From Aliidiomarina taiwanensis (lineage in GTDB: Bacteria; Pseudomonadota; Gammaproteobacteria; Enterobacterales; Alteromonadaceae): a stretch of 64,000 nucleotides of DNA. A program made the translations under genes and the position numbers. The notes below the pieces were generated by a model. That model was not told where the DNA came from. It ran no database searches and saw only the letters and a list, made by a program, of their open reading frames with translations. Location: the NCBI RefSeq assembly GCF_003987015.1, contig NZ_PIPQ01000007.1:1-64000 (forward strand), read 5' to 3'. Positions within the stretch are counted from its first letter, which is position 1. Every line of letters starts with the position of its first letter. This document shows positions 1 through 64,000 of the stretch, piece by piece.

Positions 1-137
1 TTTGTAAGGCTCTTCCATTCAAAAGTTCAACTATTGCCAACCGAAGTTGGTCTTTATGTTGATGCTTTTGTCTGCAAGTGCCCACACAGATTACTTGGCT
101 TGATAAATTGTTAAAGAGCGTTGCTTCGTTCCGAAGC
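1..137 (-). promoter_or_regulatory. rRNA operon leader with boxA antiterminator
   Basis: Read on the minus strand, this is the transcribed leader upstream of a 16S rRNA gene that lies beyond the left edge. A boxA sequence, CGCTCTTTAACAA, occupies 108-120. It is followed by the conserved leader block with TGTGTGGGCACTTGCAGA at about 73-90. A small hairpin with arms GCTTCG and CGAAGC (about 123-137) sits just before boxA and could act as boxB. BoxA recruits the Nus antitermination complex in gammaproteobacterial rrn operons (established). No mature 16S sequence is seen in the window. Confidence 0.85.
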
Positions 138-147
138 AGGGAAGCGT

Positions 148-175
148 ATTCTACGCTTCCGGCCAGTAAAGTCAA
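148..175 (-). promoter_or_regulatory. rrn P2 promoter
   Basis: On the minus strand there is a -35 TTGACT (170-175), a 16-base spacer and a -10 TAGAAT (148-153), directly upstream of the boxA leader. It is the proximal of two tandem sigma-70 promoters for the rRNA operon leaving the window to the left. Confidence 0.75.
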
Positions 176-245
176 GGGCTAAATTTATTTTTCTTAGCGC
201 TTCTTTTCTTGGCTGTTGCCGGTTTGTGCCTGACAACGGATGCGA

Positions 246-273
246 ATTATAGAGATCATTTTCATTAGATCAA
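246..273 (-). promoter_or_regulatory. rrn P1 promoter
   Basis: On the minus strand there is a -35 TTGATC (268-273), a 16-base spacer and a consensus -10 TATAAT (246-251). The upstream flank (about 274-300) is AT-rich with short A/T tracts, as expected for an UP element. It lies about 100 bp upstream of P2, the usual tandem arrangement of gammaproteobacterial rrn promoters. Confidence 0.7.
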
Positions 274-328
274 CCACTATTTTCAAAATTAGTTTCGACT
301 GCCTAAAATACAGCCAACACGCACAAAA

Positions 329-359
329 AAAGGGCTAAAACCTGAGGTTTCAGCCCTTT
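329..359 (-). terminator. Rho-independent terminator of pssA
   Basis: The arms AAAGGGCT and AGCCCTTT enclose a further inner stem (AAACC/GGTTT). On the minus strand the hairpin is followed by a run of T. It lies 25 bases after the pssA stop and separates pssA from the rRNA promoters. Confidence 0.85.
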
Positions 360-383
360 CTCAACTATATACACTCTTATACT

Positions 384-1199
384 TTACTTCTTGCTTTCTT
401 CTTCTTGCTTCTCTTCATGTGTTTTATCATTGAAGTCCGCGTCATCAATCTCATCACCTAGTACATCTTTGAGCTTTAACTGACCCGATTTGCGAATGGT
501 ATAGATAGGCCCTGATGCTGCGTACACCACAGCCAAGATAAACAATACCAATGCTGGCTCTGTGGCAATGACGACAAATACTAAAACAATAAGAAGGATA
601 ACTAAAAAGTTTACCTTGCCGCGCCAGTCTACATCCTTAAAGGAATGGTACTTAAAGTTACTCACCATAAGTAAGCCAGACACTATCGTTAATAGTGCAA
701 CTAATATATCAATGCTGGTTGGTTCTATCTCGTAGCGAGCTCCAACCCACACAATGCCTGCAACAATGGCTGCACCACTTGGAATAGCAAGGCCTTGGAA
801 GAAGTTACAATCAGCAGTACCTAGCGATGCATTAAAACGAGCAAGTCTTAAGGCACCACCTGCTACAAAAATAAATGCCGCCAGCCAACCTAACTTACCT
901 AAGTCATGTAGCGCCCAGTTATAAGCAACTAACGCTGGTGCCACTCCAAATGAAACAATGTCCGCCATGCTGTCGTATTCAGCACCGAACTCGCTCTGCG
1001 TATTCGTCAGTCGGGCAACGCGTCCATCAAGGCCGTCAAAAATCATCGCCACAAAAACTGCAATGGCCGCCTGCTGAAAGTCGCCATTCATCGACGCAAC
1101 GATGGCATAGAAGCCAGAGAATAAACCTGCTGTAGTAAACAGGTTAGGTAATAAATAGATTCCGCGGTGTGTGCGGCCCCGTTCTTGTTGCTCTGACAT
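384..1199 (-). CDS. pssA: CDP-diacylglycerol--serine O-phosphatidyltransferase
   Basis: This inner-membrane enzyme transfers phosphatidyl from CDP-diacylglycerol to serine, giving phosphatidylserine, the precursor of phosphatidylethanolamine. The CDP-alcohol phosphatidyltransferase signature, DGxxDGxxAR followed by GxxxDxxxD, spans about residues 55-80 (DGLDGRVAR, then GAEYDSMAD). Several hydrophobic segments fill the rest, and the C-terminal tail is acidic and charged. The protein is 271 aa from the chosen ATG at 1199, which has GGGA upstream; an ATG four codons earlier lacks a ribosome site. It belongs to the PssA family with multiple membrane segments, not the E. coli phospholipase D-like type. 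It has its own terminator and is isolated from clpB by another. Confidence 0.93.
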   Translation of the reverse strand: MSEQQERGRTHRGIYLLPNLFTTAGLFSGFYAIVASMNGDFQQAAIAVFVAMIFDGLDGRVARLTNTQSEFGAEYDSMADIVSFGVAPALVAYNWALHDLGKLGWLAAFIFVAGGALRLARFNASLGTADCNFFQGLAIPSGAAIVAGIVWVGARYEIEPTSIDILVALLTIVSGLLMVSNFKYHSFKDVDWRGKVNFLVILLIVLVFVVIATEPALVLFILAVVYAASGPIYTIRKSGQLKLKDVLGDEIDDADFNDKTHEEKQEEESKK

Positions 1200-1216
1200 A
1201 TAAATTCCCATAATAA

Positions 1217-1254
1217 AAAGACTGTAATACCCCTATAAGAGTATCACAGTCTTT
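1217..1254 (-). terminator. Rho-independent terminator of clpB
   Basis: The arms AAAGACTGT (1217-1225) and ACAGTCTTT (1246-1254) form a hairpin with an inner TAC/GTA pairing. On the minus strand it ends in CTTTTTAT. It lies just after clpB and before pssA. Confidence 0.8.
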
Positions 1255-1277
1255 GAAGAAGGGGATCAACCTTACTC

Positions 1278-3851
1278 TTAAGAACTAATTAACAGCCCTT
1301 GTTCTCCTCGCGTAACTTTGATGGTGTCGCCCGGTGCAAATTCGCCTTGCAATATAGCCTGTGCTAGCGGGTTTTCTAGCTCATTTTGGATGGCTCGTTT
1401 CAACGGTCGCGCACCAAACAATGGGTCAAAGCCCACTTCCCCTATGAGAGCTAGTGCATCATCGCTTATATCAAGGGTCAGCTCGCGCTCTTCTAAGCGT
1501 TCCACTAAACGGTCTATTTGTAACTTCGCAATGCGTTGAATATGGTCCGCACCCAGTGGGTGGAACACCACGGTTTCATCTACACGGTTTAAAAACTCTG
1601 GGCGGAACGAGTGTGCTAACACTTCGTTAAGCATTTCTTTCATTTCCGTATATTCAATGCTCCCTGCCTTTTCTTGAATGAGTTCAGAGCCCAAGTTCGA
1701 CGTCATGATAATAACAACATTCCGGAAGTCGACAGTACGCCCCTGGCCATCGGTCAAGCGGCCATCGTCTAGTACCTGCAGAAGTATATTGAATACATCT
1801 GGGTGCGCTTTCTCTATTTCATCCAATAGAATGACAGAATAAGGACGGCGACGAACTGCTTCTGTTAAGTAGCCTCCTTCTTCATAGCCTACATAACCGG
1901 GTGGTGCACCAACTAAACGTGCAACCGCATGCTTTTCCATGAACTCGGACATATCAATGCGCACCATGGCTTCTTCAGTATCGAACATAAAGCGCGCTAA
2001 GGTTTTTGCCAGTTCTGTTTTACCTACACCCGTTGGACCTAAAAACAAAAACGAACCTATAGGCCGGGCCGGGTCACTTAACCCTGCTCGGGAGCGGCGA
2101 ATAGCATTGGCCACAGACACAACCGCCTCGCGCTGCCCAACCACGGTTTCGTGCAGCACATCTTCCATGTTTAACAACTTGTCGCGTTCACCTTCCAACA
2201 TTCTATTCACGGGTATACCGGTCCAACGCGCCAACACCTCAGCTATTTCTTCTTCCGTTACACGGTTCCGTAATAAGTTCATTTCTTGCATTTCAGCTTG
2301 CAGAGCAAAGTCTAATTTTCGCTCTAATTCTGGAATGCGGCCATATTGAAGCTCGGACATGCGGTTTAAGTCACCCGCCCGTCGTGCTATTTCTAAGTCC
2401 GTTCTGGCTTGGTCTAGCATCCCTTTAATATGCTGATGCCCCTGCAATGCAGCTTTTTCTGTGTTCCAAATTTCTTCAAGCTCTTGGAATGTCTTTTCGT
2501 GTTCAGCAATTTCAGCTTCTAACACTTCTAGGCGCTTCTTGCTGGCTTCATCTTTTTCCTTACTCAACGCTTGGCTTTCAAGCTTCAACTGAATAATGCG
2601 ACGTTCGACACGATCAAGCTCTTCTGGTTTCGAGTCTATTTGAATACGTAAACTAGAGCCCGCTTCATCAATTAGGTCTATGGCTTTGTCGGGCAGCTGG
2701 CGGTCGCTGATATAACGGTGTGACAAACTCGCAGCCGCAACAATTGCCGGGTCGGTAATTTCAACAGAATGATGCAACTCGTAACGCTCTTTTAAGCCAC
2801 GCAAAATAGCAATTGTGTCTTCAACCGTAGGCTCTTCTACCAATACTCGCTGGAAACGGCGCTCTAGAGCGGCATCTTTTTCAATAAATTCACGATATTC
2901 ATCCAGGGTCGTAGCACCGACACAGTGAAGCTCACCGCGGGCTAAAGCTGGCTTCAGCATATTACCAGCATCCATAGCACCGTCCGCTTTCCCTGCGCCA
3001 ACAACCATGTGCATTTCATCTATAAACAAGATGATTTGGCCTTCCGCTTGTTGCAATTCATTCAATACAGCTTTTAATCGCTCTTCAAACTCCCCACGGT
3101 ACTTTGCACCAGCTAGTAACGCGCCTAAGTCAAGCGACAACACCCGCTTGTTTTTTAGCCCCTCAGGGACTTCGTTGTTTACTATGCGCTGCGCTAGCCC
3201 TTCCACAATTGCGGTTTTACCAACTCCTGGCTCGCCAATAAGTACAGGGTTATTTTTGGTCCGACGCTGTAACACTTGAATGGTACGTCTAATTTCTTCA
3301 TCACGGCCAATCACTGGGTCTATTTTGCCCTGCTCAGCACGCTCGGTTAAGTCCACCGTGTATTTATCAAGTGCTTGACGCTGTTCTTCAGCATTTTGGT
3401 CATCTACTTTTTGCCCATTGCGTATATTATCAATGGCTTCTTCGATATTTTTCGCTGTTAGGTTGTTCTGTTTTAGTATTTCTCCAAGCTTGCCTCGGTC
3501 TTCTGTCGCAGCTAAAACGAACAGCTCACTTGATATGTAACTGTCTTTTCGTTTTTGAGCATACTTGTCGCACAAATTTAATAAGTTGCCGGTAGCCGCA
3601 GAAAGCTGCACTTCACCACCAATGCCTTGTACTTGCGGCAGTGCAGCAATGGCTTTTGAAAGCTCTGCCCGTATTTGATTCAAGTCAGCACCAAGAAGTT
3701 GGAGCAATGGACGCACCGAACCGCCTTCCTGGTTTAACAAGGCAGTCATTAAATGAACCGGTTCTATATATTGATTATCTCTGCCAAGTGCTAATGACTG
3801 AGCATCTGAGAGAGCAAGCTGGAACTTACTTGTAAATTTATCTAATCGCAT
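1278..3851 (-). CDS. clpB: ATP-dependent disaggregase ClpB
   Basis: This cytosolic Hsp100 hexamer pulls polypeptides out of aggregates together with DnaK. At 857 aa it has the full family length. The N-terminal Clp repeat domain (about 1-145) is followed by the first AAA+ module, with Walker A GEPGVGKT at 206-213 and DEMH Walker B. The coiled-coil M domain (about 400-530) is rich in Glu, Lys and Leu. The second AAA+ module has Walker A GPTGVGKT near 605 and a C-terminal D2-small domain. The ATG at 3851 has AAGGA upstream. A sigma-32-type promoter lies at 3887-3915. The order rluD-pgeF-clpB is the same as in E. coli. Confidence 0.98.
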
Positions 3852-3886
3852 GAATTTGTTTCCTTATCCCACTGCTTATACTTGCT

Positions 3887-3915
3887 ATATGGGCACGGAA
3901 AGCTGCTAATTCAAG
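3887..3915 (-). promoter_or_regulatory. sigma-32 heat-shock promoter of clpB
   Basis: On the minus strand CTTGAAT (3909-3915) is followed after 14 bases by GCCCATAT (3887-3894). This closely matches the RpoH consensus CTTGAAA-N13/14-CCCCATnT. It lies about 35 bases upstream of the clpB start, in the gap after pgeF, and would let clpB respond to heat shock separately from the rluD-pgeF unit. Confidence 0.8.
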
Positions 3916-3943
3916 GTTGAATTCTAATCAATTTAAGTTTGTC

Positions 3944-4690
3944 TTATTCAGCAGGAGGTGCTGCAAGCCAAAGAAAAGAAGCCATGCGACCTGTTTGGCC
4001 GTCTCGGCGGTAGGAGAAAAAACGTTCACTTTCTGAATAGGTACACTGCCCACTCGAAGAAACATGGTAAACACCATGCCGGCTAAGCTCTGCAGTTACT
4101 AAAGCCGGCAGGTCCAGTAACCAACGGTTACCAGAAGCTTTAAAATGGCTTAAGTGGTTAGGCTGCATTTGCACCATTGCTTGCACAACATCGTCACCCA
4201 CTTCAAATGCCAAGGGACCAATTGCAGGACCAAGCCAAGCATGTAGTCCGCCTGTTGGTGTTTGAAACGACGCTAATGTGCGTTCAATAATACCACCAGC
4301 AACACTGCGCCAGCCACAATGAAGGAGCGCGATTTCTGTTCCCGCATGGTCAGCGATAAACAAGGGAAGGCAGTCAGCCGTCATGATGGCCAATACCTGC
4401 TGAGGCGTTCGGGTATAACTTGCATCTGCTTCAGGCACCAGCTGTGGCGCTTGAGAAACGTGCACGACATCCGTGCCATGCACTTGCTGTAACCAATGAA
4501 CCTCTGGGGGCAAATGACAATATTTGCTTACCCGCAAGCGGTTCTCGCGCACCGCTGCTTCATTGTCGCCCACATGCAAGCCAAGGTTTAAAGCTGCGTA
4601 TGGGCCAGTACTAACCCCGCCACTGCGCAACGTGGTAAACCCATGCACGCGAGAGTTTACTTGCCAACGAGGCGCGACGGTCTCTATCAA
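3944..4690 (-). CDS. pgeF: Laccase-domain purine nucleoside phosphorylase / peptidoglycan editing factor (YfiH)
   Basis: A member of the YfiH/PgeF family (multicopper-oxidase-like fold), 248 aa. E. coli YfiH limits misincorporation into the peptidoglycan stem peptide, and other members act as zinc-dependent purine nucleoside phosphorylases. The family metal-site motifs are visible: HGTDVVH, TADCLPLFIAD and HCGWRSVAGG. The start is a TTG at 4690 that overlaps the end of rluD (TTGA), giving a 4-base overlap and likely translational coupling. No in-frame ATG gives a better start. The rluD-pgeF-clpB order is conserved in Enterobacteria and supports the assignment. Confidence 0.9.
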   Translation of the reverse strand: MIETVAPRWQVNSRVHGFTTLRSGGVSTGPYAALNLGLHVGDNEAAVRENRLRVSKYCHLPPEVHWLQQVHGTDVVHVSQAPQLVPEADASYTRTPQQVLAIMTADCLPLFIADHAGTEIALLHCGWRSVAGGIIERTLASFQTPTGGLHAWLGPAIGPLAFEVGDDVVQAMVQMQPNHLSHFKASGNRWLLDLPALVTAELSRHGVYHVSSSGQCTYSESERFFSYRRDGQTGRMASFLWLAAPPAE

Positions 4691-5652
4691 GCTAGGTTTT
4701 CCTCTCTATCCTCACGTAGGGTTTTAATGAGGGTAATAACATCGTCTGGCAGAGGAGATGAAAAGCTCATCGACTCGTATGTTTCAGGATGTACAAAAGA
4801 AAGATGCACAGCATGTAACGCTTGCCTTGGGAAACGACGCAATAGTGCAGCTAGCTCGTCACTCGACTTTGCTAGCGGGCGTGGTCTACCACCGTATTGT
4901 GGATCACCCACAAGGCCATGTTTGATATGCGCCATATGCACACGTATTTGGTGTGTACGGCCACTTTCTAAACGTAATCTTAAATGCGTATGAGCTCGGA
5001 AGCGTTCAATCACTCGGTAATGAGTGGTCGCTTCTTTTCCTGTAGGCACAACTGCCATATGGGTACGCTTGGTGGGGTGTCGACCAATCGGAGCACTCAC
5101 TGTACCACCAGCTGTCATCACCCCCATCACCACGGCCTCATACTCTCGCACTACTTCTCGTGCTTTGAGGTCTTCCGTTAGGCTGGTATATGCGTTGGCA
5201 TTCTTTGCCACCACCATTAAACCACTGGTTTCTTTATCTAAGCGGTGCACAATACCTGAGCGTGGAAGAGCTTCAAGCTCTGCACAATGGTGCAGCAATG
5301 CATTCAAGAGTGTCCCATCGGTGTTTCCAGCACCTGGGTGAACGACAAGTCCCGCGGGTTTGTCTATCACTATCACATCGTCATCTTCATAGACAATGTT
5401 CAAGTCAATTGGCTGGGCCACTGGCTCCTCAACTATTTCTAGCTCTGCCTCTATGGCAACCGACATGCCCGGAATAACTTTTTCCCGGGGTTTAGTGACA
5501 ACTTCACCTTCTAATTGAATCGATCCGCTTTGAATCCATTTTTTTAACTGTGAACGCGAATATTCAGGGAACATAATCGCTAAGGCTTGGTCAAAACGTA
5601 GGCCAAGGGCTTCATCAGGTATAATTGCGCTTTCGCGAACTTGATTTGTCAT
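4687..5652 (-). CDS. rluD: 23S rRNA pseudouridine(1911/1915/1917) synthase RluD
   Basis: This enzyme isomerises three uridines in helix 69 of 23S rRNA, at the subunit interface. It has an S4 RNA-binding domain at the N-terminus (about residues 15-75) followed by the RluA-type catalytic domain. The catalytic HRLDKETSGL motif contains the active-site Asp. The chosen start (ATG 5652, 321 aa) matches the N-terminus of E. coli RluD. An ATG six codons upstream (5670) abuts a GAGG and cannot be excluded. The gene is divergent from bamD and overlaps pgeF by 4 bases. Confidence 0.95.
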   Translation of the reverse strand: MTNQVRESAIIPDEALGLRFDQALAIMFPEYSRSQLKKWIQSGSIQLEGEVVTKPREKVIPGMSVAIEAELEIVEEPVAQPIDLNIVYEDDDVIVIDKPAGLVVHPGAGNTDGTLLNALLHHCAELEALPRSGIVHRLDKETSGLMVVAKNANAYTSLTEDLKAREVVREYEAVVMGVMTAGGTVSAPIGRHPTKRTHMAVVPTGKEATTHYRVIERFRAHTHLRLRLESGRTHQIRVHMAHIKHGLVGDPQYGGRPRPLAKSSDELAALLRRFPRQALHAVHLSFVHPETYESMSFSSPLPDDVITLIKTLREDREENLA

Positions 5653-5765
5653 ATAACTTGCGCTGTGCATCCTCGTTTCGGTACGTTACAATCACTTCGT
5701 TGATTAAGTTTACCCCGATGAGCATCTTCATCCCAGTGAAATAATGATAAAGGTTGGATTAAAGC

Positions 5766-6497
5766 ATGAGATTAGTCGTTGCCGCTGTTTTTGCAAGCGT
5801 CGTTTTATTAAGTGGGTGCTCTTCTAAGCCCAAACAAGAAGTTGTTGAACGCAGCACCGTCGAAACCATGTACGAAACGGCGCAAACGTATTTAGATGTC
5901 GGTCGGTTTGCTGAAGCTGCGCAAGTCCTTACTTCCATGAATACCCGCTACCCTTTCGGCCCTTATACGCAGCAAGTTCAACTCGACCTGATTTACGCCC
6001 TGTACAAAATAGGTGACCAAGACAAGGCCCTTTCACAAATCGACCGCTTTTTGCAATTGAACTCAAACCATGCGGATTTAGATTACGTGCGCTATATGCG
6101 GGGTCTTGTATACCAACAAGCTGAAAGTAGTATGTTTCAAGATATGTTTGGTGTAGACCGCTCGGACCGTTCCCCGCTCTATGCCCAGCGCGCCTTCGAT
6201 GAGTTTCGCGAGCTGGTACGCTTGTACCCGAACAGTGCTTATGCAGCCGACGCGCAAGCCCGTATGCTAGGCCTTAGTTCACGCTTGGCGCAATACGACC
6301 TGCATGTTGCCGAATATTACTTTCGTCGCGGTGCTTTTTTAGCCGCTGCTAACCGTGCGAAAAAGGTAGTGGAGTCTCACCCTGGTGTACCAGAGCAAAA
6401 ACAAGCACTAGAGTTAATGGTAAAAAGCTATCATGAAATGGGCTTAGAGCAGCAGTCGGAAGACGCCAGAGTCCTTCTTGAAAAGAACTTCGGTTAA
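5766..6497 (+). CDS. bamD: Outer membrane protein assembly lipoprotein BamD
   Basis: BamD is the essential lipoprotein of the BAM complex that folds beta-barrel proteins into the outer membrane. A signal peptide ends in the lipobox LLSGC, with lipidated Cys18. The mature part, about 225 aa, is made of TPR-like helical hairpins (for example AQTYLDVGRFAEAAQVL and the FDEFRELVRLYPNS block), as in the family. Total length is 243 aa. Transcription is divergent from rluD, as in E. coli. A perfect stem-loop shared with glnB follows the stop codon. Confidence 0.96.
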   Translation: MRLVVAAVFASVVLLSGCSSKPKQEVVERSTVETMYETAQTYLDVGRFAEAAQVLTSMNTRYPFGPYTQQVQLDLIYALYKIGDQDKALSQIDRFLQLNSNHADLDYVRYMRGLVYQQAESSMFQDMFGVDRSDRSPLYAQRAFDEFRELVRLYPNSAYAADAQARMLGLSSRLAQYDLHVAEYYFRRGAFLAAANRAKKVVESHPGVPEQKQALELMVKSYHEMGLEQQSEDARVLLEKNFG

Positions 6498-6505
6498 CCA
6501 AGTAT

Positions 6506-6866
<361 letters not shown>

Positions 6867-8504
6867 TTAACTTTCTGCCGCGTATGTCTTTGCCATATTC
6901 CAAAAATAACCATTGGTAATGGGGTAACGGCGATCTTTATGGAAGTTACGGCCTGTCACTTTAGGCCCTACAGCGCCTTGCTGGCGTTTATACTCATTCA
7001 GCTCAATTAGACGTACCACTTGCATCACGCTTTCTTCTGGATAGCCTTGCGCAACCAGCTCGGCCAAGCTCATGTCTTTCTCCACATACCCATCGATAAT
7101 GGCATCTAGTACATCGTATGGCGGCAGAGAGTCTTCGTCTTTTTGATCCGGTGCTAACTCTGCAGAAGGCGGTCGTTCGATCACTCGCACGGGTATAGCA
7201 GTCCCTAGCGTATTACGGTAACGTGATAAAGCATACACCATGGTTTTAGGCACGTCCTTTATGGGTGCAAAACCGCCACACATATCGCCATACAAGGTGC
7301 AGTAACCGACCGCCAGCTCGCTTTTGTTGCCTGTGGTTAGCAGCAGTTTACCGGACTTATTCGAAAGGGCCATGAGCGTCATTCCGCGGCAGCGCGCTTG
7401 AAGGTTTTCTTCTGTCGTGTCGCGTTCAGTTTTTTCGAACAGAGGTGTTAGCTCTGTCATAAACGCATTCACCATGGACTCTATCGGCACAATATCAAAT
7501 GCACAGCCCATATCTGTTGCCTGTTGCTTGGCATCTTCAACGCTTATTTGCGCTGTATAAGTATAGGGCATCATCACCGCATGAACGCGCTCGGGTCCTA
7601 GCGCATCCACGGCAATAGCCAACGCTAAGGCCGAGTCGATGCCGCCAGACAAACCAAGCAACACGCCTGGGAATCCGTTTTTGTTCACATAATCATGAAG
7701 AGCCAACACCAACGCTTGGTAAGTGCTTGCCAGCTCAGGCAGCTCTGTTGGTTTTTCCTGCGTCAATACTCTGCGCCCTTGAATAGAAACCACCTGCACG
7801 GCTTCTTCACAATGGGGAAGCTGCATGCACACTTTGCCTTGGGCATTGAGCACCATGGAGTTACCGTCAAAGACAAGTTCGTCTTGGCCTCCCACCATAT
7901 TCACATAGACAAAAGGTCGTTGTGTTTCTTGGCACCGTGCCATGACTTGCTGCTTACGCAAATTTAGCTTGCCCACTTCAAAGGGCGACGCATTAATGGC
8001 GAGTAAAACATCGGCGCCAGCTTCAGCTGTCTGCTTCACGACTTCCTCAGACCAAGCATCTTCACAAATTAACAAGCCTAAGTTGTGTCCTTTAAATGGC
8101 ACCACTGTCGCTTTTTCACCCGCACCAAAGTTACGCTTCTCGTCGAACACGCCATAATTAGGCAAGTTTCGTTTCAAGTAGGTCGTAACGCGCTCCCCGT
8201 CGACATAGAGAGCCATTGCATTATAACTCTGCTCTGCGTTGCGAACGGGCAAGCCAAGCACAAAGGGCTTTTGTAACGACAGTTCAAGCAAGGCAGGCTC
8301 GAGGCTTTCTAATTGCGTATAGAGGTCTGGTCGGTCAACTACGTCCTGCAGGGGATAACCTGTCAGGGCTAACTCTGGAAATACCACCAGGTCACATTCT
8401 GGAGCAGTCGCAACGGCTTCGCGTATTTTCTCAAGGTTTCCTGTTAGGTCGCCTACTTTAAAGTTCAGCTGAGCAAGCGCCAGCCGTAAAACATCATCCG
8501 CCAT
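6867..8504 (-). CDS. nadE: Glutamine-dependent NAD+ synthetase
   Basis: This enzyme makes NAD+ from deamido-NAD+, ATP and glutamine. It has two domains. The N-terminal nitrilase-type glutaminase (about 1-250) carries the Glu in VVFPELALTGYP and the nucleophilic Cys in LLICEDAW. The C-terminal ATP-pyrophosphatase synthetase (about 265-545) has the P-loop LGLSGGIDSALA. At 545 aa it is the long, glutamine-using form, unlike the ammonia-dependent E. coli enzyme. GGAG lies 12 bases before the ATG. It is followed closely by glnB. Confidence 0.95.
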   Translation of the reverse strand: MADDVLRLALAQLNFKVGDLTGNLEKIREAVATAPECDLVVFPELALTGYPLQDVVDRPDLYTQLESLEPALLELSLQKPFVLGLPVRNAEQSYNAMALYVDGERVTTYLKRNLPNYGVFDEKRNFGAGEKATVVPFKGHNLGLLICEDAWSEEVVKQTAEAGADVLLAINASPFEVGKLNLRKQQVMARCQETQRPFVYVNMVGGQDELVFDGNSMVLNAQGKVCMQLPHCEEAVQVVSIQGRRVLTQEKPTELPELASTYQALVLALHDYVNKNGFPGVLLGLSGGIDSALALAIAVDALGPERVHAVMMPYTYTAQISVEDAKQQATDMGCAFDIVPIESMVNAFMTELTPLFEKTERDTTEENLQARCRGMTLMALSNKSGKLLLTTGNKSELAVGYCTLYGDMCGGFAPIKDVPKTMVYALSRYRNTLGTAIPVRVIERPPSAELAPDQKDEDSLPPYDVLDAIIDGYVEKDMSLAELVAQGYPEESVMQVVRLIELNEYKRQQGAVGPKVTGRNFHKDRRYPITNGYFWNMAKTYAAES

Positions 8505-8579
8505 TGGTCTTTTCGTCTCCAGTCCATAAAAGCAGGCTGGATCATAGCGAACCAGCAGGGTGGGGTAAATAGGAAAGGG

Positions 8580-9719
8580 CTAGCCAACCTCTTCATCGAA
8601 TTGCAAGTCTTCAGGAATAGGCAGTTCACTGCTCGGTTTTTTCGGCCGTTTGCCACGCCCACTGTGGAAGGCACGTAGCTGGTAGACATATGCAAGTACC
8701 TGCGCAACGGCCATAAACAAGCCCTCGGGTATTTCATGTCCAAGCTCTGTTGTATAGTAAATAGAACGAGCAAGTGGCGGGTTACTCAATAACGGCACCT
8801 CCGCTTCGTCTGCAATTTCACGAATACGTGCAGCCACTTCATCGCGACCTTTGGCGACAACACGTGGAGCGTCACGGCCATTAGGGTCGTACTTCAAAGC
8901 CACAGCAAAGTGGGTGGGGTTGGTAACCACAACATCGGCCTGGGGGATGTCTTGCATCATTCTGCGCATCACCATCGACATTTGCATCGAGCGCATTTTA
9001 GCTTTTACTTGCGGGTTACCTTCCGAGTTTTTCCGTTCGTCTTTCACTTCTTGCTTGGTCATTTTCAGCTGTTTGTGGTGTTTGTGGCTTTGAAAAGGCA
9101 CATCAATGGCCACAATCAGCAATAAACTTAAAACCATCAGGACAAATATAAAGCCCACCAGCTTTAAAGCGTCGGCAAAAATAACGGGTTGAATACCTTC
9201 CGATAAGCTAATGATTTTTGGAAATTGCCACTTCAGCAAAAAGTAAGAACAAATAGCAATAACAAAGAATTTTCCCAAGCCTTTCAGCAATTCAACAATA
9301 GCTTGAGGCCCAAACATACGCTTAAAGCCTTTTAAAGGACTCATTTTTGAAGGCTTCGGTGACGCTGCCTGCATCGAGAAATTAAAGCCGCCCAACATAA
9401 TATTGCCAACAAAAGCGCCAAGCACCACAATACCGAAAAAGATACTCATTGGCTTCAGCAAGGCTGAACCTACTTTAGGCCACAACTGAAACATTACCAT
9501 CTGGTCAAAACCGGCATTTCTGTCCAGCTCAAATTGCATCGCCATTATCGACTCGAGACCAAGAGCAAACTGAGGCGCAGTAATAATAAGTGCGATTGCA
9601 GCAGAAAGCAGAACCCCCAACGTGCCGAGCTCTTTCGAACGGGCAACCTGCCCTTTCTCTCGCGCTTGCTCCTGCTTTTTCGCTGTGGGTTCTTCTGTTT
9701 TTTCCTGACCGTCACTCAT
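8580..9719 (-). CDS. flhB: Flagellar export apparatus protein FlhB
   Basis: This inner-membrane component of the flagellar type III export gate switches substrate class from rod/hook to filament. The N-terminal half has four membrane segments (about 30-210). The cytoplasmic C-terminal domain contains the self-cleavage motif NPTH (in VVVTNPTHFAVAL). It is 379 aa, the typical length. AAGGGC precedes the ATG and overlaps the end of fliR, so flhB is the last gene of the fliE-flhB run. In most relatives flhA follows; here nadE does. Confidence 0.97.
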   Translation of the reverse strand: MSDGQEKTEEPTAKKQEQAREKGQVARSKELGTLGVLLSAAIALIITAPQFALGLESIMAMQFELDRNAGFDQMVMFQLWPKVGSALLKPMSIFFGIVVLGAFVGNIMLGGFNFSMQAASPKPSKMSPLKGFKRMFGPQAIVELLKGLGKFFVIAICSYFLLKWQFPKIISLSEGIQPVIFADALKLVGFIFVLMVLSLLLIVAIDVPFQSHKHHKQLKMTKQEVKDERKNSEGNPQVKAKMRSMQMSMVMRRMMQDIPQADVVVTNPTHFAVALKYDPNGRDAPRVVAKGRDEVAARIREIADEAEVPLLSNPPLARSIYYTTELGHEIPEGLFMAVAQVLAYVYQLRAFHSGRGKRPKKPSSELPIPEDLQFDEEVG

Positions 9720-9728
9720 AGTAAGCCC

Positions 9729-10511
9729 TTAGCACTGGCCACTTAAAATAAAACAGAGCGCATCAAGCCCTCTGTTCCACTGGGCTTCAAAGTGCTGAAC
9801 AAAATTCCCTATGGTCAACCAAAGTACAAGCAATCCAGACACCAGCTTAATTGGAAAACCAATACTAAAAATATTCAACTGCGGTGCTGCGCGCGTCATC
9901 ACGCCAAAAGCTAGGTTCATCACCAAAATAGACACCACCGCTGACAAAGCAAAGGTCATGCCCGCAGCAAACATCCAACTGCCCCAGGTGGCTATATAAT
10001 ACATTGCGTCTGCGTCTGGCCCTCGCGGTCCAATAGGAATGGCATCAAAGCTCATAACCACGACACGCACCATCATCAGGTGGCCGTCTAATGCTAAGAA
10101 AATCAACGAGGCTAACATTAAGTAAAACTGTGCTATAACAGGAACTTGCTGTCCTGAACTCGGGTCCACCATGGCGGCAAAGCCCAAGCCTATTTGCATT
10201 CCAAGTATTTGTCCGGCAACGGCAAAGGTATGCACCACCATTAACGACACAATGCCAAGGATCATCCCAATCAATACTTGTTGGGCGGTAATCAACATGC
10301 CCAGAAGTGACACGGTTTCAAAGGTATATTGAACAGGTGGCAGGGCAGGCGCTATTCCCAAGGTAATGGCCAGCGCCACGGCTAATTTAATACGCACGGG
10401 CACTGAACGTCCTGAAAGCAGCGCCATGGTGCTAAACATCCCAGCCACTCGAACCAGTGGCCAATAATGCTGCGCCATCCAACTCAGTATAACGTCGAGG
10501 GTAACGTCCAT
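9729..10511 (-). CDS. fliR: Flagellar export apparatus protein FliR
   Basis: FliR is a membrane protein of the export gate that forms the FliPQR core. It is a 260 aa hydrophobic protein with about six membrane segments and a conserved central MQIGLGFAAMVDP stretch. The ATG at 10511 overlaps the fliQ stop in TAATG; an upstream in-frame extension into fliQ is rejected because it does not resemble FliR. Confidence 0.96.
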   Translation of the reverse strand: MDVTLDVILSWMAQHYWPLVRVAGMFSTMALLSGRSVPVRIKLAVALAITLGIAPALPPVQYTFETVSLLGMLITAQQVLIGMILGIVSLMVVHTFAVAGQILGMQIGLGFAAMVDPSSGQQVPVIAQFYLMLASLIFLALDGHLMMVRVVVMSFDAIPIGPRGPDADAMYYIATWGSWMFAAGMTFALSAVVSILVMNLAFGVMTRAAPQLNIFSIGFPIKLVSGLLVLWLTIGNFVQHFEAQWNRGLDALCFILSGQC

Positions 10512-10780
10512 TAGCCGATAACTTGCGGAATGCGCATATACATTCCTATGGTAAAGTCCATGAGTTGCTGAACAAACCAATGACCTGCTAAGCCAATGGT
10601 TGTAATGGTGACAATCAGCCGAGGTAAGAAACTTAAGGTTTGCTCGTTAATTGAGGTCGCCGCTTGGAACACAGCAACCGCCAGACCTACCAACAAACTC
10701 GGCACTATAATGGCACTGACCATTAACACCACCATAAACAGGGCGTCACGGAACACATCAACAAACACTTCAGGACTCAT
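10511..10780 (-). CDS. fliQ: Flagellar export apparatus protein FliQ
   Basis: An 89 aa protein with two membrane hairpin helices (about 15-40 and 50-75) and the family sequence SINEQTLSFLPR between them. It builds the export gate with FliP and FliR. It lies 13 bases after fliP and overlaps fliR by one base, indicating a tightly coupled operon. Confidence 0.96.
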   Translation of the reverse strand: MSPEVFVDVFRDALFMVVLMVSAIIVPSLLVGLAVAVFQAATSINEQTLSFLPRLIVTITTIGLAGHWFVQQLMDFTIGMYMRIPQVIG

Positions 10781-10793
10781 ACTTGCTCCTTAC

Positions 10794-11543
10794 CTATAAG
10801 CCAAAACTTCCGGCAAGTGTGCGCATGACCATGCTCCAGCCGTCTACCAATACAAAAAGCATTAACTTAAAGGGCAACGACACCAGCATGGGTGAAAGCA
10901 TCATCATCCCCATCGCCATCAGGACACTGGCTACCACAAGGTCAATAATAAGAAATGGAATAAAAATCATAAAACCTATTTGAAAGGCCGTTTTCAATTC
11001 GCTCGTAATAAACGAGGGAATTAAAATAGACATGGGAACGTCTTCCACCTTATCGATTTCAACATACCCTGCAATATCAAGAAACGTCTCTAAGTCAGAG
11101 GTTCGAGTTTGAGAAATCATAAAGGCTTTTATGGGTGCCCGAGCCCGCTCTACAGCTTCCAAAGGCATAATTTCTTCTGCTAGGTATGGCTGTAATGCTT
11201 CGTCGTTTATTTGGCTGAAAATAGGCGACATAATAAAAAACGTTAAAAATAAGGTCAGCCCAAGCAAAATCTGGTTCGAAGGTGATGACTGCAAACCTAT
11301 AGCTTGTCGCAGAATAGCCAACACGATAATAATGCGGGTAAAGGAGGTGGTCATAATAACCAGCGCCGGAATAAAACTCAGCGCTGTCATGACGGCCAGA
11401 ATTTGCAACGTTACCGAATAACTTTGCGAACCATCGTCATTGGTGGTTACAGTGACAGCACTTATGCCACTTTGCTGCGCAAAAGCAGTCTCAGGAAGCA
11501 GTATAGCCGCAAGAGCTAAGCCTATAAAAATAAGGTATTTCAT
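10794..11543 (-). CDS. fliP: Flagellar export apparatus protein FliP
   Basis: This core export-gate protein assembles as a pentamer with FliQ and FliR. It is 249 aa with a cleavable signal peptide ending AFAQQ, followed by the family blocks [17 protein letters not shown] and [13 protein letters not shown] and four further membrane segments. The 87-base gap to fliO contains no gene; no clear promoter is seen in it. Confidence 0.97.
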
Positions 11544-11630
11544 TCGGTTTTACACCGTTATTGTTGTGATAAGGGTATTATTGCCCTCAAAGTTGCTGCT
11601 TACAAGTCCATTCGCTGACAAACGGAACGC

Positions 11631-11960
11631 TTAAGCTTGTACGTCCGGGTCCTTCGGTTTGGGCAGCTCTTTTAACAAACTAACCTGCTGTGCGGTTACA
11701 CCTAATACAAGCTGTACGTCGGCTACTTGCACAACCACAACTCGCTCTTTAGGGCCCACCATAGAGGTACTAACAACCTGCACATCTTGCTTCTTGTGTT
11801 TTGGCAACCCCAGATGAAAGCGCTTTACTACATGTGCTAAGGCGAGAATAACCGCTAGCACAACTATTAGCATTACTAAGGTAGTGCCAACGTCGCCCCA
11901 CGACATAATGGGGCCTGAATTCGCACCTACCACGCTTGTAGTACTCTGTGCTTCTTGCAT
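11631..11960 (-). CDS. fliO: Flagellar biosynthetic protein FliO
   Basis: FliO is a small bitopic membrane protein that helps assemble the FliP ring. It is 109 aa: a short periplasmic N-terminus, one membrane segment (about 25-45), then a basic cytoplasmic domain with the family pattern VGPKERVVVVQV. It follows fliN after one base. FliO is poorly conserved, so position in the cluster carries much of the assignment. Confidence 0.9.
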   Translation of the reverse strand: MQEAQSTTSVVGANSGPIMSWGDVGTTLVMLIVVLAVILALAHVVKRFHLGLPKHKKQDVQVVSTSMVGPKERVVVVQVADVQLVLGVTAQQVSLLKELPKPKDPDVQA

Positions 11961-11961
11961 G

Positions 11962-12384
11962 CTATTTCAGTTTCCGAATACGCTCAATCTGACTAATCAC
12001 ATCGGTTAAACGAATACCAAATTTGTCGTTAACCACCACCACTTCACCATGCGCTATTAAGGTGCCGTTGACAAGCACGTCTAGGGGTTCACCAGCTATA
12101 CGCTCAAGCTCAACAACTGAACCTTGGTTCAACTGAAGTAAGTTACGAATACTAATTTGGCTGCGCCCCACTTCCATAGAAATGGTAACTGGAATATCTA
12201 AAATAGCATCCAGCCGGCCCGACTCTTCACTACTGGCGGACTCGTCTTTTAGCTCATCTAGCTCAGCAGCTTTTACCGACTCATTCTCACCTTCGCCGCC
12301 TTCTAAGGCTGCCTGCTCGGCGAGTGCCGCTTCCCAATCGTCCATATCGCCATCACCCTGTTTGTTGTCTATGTCATCGCTCAT
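11962..12384 (-). CDS. fliN: Flagellar motor switch protein FliN
   Basis: FliN is the C-ring protein that forms the base of the rotor switch with FliM. It is 140 aa. An acidic, low-complexity N-terminal third (rich in Glu, Asp and Ala) is followed by the SpoA domain (about 65-135) with DIPVTISMEVGR and LNQGSVVELE. It sits between fliM and fliO with short spacers. Confidence 0.97.
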   Translation of the reverse strand: MSDDIDNKQGDGDMDDWEAALAEQAALEGGEGENESVKAAELDELKDESASSEESGRLDAILDIPVTISMEVGRSQISIRNLLQLNQGSVVELERIAGEPLDVLVNGTLIAHGEVVVVNDKFGIRLTDVISQIERIRKLK

Positions 12385-12400
12385 AAGATTCTCCTAGCAC

Positions 12401-13480
12401 TTAGCGCGCTTTTGGATCAAAGTCTTTTTCTAACTCTTGCAGTTCCGCGTCACCACCAATTCTGCGGCCACCTCGGGTTAGCATATGAATATCAGACTTT
12501 ACCGTTTCTGGCCGTGCTATTTTCGACGACACCTGAATTGCCAAGTTGTCATCTTTACGACCAAGTTTACCCCTAAAGGTCGGTAAGTCTTCAATAAATA
12601 CCGTTAAGTCTTCCGGCATTTCAATTGGAATAATATCGCCAGCTTCCAAGTCCATCACTTCTCTTAAAGACAATTCTGTTTCACACAGCTTGCTACGCAA
12701 CTCAACTGGCACATCCATAATTTCGTCACGTAACGCCTTACTCCAGCGTAAGTCTGTGTCTTCTTTATCGCTTTGCACCCCGGCATCTAATAGTTCACGA
12801 ATGGGTTCTAACATGGAATAAGGTAACGCCACATGAAAGTCACCACCGCCACCGTCTAACTCAATGTGGAATGAACTAATGACAATCACCTCTGTGGGGC
12901 TCACAATGTTGGCCATGGCAGGGTTCACTTCCGAGTCCAAGTATTCAAAGCCCACATCCATAACAGGTGCCCAAGCTTCTTTATAGTCTTCAAAAATCAG
13001 CTTTAACAGCATTTGAATAATACGTCGCTCGGTAGGCGTAAACTCCCTCCCTTCTATCTTGGCATGGTAGCGGCCATCACCACCAAAAAAGTTATCTACC
13101 AAAATAAAAACAAGGCGCGCTTCCATCGTAATAAGCGCTGTTCCTTTTAAGGGTCTAAATCGCACCATGTTAAGGCTCGTTGGCACAAACAGCGTATGTA
13201 CGTATTCACCAAACTTAATCATTTGCACGCCGTTTATCGACACTTCAGCGCTGCGTCGCATCATATTAAACAAGCTAATACGCATGTGCCGAGCAAATCG
13301 TTCGTTCACAATTTCAAGCGTTGGCATACGCCCACGCACAATCCGATCTTGCGACGAAAAGTCAAAATCAATAGCGTCTGCATCAGAGCCTGTCAGTTCA
13401 ACCTGCTCTTCCTCAACGTCGTCGACCCCATGCAATAAGGCGTCTATTTCGTCTTGGGATAATAAATCACTCACAGCCAT
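12401..13480 (-). CDS. fliM: Flagellar motor switch protein FliM
   Basis: FliM is the C-ring protein that binds phosphorylated CheY and sets rotation direction. The N-terminal CheY-binding peptide LLSQDEIDALLHG (residues 6-18) is intact. A CheC-like middle domain (about 45-230) and a C-terminal SpoA domain (about 250-330) follow. It is 359 aa. The start lies 10 bases after fliL. Confidence 0.97.
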   Translation of the reverse strand: MAVSDLLSQDEIDALLHGVDDVEEEQVELTGSDADAIDFDFSSQDRIVRGRMPTLEIVNERFARHMRISLFNMMRRSAEVSINGVQMIKFGEYVHTLFVPTSLNMVRFRPLKGTALITMEARLVFILVDNFFGGDGRYHAKIEGREFTPTERRIIQMLLKLIFEDYKEAWAPVMDVGFEYLDSEVNPAMANIVSPTEVIVISSFHIELDGGGGDFHVALPYSMLEPIRELLDAGVQSDKEDTDLRWSKALRDEIMDVPVELRSKLCETELSLREVMDLEAGDIIPIEMPEDLTVFIEDLPTFRGKLGRKDDNLAIQVSSKIARPETVKSDIHMLTRGGRRIGGDAELQELEKDFDPKAR

Positions 13481-13490
13481 AGCTCACCAC

Positions 13491-14006
13491 CTATTGCATG
13501 ACAAAGCCCGTGAAGAGCAATTCTTCAACAACAGGGCTTCCGGTTAATTCTTCAAGAGCCTCACGTAACACTCGTAGTGACTCTTCTCTCAGGGCGACCC
13601 GCCCTTCGCGTGTTTGCAAGCTTTCCGACGTCACCGACGAAAAAGTTTTATGCAACAAGCCTTCAATTTTCGGTATGTGTTGACGCGCTAAGTCGTCGTT
13701 ACGGGGGCCGCGCACCATCAGCTCTGCTGTAATTTGCACTAGCCGGTCACGCGTTTGCCCAGGCACATTAAAAATGAACGGACGCGGAAGTTTTACATAG
13801 TACGCTGTGCCCGCTGCAGGCCCCGTGACACTTAAGCCTCTGGGTTGCTCTGAACTAACTTCTTCCTCACCCGAGCTCAATAAGAAAAACGCGGCAATAC
13901 CTACAACAAGCACAACGACAGCAGCTACCCCAATCAAAATAAACTTTTTCGAGGCGCCTTTCTGTTCTGTGCTACCTGTTTCTTGGGTTTCAATTTCAGC
14001 TGCCAT
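13491..14006 (-). CDS. fliL: Flagellar basal body-associated protein FliL
   Basis: FliL is a single-pass inner-membrane protein that surrounds the stator and supports torque. It is 171 aa: a short cytoplasmic N-terminus, a membrane segment at about 22-43, and a periplasmic FliL/stomatin-like domain with YYVKLPRPFIFNV. It lies between fliK and fliM in the operon. Confidence 0.95.
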   Translation of the reverse strand: MAAEIETQETGSTEQKGASKKFILIGVAAVVVLVVGIAAFFLLSSGEEEVSSEQPRGLSVTGPAAGTAYYVKLPRPFIFNVPGQTRDRLVQITAELMVRGPRNDDLARQHIPKIEGLLHKTFSSVTSESLQTREGRVALREESLRVLREALEELTGSPVVEELLFTGFVMQ

Positions 14007-14059
14007 TCGTTTCTCTCTTTCTCGTCCTTTGCGTTTCCCAATAGGCTATCACAGCCCGG

Positions 14060-15961
14060 TTAAACGTAATAATCAATCCGGCCTTCAGGCACTGCTATAT
14101 TTGCCTGCTGCATAGGTGCATTCTCGTCTACTTCACTGTCTGTTTCGCCAGCATGTCCATTTCCACGCCCTTTCTGCTGCGCTTGTTGGTGGCGCTCTTT
14201 CGCTTGTTGCGCGTTTTCTTCCCGCACATTGGCGTCACTCAACTGTATACCTTGCTCTTGCAACATATCTCGCAGCCTTGGCATTGCCTGCTCTACGGCT
14301 TCACGGGCTTGTGGCGAATGCACTATAAAGGTTACCGCCGCTTGCTGGTCGCCATTCATTTGCAAACGAATATTCAACCGTCCAAGCTCCGGTGGATCTA
14401 GTCGCATTTCTGCAAACTGGTTCCTATTATTAAACATAACGGCCATTTGGTCTTTTAGTTGAGTTGCCGCCCGTGGGCTAAACAAGTCAATGTATTGCTG
14501 TTGCTGGCGTGCTTGCTCAAATAAAGTCTCAGACGGCTGAGGTGCTGCCATCGTTGGGAGTGGTCGCAACAAAGCTTGCTGCGCTTGCGGTTGTTGCAAC
14601 GGGCCATTCAACACGGGCGACACTGAACTTACAGTATTGGCGTCTGGCATGTTTGGAATACTGCTCACCCCCTCGGTTAACCGCGGTGCCGCACCTTCTT
14701 TCATTGGCACGTGTGCTAGCTCAGTGCGTTGTACTTCCTGAACAGCCTGCTTTAGCTCCTGTGCGGCTGCCGCAAAAACTTGTAGCACCTTGTTTTCTGG
14801 AATCGGCTGCAGACTCATAGTAGGAGCCATCGTTTCCAGTTGGTGCTTCATTTGCTCTAATGCGGCTGTTAACTGCTGCACATTGCCAGGTTGCGCTAAT
14901 AATTCTTGCAGGCTATTGACGAAGCGGGCAAAGGCCAACTGAACCGCTTCAGACTGCGGCGCACTCGACCCTCTAAGCACTTGCTGGCTTTGCTCAAATA
15001 AAGCAATGGCTGCCTCACGAGCATCAGCCGGCACCTGCTGCCTGTCCAACCAAGCGATAAAGTCTTCTTTGGTTATAGCGCCACTCGCCACACTCTCGGC
15101 TTCATCGGTTATACCTATCTCAACTTCGTCAATGGGTAGGATCTGCTCGGTAGGGGCGCCACTTTGCTGAGCAAGCCAACTTTTCAGTAAGCTAAAGTCA
15201 TTCTCCGTGAAGGCTTGCACCACTTCGTGAGGTATCTCGGCGGTGGTATTTGCCGGTAATAATTGGTTCTCAACTAACCACGCACGTAAGGTCTCTTGGT
15301 CGGAAATGTCTTCGCCACGATACTGCGGAGGTGTCTTTCCACGAACAGCGTCAGCCAACGCCTTGTTATTCAATGCCGGCGTTAAGTCAGGCTGGGCGTC
15401 ATCAGTTAACGCTAGAAGCCCTGCAAACGCTTGCTGCACCCCTTTCGGTAGCGGTTGTTCTAGCTGCTCAGCCAACTGCTGAACCTGTGCCAACCCTGGC
15501 CGTTTTGGCATATCAACAAGGGCTGCAAGCTTGTTTAGCTCTGCCTCGGTAAGGGTTACCCCTTCTTTCTGCAACAATTCAATGGCTTGCTCAATATCTG
15601 CACGTGCCCAGTGACTGTCTGCTGTCAGCGGCAAGCCGACAATACCAACGGGCTCATCGCCAAAGCCAACGGTTGGAGCGGCATCGCTCTGATTGCTTTG
15701 ACCCTGTTTTTCAATAGCCCCATCATAAACTTGCTGAAGAAAGTCATGCCAATCTCCGCCGTCCACGGGTTGCCCTTGCACAACGGGCGTGTCCTCACCT
15801 GTGGCAATTATTGCCGCATCTGCTTTGTTGCTATGACGCTGCTGTTGTTCACTCAATACTTCCACAAACATATGCTCACGGGCACCTGAAGGCACAGAAA
15901 GCACCGCCTCATCCAGGTTCGCTACTTGCTTACTTTGTGGTTTTATATTCAGTATCTGCAT
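14060..15961 (-). CDS. fliK: Flagellar hook-length control protein FliK
   Basis: FliK measures the hook and triggers the FlhB specificity switch. It is 633 aa, long for the family. A Gln/Ala/Glu-rich, low-complexity N-terminal ruler region is followed by the conserved C-terminal Flg_hook domain (about residues 530-600; LRLDPPELGRLNIRLQMNG) and a basic/acidic tail. The ATG at 15961 (MQILNIKP) is chosen; an in-frame 5' extension would run into fliJ and lacks homology. AAGG lies about 12 bases upstream. A sigma-54-type site sits just upstream, so fliK may start its own transcript. Confidence 0.92.
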   Translation of the reverse strand: MQILNIKPQSKQVANLDEAVLSVPSGAREHMFVEVLSEQQQRHSNKADAAIIATGEDTPVVQGQPVDGGDWHDFLQQVYDGAIEKQGQSNQSDAAPTVGFGDEPVGIVGLPLTADSHWARADIEQAIELLQKEGVTLTEAELNKLAALVDMPKRPGLAQVQQLAEQLEQPLPKGVQQAFAGLLALTDDAQPDLTPALNNKALADAVRGKTPPQYRGEDISDQETLRAWLVENQLLPANTTAEIPHEVVQAFTENDFSLLKSWLAQQSGAPTEQILPIDEVEIGITDEAESVASGAITKEDFIAWLDRQQVPADAREAAIALFEQSQQVLRGSSAPQSEAVQLAFARFVNSLQELLAQPGNVQQLTAALEQMKHQLETMAPTMSLQPIPENKVLQVFAAAAQELKQAVQEVQRTELAHVPMKEGAAPRLTEGVSSIPNMPDANTVSSVSPVLNGPLQQPQAQQALLRPLPTMAAPQPSETLFEQARQQQQYIDLFSPRAATQLKDQMAVMFNNRNQFAEMRLDPPELGRLNIRLQMNGDQQAAVTFIVHSPQAREAVEQAMPRLRDMLQEQGIQLSDANVREENAQQAKERHQQAQQKGRGNGHAGETDSEVDENAPMQQANIAVPEGRIDYYV

Positions 15962-16019
15962 TGTCGTTATGTACCTTACAGGTGGTCGTATGTTGTCTTT
16001 TTGCTCTGCATCTAAATGA

Positions 16020-16037
16020 ATGCAAATTACGCGCCAA
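16020..16037 (-). promoter_or_regulatory. Candidate sigma-54 promoter before fliK
   Basis: On the minus strand TTGGCGCGTAATTTGCAT carries the GG (-24) and GC (-12) at the exact 12-base spacing of sigma-54 promoters, with TTGCA at -12. It lies in the fliJ-fliK gap about 60 bases before the fliK start. An internal promoter would let fliK and the downstream motor and export genes be boosted apart from fliE-J. Confidence 0.6.
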
Positions 16038-16040
16038 CGA

Positions 16041-16487
16041 TTACATTTCCCGTTTTCTCCGCAAAAAGCCCTGCATTGCGTATTCATCCGCCGTCACTTG
16101 TTCTTGTCGGCTGCGTTTTTTCTCTGCCGCTTGCTCGCGTTTGTCAATTAAGTGTTCAATTGCTTTACGGCGTTGCTGCTGGCTTAACCAGTTCTGCCGC
16201 AACTGCTCCACTTGGCTTTGCATTTTCTGCAAGCTTTGCTGCTGCTGGTTTATCCCTTCGTCTAGCTTGCCCACAAAAGCATGGTAGCGGCCAAAACTCG
16301 CCGAGCCTATGCCTTGCTGCGCTTTGTTATTCGCTTGATGTAAGTAGTCGGTTCGGTAGCTGGTTAACCCTTCCAGGCGACGCTGCTGCATATCTAATTG
16401 ACTTCGAGCTTGACCAAATTCCCTCGCCAGTTTTTCTTCTCGGCTTTGTTCTAGTTCTAACACCATCAATAAGGCTTTATTTTGCAT
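16041..16487 (-). CDS. fliJ: Flagellar export chaperone FliJ
   Basis: FliJ is a cytoplasmic coiled-coil protein that plugs the FliI ATPase ring and carries export chaperones. It is 148 aa, almost wholly alpha-helical and rich in Gln, Arg, Glu and Leu, with heptad-like repeats throughout. It is 10 bases after fliI. FliJ sequences diverge fast; size, coiled-coil character and position decide the call. Confidence 0.92.
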   Translation of the reverse strand: MQNKALLMVLELEQSREEKLAREFGQARSQLDMQQRRLEGLTSYRTDYLHQANNKAQQGIGSASFGRYHAFVGKLDEGINQQQQSLQKMQSQVEQLRQNWLSQQQRRKAIEHLIDKREQAAEKKRSRQEQVTADEYAMQGFLRRKREM

Positions 16488-16497
16488 AAGCTACCAC

Positions 16498-17832
16498 CTA
16501 AGCCCTACCTGGCTGCGCTTGCTGAGCCAGTTGCGCCAAAACAGTGACGCAATCATCAAAAGGAGAAATATCACGCATACCTTGTTGCAAGTAACGTTCC
16601 ATGAGGGGCTGCATTTGAATGGACTTATCAATGCGTGGGTCAGAGCCTTGGGTGTAGGCCCCAATTGAAATGAGGTCTCGGCTTCGTTGGTATGTTGAAT
16701 AAAGTTGTTTAATAACCATTGCATGCTGCATATGTTCCGTACTCACCACTTGCGGCATCACTCGGCTCACCGACGACTCCACATCAATGGCAGGGTAATG
16801 CCCCGACTCGGCAAGCTCTCGGGAAAGCACAATATGCCCGTCAAGAATGGCACGTGCAGAATCAGCAATAGGGTCTTGTAAGTCGTCACCTTCCGTCAGG
16901 ACGGTATAAAAAGCAGTAATAGAGCCTTGCCCTTCGCCACCATTCCCTGCCCGCTCAACTAATGCAGGTAACTTGGCGAATACAGACGGCGGATAGCCCT
17001 TAGTCGCGGGTGGCTCACCTATGGCGAGCGCAATTTCACGCTGCGCCATGGCGTAACGTGTCAAAGAGTCCAGCAGCAACAAAACATTCATGCCTTGGTC
17101 ACGAAAGTATTCAGCTATTTGTGCCGCCGTTTCGCAACCTCTGAGTCGCATCAGCGGTGACTGATCGGCGGGTGCTGCGACCACCACCGAGCGTTTGATG
17201 CCCTCTTCGCCAAGAATGTCCTCAATAAATTCTTTTACTTCCCTGCCACGCTCACCAATGAGGCCCACCACAATAACATCTGCCGTTGTTCCACGGGTCA
17301 TCATGCCAAGCAACACACTTTTACCCACACCAGAGCCGGCAAATAGACCCATGCGCTGACCTTGTCCAACAGTAATCAGGCCATTAATGGCTGTTACACC
17401 TACATCCAACGGCTGGCGAATAGGCCGCCGAATGAGTGGGTTCATTTTCACCCGTTCACTATGACCATGATGTGCAGTAACCACTGGGCCTTTCCCATCC
17501 AATGGGTGACCCGCACCATCAATGACACGCCCGAGTAATTCCATCCCCAAGGGGATGCCCGCTTGATGCGATAAAGGACGAACCCGCGCACCCGGTAACA
17601 CACCGTATGCGTCGTCATGGGGCATCAAGTAAATAATATCGTCATCAAATCCAACCACTTCTGCGGTTACTTCTCCTTGCGCTGTTTCAACACCGCAAAG
17701 TGAGCCAATGGATGCGCGTACGCCCACAGCTTCAAAGGTTAAACCAACAACACGGGTTAAATGCCCAGACACTTGAGGCCGGGCGTCATGAATACGTGCT
17801 TGGTGCTGCTTAATCCGATTCGCCAGTGTCAT
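16498..17832 (-). CDS. fliI: Flagellum-specific ATPase FliI
   Basis: FliI is the hexameric ATPase of flagellar protein export. It is 444 aa. The P-loop [11 protein letters not shown] and the Walker B segment [13 protein letters not shown] are clear, as is the type III-family signature with [20 protein letters not shown]. The ATG at 17832 lies inside the end of fliH, giving a 23-base overlap. A GTG six codons upstream is a possible alternative start. Confidence 0.97.
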
Positions 17833-18667
17833 GCTGTTGTTCACTCTCACTGTTCAATGCTTCGGACGCCGAAGTGGGCGGGGTAGTTTGAGGCTTTTCG
17901 TTTGGAATTTCTTTCACTCCTTTTAAGAGCTGAGCAAATACCTCCTCCATACGAGCCTCAAGGCTAACGTCTATATTTACTAGGGGTGTTTGAATTCTAC
18001 AGCCCCCACGAGTAACAGACTCGTCTTGATACAAAAACCAGCCTTTTTCATGACGGGTACGCTCGTCCCAGCGGGCATCGAGCAAGGCGAAGTCTTCAGG
18101 ATGCGCATACACCTCAACGCGTTGGGTTGACATGCCCAACTGTTGAATGCCGCGTTGAAAGGCTTCACGAATAATGTCATCGTTCGTTTGTACCTCGTTC
18201 CAGCAAATTGCTCGCGCCAGCGCTTTGCTTAAATGAACTAGCTGATTTTCAACTGCTTGGTCCACCTGACTTAAGGGCTGCCGAAGCCCTTCAAATAGCG
18301 ACTCCCAATGTTCTGACAAGGCCGTTTGTAGTTCCTCAGCGGCTTCTTTTGCGGCTGTTTCTCCTGCTGCAAAGCCGGCTTTCTCTCCCTCCGCAAAACC
18401 TGCCTCAAAGCCCTCTTTATGCCCTGCTTGAAACCCCTCTTGCTTACCCTCGGCAAATCCTTCCTGCCGTGCAGCTTCACGAATAGCTTCTACGGCTTCT
18501 GCTGTCAGCGGACTAACCTTTTCTTCTACGAGTGTGTCATCCTGCTCCTCTGGCGGCTCATAAGCCCACTTTAGCGGCATATTTAACGCATTCTTGCGAT
18601 CGGGCTCAGGTGCAGCTTCGTCCCCTATATCAGGTAATTCCCAAAGTTTTGAATGCCGTTCGCTCAT
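17810..18667 (-). CDS. fliH: Flagellar assembly protein FliH
   Basis: FliH is the negative regulator and stator of the FliI ATPase, docking it to the C-ring. It is 285 aa. The central GxxxG-type repeat region, with many EGxxxGxxxGF units (about residues 85-120), is the FliH hallmark and precedes the conserved C-terminal domain. The ATG at 18667 has GAGG six bases upstream; a TTG four codons earlier is less likely. Overlap with fliI suggests coupling. Confidence 0.95.
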
Positions 18668-18697
18668 ACGTCGCCTCAATTCCTTACCCTGGCTGGG

Positions 18698-19765
18698 TTA
18701 CACAAACTGGTCGCCACCGCCACCGCCTAACATAATTTCACCTGCATCGGCTAAGCGGCGTGCGTTCGCAAGAATGTCTTTTTGTGCCTGCTCCGCATCC
18801 GCCAGGCGCACAGGGCCCATAGCTTCAAGGTCATCACGCAGTAAGTCAGCAGCACGCTTGGACATGTTCTTAAAGAATTTCTCACGTATTTTATTATCCG
18901 ACGCTTTCAATGCACGCTGCAGTGTTTCGCCTTCCACGTCGCGTAGTAGGGTTTGTATGCCACGGTCGTCCACATCAATAAGGTTCTCAAAGACAAACAT
19001 AAGGTCTTGAATTTGTTGTCCCATTTCCTCGTCTTGCTCACGAATAGCATCCATGAGCGGCTGTTCAACGCTGTTATCTAGGTAGTTCATAATGTCTGCA
19101 GCTGCTTTCAAGCCGCCCATTTTGGCAGCTTGTGCGCCCGACTGGCCAGCAAACTGTTTTTCCATAATTTCGTTCAGCTCTTGCAGTGCTGCTGGTTGAA
19201 CTTCTTCTAGGTTTGCAATGCGCATCATTAAGTCGAGACGCACTTTGTCTGAGAACTGCGACATGATTTCTGCCGACTGTTCCGGGTCTAAGTACGACAA
19301 CACAATGGTCTGAATTTGTGGGTGTTCGTTACGAATAATAGTGGCAACTTGCTTCGAGTCCATCCATTTCAACGAGTCCAAGCCACGGGCCCCACTGCCC
19401 ATCACTATTTGCTCTATTAAGTTACCCGCTTTGTCTTCACCTAATGCAGCCGTCAGCGCCTTACGCACAAATTCTTCTGACTTAAAGCCAATGGTGGTGA
19501 ACTTCTGAATGTCGTCGAGAAAGAGGTTATGCACAGCATTTACTTTTTCCTGGCTAAACTCTTCTAATCCAGCCATCGCCATACCCACGCGTTGTACCTG
19601 CTTTGGTTCAAGGTGCTTTAAAATTTGCGCGGCGTCTTCTTCTGACAAGCTCAGCAGGAGAATAGCGGCTTTCTCAACACCGTCGAGCTTGCTGACATCG
19701 AATGTTGGCTGCCCGGAGTCTCGAGCAACCTGCATGTTCTGCATATCGTCTTTAGTATTAGGCAT
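18698..19765 (-). CDS. fliG: Flagellar motor switch protein FliG
   Basis: FliG is the C-ring protein that contacts the stators and FliF. It is 355 aa with N, M and C domains. The EHPQ motif of the middle domain (RNEHPQIQTIVLSYL) and the charged torque helix in the C-domain are visible. It overlaps the end of fliF by 8 bases. Confidence 0.97.
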   Translation of the reverse strand: MPNTKDDMQNMQVARDSGQPTFDVSKLDGVEKAAILLLSLSEEDAAQILKHLEPKQVQRVGMAMAGLEEFSQEKVNAVHNLFLDDIQKFTTIGFKSEEFVRKALTAALGEDKAGNLIEQIVMGSGARGLDSLKWMDSKQVATIIRNEHPQIQTIVLSYLDPEQSAEIMSQFSDKVRLDLMMRIANLEEVQPAALQELNEIMEKQFAGQSGAQAAKMGGLKAAADIMNYLDNSVEQPLMDAIREQDEEMGQQIQDLMFVFENLIDVDDRGIQTLLRDVEGETLQRALKASDNKIREKFFKNMSKRAADLLRDDLEAMGPVRLADAEQAQKDILANARRLADAGEIMLGGGGGDQFV

Positions 19766-21458
19766 CTTCGTTTAACCACGCTTTGACAACTTGTGATGAA
19801 AGCTCTGGCTCATTTGCCACGAGCGCCCGTACAGCCTTAAGTAAATCTTCATCTTTATGTAAGTCTGGTAACTTCAAGGTACCATCTGGTGCAAAACCAA
19901 TCGAGTCGGAGTCAAATTGCTGACTCAGTAGTTCTATGGTTTCGTCACCTAAGTCTTGGTCATACGCAAGCAACTGACCCATTTCGTTTTTATCCGTGTC
20001 ATCCGGGTTAATCAGTTTCTTCAGCATCGGACGAACAACAGTCAGCAGCAGCACAATAATAACCAAGCCACCCACGACTAAGCGTAGCAAGCGCCATACC
20101 CAGGCTTCTTCCCACCAAGGCATGCTTGCGTCTTCCAGTACAGGGGCTTCTAAGAATGGAAAGCTTACCACTTCTATCGAGTCGCCTCGATTAATATTAT
20201 AGCCTAAGCCACCTTGCAGCATACGGCGAATGCTGGCTATTTCTTCTTCAGTAAAGGCTTCACGTACAGCTTCACCATTTTCACCTTGCCCGCGCTTATG
20301 GTCTAACGCCACCGACACACTCAGGCGCTTTAACACGCCGCTTTGCTGGCGGGTATGGCTGATGGTTTGATCAAGCTCATAATTTCGAGTTTCTTCGCGA
20401 TGACTTTGTCCCTCACGTGCGTTAGCTGTTGCTCCACCCGTGACTTCTTGAGGAATGTCCGACTCCAATGGCGGTTGGTTCGACAGCGCACCGGGCACGC
20501 CAGACGCACCACCACCCACACTGTTATTTTCTATAATCATTTCGCTGCGGACAGCTGGTAAGTCTGGGTTATAAGAACGCTGCGTTTGTTCAACTTGGGT
20601 GAAGTCCATGGTGACATCAACTTGCGCTGTGTAATTTCCATAACCCAGCACAGGAGCGAGAATAGTGTCTATTTTTTCCATGAACTCACGTTCACGTTGG
20701 CGCTCAATTTCATATTCCAAACGAGCTGCAGCCGACAACTCATTTTGTGAGCCGGAGTGCAGTAAACGCCCATTTTGATCCGTTACCGTTACTTGGTTTG
20801 GTTTTAATTGCGGGACAGCCGAAGCAACCAAGTCAACAATCGCTTCCACTTCTTCACGGCTTAGTTGCTGGCGACGGCTTTTAATCATTACACTCGCTGT
20901 GGGCGGTCGCTCACGGCGAGTAAATACGTTTTCTTTCGGTACAGCTAACAACACCCGAGCCGTAGCTACCGACTGCATTTCTTCAATGGTGCGGGCAAGT
21001 TGCTGCTCACGGGCATATTTTAAACGCTCACTTTCAAGGCGCTGACTCACACCAAAACCAGGCTCTTGTAAAATCAGCTCGTTCCCTGTTGAACTGCGCG
21101 CAGGTTCAATTCCCTGGCGGGTCATACGTAGGCGAATGGCGTTTATTTCACTTTCCAGCACATAGACAGTGTTACCTTCAACTTTATATTCAAGTTGATT
21201 TGCGTCTAAAAAGTCTAGCGTTTCAATCAGTTGGTCTGTGTCCATACGACCAAGCGGACGATACTCTGGTTCCTGAGCCCACAGCATGATGAATACAGCA
21301 ATTGCTAAACATATGGCAAGCGCAAGCACAATAATCACTTGTCGCATAACATCAATATTAGCGAGAGCCTCCATAAAACCGGACTTTTGCTCTTCCGTGT
21401 TCTTTGGGTCGTTACTCAGTTCGTTCTCAGTAACCATTAAATCTGTAGACTCAGCCAT
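19758..21458 (-). CDS. fliF: Flagellar MS-ring protein FliF
   Basis: FliF forms the MS ring that seeds basal-body assembly. It is 566 aa. A first membrane segment at about 37-60 is followed by the YscJ/FliF ring-building motifs (about 65-240), a Gly/Ser/Gln-rich linker, and a second membrane segment near 455-475. The C-terminal FliG-binding tail ends in QVVKAWLNEDA. Confidence 0.97.
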   Translation of the reverse strand: MAESTDLMVTENELSNDPKNTEEQKSGFMEALANIDVMRQVIIVLALAICLAIAVFIMLWAQEPEYRPLGRMDTDQLIETLDFLDANQLEYKVEGNTVYVLESEINAIRLRMTRQGIEPARSSTGNELILQEPGFGVSQRLESERLKYAREQQLARTIEEMQSVATARVLLAVPKENVFTRRERPPTASVMIKSRRQQLSREEVEAIVDLVASAVPQLKPNQVTVTDQNGRLLHSGSQNELSAAARLEYEIERQREREFMEKIDTILAPVLGYGNYTAQVDVTMDFTQVEQTQRSYNPDLPAVRSEMIIENNSVGGGASGVPGALSNQPPLESDIPQEVTGGATANAREGQSHREETRNYELDQTISHTRQQSGVLKRLSVSVALDHKRGQGENGEAVREAFTEEEIASIRRMLQGGLGYNINRGDSIEVVSFPFLEAPVLEDASMPWWEEAWVWRLLRLVVGGLVIIVLLLTVVRPMLKKLINPDDTDKNEMGQLLAYDQDLGDETIELLSQQFDSDSIGFAPDGTLKLPDLHKDEDLLKAVRALVANEPELSSQVVKAWLNEDA

Positions 21459-21481
21459 GGTTCAATCTCCTCAGTCCAGTA

Positions 21482-21835
21482 TTAAACCGGCATTTGCATA
21501 ATTTTTTCGTACGCTTCCACAACCTTATTACGTACTTGCACAGCCGCTTCAAAGGCAATACTCGACTTTTGAGCGGCAATCATACCTTCAGCAATAGAAA
21601 CATTTGGGTCACCCATTTCAATACGGCCTCTCAGTTCGCCCGCATGTTGCTGTAGGTCATTCACATTGTCGATTGCCGACTTCAGCATAGCGCCAAAGTC
21701 AGCTCGAGACGTATTACCTGTAGGCTCTACAGCTTGGCTCGGCTGAGTCGGTATTTGAGTTACACCTTGCTGCGCACGCATCTCAGCGATCATGCTTTGC
21801 ATATCTGCTAAAAGTGGATTGTTCGTGACCTTCAT
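21482..21835 (-). CDS. fliE: Flagellar hook-basal body complex protein FliE
   Basis: FliE is the adaptor between the MS ring and the rod. It is 117 aa with the conserved C-terminal block GDPNVSIAEGMIAAQKSSIAFEA (not all shown as one motif; residues about 75-100). The ATG at 21835 has AGAGG ten bases upstream; an in-frame upstream extension lacks support. It is the first gene of the operon and follows a sigma-54 site whose start region overlaps a hairpin that includes this ribosome site. Confidence 0.95.
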   Translation of the reverse strand: MKVTNNPLLADMQSMIAEMRAQQGVTQIPTQPSQAVEPTGNTSRADFGAMLKSAIDNVNDLQQHAGELRGRIEMGDPNVSIAEGMIAAQKSSIAFEAAVQVRNKVVEAYEKIMQMPV

Positions 21836-21842
21836 AACAAAA

Positions 21843-21898
21843 AAACCTCTTACCGTTGCAAGCGTCAAGATTTCGACAGCTTCTTAGATAAGAGGTTT
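21843..21898 (-). terminator. Terminator-like hairpin over the fliE leader
   Basis: On the minus strand the arms AAACCTCTTA (21898-21889) and TAAGAGGTTT (21852-21843) are perfect 10-base complements. A 36-base loop contains further pairing (AAGC/GCTT, GTC/GAC). The distal arm runs into a T7 tract and contains the AGAGG ribosome site of fliE. It can serve as terminator for flrBC transcripts. Transcripts begun at the fliE sigma-54 promoter (predicted start near 21890) would lack most of the first arm. Confidence 0.6.
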
Positions 21899-21899
21899 A

Positions 21900-21917
21900 A
21901 TGCATAAAAAGTGCCAA
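21900..21917 (-). promoter_or_regulatory. sigma-54 promoter of the fliE operon
   Basis: On the minus strand TTGGCACTTTTTATGCAT matches TGGCAC-N5-TTGCW, with GG and GC exactly 12 bases apart. It lies between flrC and fliE, where class II/III flagellar promoters are found in Vibrio and Pseudomonas. The predicted start is near 21890. Confidence 0.8.
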
Positions 21918-21946
21918 CTATTTCTGTGGCGTATTTTGAGGCTTGC

Positions 21947-23308
21947 TTAAGGAATGGTAATACCTTCTTCACGCATTTTTGCTAGCTTATAGCGTAAGGT
22001 GCGTGGACTAATACCAAGCGCCTCGGCTGTTTTTCCACGTTTGCCAGAAAACTTCGTTAGCGTATCAAGAATAATTTCTTGCTCTTGCACCTTTAACTCA
22101 TTCCCAAGCTTGTCCGTGTCGCCTGGCAGTACCTGCTCAGGCATAATGGCTCGGCTTTGCTGCTGATCAACTGCCTGAAAGCGCGCATCGAGCATAATGT
22201 CTCGTGCTTCAATGCAACCGTCCAAATGCATTATCAGGGCTCGCTGCACAACATTTTCCAGCTCTCGTACATTCCCTGGCCAGTGGTATTGCAACAGCTT
22301 CTTTCGGGCTTCCATGCTTAGGTTCGGTATCGCTGTACCCGCTCGTGCACAATGGCGTTCTAATAAATGCTCTGTTAGCGGCAATATGTCGCCCGGACGC
22401 TCTGCTAAGGCGGCCCAATTTAACGGGAACACATTCAGCCGATAATACAAGTCTTCCCTAAAAACACCTTGTGCCACAGCTTCTTGCACGTCCCTGTTGC
22501 TGGTAGCAATAATTCGTATGTCTAAATCCGTTTCTTTACGGCTACCCAGTCGTTCAACTTTACGCTCTTGAATAACCCGCAAAATCTTCGCTTGAAGGCC
22601 TAAGTCCATCTCGGTAATTTCGTCGAGTAGTATGGTGCCGCTATTCGCTTGTTCAAATTTTCCAACGCAACTTTGTACCGCACCGGTAAAGGCCCCCTTT
22701 TCATATCCGAATAAAGTAGCCTCCAGCATATTCTCGGGGATTGCTGCACAGTTTATAGCTACAAATGGCGCGTCACGTCGGTTGGACATGGCATGAATGT
22801 ACTGAGCTAGCACCTCTTTTCCTGAACCACTGGGCCCTGTGACCATAACCGTGGCTTCAGTACTGGCTACACGTTGCGCTAATCGAAGAAGCTCTTCACT
22901 GGACGCGTCGCCAACCACGGGGCGAATAATGTCCATTTCTACCCGCGGTGCATAGCGGGCTACTAAGTCCAACAGCTCATCCGTAACAAATGGCTTACTT
23001 AAATAGTCAACAGCACCCATTTGCATTGCTTTTACGGCATCATCTACATGGGCGTAGGCAGTCATCATAATTACGGGTATGTCATAGCCTTGCCGCTGCA
23101 AACTGGCTAGCAGCTGTATACCGGATATGCCCCCTAGCTGCACATCACTTAATATCAAGCCGGGCATTTGCTTTTGCACAGCAACTAATGCGTCTTCGGC
23201 ACTATTAGCTGTCCGCACTTTGTAGCCATTTAAATCTAGGGTATCTACCAAGGCTTCTTGTAAAGCTAAGTCATCTTCAACCAATAAAATATTTTTATGA
23301 TGACTCAT
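21947..23308 (-). CDS. flrC: Sigma-54 dependent flagellar response regulator FlrC
   Basis: FlrC activates sigma-54 flagellar genes after phosphorylation by FlrB. It is 453 aa. An N-terminal receiver domain has phosphoacceptor Asp55 (LILSDVQLGG). The AAA+ domain follows, with GPSGSGKE (Walker A) and the sigma-54 contact loop EKGAFTGAV. The C-terminal Fis-type helix-turn-helix ends the protein (KTAEALGISPRTLRYKL). AGGAGG (23315-23320) precedes the ATG. The flrB 3' end overlaps it by 14 bases. It is the FleR orthologue of Pseudomonas. Confidence 0.95.
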   Translation of the reverse strand: MSHHKNILLVEDDLALQEALVDTLDLNGYKVRTANSAEDALVAVQKQMPGLILSDVQLGGISGIQLLASLQRQGYDIPVIMMTAYAHVDDAVKAMQMGAVDYLSKPFVTDELLDLVARYAPRVEMDIIRPVVGDASSEELLRLAQRVASTEATVMVTGPSGSGKEVLAQYIHAMSNRRDAPFVAINCAAIPENMLEATLFGYEKGAFTGAVQSCVGKFEQANSGTILLDEITEMDLGLQAKILRVIQERKVERLGSRKETDLDIRIIATSNRDVQEAVAQGVFREDLYYRLNVFPLNWAALAERPGDILPLTEHLLERHCARAGTAIPNLSMEARKKLLQYHWPGNVRELENVVQRALIMHLDGCIEARDIMLDARFQAVDQQQSRAIMPEQVLPGDTDKLGNELKVQEQEIILDTLTKFSGKRGKTAEALGISPRTLRYKLAKMREEGITIP

Positions 23309-24383
23309 AACATACCTCCTGATCCGAGTGAAAAGCACTGCTATTGGCTAAGGGCAGCTGAATGGTAAAGCGGGTGCCTTCCCCTTCTTTACTTTCTACC
23401 TCAATATGTCCTTGGTGCGCTTTCATCACCGTTTTCACTACCGCTAAGCCCAGTCCAGTACCATGACTTTTTCGAGTAAAAAATGGCATAAACACTTGCT
23501 CTAAATCGCTTTTGCTAATGCCAGTCCCCGTGTCTTTTACCTGCACATACAGGGTGTCTTTTTGTTGCTCAAGCTGCACCAACACACGGTCGCCTGCCTT
23601 GCTTGCTTGAATTGCATTGATAACAAGGTTTTGTAACGCACCCGTTAATGCGTTTAAGTTGCCCAGCACACTGCCATGCTCCACGTTGTTTTCAATGCAT
23701 ACGGTAACGTTTTCACGTTCGGCCAAAGGTTCAATTTGGTCTTTAAGTGAATTCAGAATGTCATTCAGGCTAACTTTAGAAACCGGTTGCTGTTCCCCGC
23801 TTTTGGCATACAGCAGCATGTCATTTACTTGCTGCTCTAAGTCTTTTAAGCGGGCCGTTAGACGTCCTGCAAACCTTTTTTGTTGCGGGCCAGACAAGTC
23901 GCCTCGCTCTAAGTTTTCTGCGTAGAGTAAAGCGGCAGACAGGGGGGTACGCACCTGGTGCGCCAAAGACGCCACCATTCGCCCCATGGCAGTCAGTCGT
24001 TGTAGGTGGCTAATACGTTCAAGCAAAGCCCGCGTTTCGGAAAGATCGGTCAATACAATTAACTGGCCCGGTTCGGGCGCTAGCGACGAAATATCAAGCC
24101 TTACTCGGCGCCCAGAACGAAGAGACACTTCATGCCCATCATCGGCTTGCGGCCTAAATGCCCGCTCAATCACAGCCCGCCAGAGTTCTCCCTCTAAAGG
24201 CTCTTCAAGCAAGCGAATCGCCTCGCGGTTGGCTTCTCGTACATAGCCTCGCGCATCGAGTAGCACAACCCCATTGGGCATCGCTTGCACTAAACTACGA
24301 ACATGCACACCCACCCTTTCGCGGGAAGGTGTTTGCATTACTCGTGTGCGAGTAAAATTCATCACTGCAGAAGTTTGCGCCAT
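23295..24383 (-). CDS. flrB: Flagellar sensor histidine kinase FlrB
   Basis: FlrB is the cytoplasmic kinase partner of FlrC (FleS in Pseudomonas). It is 362 aa. A PAS domain (about 40-130) precedes the dimerisation domain with the phosphorylated His in LAHQVRTPLSAALLYAEN and an HATPase domain (NLVINAIQASKAGD; DTGTGI; GTGLGLAVVKT). No membrane segments are seen. The ATG at 24383 has GGAG eight bases upstream. A sigma-54 site lies about 35 bases before the start. Confidence 0.94.
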   Translation of the reverse strand: MAQTSAVMNFTRTRVMQTPSRERVGVHVRSLVQAMPNGVVLLDARGYVREANREAIRLLEEPLEGELWRAVIERAFRPQADDGHEVSLRSGRRVRLDISSLAPEPGQLIVLTDLSETRALLERISHLQRLTAMGRMVASLAHQVRTPLSAALLYAENLERGDLSGPQQKRFAGRLTARLKDLEQQVNDMLLYAKSGEQQPVSKVSLNDILNSLKDQIEPLAERENVTVCIENNVEHGSVLGNLNALTGALQNLVINAIQASKAGDRVLVQLEQQKDTLYVQVKDTGTGISKSDLEQVFMPFFTRKSHGTGLGLAVVKTVMKAHQGHIEVESKEGEGTRFTIQLPLANSSAFHSDQEVCYESS

Positions 24384-24415
24384 AATATTGTCTCCAATCA
24401 TTCTTAGAGACAATC

Positions 24416-24433
24416 ATGCAAGCGGCATGCCAA
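24416..24433 (-). promoter_or_regulatory. sigma-54 promoter of flrBC
   Basis: On the minus strand TTGGCATGCCGCTTGCAT has GG and GC at the exact 12-base spacing and a consensus TTGCA at -12. It lies between flrA and flrB, consistent with FlrA-activated flrBC transcription as known in Vibrio cholerae. Confidence 0.75.
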
Positions 24434-24469
24434 CAAGGCAGGAGGAAAGTTTGTAACTAAATGAAGGGG

Positions 24470-25936
24470 TTAAGCGTCGCTGCGGGTTAGCTGATACTTT
24501 CTCATTTTTTCAACTAAGGTTGTGCGGCGCATACCTAGTTGCTCCGCTGCCCGGGCAACAACCCACTCTTGCTGCTCAAGCGCTTGGCGAATCAGCTCAA
24601 CTTCCAAGTCGCCCAGCAAAGCACGTAAATCGACGCCCTCTTTAGGCAAGCTCGCGGGAATAAAGCCACCATTCTCTTCGTATAATACGTTATCAAGCTC
24701 TGCTTCGTCTTCAGCAAACATGGCGTTTAGGGCGTCGCGCTCGTGCATTTCGTCTGGGTATACAGGCGTATACGGCTCAACACTTTCATCACGATACTTG
24801 CCTGGCAGGTCAGCCACGTCAACTACACGCCCTGCATGGGTAATGGTTAGGCGCTCTACCAGGTTCGACAGTTCGCGCACATTTCCCGACCAACGTTGCC
24901 TCGCTAAAGAAGCCATTGCGCCTTCAGTAAAACGTATCGACTCACCTTCATAATCATGCATACGTCTCACTAGCTCATTCACAAGCAAGGGAATGTCACC
25001 ATCGCGCTGCCTTAAAGCCGGCATTTCTATTGGAAATACATTTAAACGATAAAAAAGGTCTTCTCGGAACTTGCCTTCACTTATTAGGTTTTCAAGGCCT
25101 TGGTGAGTTGCAGCAACTATACGCACATCTGCTTTTAAGGTTTTATTACCGCCCACACGTTCAAACTCACGCTCTTGCAAAACCCGCAGTAATTTTACTT
25201 GCATGGGCAAAGGCATATCCCCTATTTCATCCAAGAAAAGAGTACCACCTTGGGCTAGCTCGAAACGCCCTTTGCGCATGCCCACAGCCCCCGTAAAGGC
25301 CCCTTTCTCATGACCGAAAAGCTCACTTTCAAGCAATTCAGCTGGAATGGCACCACAGTTAACTGGAACAAAAGGCCCTGTGGCCCGCTTCGAACAGTCG
25401 TGAATACCACGCGCCACCACTTCTTTACCCGTTCCCGACTCACCCAGAATCAGCACATTCGCGTTAGAGGGCGCAACCTGCACCACCTGTTCGCGGACAC
25501 TTCGCATGGCCGCACTTTGCCCAACAAGGGTTTGCGTTAGTTGGTTCAGTTGTGCAGCATGCACCGTCTTCTGTTGATCGGGTTTTTGCGCATGGTACTC
25601 CTGCGCAAAGTGTAGAAGTTGAATAACAGCCCCATAGGTAGGCGCTTCCGACAAAACACCAATGCAGTTGCTATACTCGCGCAGCTTCTGTTCGGCCCGC
25701 TCCGTTAAAATAAATGGCGTTCCAGGAAAGTGCTTTAACAACCCAGGTTGTGCTGCCACATCATCTAACACCACAACTAATGGCAGTTGAGGAGTCAGTT
25801 CTAGTTTGTGCTCGAGGGTTTCCAGCGACAGCTGCTCAACTTTTTCCCCAACAAAGCTGAAAATAGTACTTAATGAACGTGCCGTGTCCTTGCTCGAAGA
25901 AACAACGCAAACAACAATACTGTGCTTTGTAGACAA
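24470..25936 (-). CDS. flrA: Flagellar master transcription activator FlrA
   Basis: FlrA (FleQ in Pseudomonas) is the top regulator of polar flagellar synthesis and is inhibited by cyclic di-GMP in relatives. A degenerate receiver-like N-domain (about 1-130) is followed by the AAA+ domain with GESGTGKE and EKGAFTGAV and a C-terminal helix-turn-helix ([17 protein letters not shown]). The best start is a TTG at 25936, with GAGG eight bases upstream inside the last codons of the DUF1285 gene, giving 488 aa. A GTG at 25969 would overlap that gene by 32 bases. Confidence 0.9.
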
Positions 25937-25937
25937 A

Positions 25938-26483
25938 CTACTTACCTCTTCCTTTTTCAGCGAGCTCACTTATTTTGAAGCGGCTCGCCCCACTTTCCAA
26001 GTAATATCCCGGAGCCTCATTTGCACGGTGTGTGTCGAGTATCTCAGCCCACTGATAATATACATTTCGGTGCACACGTGCTAGCAAGTCATCTCGAATT
26101 CTTACGGCTGGCAGCTCCTTTTCCGTTACCACAGGGTATTCCTCACCTAATAAGTAACGCTCACCAATATTTGTTTCTACTTGCAGAACTGGCCCTTGGT
26201 CCGAGTCCACTTTATTCCATTGTGTAATCAGAAAAGGAAGGTCCACTACCTGAATTCGTATTTTTTCCACGGGCGTCACTAAAAAGTACTCGCCCTCTTC
26301 TTGTACCAAAACACTGGCAAAGAGCCTCACTAGTGGCATCCGCTTGATCACACCACCTTCATAAAGCCAGTCTCCATTGGCTTCGATGGTAATATCTAAG
26401 TCACCGCAAAAAGCAGGGCTCCAATTCTCGGTGGGTGCCCTATGTTGTTGCTCTAATTGCTTTTGTAACTCTTCTAGCCGCAT
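25938..26483 (-). CDS. DUF1285 domain-containing protein
   Basis: A 181 aa soluble protein. The fold family (DUF1285, PF06938) is recognised from the N-terminal [20 protein letters not shown] block and the later [18 protein letters not shown] segment. The family has two beta-barrel-like domains and no settled function. It lies between a LuxR-type regulator and flrA on the same strand, with 12 bases before it and one base after it, so the three genes are probably one operon. A link with flagellar control is an inference from position. Confidence 0.8.
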
Positions 26484-26495
26484 GCCAACTGCCTA

Positions 26496-27110
26496 TTAGC
26501 CTTTCTGTTTTAATAGGTACCATAAGGTGGCTTCAGTACGGTTCGACACCTTAATAGCTTTGAAAATTGACGATAAATGAACGCGGATAGTGCCTTCTGT
26601 AATGCCTAAAATATTTGCTATTTCACGGTTTGAAAGCCCTTGCGCTAAAAGCTGCATAATTTCTTGCTGTCGTGGTGAAAGCTTACGGCCTGAATCGGTT
26701 CTTAGGCGATCACCATGACTTGATGACATATCAGGTACATAGGCTTTACCCTGTAAAATGCCATGCACGGCTAACTTAAACTCTTCTGCGGTGGTTTCTT
26801 TGTTCAGGTAACTGTGCGCACCTAGGCTTAGGCACTCTTGAATATCCGAACGAAGTTGACGCCAAGTAAACAGGGCAATATGGGCCTCGGGTGCTAATTG
26901 CGCTAAACGGCTGACAACCTCTTTATACTCAGCATCAGGCAAGTCTAACTCGGAGAATATTAAGTCGTACGTTTCGCCACTTTGCAAGTACCCTTGTGCA
27001 ACATCTAAATCCGTTGCTTCATATATAGCAACATCGGAGCTATAACTAGTGAGCAAGTAAATTAAGCCTGAGCGTGTAATAAATTGCGGGTCTACGATTA
27101 AAATTTTCAT
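26496..27110 (-). CDS. LuxR/NarL-family regulator with atypical receiver domain
   Basis: A 204 aa DNA-binding protein. The N-terminal receiver fold (about 1-120) starts MKILIVDP and keeps Thr82 and Lys104. The residue at the phosphorylation position is Glu54 (DLIFSELDLPD) where NarL-type regulators have Asp, and the second acidic-pocket residue is Pro8 rather than Asp. The C-terminal GerE/LuxR helix-turn-helix (about 140-195) is canonical, with LSPRQQEIMQLLAQGLSNREIA. It is therefore probably active without phosphorylation. It heads the probable LuxR-DUF1285-flrA operon and may govern flagellar genes; that role is inferred. Confidence 0.88.
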   Translation of the reverse strand: MKILIVDPQFITRSGLIYLLTSYSSDVAIYEATDLDVAQGYLQSGETYDLIFSELDLPDAEYKEVVSRLAQLAPEAHIALFTWRQLRSDIQECLSLGAHSYLNKETTAEEFKLAVHGILQGKAYVPDMSSSHGDRLRTDSGRKLSPRQQEIMQLLAQGLSNREIANILGITEGTIRVHLSSIFKAIKVSNRTEATLWYLLKQKG

Positions 27111-27230
27111 GCGTAATTTAAACTCCGAGCCAGTACCCTATGGTTAAGTGAGTTATAACTCTATGATTTACTTCAGCTGACGCAGCTGTAACGTCATTCG
27201 CTGCCTGCAACTATAAGCATAGGTAAGTAT

Positions 27231-28244
27231 ATGAACAAGGTCACTAACTTTAACAAAAATATTAGTCATATGTTAGCACTGCGCCTTTGTTTCTGCTTTT
27301 TATTGGCAAATTCACTGCTCGCTTGCTCGCCAGCACCTCCAGGCTTCTCTCAAAAACAGCTGGGTGATTGGAGCATTCATGACGCGGCGTTCTCCGCGCA
27401 AGGGGAGCTTGCTCTGAGCGTTAGCCAAGACATCGGCTTATACACCCAACAAGGTGACCTCAAGTATTTGTTCCAGTTACCTGCGCCGGAAGGTATATGG
27501 CAGCTCGCATGGCAAAACAATTCACACCTGTGGGTGTACGACAGATACCACCTACACCTTTTACAATTAACCGAGCAGCCTACCGCCAACCACAAACTGA
27601 CGGTGCCTGAAGGTATTCGCTTCGTGGCCGTTTCCGAGCACGGTCTACTTCTCGCGACCGAAACACAGCAAGTACTTTGGTACGGTTTTGACACTTCAAA
27701 TACATTACAACCAGCGCAAACTTTATTTGAGCAGTTACCGAAAGTGTCAGCTGTTGGTACGCCCACGGCTGATCACTTCTATGTGGCGACCCAGCAGGGG
27801 ACTGTTTGGCTGTGGAAAAAGAGCAATTATAATCTAGCCAAGCAGTATTCTCTGGAACAACCCGTTCATTCCTTGGTCGCTATTGGGTACTCCCTCTACG
27901 CTATAACCCGTGAAAGCCTGAGCCCGCTAGCCCGCCAACAAACACTGCAGCTTTGGGAGCTAAGCCCAACACTAGCACAGCAACCTATATTAATTCCTGA
28001 CACACAAAACATTGCCAGTATATTAGCGCTCGAAAATACACTTATTATTGGCGGCGGCCAAAGCAGCTGGCTCAGTTTCAATATGTCGACTCAGCAAGTG
28101 CTAGCTAGTTACCAAGCCAAGCGTCGGCTGCAGAAAAATAGTCGCACTATTGCCATGCACGCTCAAGACAGTGTAATCCTTACGTTAAACTCTCGAGGCA
28201 CACTACAAATTTGGCAAAAAACACGTATATTGAAGCATCCATAA
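27231..28244 (+). CDS. Putative lipoprotein with beta-propeller-like repeats
   Basis: A 337 aa protein with a signal peptide and lipobox (NSLLAC, Cys32), so likely a lipoprotein of the cell envelope. The mature part has repeating short beta-rich blocks ending in W/Y plus a hydrophobic pattern (DIGLYTQQGDLKYLF, HLWVYDRYHLHLLQL, GTVWLWKKSN, GTLQIWQKT) that resemble WD40/PQQ propeller blades. No catalytic motif is seen. A second Met at residue 14 is a possible start. It is followed after 19 bases by a secreted amidohydrolase. Function unknown. Confidence 0.7.
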   Translation: MNKVTNFNKNISHMLALRLCFCFLLANSLLACSPAPPGFSQKQLGDWSIHDAAFSAQGELALSVSQDIGLYTQQGDLKYLFQLPAPEGIWQLAWQNNSHLWVYDRYHLHLLQLTEQPTANHKLTVPEGIRFVAVSEHGLLLATETQQVLWYGFDTSNTLQPAQTLFEQLPKVSAVGTPTADHFYVATQQGTVWLWKKSNYNLAKQYSLEQPVHSLVAIGYSLYAITRESLSPLARQQTLQLWELSPTLAQQPILIPDTQNIASILALENTLIIGGGQSSWLSFNMSTQQVLASYQAKRRLQKNSRTIAMHAQDSVILTLNSRGTLQIWQKTRILKHP

Positions 28245-28263
28245 CACAAATAAGAGTCAGGCT

Positions 28264-29937
28264 ATGCACATTGTTCGTTTTGCTGTCACCCTTCTGTTTC
28301 TGGTGTTTAGTGCCCCTTTGTTTGCGCACACCACCTTGTACCATAACTTCACCGGCTATACCTTTGTCGAAGGGCATGGTGAACATGCCGCCTTAAACCG
28401 GTTTACAACCATGCTGGTGCGTGAAGGGAAAATTGTTGCCACAGGCGACAGCGGTCTATTCGAATTGGCTCCTGATGCCGAGCGAGTCGACTTAGCTGGA
28501 CGTATTGTGTTGCCAGGCCTTATTGACGCCCATGGCCATGTCACAGGCCTTGGGCAAAACCTATCAGAGCTTGATTTGCGTGGTCTCACTAGCCGCACAT
28601 CGGCGGTCGCACAGGTGGCCAATTACGCGGAAGCGAACATTGAGCTCCCGTGGATAATCGGGCGTGGTTGGAACCAAGTTATATGGCCTGAACAGAGCTT
28701 CCCAACGCGTCAAGACCTCGACCAGGTTTTAAGCGACCGTCCTGTTTGGCTGACCCGCATTGACGGCCACGCTGGCTGGGCCAATAGCCGTGCGCTTGAA
28801 ATAGCAGGCATCACCCGCGACACCCCCTCGCCTGCAGGCGGTGAAATTGTAAAAGATGAACAGGGCGAGCCCACAGGTATTCTTATCGACACAGCCATGG
28901 CATTGGTGCGCAAACACATACCAGCGGCCAGTGACGAACAAGTCATGGCCTATCAAGAAGCTGCTTTTCAGCAATTGCTTAGCGAAGGCATTACCCAAGC
29001 TCACGATGCTGGCGTAAGCAAACAAGCCCTACTAAGCTACCAAGCTCATGCCGAAGCCGGCAACATGATCCGGATACACGCCATGCTCAGTGCCAGTGAC
29101 CCTGCACTGGAAAGCCTGTTGGCGGAAGGCCCTCACCGCACCGACAACCACTTACTACAAGTACGCAGCGTTAAAATATATGGCGACGGGGCACTTGGTA
29201 GCCGGGGCGCGGCTTTACTCAAACCCTATAGCGACGACGCTGAAAACTCCGGGCTATTAGTCACCCCAGAAGTTGAAGTTGCGCGTTTGTTCAACCTCGC
29301 CATTGAACACGACTTCCAAGTGAACTACCACGCAATTGGTGACTACACAAACCGTTTAGCACTTGACACCTTTGAAGGTATTTTCCAAGCGCAAGGTACC
29401 GACAAAACAGACTTACGTCACCGTATTGAGCACGCACAAATTATTCACCCAAACGACATTCCGCGCTTTAAAGAGCTTGGTATTACCCCTTCCATGCAGC
29501 CCACGCATGCGACAAGCGACATGAATATGGCTGAAGACCGCTTAGGCAGCACCCGTTTGGCAGGGGCCTATGCATGGCGTACCTTTTTAGACCAAGGAAG
29601 TTTAGTAGCTGCTGGCTCTGACTTTCCCGTTGAATTAAGCAACCCCTTTTATGGCATTCATGCTGCTGTCACACGTCAAGACAGAAACAACCAACCAGTC
29701 GACGGTTGGCACCCTGAGCAAGCCATGACAGTTGCTGAGGCCTTACGCAGCTTTACCATTGACGCAGCCTGGGCAGGGCATTACGAAGACGTCACCGGCA
29801 GTTTAGAGCCTGGTAAATTTGCCGACTTTATTGTCGTCGACAAAGACCCATTCAAAATCAAGCCAAGCAACCTATGGCGTGTTAAAGTATTAAGTACCTA
29901 CATTGCTGGCCAGCGGCGCTATCAGCTGCAACCATAA
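28264..29937 (+). CDS. Secreted amidohydrolase (YtcJ-like, Amidohydro_3 family)
   Basis: A metal-dependent hydrolase of the amidohydrolase superfamily, 557 aa. A signal peptide (residues 1-21, ending LFAHT) points to the periplasm. The metal-binding GLIDAHGHVTG motif lies at about residue 87. The YtcJ-type features GRGWNQ, the Lys-containing VKIYGDGALGSRGA, RIEHAQI and AGSDFPVE follow in order. The substrate cannot be read from sequence. It follows the propeller lipoprotein and precedes a DUF3369 gene with a 25-base gap. Confidence 0.88.
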   Translation: MHIVRFAVTLLFLVFSAPLFAHTTLYHNFTGYTFVEGHGEHAALNRFTTMLVREGKIVATGDSGLFELAPDAERVDLAGRIVLPGLIDAHGHVTGLGQNLSELDLRGLTSRTSAVAQVANYAEANIELPWIIGRGWNQVIWPEQSFPTRQDLDQVLSDRPVWLTRIDGHAGWANSRALEIAGITRDTPSPAGGEIVKDEQGEPTGILIDTAMALVRKHIPAASDEQVMAYQEAAFQQLLSEGITQAHDAGVSKQALLSYQAHAEAGNMIRIHAMLSASDPALESLLAEGPHRTDNHLLQVRSVKIYGDGALGSRGAALLKPYSDDAENSGLLVTPEVEVARLFNLAIEHDFQVNYHAIGDYTNRLALDTFEGIFQAQGTDKTDLRHRIEHAQIIHPNDIPRFKELGITPSMQPTHATSDMNMAEDRLGSTRLAGAYAWRTFLDQGSLVAAGSDFPVELSNPFYGIHAAVTRQDRNNQPVDGWHPEQAMTVAEALRSFTIDAAWAGHYEDVTGSLEPGKFADFIVVDKDPFKIKPSNLWRVKVLSTYIAGQRRYQLQP

Positions 29938-29962
29938 TTAATCTTTGGAAGGCGCATACTTC

Positions 29963-30916
29963 ATGGACAATTTATTTCTCTTTGCAGACGACACCAACCC
30001 AGCGGAGCAAACGGACTCTGTCGCCCCCTTCCAAGTACTCATCGTCGATGACGACGAAGAAATTCATGTTATTACCAAAATGGCCTTAAACGACTTCGAA
30101 CTTGACGGTCGTTCGCTTGAATTTACCTCAGTGTATTCGGCGGCTGAAGCACGTGAAATTCTCAGTCAACGAGACGACTTTGCCATGATGCTGCTTGATG
30201 TAGTGATGGAAAACGACCACGCAGGACTCGAACTTGCCAAATGGACCCGTGAAGAGCTAAAGAATAAAATGGTCCGTATTGTGCTGCGCACTGGGCAGCC
30301 AGGCCAAGCTCCGGAAGAGCAAGTAATTGCCAAGTACGAAATAGATGACTACAAAGAAAAAACCGAGCTCACCTACCGTAAGCTCATGACACTGATGTAC
30401 TCTAGCTTACGTGCTTTTCGTGACCTGCAAGCCATTGAGAACTACAAGTCAGGCCTAGAGCGCATTATTATCGCCTCGGCTGAAATTTTTAATGCCCGCT
30501 CCATGAACCAACTCAGCCAAGGTATTCTTGAGCAGCTCGTGGCCCTACTTACCCGCTCGAATACTGCGGCTTACTACCGTATTGATGGCTTCACCGCTTC
30601 CTGTGATCAGCTGCAGCCCATGCATATTGTGGCAGCCACAGGAGCTTACATCGAAAAAATAGGCAATACAGTTCACGACCTCATCGATACAGACGTGGTA
30701 GAAAAACTCAACCTCCGGGCAAACCCTGTCGATTTCGAAATCATTGGGAATACCTACTATGGAATGTATAAAGCTTCAGCAAACCATTCTTATTTATTAT
30801 ATATTTCAGGCATAACAGAGCTCGACCCAACCGAGCGAAAGCTGCTCGATATGTTTATGAACAATACGGCCATTGCCTTCGAGCACGCCCAAACATATGC
30901 CAATGAAAATGAGTAA
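29963..30916 (+). CDS. Response regulator with DUF3369 domain
   Basis: A 317 aa cytoplasmic protein. The receiver domain (about 25-145) has the acidic pocket VDDDEE and a phosphoacceptor Asp in MLLDVVMEND. A DUF3369 domain follows (about 165-315; YKSGLERIIIASAEIFNARS). In many relatives this pair is followed by an HD-GYP or kinase domain; here the protein stops, so it probably signals through a partner. The ATG at 29963 has GGAAGG ten bases upstream; an ATG six codons earlier is less likely. It ends four bases before pdxH. Confidence 0.88.
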   Translation: MDNLFLFADDTNPAEQTDSVAPFQVLIVDDDEEIHVITKMALNDFELDGRSLEFTSVYSAAEAREILSQRDDFAMMLLDVVMENDHAGLELAKWTREELKNKMVRIVLRTGQPGQAPEEQVIAKYEIDDYKEKTELTYRKLMTLMYSSLRAFRDLQAIENYKSGLERIIIASAEIFNARSMNQLSQGILEQLVALLTRSNTAAYYRIDGFTASCDQLQPMHIVAATGAYIEKIGNTVHDLIDTDVVEKLNLRANPVDFEIIGNTYYGMYKASANHSYLLYISGITELDPTERKLLDMFMNNTAIAFEHAQTYANENE

Positions 30917-30920
30917 TTGT

Positions 30921-31565
30921 ATGAGTATCGACAAAATACGCCGTGAATATGACCGTAACGCTTTACACCAAGACCACCTTCACCCTGAACCCCATGAGCA
31001 ATTCAAGCTATGGTTTGATGCGGCTGTAAACTCAAAAGAGCTTATCGACCCTACCGCCATGCTGCTGGCCACTTATCACCCTCAGCATTTTTTAAGCCAG
31101 CGCATTGTTTTACTGAAAGGCTCAAGCCCTGAGGGTTATGTTTTTTATACCAACTACAACAGCAATAAAGCGCAAACGTTACTGAGCACCCCTCAGTGCA
31201 ACCTGCACTTCGCTTGGCTCCCTCTCGAACGCCAAGTGTCTATTTCAGGCGTAGCTGAAAAACTGTCCGACGCCGACAACGACACCTACTTCGCCTCTCG
31301 CCCACGCAACAGTCAACTGGCAGCGTGGGCTTCGGAACAAAGTAAACCTATTGCCGACAGGCACGCTCTTGACACCCAGTTCCATGCTCTTGAAGAGCGC
31401 TTTAAAGACGAGCCCAGCATTCCCCGCCCGCCACATTGGGGCGGCTTCATTGTGAAGCCCACCCAGTATGAGTTTTGGCAAGGCGCTAAAGCCCGCTTGC
31501 ACGACCGGTTTGTGTATACCCGCCTTGCCGACAACACTTGGCAGCAACAACGGCTACAGCCCTAA
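30921..31565 (+). CDS. pdxH: Pyridoxamine 5'-phosphate oxidase
   Basis: This FMN enzyme converts pyridoxine or pyridoxamine 5'-phosphate to pyridoxal 5'-phosphate. It is 214 aa from the ATG at 30921 (MSIDKIRREY), matching the E. coli length. The family motifs SQRIVLLKG, YTNYNSNKA, RQVSISGVAE and the C-terminal WGGFIVKPTQYEFWQG are all present. Upstream in-frame ATGs lie within the preceding gene and are not needed. Confidence 0.96.
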   Translation: MSIDKIRREYDRNALHQDHLHPEPHEQFKLWFDAAVNSKELIDPTAMLLATYHPQHFLSQRIVLLKGSSPEGYVFYTNYNSNKAQTLLSTPQCNLHFAWLPLERQVSISGVAEKLSDADNDTYFASRPRNSQLAAWASEQSKPIADRHALDTQFHALEERFKDEPSIPRPPHWGGFIVKPTQYEFWQGAKARLHDRFVYTRLADNTWQQQRLQP

Positions 31566-31566
31566 C

Positions 31567-32640
31567 TTACTCTTCGGTAACGCTTTGTGGCGGGGCTATT
31601 TTTAAGCGTTCGCCACAACGTTGCAGTTTTTGCCAAGTCAGCCCTGAAATAGACACTCCAAGCGCCAGCTGCTCTGCTTTCAGTGCCGCAGCACGCTCTC
31701 CCGGTATTCGCACAGGCGCCGAATCGTCTATAGGGGTGGCCTCTCGGCACCGCTGTAATAAATCATCGGTGACGTGTAAGAACTGCTCAGAACTTCCAAA
31801 AGCTTCAGGGTCCATGACTTGAATAAAGGCTGTATTACACTCGCCGTCTGACGCGCCTTGTACACGACCATAATTCGACAAAGCCATCGTCCATATTTCG
31901 CTCATTAAGCACAAACCATATCCTTTATAACCTAAGTCTAGGCCGCCCAAAGGCAATAAAGCACTGCGTGGCGCTTCACCAAAGTAGCTCGCAGGGTCAT
32001 TAGTTCCCTCCCCTTGCGCTGTCACCAAAGCTTCCCAAGGAAGTAGTTCTTCGTGGTCGTAAGCCTGTCGCACTTTGCCCGCAGCCGTCACAGACAAACT
32101 CATGTCTAGCAGTAATGGAGCGCTCGATGTCGGTACGCCCAGCGCATACGGGTTCGGGGAAAATACTCGCGACGTAGCGCCAAAGGGGGCAACACTGGCT
32201 TGAGCTGGAGTCGACACCACTATGTTGATAAGAAGTCCCTGGGCGGTTGCCTGCTCTAAATACGCCGCCAAGCTCGCCACATGCTCCATTCGACGCACCA
32301 CCAAGGTGCCTGTGCCGCAAGTTTGCGCCATGTCAATTGCGGCACTTACCGCTTGGGGCATCACATACAGCCCCGGTAAGTGCTCTGCATCCCAATGGGC
32401 CACAGCCGCCCGCGACTTAACCACTGTGGGTGTGCCCGTAGCCTTGGCGTTCCCTGTCACTAATTGTTTTACGTTATAGGGTAAGCGGCGTATACCATGG
32501 GTGCGAAAGCCCAGCAGGTCTCCCGCCAGTAATGACTCGGCCATCACCCGGGCCATCTTTGTTTCTGCGCCAGCGGTCACTAAGCATTTTTCAGCCCAGC
32601 TCCGCAATTCCTGGTATTGAATGCGCACATTATTTTGCAT
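31567..32640 (-). CDS. Ldh2-family malate/lactate/ureidoglycolate-type dehydrogenase
   Basis: An NAD(P)-dependent oxidoreductase of the Ldh_2 family (PF02615), 357 aa. The family signature GFRTHGIRRLP with the catalytic His lies near residue 50, and PNPYALGVPT and GGLDLGYKGYGLCLM follow. Substrate is uncertain: members oxidise malate, lactate, ureidoglycolate or reduce cyclic imino acids. The ATG at 32640 has GGAG five bases upstream. It converges on pdxH with a single intervening base and diverges from pfkA. Confidence 0.88.
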   Translation of the reverse strand: MQNNVRIQYQELRSWAEKCLVTAGAETKMARVMAESLLAGDLLGFRTHGIRRLPYNVKQLVTGNAKATGTPTVVKSRAAVAHWDAEHLPGLYVMPQAVSAAIDMAQTCGTGTLVVRRMEHVASLAAYLEQATAQGLLINIVVSTPAQASVAPFGATSRVFSPNPYALGVPTSSAPLLLDMSLSVTAAGKVRQAYDHEELLPWEALVTAQGEGTNDPASYFGEAPRSALLPLGGLDLGYKGYGLCLMSEIWTMALSNYGRVQGASDGECNTAFIQVMDPEAFGSSEQFLHVTDDLLQRCREATPIDDSAPVRIPGERAAALKAEQLALGVSISGLTWQKLQRCGERLKIAPPQSVTEE

Positions 32641-32749
32641 AAAAACTCCGGCCAACAAAGAAAAATACAGTGTATCGTTAAATCGCCGCTTGGTCAGCGG
32701 CCTGATGTTCGTTAAGCTATCAGATCACGCCAAGCAACGGAGGAAGGAT

Positions 32750-33754
32750 GTGAAAAAAATTGCAGTAATTACCAGCGGTGGTGACGCACCAGGGATGAAC
32801 GCCTGTATTCGCGCTATTGTGAATACAGCTTGGCAGGAAGGCATCGACATTGTTGGTTACCGGCATGGGTTTCGAGGCATTGTAGAAGGGCTTTCCCAGC
32901 CTATTCACCCCGACGACATGCGGCTTGTGAGCCAACGGGGGGGAACCTTTTTAAAAAGTGCACGCTACCCCGAGTTCCAGCGTGACGATATCGCGATTCA
33001 AGCAGCAGAGCAGCTAGACGCCGACGGCGTCGATGCACTTATCGTGATAGGTGGTGACGGCTCTTTTCGTGGTGCTCATCATTTATCGAAGTTTTGGTCG
33101 AAGCAAGTCATCGGTATTCCTGGCACTATCGACAACGACTTAACCGGTACAGATGTTGCCATCGGCTTTAGCACCGCCGTCGACAATGCCGTCGAAGCCA
33201 TTGACAAAATTCGTGAAACAGCTGAAGCCATGGCCCGCGTATTTATTATTGAAGTCATGGGCCGCCGCGCTGGTTTTCTCGGTTTGCATGCTGCCATAGC
33301 AGCCGCTGCAGAAGCCATGATATTGCCAGAAATCGACCCACAGCCTAGCCTAGGCGACTTAGCGGATAATATTCGACAAGCCCGTAAGAAATTTCCCGAC
33401 GGCAGCTACATCGTTATTTTATCTGAAAACCTTTGGCCAGGCGGTGTCCACGGCCTAGCTGAAAACTTAAGCCAGGCGACTCAAATAACCTGCCATCCCT
33501 GCCCTCTTGGGCATTTACAGCGTGGGGGCCGCCCGAATGCCCAAGACCGAATTTTAGCGACCCAGCTGGGCCAGTCGGCTATCTCGGCTATATTAAGTGG
33601 CAGCAGCGACATGATGATAGGCTTTGCCAATGAACATGTTGTGGAAGTACCCATTACGCGTACCTTCACACGAGACAAGCCCCTAGACCAAAGCCTTGTC
33701 GACTTACAGTTTAGCCTTCAAGGCGTAAATTTCACTTCTGAAAATGGCCGCTAA
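32750..33754 (+). CDS. pfkA: ATP-dependent 6-phosphofructokinase
   Basis: Phosphorylates fructose 6-phosphate in glycolysis. It is 334 aa from a GTG at 32750 that follows GGAGG by six bases; the earlier in-frame sequence is not homologous. Motifs: ITSGGDAPGMN (nucleotide loop), GGDGS and PGTIDND. Gly in these two places, rather than the Asp and Lys of pyrophosphate enzymes, indicates ATP use. The MGRRAG motif (substrate binding) is present. Confidence 0.95.
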   Translation: MKKIAVITSGGDAPGMNACIRAIVNTAWQEGIDIVGYRHGFRGIVEGLSQPIHPDDMRLVSQRGGTFLKSARYPEFQRDDIAIQAAEQLDADGVDALIVIGGDGSFRGAHHLSKFWSKQVIGIPGTIDNDLTGTDVAIGFSTAVDNAVEAIDKIRETAEAMARVFIIEVMGRRAGFLGLHAAIAAAAEAMILPEIDPQPSLGDLADNIRQARKKFPDGSYIVILSENLWPGGVHGLAENLSQATQITCHPCPLGHLQRGGRPNAQDRILATQLGQSAISAILSGSSDMMIGFANEHVVEVPITRTFTRDKPLDQSLVDLQFSLQGVNFTSENGR

Positions 33755-33816
33755 CTGCGATAATATGGCCGCGTCTTCAAACGAAAGCGCTGTTATTCAT
33801 TGAGAGGTATTGGATT

Positions 33817-34734
33817 TTGACCTACGCCATCCCAGCTACTGTTTCTTTAGATGAGCCTGTACGTAGTTACTTCGGTGCTGATATTGCCACCGAGTTAACT
33901 GCAAACAGCACGCATTTAATTGGTTTTGGATTTGACGGTACCGCCTGTTTCCGTAAGGGAACACGTTACGGGCCCGACGGCCTGCGCGCCGTATCAGAAG
34001 ACATTGAATCCTATTCACCTTACCTAGACGCAGATCTTGAAGATCACGCTTTTTATGACTTAGGTAATTTACAGCTAGGTGATAGCACAGACGTTGAAAG
34101 CCAATGGCGCTATGCCACAGACACCTTTAATAGCATTTTTGCGCCTATTAATTTGGTCGAGTCCGGCATAAAAGTACTGACATTAGGAGGCGAACATTCT
34201 ATATCTTACGCGCCTATTGCCAAGTATTTACAACAATACCCCGACCTGGTGCTGCTGCATTTAGACGCCCATGCGGACTTGCGCGACGGCTTCGATGGTT
34301 TTCATTACTCCCATGCCTCTATTATTCGTAGAGCCCTCGACCATTTTGGCCCAGACCATCAGCTTATTCAGTATGGCATTCGCTCAGGAACCCGCGACGA
34401 GTACCAGTGGATGCACAAGCACCAAACAGTGCGAACTTCTCGAGAGGCCTTTTTACAAAGCGTGGCCGACATTCCGGCCAATCGCCCAATTTATCTAACC
34501 CTCGATTTAGACTATTTCGATCCGTCTTACTTACCTGGTACAGGTACACCAGAGCCAGGTGGTGAAGACTTTCATTCGTTTGTCGCCTTAATAAAACTAT
34601 TACGTGCGCGTAACTTCGTTGGGGCCGATGTGGTCGAGTTATCTCCTGAAATTGACCCAACAGGAAACTCGAATGTATTTGCCGCTAAAGTAGTCCGCGA
34701 GGTCATACTCGCTTTAGAAGGAAGTCGGTCATGA
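33817..34734 (+). CDS. speB: Agmatinase / ureohydrolase (SpeB-like)
   Basis: A member of the arginase/agmatinase family, 305 aa. All binuclear manganese ligands are visible: His127 (GGEHS), Asp150-His152-Asp154 (DAHAD) and Asp230/Asp232 (LDLDYFDP). The start is TTG at 33817 with GAGAGG nine bases upstream. The stop overlaps the speA start by four bases (ATGA), so the pair is translationally coupled. Next to arginine decarboxylase, the natural substrate is agmatine, giving putrescine and urea; this is inference from context. Confidence 0.9.
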   Translation: MTYAIPATVSLDEPVRSYFGADIATELTANSTHLIGFGFDGTACFRKGTRYGPDGLRAVSEDIESYSPYLDADLEDHAFYDLGNLQLGDSTDVESQWRYATDTFNSIFAPINLVESGIKVLTLGGEHSISYAPIAKYLQQYPDLVLLHLDAHADLRDGFDGFHYSHASIIRRALDHFGPDHQLIQYGIRSGTRDEYQWMHKHQTVRTSREAFLQSVADIPANRPIYLTLDLDYFDPSYLPGTGTPEPGGEDFHSFVALIKLLRARNFVGADVVELSPEIDPTGNSNVFAAKVVREVILALEGSRS

Positions 34735-36644
34735 ATTCATCTTGGACCATTGAAGATTCAGAAGATTTATACGGTGTAAACCGCTGGGGTGCTGGGTATT
34801 TCAGCATTGGTGAAAACGGCAATATCCAGGTGTCGCCCAACCACCGTAAGCCCGAAGTTGGGATTGATATGGCGGAAGTGCTCGCGGAAATGAAGGCGGA
34901 AGGCATTCAATTCCCCGCGGTTATCCGCTTTCATGACATTTTGCGTTCGCAAGTGGAAATTTTAAACGAAACCTTTCGCGACACCATTGCCGAGGCTGAA
35001 TATGAAGGTCAGTACATTGGTGTTTACCCCATTAAGGTAAACCAAATGCGCGAAGTCGTTGAAGAAATATTGGACGCAGGCGAACCCTACAACTATGGTC
35101 TGGAAGCAGGTTCTAAGCCTGAGCTGATGGCTGTTATGGCTTATAACGACAATCCCGACGCCCTGACCATTTTGAATGGTTATAAAGACGAAGACTACCT
35201 CACCATGGCTTTGCTAGGACGCCAACTGCAACGCAAAATGATCGTGGTCATCGAAAAGTTCTCTGAACTTGAAATGCTCATGCGCCTAGCCAAAAAGTAC
35301 AACGTTGAGCCTATGATAGGCTTGCGCTCAAAAATGATGGTGAAAAGCACTGGCAAGTGGTCAAGCTCGTCAGGCGACCGTGCCAAGTTCGGCTTGAGTA
35401 TTGCTGAAATTGTGAACGCCATTGACTACCTGAAGCAGCATGACATGCTGCACTGTGCCAAACTGCTGCACTTCCATATTGGCAGCCAATTGTCTGATAT
35501 TCGCAAAATCAAAGAAGCCGTCATTGAAGGCGCCCGCTTGTATGCCAAGCTACACCAAATGGGCGTACCTCTGGAGTACTTAGATATCGGCGGCGGTTTA
35601 GGTATTGATTATGACGGCTCAAGCAGCACCACTGACTCCTCCAGAAACTACTCCACGGAAGAGTATGTGGCCGACATTGTTTACAGTGTGAAGCAAATTT
35701 GTGACCTAGAAAAGGTGCCACACCCTAACTTGGTAAGCGAAAGTGGGCGAGTTATTACAGCACACCACAGCATGGTGGTCACCAATGTGGTAGGCGAAGT
35801 CAGTGTCACCGGCACCGAGTTTGATATCAGCCCGGAAGACGGCGAACATGTACTTGTAACCAATATGCGCGAGCTGGTGAATGCACCCGAAATGCACCCG
35901 CAAGAGCGTTACAACGACGCGGCAGCCTACAAGCAAAGCACCTACGAAGCTTTTAAGCTTGGTATTTTAACCATTGTCGAAATGGCAAAAATTGACACCA
36001 TGTACTGGCAAATTTTGACAGACATTGAACAGTCCCTCGACGAGGACACCCGCCAAATCCAAGAGTTAGACGACATTGGAAACCGGCTCGCCAGCCAGTA
36101 TTTAGCGAACTTCTCTATTTTTCAGTCTGCCGCCGACACCTGGGCTATTGGCCAGCTCCTGCCAATTGTGCCCTTACAGCGACTGAATGAAGAGCCAAAT
36201 ATTCGTTGTTCTATCGCAGACATCACCTGTGACAGCGACGGAAAAATTGGTAAGTACATAGAACACAACCAAATCAGTGAAAACATTCCAATGCATCGCT
36301 TAAAAAAGGATGAGGAATACACGATAGGTATGTTCCTAACCGGCGCCTACCAAGACGTCATGGGCGATATGCACAACCTATTTGGCCGTTTAACGGAAGT
36401 GCATATATTCAGCCACGACGAAGAGCCAGGTGCTTTCTACATTGAAGAAATAGTCCCAGGCCATTCCGCTGAGAAAGTGTTAGAAGCCATGCAGTACAAC
36501 ACCGACTACATGGCCAAAGTAGTGAAGAAATCCATCGACCGAGAAATTCGCCAGGGTAAAATACCACCACGCGAAGGCGTTCGTTGGACCGACTTCTACG
36601 AACGCTGCCTAGCCGGCACTACCTACTTAAGTAGCGGTAACTAA
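34731..36644 (+). CDS. speA: Biosynthetic arginine decarboxylase
   Basis: This pyridoxal-phosphate enzyme converts arginine to agmatine. It is 637 aa, the usual SpeA length. The cofactor Lys102 is in VYPIKVNQM, and the barrel motif HFHIGSQLSDI and the phosphate-binding YLDIGGGLGIDY follow. It overlaps the agmatinase gene by four bases, so the two steps from arginine to putrescine are made together. No polyamine-aminopropyl genes are adjacent. Confidence 0.97.
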   Translation: MNSSWTIEDSEDLYGVNRWGAGYFSIGENGNIQVSPNHRKPEVGIDMAEVLAEMKAEGIQFPAVIRFHDILRSQVEILNETFRDTIAEAEYEGQYIGVYPIKVNQMREVVEEILDAGEPYNYGLEAGSKPELMAVMAYNDNPDALTILNGYKDEDYLTMALLGRQLQRKMIVVIEKFSELEMLMRLAKKYNVEPMIGLRSKMMVKSTGKWSSSSGDRAKFGLSIAEIVNAIDYLKQHDMLHCAKLLHFHIGSQLSDIRKIKEAVIEGARLYAKLHQMGVPLEYLDIGGGLGIDYDGSSSTTDSSRNYSTEEYVADIVYSVKQICDLEKVPHPNLVSESGRVITAHHSMVVTNVVGEVSVTGTEFDISPEDGEHVLVTNMRELVNAPEMHPQERYNDAAAYKQSTYEAFKLGILTIVEMAKIDTMYWQILTDIEQSLDEDTRQIQELDDIGNRLASQYLANFSIFQSAADTWAIGQLLPIVPLQRLNEEPNIRCSIADITCDSDGKIGKYIEHNQISENIPMHRLKKDEEYTIGMFLTGAYQDVMGDMHNLFGRLTEVHIFSHDEEPGAFYIEEIVPGHSAEKVLEAMQYNTDYMAKVVKKSIDREIRQGKIPPREGVRWTDFYERCLAGTTYLSSGN

Positions 36645-36704
36645 CCAAAAAAGCAACAAAGCGTTTAAATCCTGACCACTCAGTCAGTATTTCGCAGAAA
36701 CCGT

Positions 36705-36733
36705 TTGACATTGCGGCCTCAAAAACGTTTAAT
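36705..36733 (+). promoter_or_regulatory. Promoter of tRNA-Phe
   Basis: A consensus -35 TTGACA (36705-36710), a 17-base spacer and -10 TTTAAT (36728-36733), followed by a C-rich stretch before the tRNA. A C/G-rich stretch here is typical of stringently controlled stable-RNA promoters. Confidence 0.8.
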
Positions 36734-36742
36734 TGCCCCCAC

Positions 36743-36818
36743 GCCCAGATAGCTCAGTCGGTAGAGCAGGGGATTGAAAATCCCCGTGTCGGTGGTTCGA
36801 TTCCGCCTCTGGGCACCA
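36743..36818 (+). tRNA. tRNA-Phe (GAA)
   Basis: A 76-base cloverleaf with an encoded CCA. The acceptor arms GCCCAGA and TCTGGGC pair, the anticodon arm GGGGA-TTGAAAA-TCCCC carries anticodon GAA, and the T arm contains GGTTCGATTCC. Discriminator A precedes CCA. Single-gene transcript with its own promoter and terminator. Confidence 0.97.
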
Positions 36819-36858
36819 AATATAAAAAAACCGCCCTTGTGGCGGTTTTTTTATATTT
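36818..36858 (+). terminator. Rho-independent terminator of tRNA-Phe
   Basis: A very strong perfect palindrome: CCGCC-CTTGT-GGCGG extended by A-rich/T-rich arms to 18 bases each side, with a T7 tract on both strands. A second copy of its core occurs at 37015-37051. Confidence 0.9.
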
Positions 36859-36867
36859 GGAATTCAG
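36831..36867 (+). repeat. 37-bp direct repeat, copy 1
   Basis: Identical 37-base sequence, starting CCGCCCTTGTGGCGG and ending GGAATTCAG, also found at 37015-37051. This copy includes the tRNA-Phe terminator. Confidence 0.95.
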
Positions 36868-36879
36868 TGGGCTGGATGA

Positions 36880-36965
36880 GAACCACCGATTGGTTCGACA
36901 AAAATGTCTGGAACATTTTTGGACGCACGCAGTGCGGGCCGAAGGCCGAGCCCCAGGGATGGGGC
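36880..36965. repeat. Chain of five consecutive hairpins between the direct repeats
   Basis: Five perfect inverted repeats follow each other with almost no spacer. They are GAACCA-N5-TGGTTC (36880-36896), AAAAATGT-N5-ACATTTTT (36900-36920), CGCAC-GCA-GTGCG (36924-36936), GGCC-GAA-GGCC (36937-36947) and GCCCC-N6-GGGGC (36950-36965). The first arm plus loop, GAACCACCGA, is the reverse complement of the T-arm segment of the neighbouring tRNA. An open frame runs through it but it does not look like a protein. Its nature is not known; a structured RNA or a mobile repeat are the main options. Confidence 0.7.
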
Positions 36966-37014
36966 GAGCATTCCGCCGCCCGAACACTCACCTTAAATAT
37001 CAACTCCAACCCCT

Positions 37015-37051
37015 CCGCCCTTGTGGCGGTTTTTTTATATTTGGAATTCAG
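37015..37051 (+). repeat. 37-bp direct repeat, copy 2 (terminator duplicate)
   Basis: A perfect second copy of the 37-base block at 36831-36867, again a terminator hairpin with a T7 tract. Together the copies bracket a 147-base segment holding the hairpin chain. Duplication of the terminator suggests insertion or tandem duplication at the tRNA 3' end. Confidence 0.95.
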
Positions 37052-37102
37052 CCTTTAATTTTTTTGTAGGTCATGCACTGCATAACGCACAACCCAAGCG
37101 CT

Positions 37103-38062
37103 TTACACAAACCCGTACCGCTGCTTCACCTCTTCTGGCCACACGCTCGCTTGAACATAACCAATATGCGGCTCTTGCATGAGCCACATGCACAGCCGTG
37201 ACTGGCCTATGCCGCCCCCTACTGTGGCTGGCAGCTCGCCACTTAATAAACGCTGATGCCAAGGCTGAAGGCTTTCCTTCTCCCGCTGTAATTCCGTGAG
37301 CTGGACCATCAGCCGTTGCTTATCCACCCGCACCCCCATGGAGCTGAGTTCAATGGAACGCTGCAGTACCGAACTCCAAACCAATAAGTCACCGTTCAGC
37401 TGCCAGTCGTCATAATCAGGTGCTCGCGTGTCGTGCAGGGTTCCGTTGCTTAACCGCCCGCCTATGCCTTGAATAAACACCACACCATACTCTTTCGCTA
37501 TCGCATGCTCCCGCTCCTTCGGAGTTTTATGTGGATATTTACGTAGTAAGTCTTCGCTGGTTACATACCCTAGTTTTTCCGGCAGGCTTACGGCTCCACC
37601 AAAGGCTTGGTTATACCTCTCCACGGTGCTTTTTAAGGCTGCAAATATGCTTTCAGCAGCTAATCGTAAGGTCACGGCGTTACGTTGGTTTTCAGCTATT
37701 ACTTGTTCCCAGTCCCACTGGTCAACCATGACAGAGTGAATGGGGCTATACACATCTTCCATTGGCCGTAACGCCTTCATGTTGGTTACAATGCCTTGTC
37801 CAATAGGGAAGTGATAGTCGGCTAGCAATTGTCGCTTCCACTTCGCCAATGAATGCACCACTTCGTAGTTTTTCGCTAAAGCGGCTATTGGCACTTGCAC
37901 CGCCTTTTCGTTACCCGACAGGGTGTCTTGTTCCCCTTGTTGCGGATCCGTTAATAAGGGAGCTTCCACTTCCACCAATGCAAGCTGCTCGCACAAGGCT
38001 TGGCTAAAATGTTGTTTAATCCATCGCACAGACTGTTGGCGTGTTATAAATGCTGTTTTCAT
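37103..38062 (-). CDS. asnA: Aspartate--ammonia ligase (asparagine synthetase A)
   Basis: This enzyme makes asparagine from aspartate, ammonia and ATP. It is 319 aa with the class II tRNA-synthetase-like fold. The family blocks VEAPLL, DQWDWE and GGGIGQSRLCMWL are present. The ATG at 38062 has GAGG five bases upstream; an upstream in-frame ATG lacks this spacing. It is divergent from asnC across 160 AT-rich bases, the arrangement in which AsnC activates asnA when asparagine is scarce in E. coli. Confidence 0.96.
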   Translation of the reverse strand: MKTAFITRQQSVRWIKQHFSQALCEQLALVEVEAPLLTDPQQGEQDTLSGNEKAVQVPIAALAKNYEVVHSLAKWKRQLLADYHFPIGQGIVTNMKALRPMEDVYSPIHSVMVDQWDWEQVIAENQRNAVTLRLAAESIFAALKSTVERYNQAFGGAVSLPEKLGYVTSEDLLRKYPHKTPKEREHAIAKEYGVVFIQGIGGRLSNGTLHDTRAPDYDDWQLNGDLLVWSSVLQRSIELSSMGVRVDKQRLMVQLTELQREKESLQPWHQRLLSGELPATVGGGIGQSRLCMWLMQEPHIGYVQASVWPEEVKQRYGFV

Positions 38063-38222
38063 GCTTACCTCGTTACACTTCATTTAACGTATTAATAAAC
38101 ACTCCATAAGAAGATACAATACTCTTTAAAAAAAATAGCCATATGCGTTATTTTATTTAAACAAATAGCAAATATAATTAACTAACCACTAATAAACCTC
38201 GCAAAAAAGGGAGCTAAACTGA
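38063..38222. promoter_or_regulatory. asnA-asnC divergent control region
   Basis: A 160-base, strongly AT-rich intergenic region with A and T tracts (about 38105-38190) between two divergent genes. AsnC-family proteins bind such AT-rich curved DNA. No single operator can be named with confidence. Confidence 0.5.
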
Positions 38223-38669
38223 ATGATCGATAATTTAGACCGAGCCATCTTGCACGCATTACAAAAGAATGCCCGGGGCTCTTATGCTGAAATAGCCAAA
38301 GCGCAAGCGGTTTCTCCGGCGACCATTCACGTCCGTGTTGAGAAGCTCAAAAAGGCCGGTGTTATTACCGGTACTGAACTGAAGGTAGACCCAAAGGCTC
38401 TAGGCTTCGACATTTGCTGCTTTATTGGTATTACCCTGCGTAAAGCAGGCGACTATCCGAAGGCATTGGAAAAGTTGAATGCATTGCCGGAAGTAGTTGA
38501 AGCTCACTACACGACCGGCCAATACAGTGTGTTTATTAAGGTATTAGTACGCAGTATCGACGACTTGCAACGCTTGTTGGTAGAGCGACTACAAGTCATC
38601 GAGGAAGTGCAGTCTACAGACACGCTTATCTCGCTAGAGCAGCCTATCCAGCGACCTTTCCTGCCTTAG
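38223..38669 (+). CDS. asnC: Lrp/AsnC-family transcriptional regulator AsnC
   Basis: A 148 aa regulator with an N-terminal helix-turn-helix (about 5-60; SYAEIAKAQAVSPATIHVRVEKLKK has its core there) and a C-terminal RAM ligand domain that forms octamers. The ATG has GGGAG upstream. Its position divergent from asnA identifies it as AsnC, which in E. coli senses asparagine. It converges on the nhaD remnant after four bases. Confidence 0.94.
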   Translation: MIDNLDRAILHALQKNARGSYAEIAKAQAVSPATIHVRVEKLKKAGVITGTELKVDPKALGFDICCFIGITLRKAGDYPKALEKLNALPEVVEAHYTTGQYSVFIKVLVRSIDDLQRLLVERLQVIEEVQSTDTLISLEQPIQRPFLP

Positions 38670-38673
38670 CCTG

Positions 38674-40113
38674 CTAAATTAAAAACAAGGCTTTGTTTAA
38701 CCATAAGTGAGTTAACACACTCAAGACATAGCCCAGCAAAATAACCGGCGTCCATTTCAAATGGCTAGCAAACGTATAATAACCGCGCGCAGCTCCCATA
38801 AGCGCCACACCGGCAGCAGAGCCCACCGAAAGCAAGCTTCCGCCTGTTCCTGCAGTTAAAGTAATTAGCAACCACTGACCATGAGACATATCAGGCGACA
38901 TGGACAGTACAGCAAACATCACCGGAATATTGTCAATAACCGAAGAAACAACCCCTAAGGTGACATTGGCCGCCGTTGCGTTCCACTGGGTATACAAGAG
39001 CTCTGACATAAAACTTAAATAGCCAAGAAAGCCTAACCCGCCGACACACATCACAATGCCGTAGAAAAACAATAAAGTGTCCCATTCGGCTCGTGCAACT
39101 CGGCTAAACACATCAAAAGGGACCACGCTGCCTAGACGCTTCATGCGCTCCACATCCCCTGCACGCTCTGCCATAGCACGCTTTCTAGCAAGGGAGCCGG
39201 GCAGGGTCATACGCAAAAAGTAACCGAAGAACTGCAAATAACCTAAGCCCATCATCATGCCAAGCACCGGTGGTAGGTTAAGTAAGCTGTGACAAGCTAC
39301 CGCTGTCGCAACAGTTAACAAGAACAGGGTGGTAATGCGTAAAGCCCCGCGCTTTAACTCTACTTCTTCCGTTAGCGCGGTGGGTTTTTTGTTGGCTACA
39401 AAAAAGCTCATCACCATGGCCGGCACTCAGTAGTTCACTACTGAGGGAACAAATAACGCTAAAAACTCTTGGAACGCCACTTCACCCGCTTGCCAAACCA
39501 TTAACGTAGTAATGTCACCAAATGGACTAAAAGCCCCGCCCGCATTTGCGGCGACCACGATATTAACGCAGCTAATGCTGACAAACTTGCGATCGCCTTC
39601 AGCAACCTTTAACACCACAGCACACATAAGGAGCGCCGTGGTTAAGTTGTCGGCTATGGGTGAAATAAAGAAGGCCAAGCCACCTGTTATCCAAAATAAC
39701 GACTTATAAGTAAAGCCTTTTCGAATGAGCCAGGCCCTTAAAGCATCAAATAAGCGTCGCTCTTCCAATGCGTTTATGTAGGTCATAGCCACTAGAAGGA
39801 ACAGCATCAGCTCTGAGAATTCCATTAGATTATGCTGAAACGCAGTTTTTGCAGCCTCATCAAACCCTTGTTGGGCATACACAATACCTATGATGATCCA
39901 AATGAGACCAGCTGCCACAAGCACCGGCTTCGACTTTCGCATATGTAGGCGCTCTTCCCCCATCACCAATAGGTATGCAAGAGTGAAAATGCCGATACAC
40001 AAAAAGCCAACCATAGAGTGTGTCAAGTCGAGGGGAGCGCCTTCAGCAGCGAATGCCGACGGGCTTAAGAATAGAGCAAACCATACTATGAGCAAAAGTA
40101 TGCTGCGTTTCAT
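38674..40113 (-). pseudogene. nhaD: Na+/H+ antiporter NhaD, interrupted by an in-frame TGA
   Basis: Two segments in the same frame together make a complete NhaD-type antiporter of about 479 codons. It has a signal-like first membrane segment (MKRSILLLIVWFALF), multiple membrane helices and the family motif SPFGDITTLMVWQAG. At codon 229 (39427-39429) the frame reads TAC TGA GTG, and homology continues directly with no base gained or lost (PSVVNY, stop, VPAMVMSFF). A single substitution explains it. The downstream part has GTG and ATG codons right after the stop, so it could still be translated separately. Readthrough or a sequencing error cannot be excluded. NhaD expels sodium in marine and alkaliphilic bacteria. 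Confidence 0.85.
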
Positions 40114-40422
40114 TTGAACAAGGTCTCCAGTCGTCAATAGGGGGAAGCACGACTTTCAACGCAACCCTTACAGGCTGTGGAAAGCCGCTATAAGGGGCTC
40201 TCGCTTAGAGCGTGCGAAGAATAACACAACGTGTAGATAATTGGTTGATAGCGCTACAGAGAAGCAGCCTAGCTAATAGGCTCGTTGGAAACTAAACGTA
40301 ACAAATGCATCCACACCTTTATTCACCAAGGTTATGATGAAGATAAGAAGCCATGTCTTGCGTGAATACAAAAGGTACCGCCATACTGAACTCAACAGCA
40401 TTTTAACAAGACGGGGTTTATT
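40114..40422. other. Intergenic region between nhaD and aceB
   Basis: 309 bases between divergent genes with no convincing gene. A GGGG lies 8 bases before the aceB start. A possible aceB promoter (TTGCGT, 18-base spacer, CATACT, about 40359-40388) is weak. No RNA gene or repeat is recognised. Confidence 0.4.
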
Positions 40423-42009
40423 ATGAGCACATCAACACTTCAGTTTACTCAACCACTTCAGCCTGAGTATCAGGACATTTTTTCTCCTGAAGCTCAGCAG
40501 TTCCTTGTGGAGCTCTGTCAGGAGTTTGGCCCCCGTGTGCCAACGCTTATGGAAAAGCGTGAACTCGCCCAAGCCCAGTATGACGCAGGGCAACTTCCTG
40601 ACTTTGACCCTGCCACCCAATTTATCCGCGACGGCGTGTGGCAGGTGGCTTCTATTCCACAGGACTTGCAGAAGCGTCAACTTGAAATTACCGGCCCAGT
40701 CGAGCGCAAAATGATCATCAACGCTTTAAATGCGGATGTGGACGTATTTATGGCTGACTTTGAAGACTCTCTTTCACCCACCTGGGACAGTATGGTGCAG
40801 GGGCAAATAAACTTACGCGACGCCAACCTAGGCACCATCGACTACTACGACACAAAACGCAACAAGGAATACAAGCTAAAAGAAAACCCGGCCCTATTAA
40901 TTGCCCGTGTGCGCGGTCTCCACCTTCCCGAGAAGCATATTTTACTCGACGGGCAGCCTGTCCCCGGCGCTTTCGTCGACTTTGCCCTGTATTTTTTTCA
41001 TAACTACCAAACCCGCATGCAAAATGGCAGTGGCGTTTATTTCTACTTGCCGAAGTTACAGCACCACCAAGAAGCTAAATTGTGGAGTGACGTTTTTCAC
41101 TACACAGAAAACAAATTTAACGTCCGCACCGGCACTATTCGCAGTACAGTGTTAATTGAAACCTTGCCTGCTGTGTTTCAAATGCATGAAATACTATACG
41201 CCTTAAAAGAGCATATTGTCGGTTTAAATTGTGGTCGGTGGGACTACATTTTCAGTTACATTAAAACCTTACGCGCCCATAGCGACCGAATACTCCCCGA
41301 CCGTCAAGTGGTCACCATGACACAGCCCTTTTTAAGTGCCTACTCACGCCTACTTATACAAACCTGTCACCAGCGCGGGGCCTTTGCCATGGGAGGAATG
41401 GCCGCTTTCATTCCGTCCAAAGACGCAAAAGAAAACCACATTATTTTAGAAAAGGTAAAGGCCGACAAAGAACTTGAGTTTAGCAATGGCCACGACGGTA
41501 CCTGGATTGCCCATCCAGGCTTAGCCGCTACTGTGCGTGAAGTAGCAAGCACTTACTTAGGTGACAAACCCAACCAGCTAGACGTTCTGCGCCAGCAAGA
41601 CGCGTCCATTACCGCCGAAACCTTGCTTGCCCCAAGTGCAGGCGAGCGCACCGAAGAAGGCATGCGCACCAACATACGCGTGGCACTGCAATATATCGCT
41701 GCTTGGATGTCCGGGAATGGCTGCGTGCCAATTTATGGCTTAATGGAAGACGCCGCAACCGCAGAAATTTCACGTACGTCCATTTGGCAATGGATACAGC
41801 ACGGCAAACAGCTTGCAAATGGTAAGCAAGTCACAAAAGAGCTATTCCGCTCCATGCTTGACGAGGAATCAGAAGTCGTACGCAAGGAAGTGGGCGACGC
41901 TCGCTGGCAGGCGGAACACTTCACCCAAGCCAAAGCCCTACTCGACGACATTACCACGACAGACGAACTCACTGAGTTTCTTACCATACCTGGTTACAAC
42001 TACTTGTAA
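40423..42009 (+). CDS. aceB: Malate synthase A
   Basis: Condenses glyoxylate with acetyl-CoA to malate in the glyoxylate shunt. It is 528 aa, the size of the A isoform. Motifs: [31 protein letters not shown], and the C-terminal [17 protein letters not shown] with the catalytic acid. It precedes aceA by 32 bases in the same operon, with no aceK nearby in the window. Confidence 0.97.
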
Positions 42010-42041
42010 GTCTTATAAATAACTACATTGAGGACACCACG

Positions 42042-43364
42042 ATGAGCACACCAACGCACATGCAAGAAGCAGTCAAGCTATTACAACAAAACTGGGACAC
42101 AAACCCACGCTGGACCGGCGTTGAACGCACTTATAGTGCTGAAGACGTGATTCGCTTACGCGGATCGCGCCCAGTGAGCTACACCCACGCAGAGCAAGGC
42201 GCAGAAAAACTATGGCGTTTAATTAACGGTAAAGCCAAAGACAAATTTGGCAAAGACTATGTAAATGCACTCGGGGCGTTAACGGGCGGACAAGCCGTAC
42301 AACAGGTGAAAGCAGGCCTTCAAGCCATTTACTTGTCGGGTTGGCAAGTGGCTGCGGACAACAACTCTGCTGCTAGCATGTACCCCGACCAATCACTCTA
42401 CCCGGTGGACTCTGTCCCCAAAGTTATTGAGCGTATTAATAACTCCTTTATGCGTGCAGACCAAATTCAATGGGGCAAAGGCATTGGCCCTGGCCACCCC
42501 GACTATATTGACTATTTTGCCCCCATTGTAGCCGACGCTGAAGCCGGTTTCGGCGGTGTGCTCAATGCTTATGAGCTCATGCTTGGCATGATCAAAGCCG
42601 GCGCCTCTGGCGTTCACTTTGAAGACCAGCTTGCCTCGGTGAAGAAGTGTGGGCACATGGGCGGCAAAGTGCTAGTGCCTACCCAAGAGGCGGTGCAAAA
42701 GCTAATAGCTGCTCGACTCGCGGCTGATGTAGCAGGAACAAACACCCTGATTGTTGCTCGTACCGACGCAAACGCGGCCGACTTACTGACCAGCGACGTG
42801 GATGACAACGACAAGCCTTTCCTAACAGGCGAGCGCACAGCCGAAGGGTTTTACCGCGTACAACCTGGCATTGAACAAGCTATTTCACGTGGGCTTGCTT
42901 ACGCTCCTTACGCCGACTTAGTGTGGTGTGAAACGGCAAAGCCAGACTTAGAAGAAGCGCGCCAGTTTGCCGAAGCCATTCATGCTAAATATCCTGGCAA
43001 GCTATTAGCCTATAACTGTTCGCCGTCGTTCAACTGGAAGCGTAACCTCGATAACGCCACCATTGCTAAGTTCCAAAGCGAACTGGCCGCTATGGGCTAC
43101 AAGTTCCAGTTCATCACCTTAGCGGGTGTGCACAACATGTGGTATCACATGTTCAACCTTGCCTACGACTATGCTCGCAACGACATGTCGGCCTACGTGA
43201 AGCTTCAAGAAGAAGAGTTTGCTTCAGCCGACAGAGGCTACACCTTCGTAGCTCATCAGCAAGAAGTGGGCACGGGCTACTTCGACGATGTGACCAATGT
43301 TATTCAAGGAGGTCAGTCGTCCGTAACCGCGCTCACCGGGTCTACGGAAGAAGAGCAGTTCTAA
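42042..43364 (+). CDS. aceA: Isocitrate lyase
   Basis: Cleaves isocitrate to glyoxylate and succinate, the first step of the glyoxylate shunt. It is 440 aa, like the E. coli enzyme. The catalytic loop motif [11 protein letters not shown] with the active-site Cys is intact. GAGG lies before the ATG. A stem-loop follows 7 bases after the stop. Together with aceB it allows growth on acetate and fatty acids. Confidence 0.97.
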
Positions 43365-43371
43365 CACATTC

Positions 43372-43401
43372 AGCAGGGCTTCGTGAACAAGAAGCCCTGC
43401 T
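43372..43401 (+). terminator. Stem-loop after aceA
   Basis: The 11-base arms AGCAGGGCTTC and GAAGCCCTGCT enclose an 8-base loop and are followed by TTCTCTT. The T tract is imperfect, but the position 7 bases after the stop suits a terminator of aceBA. Confidence 0.7.
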
Positions 43402-43482
43402 TCTCTTGCTGTATAGTTTGCGTCTATCCTTTACTGCTTTATAATTCAGCGTAATGATAATTATAAACAAGGCAGCAAGGCC

Positions 43483-44427
43483 ATGAATCATTTTCGGCAA
43501 ATCGACCTCAACCTTCTCACATACCTCGACGCTCTTCTGCGTGAACGCAATGTCACTCGGGCCGCCGAACAGCTAAATATTACACAGCCGGCCATGAGCA
43601 ATGCCCTTAAACGCCTGCGTGAATTATTGAACGATCCTATTTTAGTGCGCACCAGCGAAGGCATGATTCCCACAGAGCGGGCTTTGGGTATGAAGTCGCA
43701 AGTGCGACAAATTTTATACTCCGTAGAAGAAGTCATTCAGCCTACGCGCAGCTTTGAGGCCGCAGAAAGCCAGCGGGTGTTTCGTATTATGGTCTCAGAC
43801 TATGCCGCTTCTACCTTAATTGCTCCTTTGCTAAGCGCCTTACGGGAACAAGCTCCACACATTACCCTCGACTTAATGACACCAAGCGACGTGGACTTTC
43901 ACGACGTAGAGAACGGCAAAGTCGACCTGGCTATTAACCGCTTTGACGACTTACCTCAGTCGTTTCACCAAAAGCTTTTGTGGAACGACAGCTTTGCCTG
44001 TCTGGTCCACAAAGACCACTCCCTATTACGCCATTACACCTTGGAAGAGTACTTAAAAGCAGACCACAGCTGGGTCAGTAAAACAGGCTTTGGTGTGGGC
44101 ATAGGTATGACCCCAGACGCGGTGCAAAAACTCGGCTGGGTCGACAATGCCTTGGCCCGCTTAGGCTACACCCGGAAAATCAAAGTATTTACCCGGAATT
44201 ACCATGTGGCAATGCACTTAGCTCTTGAAGGCCTCGTAGCAACTTTACCCCTGCAAGCAGCCACTTTATATAAAGACAACCCAGACATTGTGCTGCGCGA
44301 GCCGCCATTTGCGATTCCTGAAATAGACCTGCGCATGATTTGGAGCCCTTTGTTACAGCACGACGAAGGGCACCGCTGGTTTCGCAGCTTATTGGCGGAA
44401 GTGGCAGAGCGCAACGCTCAGGTATAA
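43483..44427 (+). CDS. LysR-family transcriptional regulator
   Basis: A 314 aa regulator. The N-terminal winged helix-turn-helix (about 5-65) is canonical: RNVTRAAEQLNITQPAMSNALKRLR. A type 2 periplasmic-binding-like effector domain follows (about 90-300). It is of the NodD/PcpR-like branch by the N-terminal RQIDLNLLTYLDALL pattern. It lies after aceA and before a shared terminator. Its target is unknown; control of aceBA is possible but not shown. Confidence 0.88.
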   Translation: MNHFRQIDLNLLTYLDALLRERNVTRAAEQLNITQPAMSNALKRLRELLNDPILVRTSEGMIPTERALGMKSQVRQILYSVEEVIQPTRSFEAAESQRVFRIMVSDYAASTLIAPLLSALREQAPHITLDLMTPSDVDFHDVENGKVDLAINRFDDLPQSFHQKLLWNDSFACLVHKDHSLLRHYTLEEYLKADHSWVSKTGFGVGIGMTPDAVQKLGWVDNALARLGYTRKIKVFTRNYHVAMHLALEGLVATLPLQAATLYKDNPDIVLREPPFAIPEIDLRMIWSPLLQHDEGHRWFRSLLAEVAERNAQV

Positions 44428-44465
44428 AAAAAGCCAACCTGCACTCGTTCGCAGGTTGGCTTTTT
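44428..44465. terminator. Bidirectional Rho-independent terminator
   Basis: A perfect palindrome with arms AAAAAGCCAACCTGC and GCAGGTTGGCTTTTT and an 8-base loop. A/T tracts on both sides serve both the LysR gene (plus) and the amidohydrolase (minus), whose stops lie within about 20 bases. Confidence 0.92.
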
Positions 44466-44482
44466 GGTCTCACACTTACTTA

Positions 44483-47400
44483 TTACTCTTCAAAATAAAA
44501 GGGCTGCCGTGCTTTGGCATTGCGGCCCATTTCATTCATGGTGTCAGCGTCAAACAAGCGGCCATTCACCATGGTGTGGGTAACGCGGTCCGACTGACGA
44601 ATGTCTTCAAGCACATCGCCGTCAATCACGATAATGTCCGCAAGCTTCCCTGCTTCAAGAGAGCCAATGGCATGGTCCATACCCAGGCTGCGAGCCCCAT
44701 CAATGGTTGCCGCACGTAATGCTTGCATCGGCGTCATACCGCCTTGCACCAACATCCAAATTTCCCAGTGTTCACCTAAACCTTCACGTTGTCCATGAGC
44801 ACCCGTGGTCACCATAATGCCTTCGTCTTGCAACTCTTTCGCACCACGCGCAATGTTGAAGTGGTTGTAATGGGACTCAGGCGCTATTTCACGACGCACC
44901 GAGCGCGGCTGCAAAATACGTTTTGGCACAAACTTAGAAAGTTTCGGGTGCTCCCACACGTTCGTGTGTGCATACCAGTAGTTTTCACCCCAAATACCCC
45001 CGTAGGCAACAACTAGAGTTGGCGTGTAGGCCGTTTCTGTTGCTTGCCACAGCTGTTTCACGTCGCTGTACATATTGGCAACAGGAATCGAGTGCTCAAT
45101 CGACGAATGCCCGTCTACCACCATGCTCATATTATGCTGGAATAAAGAGCCACCTTCTGGCACCACCATCATGTCTAGCTCACGCGCAGCCTGCACAATT
45201 TGCTGGCGCTGGTCACGCCGCGGTTGGTTGTAGCTTTTCACCGAGAAGGCACCTACTTTCTTCATCCGTTCTAAGTGGAATAAAGCATCGTCCAAGCTGT
45301 CCACATGGGCTGTGTACCCAGGTCCATTGGCACCGTAAAGAATTGTACCTGTGGAGAAAATACGCGGCCCCACAATGCTTCCAGCTCGTTGCATTTCACT
45401 GGCTGTAAATATTTGTGCGGTGTTGTTCGACGGATCATGAATGGTGGTAACACCAAAGGTTAATCCCGCATACATCACCCAGTTTTGCTGAGGAATAATT
45501 TGCTGTTCACCCTGTGCACCATGTGCGTGGGTATCGACAAGGCCAGGCATAATGGTTTTGCCACTGGTGTCAATCACCCGAGCATTCTGGGGCACGCGGA
45601 CACGGCCACGTTCACCCACAGCAACAATTTTATTGCCTTCAACCACAACCACGCCATTTTCAATGACTTCCTCACCATTCATGGTGACCACCTTGCCGCC
45701 TACAAAAGCAACGGTTTGTTCCGGCACATATACGTCCTGGCTAAAGCTAATATTGGTACCGTCAGCCACTAACTCATGCTCACCAGCCCCAATGTCGAAC
45801 ATGCCTTCTAAAGAAGCCGAGTAAAGTTCTGGTCCAAGTGACCAATACAAACGAGAGCTGTCGTGGGTCCAAGAAATATTATCGCCGGCACGTTTCGACA
45901 CTTGCTCCACAGGGAACTGTCTGTCGCTTGGGCTAATGCTAATAGGTTGGCCGCGCTCAACAAAAGGCGTGACATGCACTCGGAAACGCTCGGCAAACGC
46001 TAGGTATTCACCATCAGGCGAAACACTGTATTCCGTGGCGTGGCTCGAAGTGTATAGGGTGCGGCGACTGTGGTCGTTCAAGTCGATGCTTTCCAGCGTT
46101 GGGCCTGAAGCACTCCAACCTTGCACGTACACGCGGTCGTTACTGCTACCAAAATGTGGTTTCGAGCCGTTTTTGGCAATAAATTCTGGCGCATCACTGT
46201 TTAGGTTAAAGTGGTAAAGCCCAGCTTCTAGCCCATAAACAGGGTTGGTTAAATACCCACCACGAATTTTGCGATACACGACGGACTTACCATCCGGCGA
46301 GAACACAGGCTCAATAAACTTGCCCTTGCCTGTGGGTAAGACACGCTCGGAACCACGGCGTAAGTCGCGGACAATTACTTGCCCTTGCTCTTGGTCATGC
46401 CAAGTGGTGTACACCAGGTAGCGACCGTCACGAGAAAATGAAGGGAATTGTTCAAACTTTCCTTCACGCTGGGTTAACCGCTCAGGCTCACCATTGGGCA
46501 GGTTCCGCACATATAAGTGGCCAAGGGCTTCATACACAGCTTTGTCACCGGCCGGCGACACTTGCACATTACGTAACATACGCACATCAAAGGTGCTTTC
46601 TTCTATCGGCTGCTGCTGACGCAGGGTGTGTTGCACTTGTTTGGTGGTTTCCACCGAGAAAGGAATGGCTGCAACCTCTTGGTTGGCCACGTTCACACGG
46701 TGCAGGCCACCATTGGCATAAAACACAATGTCTTTGCTGTCATCGGTCCACCCCATGGCTGGGTACACACCATGAATAGCCCAGGTTTCCTGCATATCAC
46801 GCGAAAGGTTGTCGTACACCTCCGTGCGCTCACCGGTTTGCAGGTCGTATACATACAGTTTGGTTTGGAACTCGTCACGCGCCACGTATGCTAAATACTT
46901 ACCATCCGGGGAAGGCGTCGGACGAATCGCACCCCCATAGCCGGACAGGACCGTTTCAATCTCACCCGTTTCAAGCTCATAGCGTTTAATCGAATAAATA
47001 CCGCTGCCCGAGTCTTTGCTGTACTCAAAAATAGGGCCGGGCGTGCTGTCTTGCGAGAAGTACACATAGCGACCGTCTGGCGAGAAAGCCGGCTCGCCTA
47101 AGTCTTTTTGGTCATTCGGACGGGCTGTCAGCATAACCCCTTGCCCACCCGTGCGGTGGTACATCCAAATTTCACCTGCGCCAAGAGAGCGGCGAGCAGT
47201 GAAGTGTTTACGAGCTACAATGAAGTTGCCATCAGGGCTCCAAGAAGGGCTATTTAATAAACGGAAGCTTTCTTTCGTCACCTGCCAGGCTTCACTGCCG
47301 TCAGCCTTCATCACCCAAATATTGTCGCCACCGCCTTCATCCGACGTATACGCAATATACTCGCCGTCCGGGCTATAGGTTGGTTGCATGTGCCAGCCTA

Positions 47401-47662
47401 TACCCCCGCGAAGCAGCTCAGCCTCGCCGCCTGCAGCAGGCATACGGTAAATATCACCAAGCATGTCGAACACCACATATTGGCCATCGGGGCTAATATC
47501 AACACTCATCCAAGTGCCTTCTGTGGTTTGAATTTGTACCGACTTAAATTCGCCTTGCGGCTCTGCAACCGACCAAGACTCTTCAGCGACCAAGGCTGTA
47601 GGTAGCGCAGACACCAGGGCCGCAAGCCCTAGCGCAGGAAGCAACCTTGCATACTTACTCAT
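44483..47662 (-). CDS. Secreted TolB-like beta-propeller amidohydrolase
   Basis: A 1059 aa periplasmic or exported protein with a signal peptide ending ALVAEES. Residues about 40-640 contain many PD40/TolB propeller repeats of the type [13 protein letters not shown] and [13 protein letters not shown]. Residues about 660-1059 form an amidohydrolase domain with the metal motif GLVDTHAHG near 705 and a C-terminal [17 protein letters not shown]. Such propeller-amidohydrolase proteins are common in marine gammaproteobacteria and are annotated as amidohydrolase or prolidase-like; the substrate is not known. It follows a 116-base promoter region. Confidence 0.9.
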
Positions 47663-47778
47663 AACAACATCCCCATTTATTAGTTATAAATTTGTTTTAA
47701 AGTAGTTTCTAGAATATGTCTAGCTCACTACGATCAAACGGTGTGTTCCTACGACCAATAAATGGGGGGTCCTTTGGT

Positions 47779-48405
47779 TTAATTTTTATTCGGCACAATG
47801 CGTAGCTCAACCCGACGGTTTAGCTGGCGGCCCGCTTCCGTATTGTTGTCCGCCACTGGCATGGTCTGTCCGTATCCCTCGGTGGTCATTCGGCGCACGT
47901 CAACGCCACGCCCTGCTAGGTGGTTACGTACCGCATTCGCGCGCTGCAAAGACAACTGCTGGTTGTATGAGGCTGCGCCCGTGCTGTCCGTGTGCCCCTG
48001 CACCAACAAGGTGGTTTTTTCGTATTTATTCAACACTTTTGCCACATCAATTAATACAGGCTCAAAGCTTTGTGAAATGGTTGCGCTATCAAAGGCAAAG
48101 GTAATATTGCTTGGCAGTTGCAAACGCAAGTTATCGCCTTCCCGAATCACCCGTACACCGCTGTCTGCCAACTCTTCACGGAACTCTTGCTCTTGTTTAT
48201 CCATATACGAGCCGATGGCACCACCCGCTAACGCCCCCACAGCAGCGCCCCACACATAACGCTTTTTGTCATGGTCTCCGGTGCCTTTACCAATCACAGC
48301 TCCGGCAACGGCCCCTATCGAGGCACCTTTCTGGGCATTACTCATGCTTTCGCATCCGGCTAAAGTTAAACTAGAAACCAACACCACCAATAATAATTTT
48401 TTCAC
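47779..48405 (-). CDS. OmpA-family lipoprotein with glycine zipper (YiaD-like)
   Basis: A 208 aa lipoprotein with a lipobox (LTLAGC, Cys18), so probably anchored in the outer membrane. A glycine-zipper segment (about 28-70; GAVAGAVIGKG, GALAGGAIGSYMD) is followed by an OmpA peptidoglycan-binding domain (about 95-205) with GHTDSTGAASYNQQLS. The start is a GTG at 48405, with GGAG seven bases upstream; an ATG five bases before it is out of frame. Likely links the outer membrane to peptidoglycan. Confidence 0.9.
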   Translation of the reverse strand: MKKLLLVVLVSSLTLAGCESMSNAQKGASIGAVAGAVIGKGTGDHDKKRYVWGAAVGALAGGAIGSYMDKQEQEFREELADSGVRVIREGDNLRLQLPSNITFAFDSATISQSFEPVLIDVAKVLNKYEKTTLLVQGHTDSTGAASYNQQLSLQRANAVRNHLAGRGVDVRRMTTEGYGQTMPVADNNTEAGRQLNRRVELRIVPNKN

Positions 48406-48590
48406 TGCATGTCTCCTTTCCTACTGCTTTACAGCAACGCTAACATTGGTGCCAGTGCCAACTCTTCCTATTTGCAGCTTCTTTACGCTCGCCTTGCCAA
48501 TACCGCCCAAAAAGCAACCAATTGTAATTAAATAAAAACAAACATACTCTTACAGTCCGCTCGTATAAACTGCGTAAGAAGGAATACCCA

Positions 48591-49052
48591 ATGAAAGCTC
48601 TGGAGTTAAAGGTCCCCCCCTTGGTGCTCGTTGTACTCACGGCCGTTTTTATGTGGGCAGTTGCCAGCCCTGCGCCTACTAGCACCGCATTGCACGGAGC
48701 AGCGCTTTATTTATCTGTCGGTCTATTGTTGGCAGGGGTTATTTGCGCGGCTCTTGGTGTTATCGCATTTCGGCAAGCAGATACAACCGTCGACCCACGC
48801 GTACCAGAGCAATCAGCGCATTTGGTGACCTCTGGTATTTATCAGGTCAGCCGCAATCCAATGTACTTAGGCTTTTTGCTTATGCTCTGTGCATGGGCTG
48901 TACTTTTAAGTAGCCTTTTGTCCGCTGCTTTCCTTGTGGTTTTTGTTCTTTATATGAATCGTTTTCAAATAATTCCAGAAGAACGCTTTATGCAGAAAAA
49001 GTTTGGCGCTGTGTATGCACAATACAAAACGCAGGTGCGCCGCTGGCTTTAG
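48591..49052 (+). CDS. Isoprenylcysteine carboxyl methyltransferase-family membrane protein
   Basis: A 153 aa integral membrane protein with about four hydrophobic segments. The C-terminal half carries the ICMT/PEMT motif: TSGIYQVSRNPMYLGFLL, then EERFMQKKFGAVYAQY. Members methylate lipids or protein carboxyls using S-adenosylmethionine; in bacteria the substrate is rarely known. It converges on the gene at 49064. Confidence 0.85.
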   Translation: MKALELKVPPLVLVVLTAVFMWAVASPAPTSTALHGAALYLSVGLLLAGVICAALGVIAFRQADTTVDPRVPEQSAHLVTSGIYQVSRNPMYLGFLLMLCAWAVLLSSLLSAAFLVVFVLYMNRFQIIPEERFMQKKFGAVYAQYKTQVRRWL

Positions 49053-49063
49053 CCACAACATTG

Positions 49064-50422
49064 CTATGTGTCGCTTGGCTCCACACTAATGATACGTGAA
49101 TAGTTCATGGTCACTTTCCAGCGCTGAATGCTTTCTTTTTTCCCGCCCACCCGCTCGCAGGTTACCAGGTTGAATACATAGCGACGCTCCACGTCTTCCC
49201 GCTCTACTTGACCGTCTTGCAGCTTATACAAAGGGTAGGTGCTTTGGTTCATCAGCGGCTGCAGTAACGACATGTCAAAGGTAATGGTTTCACGCGTACC
49301 TGCATAACCGCTTAAAAAGCGCGCTGGCAACATTTTTGAATAACTGCGAAAACGAATCACCGTTTCCTCACGCTGCTGTGTGCTGCTATGTCGTGCGCTG
49401 CGAATGTGCTCGGGTAAGTCTTCAAATTTTTTATAGTCGAACCACTCCAATGCCGTGCCCACGGTTTGCTCCGAGTTCACATCAATAAACTGATAGCGCC
49501 ATTTTGGTCGCCCTTTACGCAGCCAGTTCCAAAGCTTCTTCTGCAAGTCTTCTCGGAAAAGTTCACGCACCGCATACAGCAGCGCCAGCACAAGTAAAAA
49601 GATAGCCGTAATGTCTCCTAAGGCGTCGCGGGTGCGCAGCACTAAAAACGACACACACGACATTACCACAGCCGTCACACCAGCCCGCAGAAGCTTTTGC
49701 TCTCGCTCACCCAGCTCTATGCCCACACGTCGCATCGACACAGGGTGCTCTAACAAGCGGCGCAGTAAGCGCATTTTATTCGACATCCGAATACTGTCTT
49801 GGCTCACCCGCGCCGAGTTATATTCCAAGTCGTCGCGATACTTGGACTCACGACGCGCAATACGCATAAGTAGCTCTTTCAAGTCGAGCTCGTTTTCTTG
49901 AAACTCAAGCTCGGCAGCCAGCTTTAAAAACTGCTGTTCAGTCAGCCAAGACACATAGTTATCGATATTAGTAAAGTACAGGGCCAAGGTACCATCTTCT
50001 GGCCGGTTACGGCGCAGTCGCCCAAGAATCGTGCTACTCAGCTCAATCAATTCGCCTAGTTCACCCCGAAGATCTTGCTTGTCGCCTTGTAGAATTTTAT
50101 GCACAGCCTGTTCCATGGCTGTCACATACTGGAAACCATACAAACTCATACTCAAACGATATTGCGGATCAGGACGCCCTTTTTCTCGGTTCATGCGCCG
50201 AATCAGTCGGCTACGCACCAAAGGTTCGAGGGTGGCGGTACTTTGGTAGGTTCTATGTATTTGTATGCCCTGTTGATAAAACACACGCTCTTCAAGTACT
50301 TCTGGGGTCAGGGCAAGTTCCCCAGGCACAAACAAACAAGCATCAAAGGAATGCTCAGGAAAGTCACCTAGCTCACGCGTAATACGTAAGTGAAAGCTAT
50401 CTTTCAGGTCAACATGCAGCAA
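49064..50422 (-). CDS. Conserved protein of unknown function, two membrane segments
   Basis: A 452 aa protein I do not recognise. The N-terminal half is soluble, charged and helical, rich in Arg, Glu and Leu. Two adjacent hydrophobic segments (about residues 248-290) make a hairpin, and a soluble beta-rich C-terminal part follows with WRYQFIDVNSEQTVG and several Arg-rich stretches. The start is TTG at 50422 with AGGAG six bases upstream. It follows a VC0807-like membrane protein after 27 bases on the same strand, so the two are probably cotranscribed. Confidence 0.8.
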   Translation of the reverse strand: MLHVDLKDSFHLRITRELGDFPEHSFDACLFVPGELALTPEVLEERVFYQQGIQIHRTYQSTATLEPLVRSRLIRRMNREKGRPDPQYRLSMSLYGFQYVTAMEQAVHKILQGDKQDLRGELGELIELSSTILGRLRRNRPEDGTLALYFTNIDNYVSWLTEQQFLKLAAELEFQENELDLKELLMRIARRESKYRDDLEYNSARVSQDSIRMSNKMRLLRRLLEHPVSMRRVGIELGEREQKLLRAGVTAVVMSCVSFLVLRTRDALGDITAIFLLVLALLYAVRELFREDLQKKLWNWLRKGRPKWRYQFIDVNSEQTVGTALEWFDYKKFEDLPEHIRSARHSSTQQREETVIRFRSYSKMLPARFLSGYAGTRETITFDMSLLQPLMNQSTYPLYKLQDGQVEREDVERRYVFNLVTCERVGGKKESIQRWKVTMNYSRIISVEPSDT

Positions 50423-50449
50423 CGACGGCTCCTAGCAAATTACATAGTG

Positions 50450-51148
50450 TTATTCTTTATCGCGAATAAAAGATTCGATCGACTCGCCGGTTAAACGTTT
50501 AATTTTCCAAAACAAATAAAAAATAGACCCTAGCAGTATAATCATGGTTGGCAACACAATGACAGGAAAACTTAACGCTGTCATACGCCCTATTTCTTGG
50601 TTAAAGGCTTCCGTACCGGCTGGGCTGACTACAATCATACGTGCTAACACATAGTTAAGTGTAGCCGAGAGAAAGAAAGAGCCGGTAACACCTATACCTG
50701 CACGGTGCAGCGTGTGTTTAAAAGCGTCCGTCTGCTGGTGCTGTGCAAGATGTTGTTCCAGCTTCTCTGTGTCCATCACCTTTGGGTTTAACAGCAGGGT
50801 ACGCACCAAGGGGAAGCGGGTGTATTGGCTGGCCCACACCACCGCACCAATAATAGCCGGTATGGCTGCTTCTTTAATGGCAATATATTTGGGGTCTAAT
50901 TCTAATAAACCAATTCCGCCAGTCAGCAAAACACTCACTAACCCCAACACGGAAAACAGGTTCAGTTTGCGCCTTACTACCGAGTCCCATAAGCCGTAAC
51001 ACAAAGGAAACAGCAAGGCGATAATCAGGCCATATACAGGACCTAAGACGCCTTCCCCGCTAAATTTCATAAGAATAAGCGAAGGGATAACAATGTTAAA
51101 TACTAACTCAACCAAAAAACTTGGTTGCTTTTGCTGAGGCTGACCCAT
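50450..51148 (-). CDS. VC0807-family integral membrane protein
   Basis: A 232 aa membrane protein with five to six hydrophobic segments, resembling the VC0807/intracellular-septation-like group (NIVIPSLILMKFSG; YGLWDSVVRRKLNLFS; GLLELDPKYIAIKEAAIPA). Function unknown. The ATG at 51148 is chosen; a TTG three codons upstream is also possible and neither has a strong ribosome site. It leads a two-gene unit with the 452 aa unknown protein. Confidence 0.78.
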   Translation of the reverse strand: MGQPQQKQPSFLVELVFNIVIPSLILMKFSGEGVLGPVYGLIIALLFPLCYGLWDSVVRRKLNLFSVLGLVSVLLTGGIGLLELDPKYIAIKEAAIPAIIGAVVWASQYTRFPLVRTLLLNPKVMDTEKLEQHLAQHQQTDAFKHTLHRAGIGVTGSFFLSATLNYVLARMIVVSPAGTEAFNQEIGRMTALSFPVIVLPTMIILLGSIFYLFWKIKRLTGESIESFIRDKE

Positions 51149-51230
51149 CTTTTTCAATTACTCCGACTACTTATCATCACTATTCAAACAAGGTATTATG
51201 CCATTTTTGTATTCTTAAAAGAGACTTTTC

Positions 51231-52253
51231 ATGGCTTGGTTACGTCGTTATTTCGCATATTGGTTTACTTTGGTCGTTTTGCTGGTGCTTGTGGCTTGGC
51301 CTGGGCGCATTATGTACTACAAGCACCTAACGGAAAAAGAGGCGGAGCGTATTGCCGCCATCACACCGAGCCACGTTGCCGAGCACGCCCCACAACGCTT
51401 AAGCAAAGAGCAGCTTATGGCAGATGTGCGCTGGCTAGCCGCTCCTGAACGCCAAGGCCGACTGGCCGGCAGCCCTGAAGGCGACGCCACACGACAATAC
51501 ATTGTACAGCGTTTTCAAGAGCTTGGGTTAGAGCCCGGCGGTACAGAAGGTTATTTACACCCTTTTAGCACAGAGCGTTCTGGTACCACGGCCAATGTCA
51601 TTGGTATTATTCCTGGCAATGAGCACAAAAAAGGCAAGCCTTTACGCACTATTGTGGTGACCGCCCATTATGACCACTTAGGAGTGCGTGACGGCAAGGT
51701 ATACCACGGTGCCGACGACAATGCCTCGGGCACTGCCGCCTTACTCGAGTTTGCCCGTTTTCTGATGCAATACCCGAACCGTCACCCTATTGCGTTGATG
51801 GCCCTAGACCATGAAGAAAATGGCCTGAAAGGCGCTCGCGCGCTTTTCTCCACGCAGCTTTTAAACCCGAAAGAGGTCGCCTTCAACATTAACATGGACA
51901 TGATAAGCCGTGACACACAGCAGTCACTGTTTGCGGTGGGTTCCTACCATAACCCATGGCTGGTCCCATTGCTGCAACGCGTACAGCAAGAAAGTGCGGT
52001 GAAACTGATTCTCGCCCACGACAGACCTGCGCGTAAAGCTGGCTATACCCCAGACTGGACCTTCTCTTCAGATCACGGGCCCTTCCATGCTCAGGGTATA
52101 CCGTTTCTTTACTTTGGCGTAGCGGACCATGCGGACTATCATCAACCGACCGACACAGCAGACCGTGTAGACGAAGACTTCTTTCATGCGGCGGCCGAAG
52201 CCAGCTTAAGCAGCCTGCTTCTTATTGACCGTGTGCTCGCTGAAAAATTATGA
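51231..52253 (+). CDS. M28-family zinc peptidase
   Basis: A 340 aa metallopeptidase of the M28 (aminopeptidase Y/S) family with an N-terminal membrane anchor or signal (about residues 10-27). Zinc ligand motifs are all present: AHYDHLG, GADDNASGTAALLE, DHEENGLKG, NMDMISR and SSDHGPFHAQGIPF. It probably acts in the periplasm on peptides. Its stop overlaps the start of the next gene (ATGA), so the peptidase and the following serine hydrolase are coupled. Confidence 0.92.
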   Translation: MAWLRRYFAYWFTLVVLLVLVAWPGRIMYYKHLTEKEAERIAAITPSHVAEHAPQRLSKEQLMADVRWLAAPERQGRLAGSPEGDATRQYIVQRFQELGLEPGGTEGYLHPFSTERSGTTANVIGIIPGNEHKKGKPLRTIVVTAHYDHLGVRDGKVYHGADDNASGTAALLEFARFLMQYPNRHPIALMALDHEENGLKGARALFSTQLLNPKEVAFNINMDMISRDTQQSLFAVGSYHNPWLVPLLQRVQQESAVKLILAHDRPARKAGYTPDWTFSSDHGPFHAQGIPFLYFGVADHADYHQPTDTADRVDEDFFHAAAEASLSSLLLIDRVLAEKL

Positions 52254-53530
52254 GTTGGTTCGCTAAGACAGCTTTCGGCATTAGCACTTTGTTCAGTGCC
52301 TCTGTGGTGGCTGACATTCACCCTCACGACAGCCCTGTGCCTTTGTACCCGGAATTTACCGAGCTGTTTGAGCGCCGCTTAGCAGAAGAAAAGGTGCCGG
52401 GGGCTGTTTTTGCTGTGGTGCGGGGCAACCAAATTCAGCATATCCATAGCTATGGCGTGCGTGCTCAGTCTTCAACAGAGCCTGTCACCGCCGACACGGT
52501 TTTTCGCATCGCTTCAGTTTCAAAAACCTTTGCCGCAGGCTTAGCCGCGAGGCTACAACACGACGGGATGTTTAACTGGAGCGACCCGCTAACCCAATAC
52601 GTCCCTGAGTTTGCCTTTGCCAACCCCGACATGAGCGCTCAAGTGGAAGTGCAGCACCTGCTGGCCCACTCCGTAGGCATTGTGCCAAACGCTTACGACA
52701 ACTTAATTGAAGCCAATTACAGCTCAGAACAAATTATTCCGTACTTCCAACGGCTCAACCCCTTGTGCGAGCCAGGGCAGTGCTACGGATACCAAAATGT
52801 ACTGTTTAATTTAATCGAAAACGTACTAAGCAGCGCAACAGGCCGCAGCTACCAACAGTTGCTGCAGGACTATATTTTCCAGCCTTTGAATATGCAGCAT
52901 TCGTCCGTAGGCATCGACGGCTATTTAGCCAGTGAAAACCGTGCGGCCCCCCATGTGAAGGGCCGCAATCGCTGGTACGAGCGCCAGGTAACAGAGCATT
53001 ACTATCATTTCCCGGCGGCGGCAGGAGTTAACACTACGGCCCGCGACTTAAGCCAGTGGGTGATAGCACAGCTAGGCCATAGGCCCGATGTCATGCCCGA
53101 ACCCGTATTAAACGACGTCAGACAGCCGCGCATTCGCACTACTCGCGACTTACGCAGAAGGAATTGGCGACACTTGCTCACCAATGCCCATTATGGTTTA
53201 GGTTGGCGTTTGTACGACCTTGGTCAACACTCCATTGTTTACCACGGCGGTTGGGTGAAAGGTTTTCGAGCTGAAATAGCCTACTCTCCAGAACAAGACA
53301 TAGGCTTGCTGATATTAATGAACGCGGAAAGCAATGTTATCAGCGAGCTCAGCACGGCTTTTTGGGCCGACATATTGCCCCGCTTACAGCGCGAGCAGTG
53401 GATACCTTACTACCACGGCATTCGCTCGCGCAGCAAAACACCCAAGGCTCAACAGGAAGAGTCTAGCCTACTGCCGCTTTATCGAGGCAATGGGAGTTTT
53501 GAAATAGGCGAAGGCTTACTGAAAAGGTAA
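52250..53530 (+). CDS. Beta-lactamase-family serine hydrolase
   Basis: A 426 aa class C beta-lactamase-like serine hydrolase with a signal-like N-terminus. The SxxK motif SVSK (ASVSKTFAA), the YxN-type motif YQN (YGYQNVLFN) and HGG near the C-terminus (YHGGWVKGFR) are present. Members include esterases, D-aminopeptidases and peptidoglycan-acting enzymes; the coupling to an M28 peptidase favours a peptide substrate. The last 52 bases overlap the 3' end of the opposing EAL-domain gene. Confidence 0.88.
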   Translation: MSWFAKTAFGISTLFSASVVADIHPHDSPVPLYPEFTELFERRLAEEKVPGAVFAVVRGNQIQHIHSYGVRAQSSTEPVTADTVFRIASVSKTFAAGLAARLQHDGMFNWSDPLTQYVPEFAFANPDMSAQVEVQHLLAHSVGIVPNAYDNLIEANYSSEQIIPYFQRLNPLCEPGQCYGYQNVLFNLIENVLSSATGRSYQQLLQDYIFQPLNMQHSSVGIDGYLASENRAAPHVKGRNRWYERQVTEHYYHFPAAAGVNTTARDLSQWVIAQLGHRPDVMPEPVLNDVRQPRIRTTRDLRRRNWRHLLTNAHYGLGWRLYDLGQHSIVYHGGWVKGFRAEIAYSPEQDIGLLILMNAESNVISELSTAFWADILPRLQREQWIPYYHGIRSRSKTPKAQQEESSLLPLYRGNGSFEIGEGLLKR

Positions 53531-55983
53531 CCTTGGTAACGGGTGCAACCACTTGCCAGCAGGCGCTCTTGCTGAGCGGTGGTTTCTACGCCTTCCGCAA
53601 TGACGTCCATGTGAAGCTTTTTGGTAATGCCAATAATAGCCTCCACAATAGACCAGTCTTTTACATGCTCAGGCGAAGCCGCCCGACGAATAAAGGCTTG
53701 GTCAATTTTCACCTCGTCAAATGGCAAGGTCGACAGGTAAGAAAGTGACGAGTACCCCGTACCGAAGTCGTCCATACTAAAGCGAATTCCATGCTTTTTC
53801 AGCGCATACATTTGCTCAACCACAAGCTCCATGTCTTCAAGCACTAGGCTTTCCGTTAGCTCAAGCATCAACATTTTCGGGTTAATGCCCGCCTGCTCCA
53901 CTTCTGCTAATACCAAATCAACAAAGTTGTCCTGATAGAACTGGCGCGCACTCACATTGACTGAAATGCTAATGTGCTTCGTTTCTTCGTGCTTCTCCCA
54001 TGCAGCCAGCTGCAGGCATGCCGTACGTATTACCCACTCGCCAATAGGAATGATCAAGCCGCTTTCTTCCGCAATGGGAATAAACACACCAGGCGAAACC
54101 AGCCCCCGCTCTGGATGAATCCAGCGCGTTAGCGCTTCAGCGCCTATGTATTCATGCTTATCATTCACCTGCAACTGGTAGTATAGTTGCAACTCTTCCG
54201 TTCCTATCGCTTCGCGCAAGTCACTTTCTAAAGCGAACAGTTCACTTACTTCTTGTTCAATTCCTTCATGATACTTCAGCCACTTATTCCCGCCCTGGCG
54301 CTTGGCTTGATGCACAGCCAAGTCAGAACGACGTAGCAATTCTTCTGCAGACACTTCATTGTCATAACTTGAAACAAAGCCAATACTGGCCGTCCCTTGC
54401 TGGCGTAATTTTGGCAGCTTGTATGGTGCCGACAAGGCCCCTAATATGCATTGGGTTAAAGACTCTGCAACTTCATCTTCCTGTTGGTTGCTCGGTATGC
54501 TGGTCACAATAATAAACTCGTCTGCAGTCAGGCGCCCTAACAGCATGTCGTTCATCAGACAGCCTTGAATTCGCTTTGCCGCTGCTTTTAACAGTTCATC
54601 TCCTTGCTCTTGCCCGTGCACATCGTTAATGCGCTTAAAGTTGTCAAGGTTAATATTCCAAAGCAGCACCCCTTGTGCACTCACCAAAGTACCTGCAATG
54701 CGCTCATTCAGCTCACGAACGATCATACGTCGGTTTGGCAGGTGGGTTAAGCTATCGTAAAAAGCTAGCCGCTGAATAGTCTCTTCATTAGTCTTCTTAT
54801 CTGTTACATCACTAATAAAACCACTCCAGCTGACAACACCATCTTGCTCTCGCTGAACTTGAGCAGTGGCAGCAAGCCACTTCCTAGAGCCAGGTTCTAA
54901 TTCCACGGGGAATTCATACTTCCATGGAGTTAAGTTAAAAGCGCTTTTATTCAAGCTTTCAAAAATAGCTAGCCGCTGCTGCGCTGGTACCAACTGCAGG
55001 ATGACACTCGGGTTTTCAAGGGCGTCTTCTGGCGCAACCCCAAACAGCTGCTTAGACGCACTACTTATATAATTGAACGACAACACCCCGTGCTCATCCC
55101 GCGATAACTGGTACACCATACCAGGAACTCGGTCGGCAATGCGGTGCAGCCTATCGGTCAGCTCTTGTACCTTCTGCCCGCGTTGCTCCGCTGTCTGCTC
55201 AAGGGATTTTTGTTTGTTTATCAGAACCACCACTACGGTGCTTATTACCACAATAAACATGGCAACAATTAAGGTGCTCATCACCAAGTCACTGGAACTT
55301 GCCCCACTGACCGCTATAGAGGATGCATTGGTATTTGGGAAGAACACAGTGGCGTGCATTGCTGTGTAATGCATACTGGCAACGGCTAAGCCCATGACCA
55401 CAGCACTTAAGCTAATACGTAAGCGACGGTGCTGAATATAGGGCTTCAGGACAGAACGAATAGCAAGGGCCAGTACTGCCATAACAATAGCCACAACAAT
55501 GGAAGCAAAAAACCAGTTTGGTACGTAGCGCATTTCAGCGACGGTTTCCATGGCCGCCATGCCTGTGTAGTGCATGGTCCCAATACCAGCTCCCATCAAC
55601 ACGCCACCGCCAATGGTGGACCACCAAGAGTTTATTCGACGGTATAGAATAGCTAAGGTTACCCACGCGGCAAGCACTGCCGGAATAACAGAAATCGCAG
55701 TTAATGTGGGCGTGTAAAAAATAGGAACGTCAATACGATAACTGACCATGCCAATAAAGTGCATAGCCCAAATGCCAAGCCCCATCGCGACTGAACCACT
55801 TAAATGCCAAAAATTACGCTGCGCAGTCGACTTTGCTGCGCGCATAATATCCGTATGAAACATACTAGCGAAGGCGGCCAAAATGGCCATAAACAGAGAC
55901 AAGGCCACCAGCCAAGGTTTATGGTGGCCTTGGTAGGCTAAACTCAAGTCGTGAAATTCAGTTACGAAGGGCAATACACTCAT
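53479..55983 (-). CDS. MHYT-PAS-GGDEF-EAL cyclic di-GMP signalling protein
   Basis: An 834 aa membrane protein. The N-terminal MHYT sensor (about 1-240) has seven hydrophobic segments with MHFIGM, MHYTGM and MHYTAM. A PAS domain (about 285-400), a GGDEF domain (about 410-540) and an EAL domain (about 575-825) follow. The GGDEF site is degenerate (LTADEF), whereas the EAL site has EALTRW, LELTES, DDFGTGYSSL and KIDQAFIR. It is therefore probably a phosphodiesterase. MHYT domains are proposed to bind copper and sense diatomic gases. The ATG at 55983 is preferred over one seven codons upstream. Confidence 0.92.
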   Translation of the reverse strand: MSVLPFVTEFHDLSLAYQGHHKPWLVALSLFMAILAAFASMFHTDIMRAAKSTAQRNFWHLSGSVAMGLGIWAMHFIGMVSYRIDVPIFYTPTLTAISVIPAVLAAWVTLAILYRRINSWWSTIGGGVLMGAGIGTMHYTGMAAMETVAEMRYVPNWFFASIVVAIVMAVLALAIRSVLKPYIQHRRLRISLSAVVMGLAVASMHYTAMHATVFFPNTNASSIAVSGASSSDLVMSTLIVAMFIVVISTVVVVLINKQKSLEQTAEQRGQKVQELTDRLHRIADRVPGMVYQLSRDEHGVLSFNYISSASKQLFGVAPEDALENPSVILQLVPAQQRLAIFESLNKSAFNLTPWKYEFPVELEPGSRKWLAATAQVQREQDGVVSWSGFISDVTDKKTNEETIQRLAFYDSLTHLPNRRMIVRELNERIAGTLVSAQGVLLWNINLDNFKRINDVHGQEQGDELLKAAAKRIQGCLMNDMLLGRLTADEFIIVTSIPSNQQEDEVAESLTQCILGALSAPYKLPKLRQQGTASIGFVSSYDNEVSAEELLRRSDLAVHQAKRQGGNKWLKYHEGIEQEVSELFALESDLREAIGTEELQLYYQLQVNDKHEYIGAEALTRWIHPERGLVSPGVFIPIAEESGLIIPIGEWVIRTACLQLAAWEKHEETKHISISVNVSARQFYQDNFVDLVLAEVEQAGINPKMLMLELTESLVLEDMELVVEQMYALKKHGIRFSMDDFGTGYSSLSYLSTLPFDEVKIDQAFIRRAASPEHVKDWSIVEAIIGITKKLHMDVIAEGVETTAQQERLLASGCTRYQGYLFSKPSPISKLPLPR

Positions 55984-56091
55984 AGAGTTCCTTGGCTGCA
56001 ACACAAGCTAAGTAGTGTTATTAAAATACATGACTTTGTAGCTCACTGCGAGCTTTTAACTTCTTATTGTAATCAAGCGGTTACAAACACT

Positions 56092-56958
56092 TCACTTTAA
56101 GGCACTTAAGAAAAAATCCACTAACATTCGTATTTTCGGCGACAGATGCCGATTATGGGGATAAACCACCCAAATGTGCTCATCTTCTGCCCGCTTATGG
56201 TCCAGTATACTAACAAGCGCCCCTGTTTCTATATGATGCTCGACATAATAGTCAGGCAGCTGCGCAATCCCTAACCCTTTTAAAGCTGCGTCGGTTAAAC
56301 TGTAACCATTGTTGTAACGCAGTCTTCCTGTCATACGCACACGCCGCTCACGCCCCCCTTCACTAAACTGCCAATGGTCTGGCGTTCCAAGTAGGCATTT
56401 GTGCTGCGCCAACTCGGCTATAGAGTGGGGCGTACCAAAAGTATTTAAATACTCCGGCGCGGCACATACATAATTGGTTCGTTTGCTCAGTTTGCGGGCC
56501 ATCATAGTAGAGTCGTCAAGCCGGCCTATGCGAACGGCAAGATCATAGCCCTCGTCCACTAAGTCTATCTGGCGGTTACTCAAGTAAGCTTCTACTTCTA
56601 CGTCGCTGTACTTTTGAACAAAGTCGTTCACCAAAGGCAGTATGTGTTTTTCTCCGTAAGCAACGGGGGCAGTGAGTTTTACTTTCCCTTGAGGCCTAGA
56701 CTGCAAACGGGTAATCGCTCGTTCCGCTGCATCAAGCCCATCGAGCACGCTACGGCAGTGCTGATAGAACAAGCGCCCTTCTTCCGTTAAAGTCACTTTA
56801 CGGGTTGTCCGGTAAAACAGCTTGGTACGCAAGCGCTTTTCAAGCGCGCTCACTTGCCGGCTCACCTGAGCCGTCGAAATAGCAAGCTGTCGGCCTGATT
56901 GGGTAAAGCTTTCGGTTTCAGCAACCGCCACAAATTCAGAAATACCTTCCCATTGCAC
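56092..56958 (-). CDS. LysR-family transcriptional regulator (formaldehyde cluster)
   Basis: A 288 aa regulator with an N-terminal helix-turn-helix (about 1-60; TQSGRQLAISTAQVSRQVSALE) and a C-terminal effector domain. It is of the DsdC/CrgA-like group. It diverges from frmA across 121 bases, the usual arrangement for a LysR regulator and its target, so it probably controls frmA-fghA. Confidence 0.9.
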   Translation of the reverse strand: MQWEGISEFVAVAETESFTQSGRQLAISTAQVSRQVSALEKRLRTKLFYRTTRKVTLTEEGRLFYQHCRSVLDGLDAAERAITRLQSRPQGKVKLTAPVAYGEKHILPLVNDFVQKYSDVEVEAYLSNRQIDLVDEGYDLAVRIGRLDDSTMMARKLSKRTNYVCAAPEYLNTFGTPHSIAELAQHKCLLGTPDHWQFSEGGRERRVRMTGRLRYNNGYSLTDAALKGLGIAQLPDYYVEHHIETGALVSILDHKRAEDEHIWVVYPHNRHLSPKIRMLVDFFLSALK

Positions 56959-58210
<1,252 letters not shown>

Positions 58211-58226
58211 CCACTCCTGATTCACT

Positions 58227-58247
58227 CCCCGCAGCATGCCTGCGGGG
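58227..58247 (+). terminator. Stem-loop between frmA and fghA
   Basis: Perfect arms CCCCGCAG and CTGCGGGG with a 5-base loop, followed by TTTCC. The T tract is weak, so partial termination or mRNA stabilisation within the operon is likely, rather than a full stop. Confidence 0.55.
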
Positions 58248-58267
58248 TTTCCTATTGAGGTAAAACC

Positions 58268-59107
58268 ATGTCGATTAAAAATGTAAGTGGTAATAAAGTA
58301 TTTGGTGGCTGGCATAAGCAATACAGCCATGACTCAAGCACGTTAAACTGCGCTATGCAGTTCGCAATTTACTTGCCACCACAGGTAGCAAGTGGCGCCA
58401 AAGTACCCGTGTTGTACTGGCTTTCAGGGCTTACCTGCACCGACGAAAACTTCATGCAAAAAGCAGGCGCTATGCGCATGGCGGCTGAACTCGGCATAGC
58501 CATCGTGGCCCCCGACACCAGCCCCCGTGGTGACGACGTAGCCAACGACGACGGCTACGATCTAGGGCAAGGCGCAGGCTTCTATGTGAACGCCACAGAA
58601 GCTCCGTGGAACAAGCACTACCACATGTACGACTACATTGTGAACGAACTACCAGAGCTGATTGAAGCCAACTTCCCAGTGACGGACAAGCGCGCAATTA
58701 GCGGCCACTCCATGGGCGGGCACGGTGCCCTTGTTATTGGTATGCACAACCCTGAGCGTTACACGTCTATGTCGGCGTTTAGCCCCATTTGTAACCCCAT
58801 CAATGTTCCTTGGGGTCAAAAGGCGCTGACTGCCTACTTAGGCACCAACAAGGAAACATGGGAAGCATACGACGCAAGCGAGTTAATGCGTAAAGCAACC
58901 AACTTCTTGCCGGTAAAAGTTGACCAAGGCGGTGCTGACAACTTCTTAGAAGAGCAGCTCACCCCAGAAGCACTGAAGCAAGCAGCCGAAGCAAGCGGTT
59001 ACCCACTTGAGCTAAACATTCATGAAGGGTACGACCACAGCTACTACTTCATCTCAAGCTTCATCGACGAACACCTGCGCTTCCACGCAGAGCATTTAGC
59101 TAAGTAA
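58268..59107 (+). CDS. fghA: S-formylglutathione hydrolase
   Basis: Hydrolyses S-formylglutathione to formate and glutathione. It is 279 aa with an alpha/beta-hydrolase fold of the esterase D family. The nucleophile elbow is SGHSMGGHGA, and the catalytic His lies in GYDHSYYFI. GAGG precedes the ATG. It follows frmA by 57 bases. Confidence 0.95.
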   Translation: MSIKNVSGNKVFGGWHKQYSHDSSTLNCAMQFAIYLPPQVASGAKVPVLYWLSGLTCTDENFMQKAGAMRMAAELGIAIVAPDTSPRGDDVANDDGYDLGQGAGFYVNATEAPWNKHYHMYDYIVNELPELIEANFPVTDKRAISGHSMGGHGALVIGMHNPERYTSMSAFSPICNPINVPWGQKALTAYLGTNKETWEAYDASELMRKATNFLPVKVDQGGADNFLEEQLTPEALKQAAEASGYPLELNIHEGYDHSYYFISSFIDEHLRFHAEHLAK

Positions 59108-59148
59108 TCTAGGTAAGTAAGAGAAGCTAACTCGAGTGTCACAAAGCC

Positions 59149-59182
59149 AAAAGCCCCACGTGTCAATGCGCGGGGCTTTTTT
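59149..59182. terminator. Terminator after fghA
   Basis: The arms AAAAGCCCC (59149-59157) and GGGGCTTTT (59172-59180), extended by a short inner CG pair, enclose a loop. T tracts on both strands make it bidirectional. It serves fghA and the opposing small gene whose stop lies at 59184. Confidence 0.85.
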
Positions 59183-59183
59183 C

Positions 59184-59378
59184 TTAGTGTTTGCTTGCGC
59201 TTTCAAGTGCGCTCACGCGCTTTTCCAATTCATCAACTTTTGCTAATAAGTCTTTTTTGGTTGGCGAGCCACTTGCAAATTTAGAGATAACGTCGTCAAA
59301 TCCTGTAATAACAGAGAAGACTAAAAGTGCGATCCCAATATATACAGCCCATTCCACCATATTTGATGGCTCCATCAT
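59184..59378 (-). CDS. Small membrane protein with coiled-coil tail
   Basis: A 64 aa protein: a short N-terminus, one membrane segment (about 9-25; WAVYIGIALLVFSV), then a basic linker and a heptad-rich C-terminal helix (LLAKVDELEKRVSALES). GAGGGG lies just before the start; the two adjacent ATGs (59378, 59375) are both possible. It lies 56 bases downstream of the heme-protein gene on the same strand and shares a terminator with fghA. Function unknown. Confidence 0.7.
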   Translation of the reverse strand: MMEPSNMVEWAVYIGIALLVFSVITGFDDVISKFASGSPTKKDLLAKVDELEKRVSALESASKH

Positions 59379-59434
59379 ATCCCCTCAACATTTAAGTCAA
59401 CAAACCTTAAGTATCACTTAAAAGTAGTGCTTCA

Positions 59435-59668
59435 TCATGCGTCACGCCAATAGTTATTCGCCGCAGCCACCGTTTGAAAGTTCAACGCAATCACATGCGA
59501 AGCCGCCGTTAAACCATCCGCCGAATTCGCATACTCCGGGCGTAATTTGTGCAATACGTCTGGATCAGGCTGCGTGTATTTCACACCACGACGGCTTAAC
59601 GTAGTAGCCAGCTCATAACCTTCCTGCGGTGTTTTTGTAATAAGAGAAGTTAACCATGCGTCTGCCAT
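59435..59668 (-). CDS. Hexameric tyrosine-coordinated heme protein (HTHP) family
   Basis: A 77 aa soluble protein. It resembles the HTHP family first described from Ruegeria (Silicibacter) pomeroyi: TPQEGYELATTLSRRGVKYT and the C-terminal FQTVAAANNYW pattern. Tyr46 (in RPEYANSAD) matches the position of the heme-ligating tyrosine as I recall it. Family members form hexamers with peroxidase/catalase-like activity. AGGAG precedes the ATG. The assignment rests on memory of the family and should be confirmed by a profile search (PF11534). Confidence 0.7.
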   Translation of the reverse strand: MADAWLTSLITKTPQEGYELATTLSRRGVKYTQPDPDVLHKLRPEYANSADGLTAASHVIALNFQTVAAANNYWRDA

Positions 59669-59805
59669 ATTGTGCTCCTGTTTATGAATATACCTTTTTA
59701 ATGCCTATTCAAAATATAGCAGGTATTTCAGAAAGCTCACGGCAGTTTAGGAACGTGGGGTTGTTGCACTTATTAGTTGAATCTAAGCTTCGTTATATTC
59801 ATAGC
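59669..59805. other. Intergenic region before the toxin-antitoxin pair
   Basis: 137 bases between two minus-strand genes. It holds the probable promoter of the heme-protein gene, but no convincing -35/-10 pair stands out. No RNA gene or repeat is seen. Confidence 0.35.
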
Positions 59806-60339
59806 CTATTGATTAAAAAGTTGTTCTACCGTCTTCATTGGTAAGAACATACGAATATGCCCATTATGTTCACACAATACTTCAAAGCCAAACTTCGTAT
59901 AGAACGCTTGAGCGGAGTCTGTAAGACAGTCCACAACAATTGCGTATGCCCGCATGTGATTGTTAACCTCCCACAAGTATTTCAGGGCACGAATAAGACT
60001 AACCTTTCCGAGCCCAGAGCCATGAAACTCTTTGTGCACCGCTAATTGAGCCAAAAGAAAAACAGGGATTGGATATCTAGGAAGTTTCTTTGCTAGTGGT
60101 ACCGGTAATGTCTCTCTGCTAATTGAGCTCGGTGCAACACTATAAAATGCACAAATAGCGAACTTTTGATTTAGCATTGGTTGAGCACTAGGTAAAACCA
60201 TTGTTCGGCTGATGCCTGCTTGCATGTGCTTTGCAGCTTGAGTTTTGATAAATCTGTTTAACTCTTGCTCACCACAATCAAATGAGTTGCGGTCATGCTT
60301 TGATTTACTAAGCTCTACGAACTCTTTACCCCAACTCAC
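59806..60339 (-). CDS. GNAT acetyltransferase toxin of a TacT-like type II system
   Basis: A 177 aa GNAT-fold protein with the TacT/AtaT pattern: an N-terminal FDCGEQELNRFIKTQAAKH block and an acetyl-CoA loop HGSGLGK (residue about 110), then the catalytic-region AFYTKFGFEVL. Such toxins acetylate the amino acid on charged tRNA and block translation. It overlaps the upstream antitoxin gene by four bases (ATGA). An N-terminal CGEQELN motif is typical of this class. Confidence 0.9.
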   Translation of the reverse strand: MSWGKEFVELSKSKHDRNSFDCGEQELNRFIKTQAAKHMQAGISRTMVLPSAQPMLNQKFAICAFYSVAPSSISRETLPVPLAKKLPRYPIPVFLLAQLAVHKEFHGSGLGKVSLIRALKYLWEVNNHMRAYAIVVDCLTDSAQAFYTKFGFEVLCEHNGHIRMFLPMKTVEQLFNQ

Positions 60340-60605
60340 TTAATGCCACTCTCATCTGTAAATTTGGCAGCATCAAGCAAAGCTTGATTCGGAGCTTTCG
60401 CTTTATTACACGCAGCCATAAACTCGTCAAATACGTTGTCTTTGACCATAATACTTTCATGCTCCTCAATAACATGAGTCGCATCTTCGTCCATAAGTCT
60501 CACAACATATTCAGTAAGACTTTTTAAACCAAGTAAAGCCGATGCTTTTTCGGCTTTTGCCTTGATCTCTTCATCAAGGCGGATATCTAAACGTGCCGTT
60601 GCCAT
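60336..60605 (-). CDS. Ribbon-helix-helix antitoxin (DUF1778, TacA-like)
   Basis: An 89 aa antitoxin. The N-terminal MATARLDIRLDEEIKAKAEKAS forms the ribbon and first helix of an RHH DNA-binding domain (motif at residues 1-55), and an unstructured C-terminal tail would mask the toxin. The ATG at 60605 has AGGAGGGG just upstream. An in-frame extension upstream would run through the operator and is rejected. It is the first gene of the pair and is expected to repress its own promoter. Confidence 0.9.
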   Translation of the reverse strand: MATARLDIRLDEEIKAKAEKASALLGLKSLTEYVVRLMDEDATHVIEEHESIMVKDNVFDEFMAACNKAKAPNQALLDAAKFTDESGIK

Positions 60606-60618
60606 AACCCCTCCTATG

Positions 60619-60694
60619 TACGGATACATTCCGTAACTCTGGAGATTATAGTGCAAACTTAAAGCACATTCAATTTGTACGGAAGTTTTACGGA
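60619..60694 (-). promoter_or_regulatory. Promoter and operator of the toxin-antitoxin pair
   Basis: On the minus strand a -35 TTGAAT (60668-60673), a 17-base spacer and a consensus -10 TATAAT (60645-60650). Four copies of the hexamer TACGGA/TCCGTA surround it: a perfect inverted pair (60619-60624 and 60630-60635) downstream of -10, and two direct copies (60678-60683 and 60689-60694) upstream of -35, 11 bases apart. The first pair lies between the promoter and the start, as expected for an RHH autorepressor. Confidence 0.8.
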
Positions 60695-60840
60695 GCGAGA
60701 AAGAATATAACGACCAAGCTCACCTGCCCATACTGTGGAGGTTTTTTTGTGAAACAATGAAGCGATAGCTGTAACTACCCCGTAAAATAATACAGATTAC
60801 TCGTAGAATTTCTTTTAAGCTAAAGCAAAGGAGTTTTACG

Positions 60841-61095
60841 ATGAGCAAACGAAAGACTGAAAGCCAAATTGTGGCGATTTTGAAAGAAGCTAAAGTCGGC
60901 ATGCCGATCAAAGACCTCTGCCGTAAGTACGGCATCGACAATTCAACATTTTATAAGTGGCGCGAAAAATATGGCGGTATGGAAGCGTCCGATGTGTGCC
61001 GCTTAAAAGAGCTTGAAGAAGAAAACCGTAACCTACGGATGGAAAAGGAAATTTTAAAAAAGGCGTCAGCCTTCTTTGCGAAAGAAATGAAGTAA
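60841..61095 (+). CDS. IS3-family transposase OrfA
   Basis: An 84 aa DNA-binding subunit with an N-terminal HTH_Tnp_1 fold (RKTESQIVAILKEAK; DLCRKYGIDNSTFYKWREKY) and a leucine-zipper-like tail (RLKELEEENRNLRMEKEIL). A slippery A6G (61056-61062) near the end would shift ribosomes -1 into the orfB frame, which is open across the junction. This is the standard IS3 mechanism for making the OrfAB transposase. Confidence 0.93.
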   Translation: MSKRKTESQIVAILKEAKVGMPIKDLCRKYGIDNSTFYKWREKYGGMEASDVCRLKELEEENRNLRMEKEILKKASAFFAKEMK

Positions 61096-61109
61096 AGTTT
61101 GATTTCATC

Positions 61110-61963
61110 ATGTGTGAATCAACGTATTATCCGGTCACAGTCTTGTGCCAGGTAATGGGCGTAAGCCGCTCAGCATTTTATGGCTGGAAACAGCGCCCAG
61201 GTAAGTTGATTCCGGCCCAAGAGCTCAAAATGCGTCGACGCATGAAAAAGCTTTTTGAACTCAGCCGAGAAAGTCTGGGCAACCGAGAGATGATGAAGAA
61301 GCTGCGTGGAGAAGGCTATGAAATCGGTCGCTATAGAGTACGTAAGCTGATGAAGCAAATGAAGCTTATCGTGCGTCAGCGGGTAGCCTATAAAGTGAAA
61401 CGAAGCGCAAACATACTGACACTGTTGCTAACAACCTACTGAATCAAAACTTTAACCCAACTGGGCCCAATGAAGTTTGTGCGGGCGATGTAACCTACTG
61501 CCGCACTGCCGAGGGCTGGATGTACCTAGCGGTCGTTATGGACTTGTACTCGCGACGCATTGTCGGGTGGCATATGGATAAGCGCATAACCACCGACTTA
61601 GTATGCAAAGCGTTGGCTAAAGCTTACAACCTCAGACAGCCGCCGGCAGGGCTGGTGTTTCACAGTGACAGAGGCTCACAGTACACCAGCAAGCGCTTTC
61701 GCAAATTGCTTCACAGCTACAAGATGCGGGGAAGTATGGGAGATGTGGGAGCTTGTTGGGATAACGCCGTCGTCGAGCGCTTCTTTGGTAGTTTAAAACA
61801 CGATTGGCTGTATAAAGTACCTCAGCCAACCCGCGAGCACATGAAGGCAGATGTGGCGGCTTACATGCGCTATTACAACTTGGAGCGGTTGCATACTGCT
61901 AATGGTGATATGTCACCGGTAGATTATGAAAACACGCTAAGAAAAGTGTCCGGTTTTAGTTGA
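61110..61963 (+). pseudogene. IS3-family transposase OrfB, broken by a frameshift
   Basis: Two partial reading frames together give a near-complete DDE integrase-type OrfB. The first (61110-61442) has the HTH_21 part (SRSAFYGWKQRPG; RYRVRKLMKQM). The second (to 61963) holds the catalytic core: GDVTYC, YLAVVMDLYSRRIVGWHM, HSDRGSQYTS and the Glu region WDNAVVERFFGSLKHDW. The frame changes near 61415, where GCAAACATACTGAC would read through if one more C were present (ANHTDTVANN). One lost base explains it. The element is therefore probably dead unless this is a read error. Confidence 0.9.
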
Positions 61964-62129
61964 CCAGCACATCATCGGAAAGCACGTCTTTAACGACCTC
62001 CGTGTCACCTTCAGTTAAAGCAGTTCGAAATGCATCAAGCACAGCGGTCGGCTCAGATAGTTTTTCGGCGCTACTGGGCGCTGAAATAAACATTACCGAA
62101 ACCATAAAAACACTCACAAGTAATTTCAT
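61956..62129 (-). pseudogene. NTF2-like (SnoaL/DUF4440-type) secreted protein, truncated by the IS
   Basis: On the minus strand a frame starts at 62129 with a good signal peptide (MKLLVSVFMVSVMFI, ending SSAEK). It continues with PTAVLDAFRTALTEGDTEVVKDVLSDDVLV, the start of an NTF2-like fold. It then stops after one more codon, just at the right end of the IS. The rest of the domain (about 70-90 residues) is not found to the left of the element. It is the last gene of the copper cluster on this strand, 17 bases after copD. Confidence 0.75.
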
Positions 62130-62146
62130 TCTTCTTATTCCTTACA

Positions 62147-62995
62147 TTAACCGGGGGAAAACGCGCTGCTTAGCGCAGAGGCCAGGATAAAAATAGTGAC
62201 AGCCAATACCATTTCTACCGTTATCGATTGCTTCAGTCGCTTCGCAGCCGACTCATTATTCAACTGGGGTACCAGCTTTAATTTATGCCGTGCGGCAACA
62301 AGAAGAATCAACGCCACAAACACAAGCTTCGTCAGCAATACCGTGTCGTATGATGTTAATGGCAGCTCTGGTATCCACTGTCCGGTTGCACTACGATACA
62401 TAACCAAGCCCGCAATAAGGAGTATTGGAACCGCTGCAGACATATGCACACCAAAACGCTCCATAATGGCTTTCGCTTTAGCAAGCGGTACCGACGTTGC
62501 CAGCTTTCGCAATGAGTTAAGACTGCCGAACCAAACCCAAGCGACTAACAAGTGTGTTAAAAGCGCTAGCTTTCCCCACCAGACGGCGTCACTGCCGTGA
62601 CCAATACTTAAAAAGCTCCATCCCATGAGTCCAATGGCGACAACATATAGCACCCACTTTATACGTTTTAGCTTAACAACGGAGTAAACAATCCAAGCAA
62701 TAGCAACCGCTATCTGAAGTTGGATGAACAACCCAATAGGGCCGGTCCATATAAACTGCATGTAGGTCGTGTCAATCATGCCGGCAAAGCCTTCAGCAGC
62801 AAAACTACCGACTTTCAGAAAAAAATACAGAAGGCTTGCCAGTAATAGAAGCAACGCAACAAGGCTATTCTTTCGTTCAGACTGCTTTTTTAAACCGGAC
62901 AAATAAACGATATAAGGCGAGGCGGTCATCACCGCGTTAAGCCAGAATATAAAGGCCAACGTTAAAACGCTGGCCACACTCCAAAGGGTCATCAT
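62147..62995 (-). CDS. copD: CopD-family copper resistance membrane protein
   Basis: A 282 aa inner-membrane protein with about eight hydrophobic segments, matching the CopD/PcoD family thought to move copper across the inner membrane with CopC. Conserved His residues occur in the membrane parts (SIGHGSDAVWWGKLALLTHLL; AARHKLKL). The ATG overlaps the copC stop (ATGA), so the two are translationally coupled. Confidence 0.88.
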   Translation of the reverse strand: MMTLWSVASVLTLAFIFWLNAVMTASPYIVYLSGLKKQSERKNSLVALLLLLASLLYFFLKVGSFAAEGFAGMIDTTYMQFIWTGPIGLFIQLQIAVAIAWIVYSVVKLKRIKWVLYVVAIGLMGWSFLSIGHGSDAVWWGKLALLTHLLVAWVWFGSLNSLRKLATSVPLAKAKAIMERFGVHMSAAVPILLIAGLVMYRSATGQWIPELPLTSYDTVLLTKLVFVALILLVAARHKLKLVPQLNNESAAKRLKQSITVEMVLAVTIFILASALSSAFSPG

Positions 62996-63342
62996 TTCAC
63001 CTCAAAGCTAAAATCACCCGATATTTTATGACTGTCCCCACCCATTGCCGTCCAATAAACCGTATAACCACCTGACGCCAAATTGTTTTTAACAGCAATT
63101 TCGTACGCTGCTTTGGGAGTCATGCTCATCGAAAAGTCCAGCGGATGCATTTTACCGTCATCTGAGTGCAGCATAATTTTAGCCAGACGAACATCACCGG
63201 AAAAATTCATCGTAATTTCCGTTGGTGACTCGGACAAAGTCGCACCGTCCTCCGGGCTACTGGATGTTAGGCCGACGTGAGCGCTGGCCCATGCACTAAA
63301 AAATAACGCGGTACCGAAGGCTAATTTAAGTACGTTTTTCAT
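62992..63342 (-). CDS. copC: CopC/YobA-family periplasmic copper-binding protein
   Basis: A 116 aa protein with a signal peptide ending WASA, so the mature chain starts at His (HVGLTSSSPEDGA). The N-terminal His, plus the Asp and His in GGDSHKISGDFSF, are the usual Cu(II) ligands of CopC. The ATG at 63342 has GAGG seven bases upstream. It is coupled to copD. A second, damaged copC-like gene lies immediately upstream. Confidence 0.92.
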   Translation of the reverse strand: MKNVLKLAFGTALFFSAWASAHVGLTSSSPEDGATLSESPTEITMNFSGDVRLAKIMLHSDDGKMHPLDFSMSMTPKAAYEIAVKNNLASGGYTVYWTAMGGDSHKISGDFSFEVK

Positions 63343-63369
63343 GTTGTTTCCTCTTTGTTTTATTATCAA

Positions 63370-63727
63370 TTAAAACCAAACTCTGGCCCCAAGGATCACG
63401 CCTGTTTCTGTGGTGTCTTCACCCATAACCATCCAGTTCACAGTGTATTCAGAAGCTGCTAGCTCAGGCAGCGGAATTGAAAACTCTGTTGCACTTTGCC
63501 GTCTCGATGGCAAAGTTAGGGCAGTTTCGTTTTGCGCTTTATCTTTTAGGCTAAGTTGAATTAAACGCACAGGCCCCGAGAATGATAATTCCAGCTTGCT
63601 TGGTGCTTTATTTAGTATCTAGTATCGCGCCATTCGCTGGGTTTGAACTGCTCAAGCCCACATGCGCCCATACCGAGCTACTGAGCACAAAACCTATAAA
63701 CAGTACAGCTGTTTGTAATAACTTCAT
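63370..63727 (-). pseudogene. Second copC-like gene, frameshifted and fused to a copB 3' end
   Basis: On the minus strand the frame starts at 63727 with a signal peptide and AHVGLSSSNPANGAIL. A 7-base tandem duplication (TAGTATC twice, 63613-63626) shifts the frame into a stop. Removing one copy restores CopC homology (APSKLELSFSGPVRLIQLSL to YTVNWMVMGED). The last 13 residues (TTETGVILGARVWF) do not continue CopC; they resemble the C-terminal beta-strand of CopB-type barrels and replace the His-containing end. The gene therefore has two independent lesions. Confidence 0.85.
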
Positions 63728-63742
63728 TATAATTTCCTTATT

Positions 63743-64000
63743 TTAGAACCAAGCTCTCAGGCCGATGACAACTTGTGTGCCTTCTACTTTTTTACCTTCA
63801 ACACGCGCAAATTCCGCTGTATTACCAAATTTCCTTGCCCATTCCACGCCAATATATGGGGCGAACTCACGTTTAATTTCGTAGCGTAGCCGTAGCCCTG
63901 CACTTATATCTGAAAGACCTGAGCCAATGCCTAATACGGCATCATTTTTGCCGTATAAATTCACTTTCACCTCAGGGGTTAAAATAAGCTTTTGAGTCAG
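63743..64000 (-). CDS. copB: CopB/PcoB outer-membrane copper resistance protein (3' part)
   Basis: Only the last 85 codons lie in the window; the gene runs off the right edge. The visible sequence has alternating barrel strands (LTPEVKVNLYGKND; GLSDISAGLRLRYEI; FAPYIGVEWARKFG) and ends VVIGLRAWF with a terminal aromatic residue, the signature of an outer-membrane beta-barrel. It is upstream of the copC genes in the same direction, as in cop/pco operons. Confidence 0.88.
   Translation of the reverse strand: MTQKLILTPEVKVNLYGKNDAVLGIGSGLSDISAGLRLRYEIKREFAPYIGVEWARKFGNTAEFARVEGKKVEGTQVVIGLRAWF

Follow-up and report, generated by a model that had tools for sequence, protein, structure and literature searches.

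A tRNA-linked repeat behind tRNA-Phe in Aliidiomarina taiwanensis and the dispersal of its four-hairpin core

tRNA-linked repeats (TLRs) have been known from Escherichia coli since 1978. Two other kinds of short bacterial repeat are compared with them below: the Rickettsia palindromic elements, which are short, palindromic and non-coding and occur both in spacers and in-frame within a protein gene, and the REP/BIME elements with their RAYT transposases, short palindromes for which an enzyme acting in trans is assumed. The TLRs of E. coli comprise 22 copies at 10 loci in tRNA and rRNA operons, and the last 18–19 bp of each copy match the end of the upstream gene exactly (PMC8144298). By that account, TLRs are without known function, and their origin is not stated (PMC8144298). 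Three of the repeats, rrA, rrB and rrF, lie between dual terminators, and their RNAs bind Hfq and CsrA; at rrnB, an RNA that reads through the first terminator (T1) and is ended by the second (T2) has been reported (PMC8144298). The rrnB RNA (RrB) binds CsrA via GGA sites, and Hfq, in vitro, and the rrnB T1-T2 terminator is used on many expression plasmids (PMC8144298); it holds the same core as the element described below.

Here we analyse a TLR located in a 64,000-nt stretch of the Aliidiomarina taiwanensis genome (the window). As TLRs are already known, what appears unusual is that the core of this repeat behaves as an apparent mobile cassette that reaches well beyond tRNA genes.

Anatomy of the unit behind tRNA-Phe

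The unit directly follows a tRNA-Phe gene and is bracketed by two identical 37-nt blocks with a spacing of 184 nt (Table 1). A preliminary description of the segment had pointed out five hairpins in a row within 86 nt, all of which were located (36880–36965), and a part of the first hairpin that is complementary to the T-arm of the tRNA. The latter is borne out by a 10-nt exact match, in which the T-arm TCGGTGGTTC (36789–36798) has its exact complement in GAACCACCGA (36880–36889). The same description held that the two identical blocks each carry the full tRNA terminator; the identity stands, but T2 lacks the 20-bp stem of T1. All that remains in the second block is the GC stem CCGCC/GGCGG together with the T-run, so that this block does not hold a full terminator.

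Table 1. Features of the tRNA-linked repeat, in window coordinates.
Feature	Position	Strand	Basis
tRNA-Phe (GAA), host gene of the repeat	36743–36818	+	ARAGORN
Terminator T1 of tRNA-Phe, perfect 20-bp stem, overlaps the CCA end	36816–36860	+	Inverted repeat
37-nt block, copy 1	36831–36867	+	Direct repeat D1
T-arm complement GGCTGGATGAGAACCACCGA, 5´ part of the TLR	36870–36889	+	10-nt exact complement of the T-arm
Hairpin 1, GAACCA/TGGTTC	36880–36896	+	Sequence and RNA fold
Four-hairpin cassette (core, apparent mobile part)	36898–36972	+	R2 match, 78.1 bits
Cassette hairpin a, CAAAAATGT/ACATTTTTG, loop CTGGA	36899–36921	+	Sequence, fold, covariation
Cassette hairpin b, CGCAC/GTGCG	36924–36936	+	Sequence, fold, covariation
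Cassette hairpin c, GGCC/GGCC	36937–36947	+	Sequence; helix 3 of the covariation alignment
Cassette hairpin d, GCCCC/GGGGC, loop AGGGAT	36950–36965	+	Sequence, fold, covariation
ATTCCGCC, apparent residue of a tRNA-Phe 3´ tail copy	36970–36977	+	Longest tRNA-tail match, 8 nt
37-nt block, copy 2, holding the shortened terminator T2 (37015–37036)	37015–37051	+	Direct repeat

The predicted RNA fold of positions 36868–36990 has a free energy of −51.4 kcal/mol (z −3.15), and none of 200 shuffled sequences folds as low. No sigma-70-like promoter was found in 36650–37150, and eight ORFs of 20–94 aa, on both strands, overlap 36860–37060. The unit is located between the gene of a 637-aa protein (34731–36644), which we take to be arginine decarboxylase, and that of a presumably asparagine-synthetase-like protein (37103–38083). 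We also take the loop of hairpin d to resemble the consensus of CsrA sites.

Relation to tRNA-linked repeats

Judged by its parts, the 184-bp unit is a TLR that is composed of a T-arm complement, hairpins and a gene-tail copy that has apparently decayed to 8 nt. Like the E. coli TLRs and the Rfam family RtT, it is located just 3´ of a tRNA gene (starting at 36868), contains hairpins, shows on its 3´ side an apparent copy of the gene tail, occurs in tandem units and carries the T-arm complement GGAT-GAG- on its 5´ side; the parts of the tyrTV repeats of E. coli K-12 are ordered as in the window unit. It differs in its tail copy, which is 8 nt long compared with 18–19, in its RtT score, which is below the cut-off, in its GGA loops, which are absent from the tyrTV repeats of K-12, and in the presence of an inverted relative at the second tRNA-Phe of the same genome.

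Against the Rfam model RtT (RF00391), which represents the tyrT repeat, the window scored 23.1 bits (E 0.18) and did not reach the gathering cut-off of 45 bits; at a lax threshold, 29 Rfam matches were listed for the window, many of them chance matches. The RtT cut-off is passed by linked relatives (L045, 45.2 bits; L047, 45.5 bits; L043, 56.8 bits) and, within the order, in 21 of 148 genomes (27 if E 0.001 is used instead); in one of them (G027), it is passed at the very site that the window DNA query had hit as well. A model built from nine window-type elements (R1) recovers RtT loci outside its training set (L030, 51.2 bits; L029, 45.9 bits; L027, 38.7 bits).

Matches to R1 are present in all 17 genomes of the genus, the window genome included, and in 44 of the 59 genomes of the family at E 1e-6; the initial DNA search gave matches in 8 of 38 relatives, again counting the window genome. 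The 134 R1 matches, 127 of them distinct, fall in 97 loci that were fetched via a model or DNA-query match and are thus not a random sample, and the counts retain matches with wrong contexts. Sixty-nine of the distinct matches are no more than 90 nt downstream of a tRNA or tmRNA gene (Ser 22, Glu 9, Tyr 8, Arg 7, Lys 6, tmRNA 6, Phe 5, Pro 5 and Gln 1). A tail copy of at least 12 nt accompanies 40 of these 69, compared with none of 1380 pairings in which the tRNA was of a different type, and a complement of the own T-arm of at least 8 nt accompanies 42 of the 69, compared with 80 of 1380 mismatched pairings. Both counts cover the 90-nt class and leave out the other 58 of the 127 matches, among which are copies inverted beside tRNA-Phe or tRNA-Gly, later units of arrays, copies at contig ends, 5S-linked copies (L087 and L103) and copies found elsewhere.

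Searches of the own and related genomes with the segment itself returned further copies, so that it is neither a single nor an unconserved occurrence, and most relatives lack the unit at the exact locus. In the window genome, a second unit, 95% identical across the greater part of the query, follows the other tRNA-Phe, at C26, and a weaker DNA match follows the tmRNA at C1. At C26, tRNA-Phe and its terminator are followed by a core relative in inverted orientation, then by a 16-nt copy of the tRNA tail (CCGCCTCTGGGCACCA), the window-like unit and the beginning of a further, truncated unit.

The four-hairpin core within and beyond tRNA tails

The core was searched with R2, a covariance model made from 36 cassettes, none of which is from E. 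coli. The E. coli rrnB T1-T2 spacer (RrB) scored 74.9 bits with this model, compared with 78.1 bits for the window, and three K-12 tyrTV repeats scored 22.4–24.7 bits. The window unit and rrnB have the four-hairpin core in common, in both cases between two terminators; the host gene is tRNA-Phe in the window and 5S for RrA, RrB and RrF. Two-sided changes occur in 18 of the 23 pairs of the R2 alignment, and the covariation score is 0.634, compared with 0.053–0.108 for slid partners. Paired cells make up 92.6% of the alignment, a share that is biased upward because hairpin shape had played a part in the selection of the R1 and A3 sequences. The G-U content was considered as a test between DNA and RNA and rejected, as the difference between the cassettes (2.7%) and the acceptor and T stems of tRNAs (4.3%) is too small.

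At E 1e-7, with E-values that are rough estimates, R2 matched at least 93 of the 274 genomes that had been sampled from the class, the window genome included; since at most 17 candidates were scored per genome, this count is a lower bound for sensitivity. The rest of the 64-kb window, used as a control, gave no second match at E 0.01. The whole genome has eight matches at E 1e-4; besides those at tRNA-Phe and tmRNA genes, matches are located after a 5S rRNA gene at C1 (L087) and in an insertion sequence (IS) gene at C8.

In five genomes, 134 R2 matches (E 1e-4) were classed by setting: 70 are on the same strand and at most 700 nt beyond a tRNA, tmRNA or 5S gene, 16 are inverted and 48 are elsewhere. 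A downstream stretch of at least 14 nt that is also found upstream accompanies 40 of the 70 same-strand, 6 of the 16 inverted and 10 of the 48 other matches (mismatched controls: 6/560, 0/128 and 2/384), with some of these stretches being tandem cassettes rather than gene tails. Head-to-tail tandem cassettes are seen at L207, L225 and L311 (genomes G167 and G173), with R2 matches 71–80 nt apart, and G349 has matches at a similar tandem spacing. A weak test for flanking inverted repeats gave 7 of 70, compared with 14 of 560.

Some of the copies elsewhere are located directly behind EF-Tu genes or at their ends. At L178, a tuf frame ends at 922 and is followed by the cassette (1001–1082) and then by a repeat of 34 nt of the tuf end; a 31-nt repeat at L239 is read as tuf, and at L202 the cassette provides, as judged by eye, the final codon and the stop of an EF-Tu frame. 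At L086 and L135, inspection by eye showed incomplete tRNA-Arg-like and tRNA-Lys-like sequences whose T-loop contains the cassette.

Homologous sites free of the cassette, as expected of a non-autonomous mobile element, were found in several kinds of host. Two group II introns, from G014 and G005, carry clean insertions of roughly 60–69 nt when compared with introns on a Providencia and a Klebsiella plasmid, respectively. In the window genome, the IS orfA at C8 is broken by a cassette with a stop (37.2 bits), and its three paralogues (C3, C6 and C9) are cassette-free. An IS66 transposase of 425 aa in G014 contains an in-frame cassette between WAD and TT (L170, 1577–1651), where an Enterobacter homologue reads WADETT and has no cassette. 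A Catenovulum plasmid copy of IS66 has a cassette, with stops, at the same WAD/TT place (L323, 209–284), so that some copies may be inherited inside their host element. Eight fetched copies in G459 and five in G335 are in dispersed repeats with unlike surroundings, whose similarity stops about 32–107 nt from the cassette. In G459 (L297–L304), the dispersed repeat that encloses the cassette is a few hundred bp long, with both ends near TTAA.

The syntenic tRNA-Phe locus was fetched from 31 relatives, of which 29 were counted after one without the tRNA and one short sequence had been left out. R2 matched six of the 29, one in the forward orientation with two cassettes and five inverted; 22 of 29 have no match, and a remnant was recognized by eye at L261. 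With 30 syntenic loci taken as a control for R2, seven matches were returned, in six loci and just past tRNA-Phe. One and the same locus exists in three states among relatives, forward, inverted and absent. Aliidiomarina quisquiliarum, the closest named relative found (neighbour protein 91%), has the tRNA-Phe and its terminator without the unit, and in Idiomarina fontislapidosi (L278), which is one of the 22 loci with no match, the tail and terminator beyond tRNA-Phe are duplicated without a cassette, as judged by eye.

Among 137 matches, 85 have a G immediately ahead of the cassette and 130 have A as its first base, and the cassette is mostly followed by A-A-T/A. Together with the cassette-free sites, these counts suggest CGA|A or a similar sequence as the putative insertion site, a consensus that is partly that of the T-loop because tRNA-linked copies dominate the sample. 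By eye, at most one A could be a target-site duplication. At L315, the cassette splits a palindrome.

Origin of the unit and alternative explanations

These settings suggest that the four-hairpin core is a very small non-coding element which, in many gamma-proteobacteria, has spread into the tails of tRNA genes as well as into introns, insertion sequences and further repeats. We regard it as probable that the TLR is a duplicated tRNA tail and terminator with a non-autonomous mobile cassette, possibly read through as a CsrA-binding RNA. The 3´ tail of tRNA-Phe would have been copied together with its terminator, and the T-loop of this copy would have received the cassette, whichever event came first; the T-loop of the tail copy would thus hold the four-hairpin cassette of 70–85 nt, with the T-arm complement on its 5´ side. 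The cassette would be inserted directly, at short CGA|A-type sites that apparently often lie in or beside palindromes, by an enzyme presumably supplied in trans; no such enzyme was found. Read-through of T1 could give an RNA ended by T2, which may bind CsrA as its E. coli relative RrB does.

A wider reading, which we put forward tentatively as possible but somewhat short of probable, is that the core represents a new class of non-coding mobile cassette of 60–85 nt, spread through gamma-proteobacteria, with CGA|A-like sites in or beside palindromes and a trans-acting enzyme, of which the TLRs, the rrnB spacer and the intron and IS inserts are all insertions. If the core is a mobile cassette, the origin of TLRs becomes testable by strain comparison and capture assays; the wider reading, if true, would explain that origin, and the cassette sites would form a natural set for finding the moving enzyme. 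The titles and abstracts searched in the open-licence literature contained no mobile-cassette account, which may exist beyond that literature.

The preliminary description had offered a structured RNA, a REP-like mobile repeat and a tRNA-tail duplication unit as alternatives, and each of them captures a part. The unit is a TLR-type tail duplication in which the terminator has been copied too, and the core is a structured element, as the covariation of its stems indicates. The likeness to REP extends to the dispersal and apparent mobility of the core; the cassette is palindromic like REP/BIME elements, with a trans enzyme assumed in both, and is set apart by description, consisting of four hairpins with GGA loops. 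Likened in the same way, by description only, the Rickettsia palindromic elements also occupy spacers and in-frame positions within a protein gene, and differ in belonging to another class of the phylum and in having other hairpins.

The best of the other explanations, which we consider rather unlikely, is a host regulatory small RNA whose GGA loops would capture and titrate CsrA in parallel with the transcription of tRNA and rRNA. The window cassette has GGA in the hairpin loops CTGGA and AGGGAT, as a CsrA sponge should, and GGA is present in loop a of 128 and in loop d of 126 of 132 distinct matches, but R2 encodes GGA itself, so that its detection favours GGA. The genome has two CsrA genes, the dual-terminator layout is like that of rrnB, and for RrB, whose core is shared, in vitro binding of both CsrA and Hfq has been described (PMC8144298). 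However, the 14 inverted copies all retain GGA in both loops, and so do 40 of 41 copies that are not near an annotated RNA gene, even though transcription of an inverted copy from the tRNA promoter would yield UCC. As inverted copies retain GGA equally, CsrA binding by a read-through RNA is insufficient on its own to account for the loop conservation. Its occurrence in inverted copies points either to a function that the loops have within the cassette or to inversions that happened recently. The element is also absent from most syntenic loci. In E. coli, deletion of rrA, B and F has modest effects only, and the 19 tRNA-operon TLRs score below 0.01 for CsrA binding (PMC8144298).

It is unlikely that larger mobile elements (IS66 type, group II introns and MITE-like repeats) simply carry the cassette along when they are copied and that it reached tRNA tails via palindrome recombination. 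Cassettes are present in all of these element types, and one IS66 place is shared by cassettes of two genera; what stands against this account is that the cassette is common to hosts that are unrelated, and that homologous hosts without it exist.

A pure tail duplication by recombination, with the 184-bp unit as a slipped copy and the hairpins as filler, is very improbable and is contradicted as a full account, because the hairpin core is not tRNA-derived, covaries and lies away from tRNAs in 48 of the 134 matches in five genomes, despite the identical 37-nt blocks, the partial third unit at C26 and the cassette-free duplication at L278. Such duplication of tail plus terminator, which can also come from ordinary recombination, is the likely route by which the terminator was copied.
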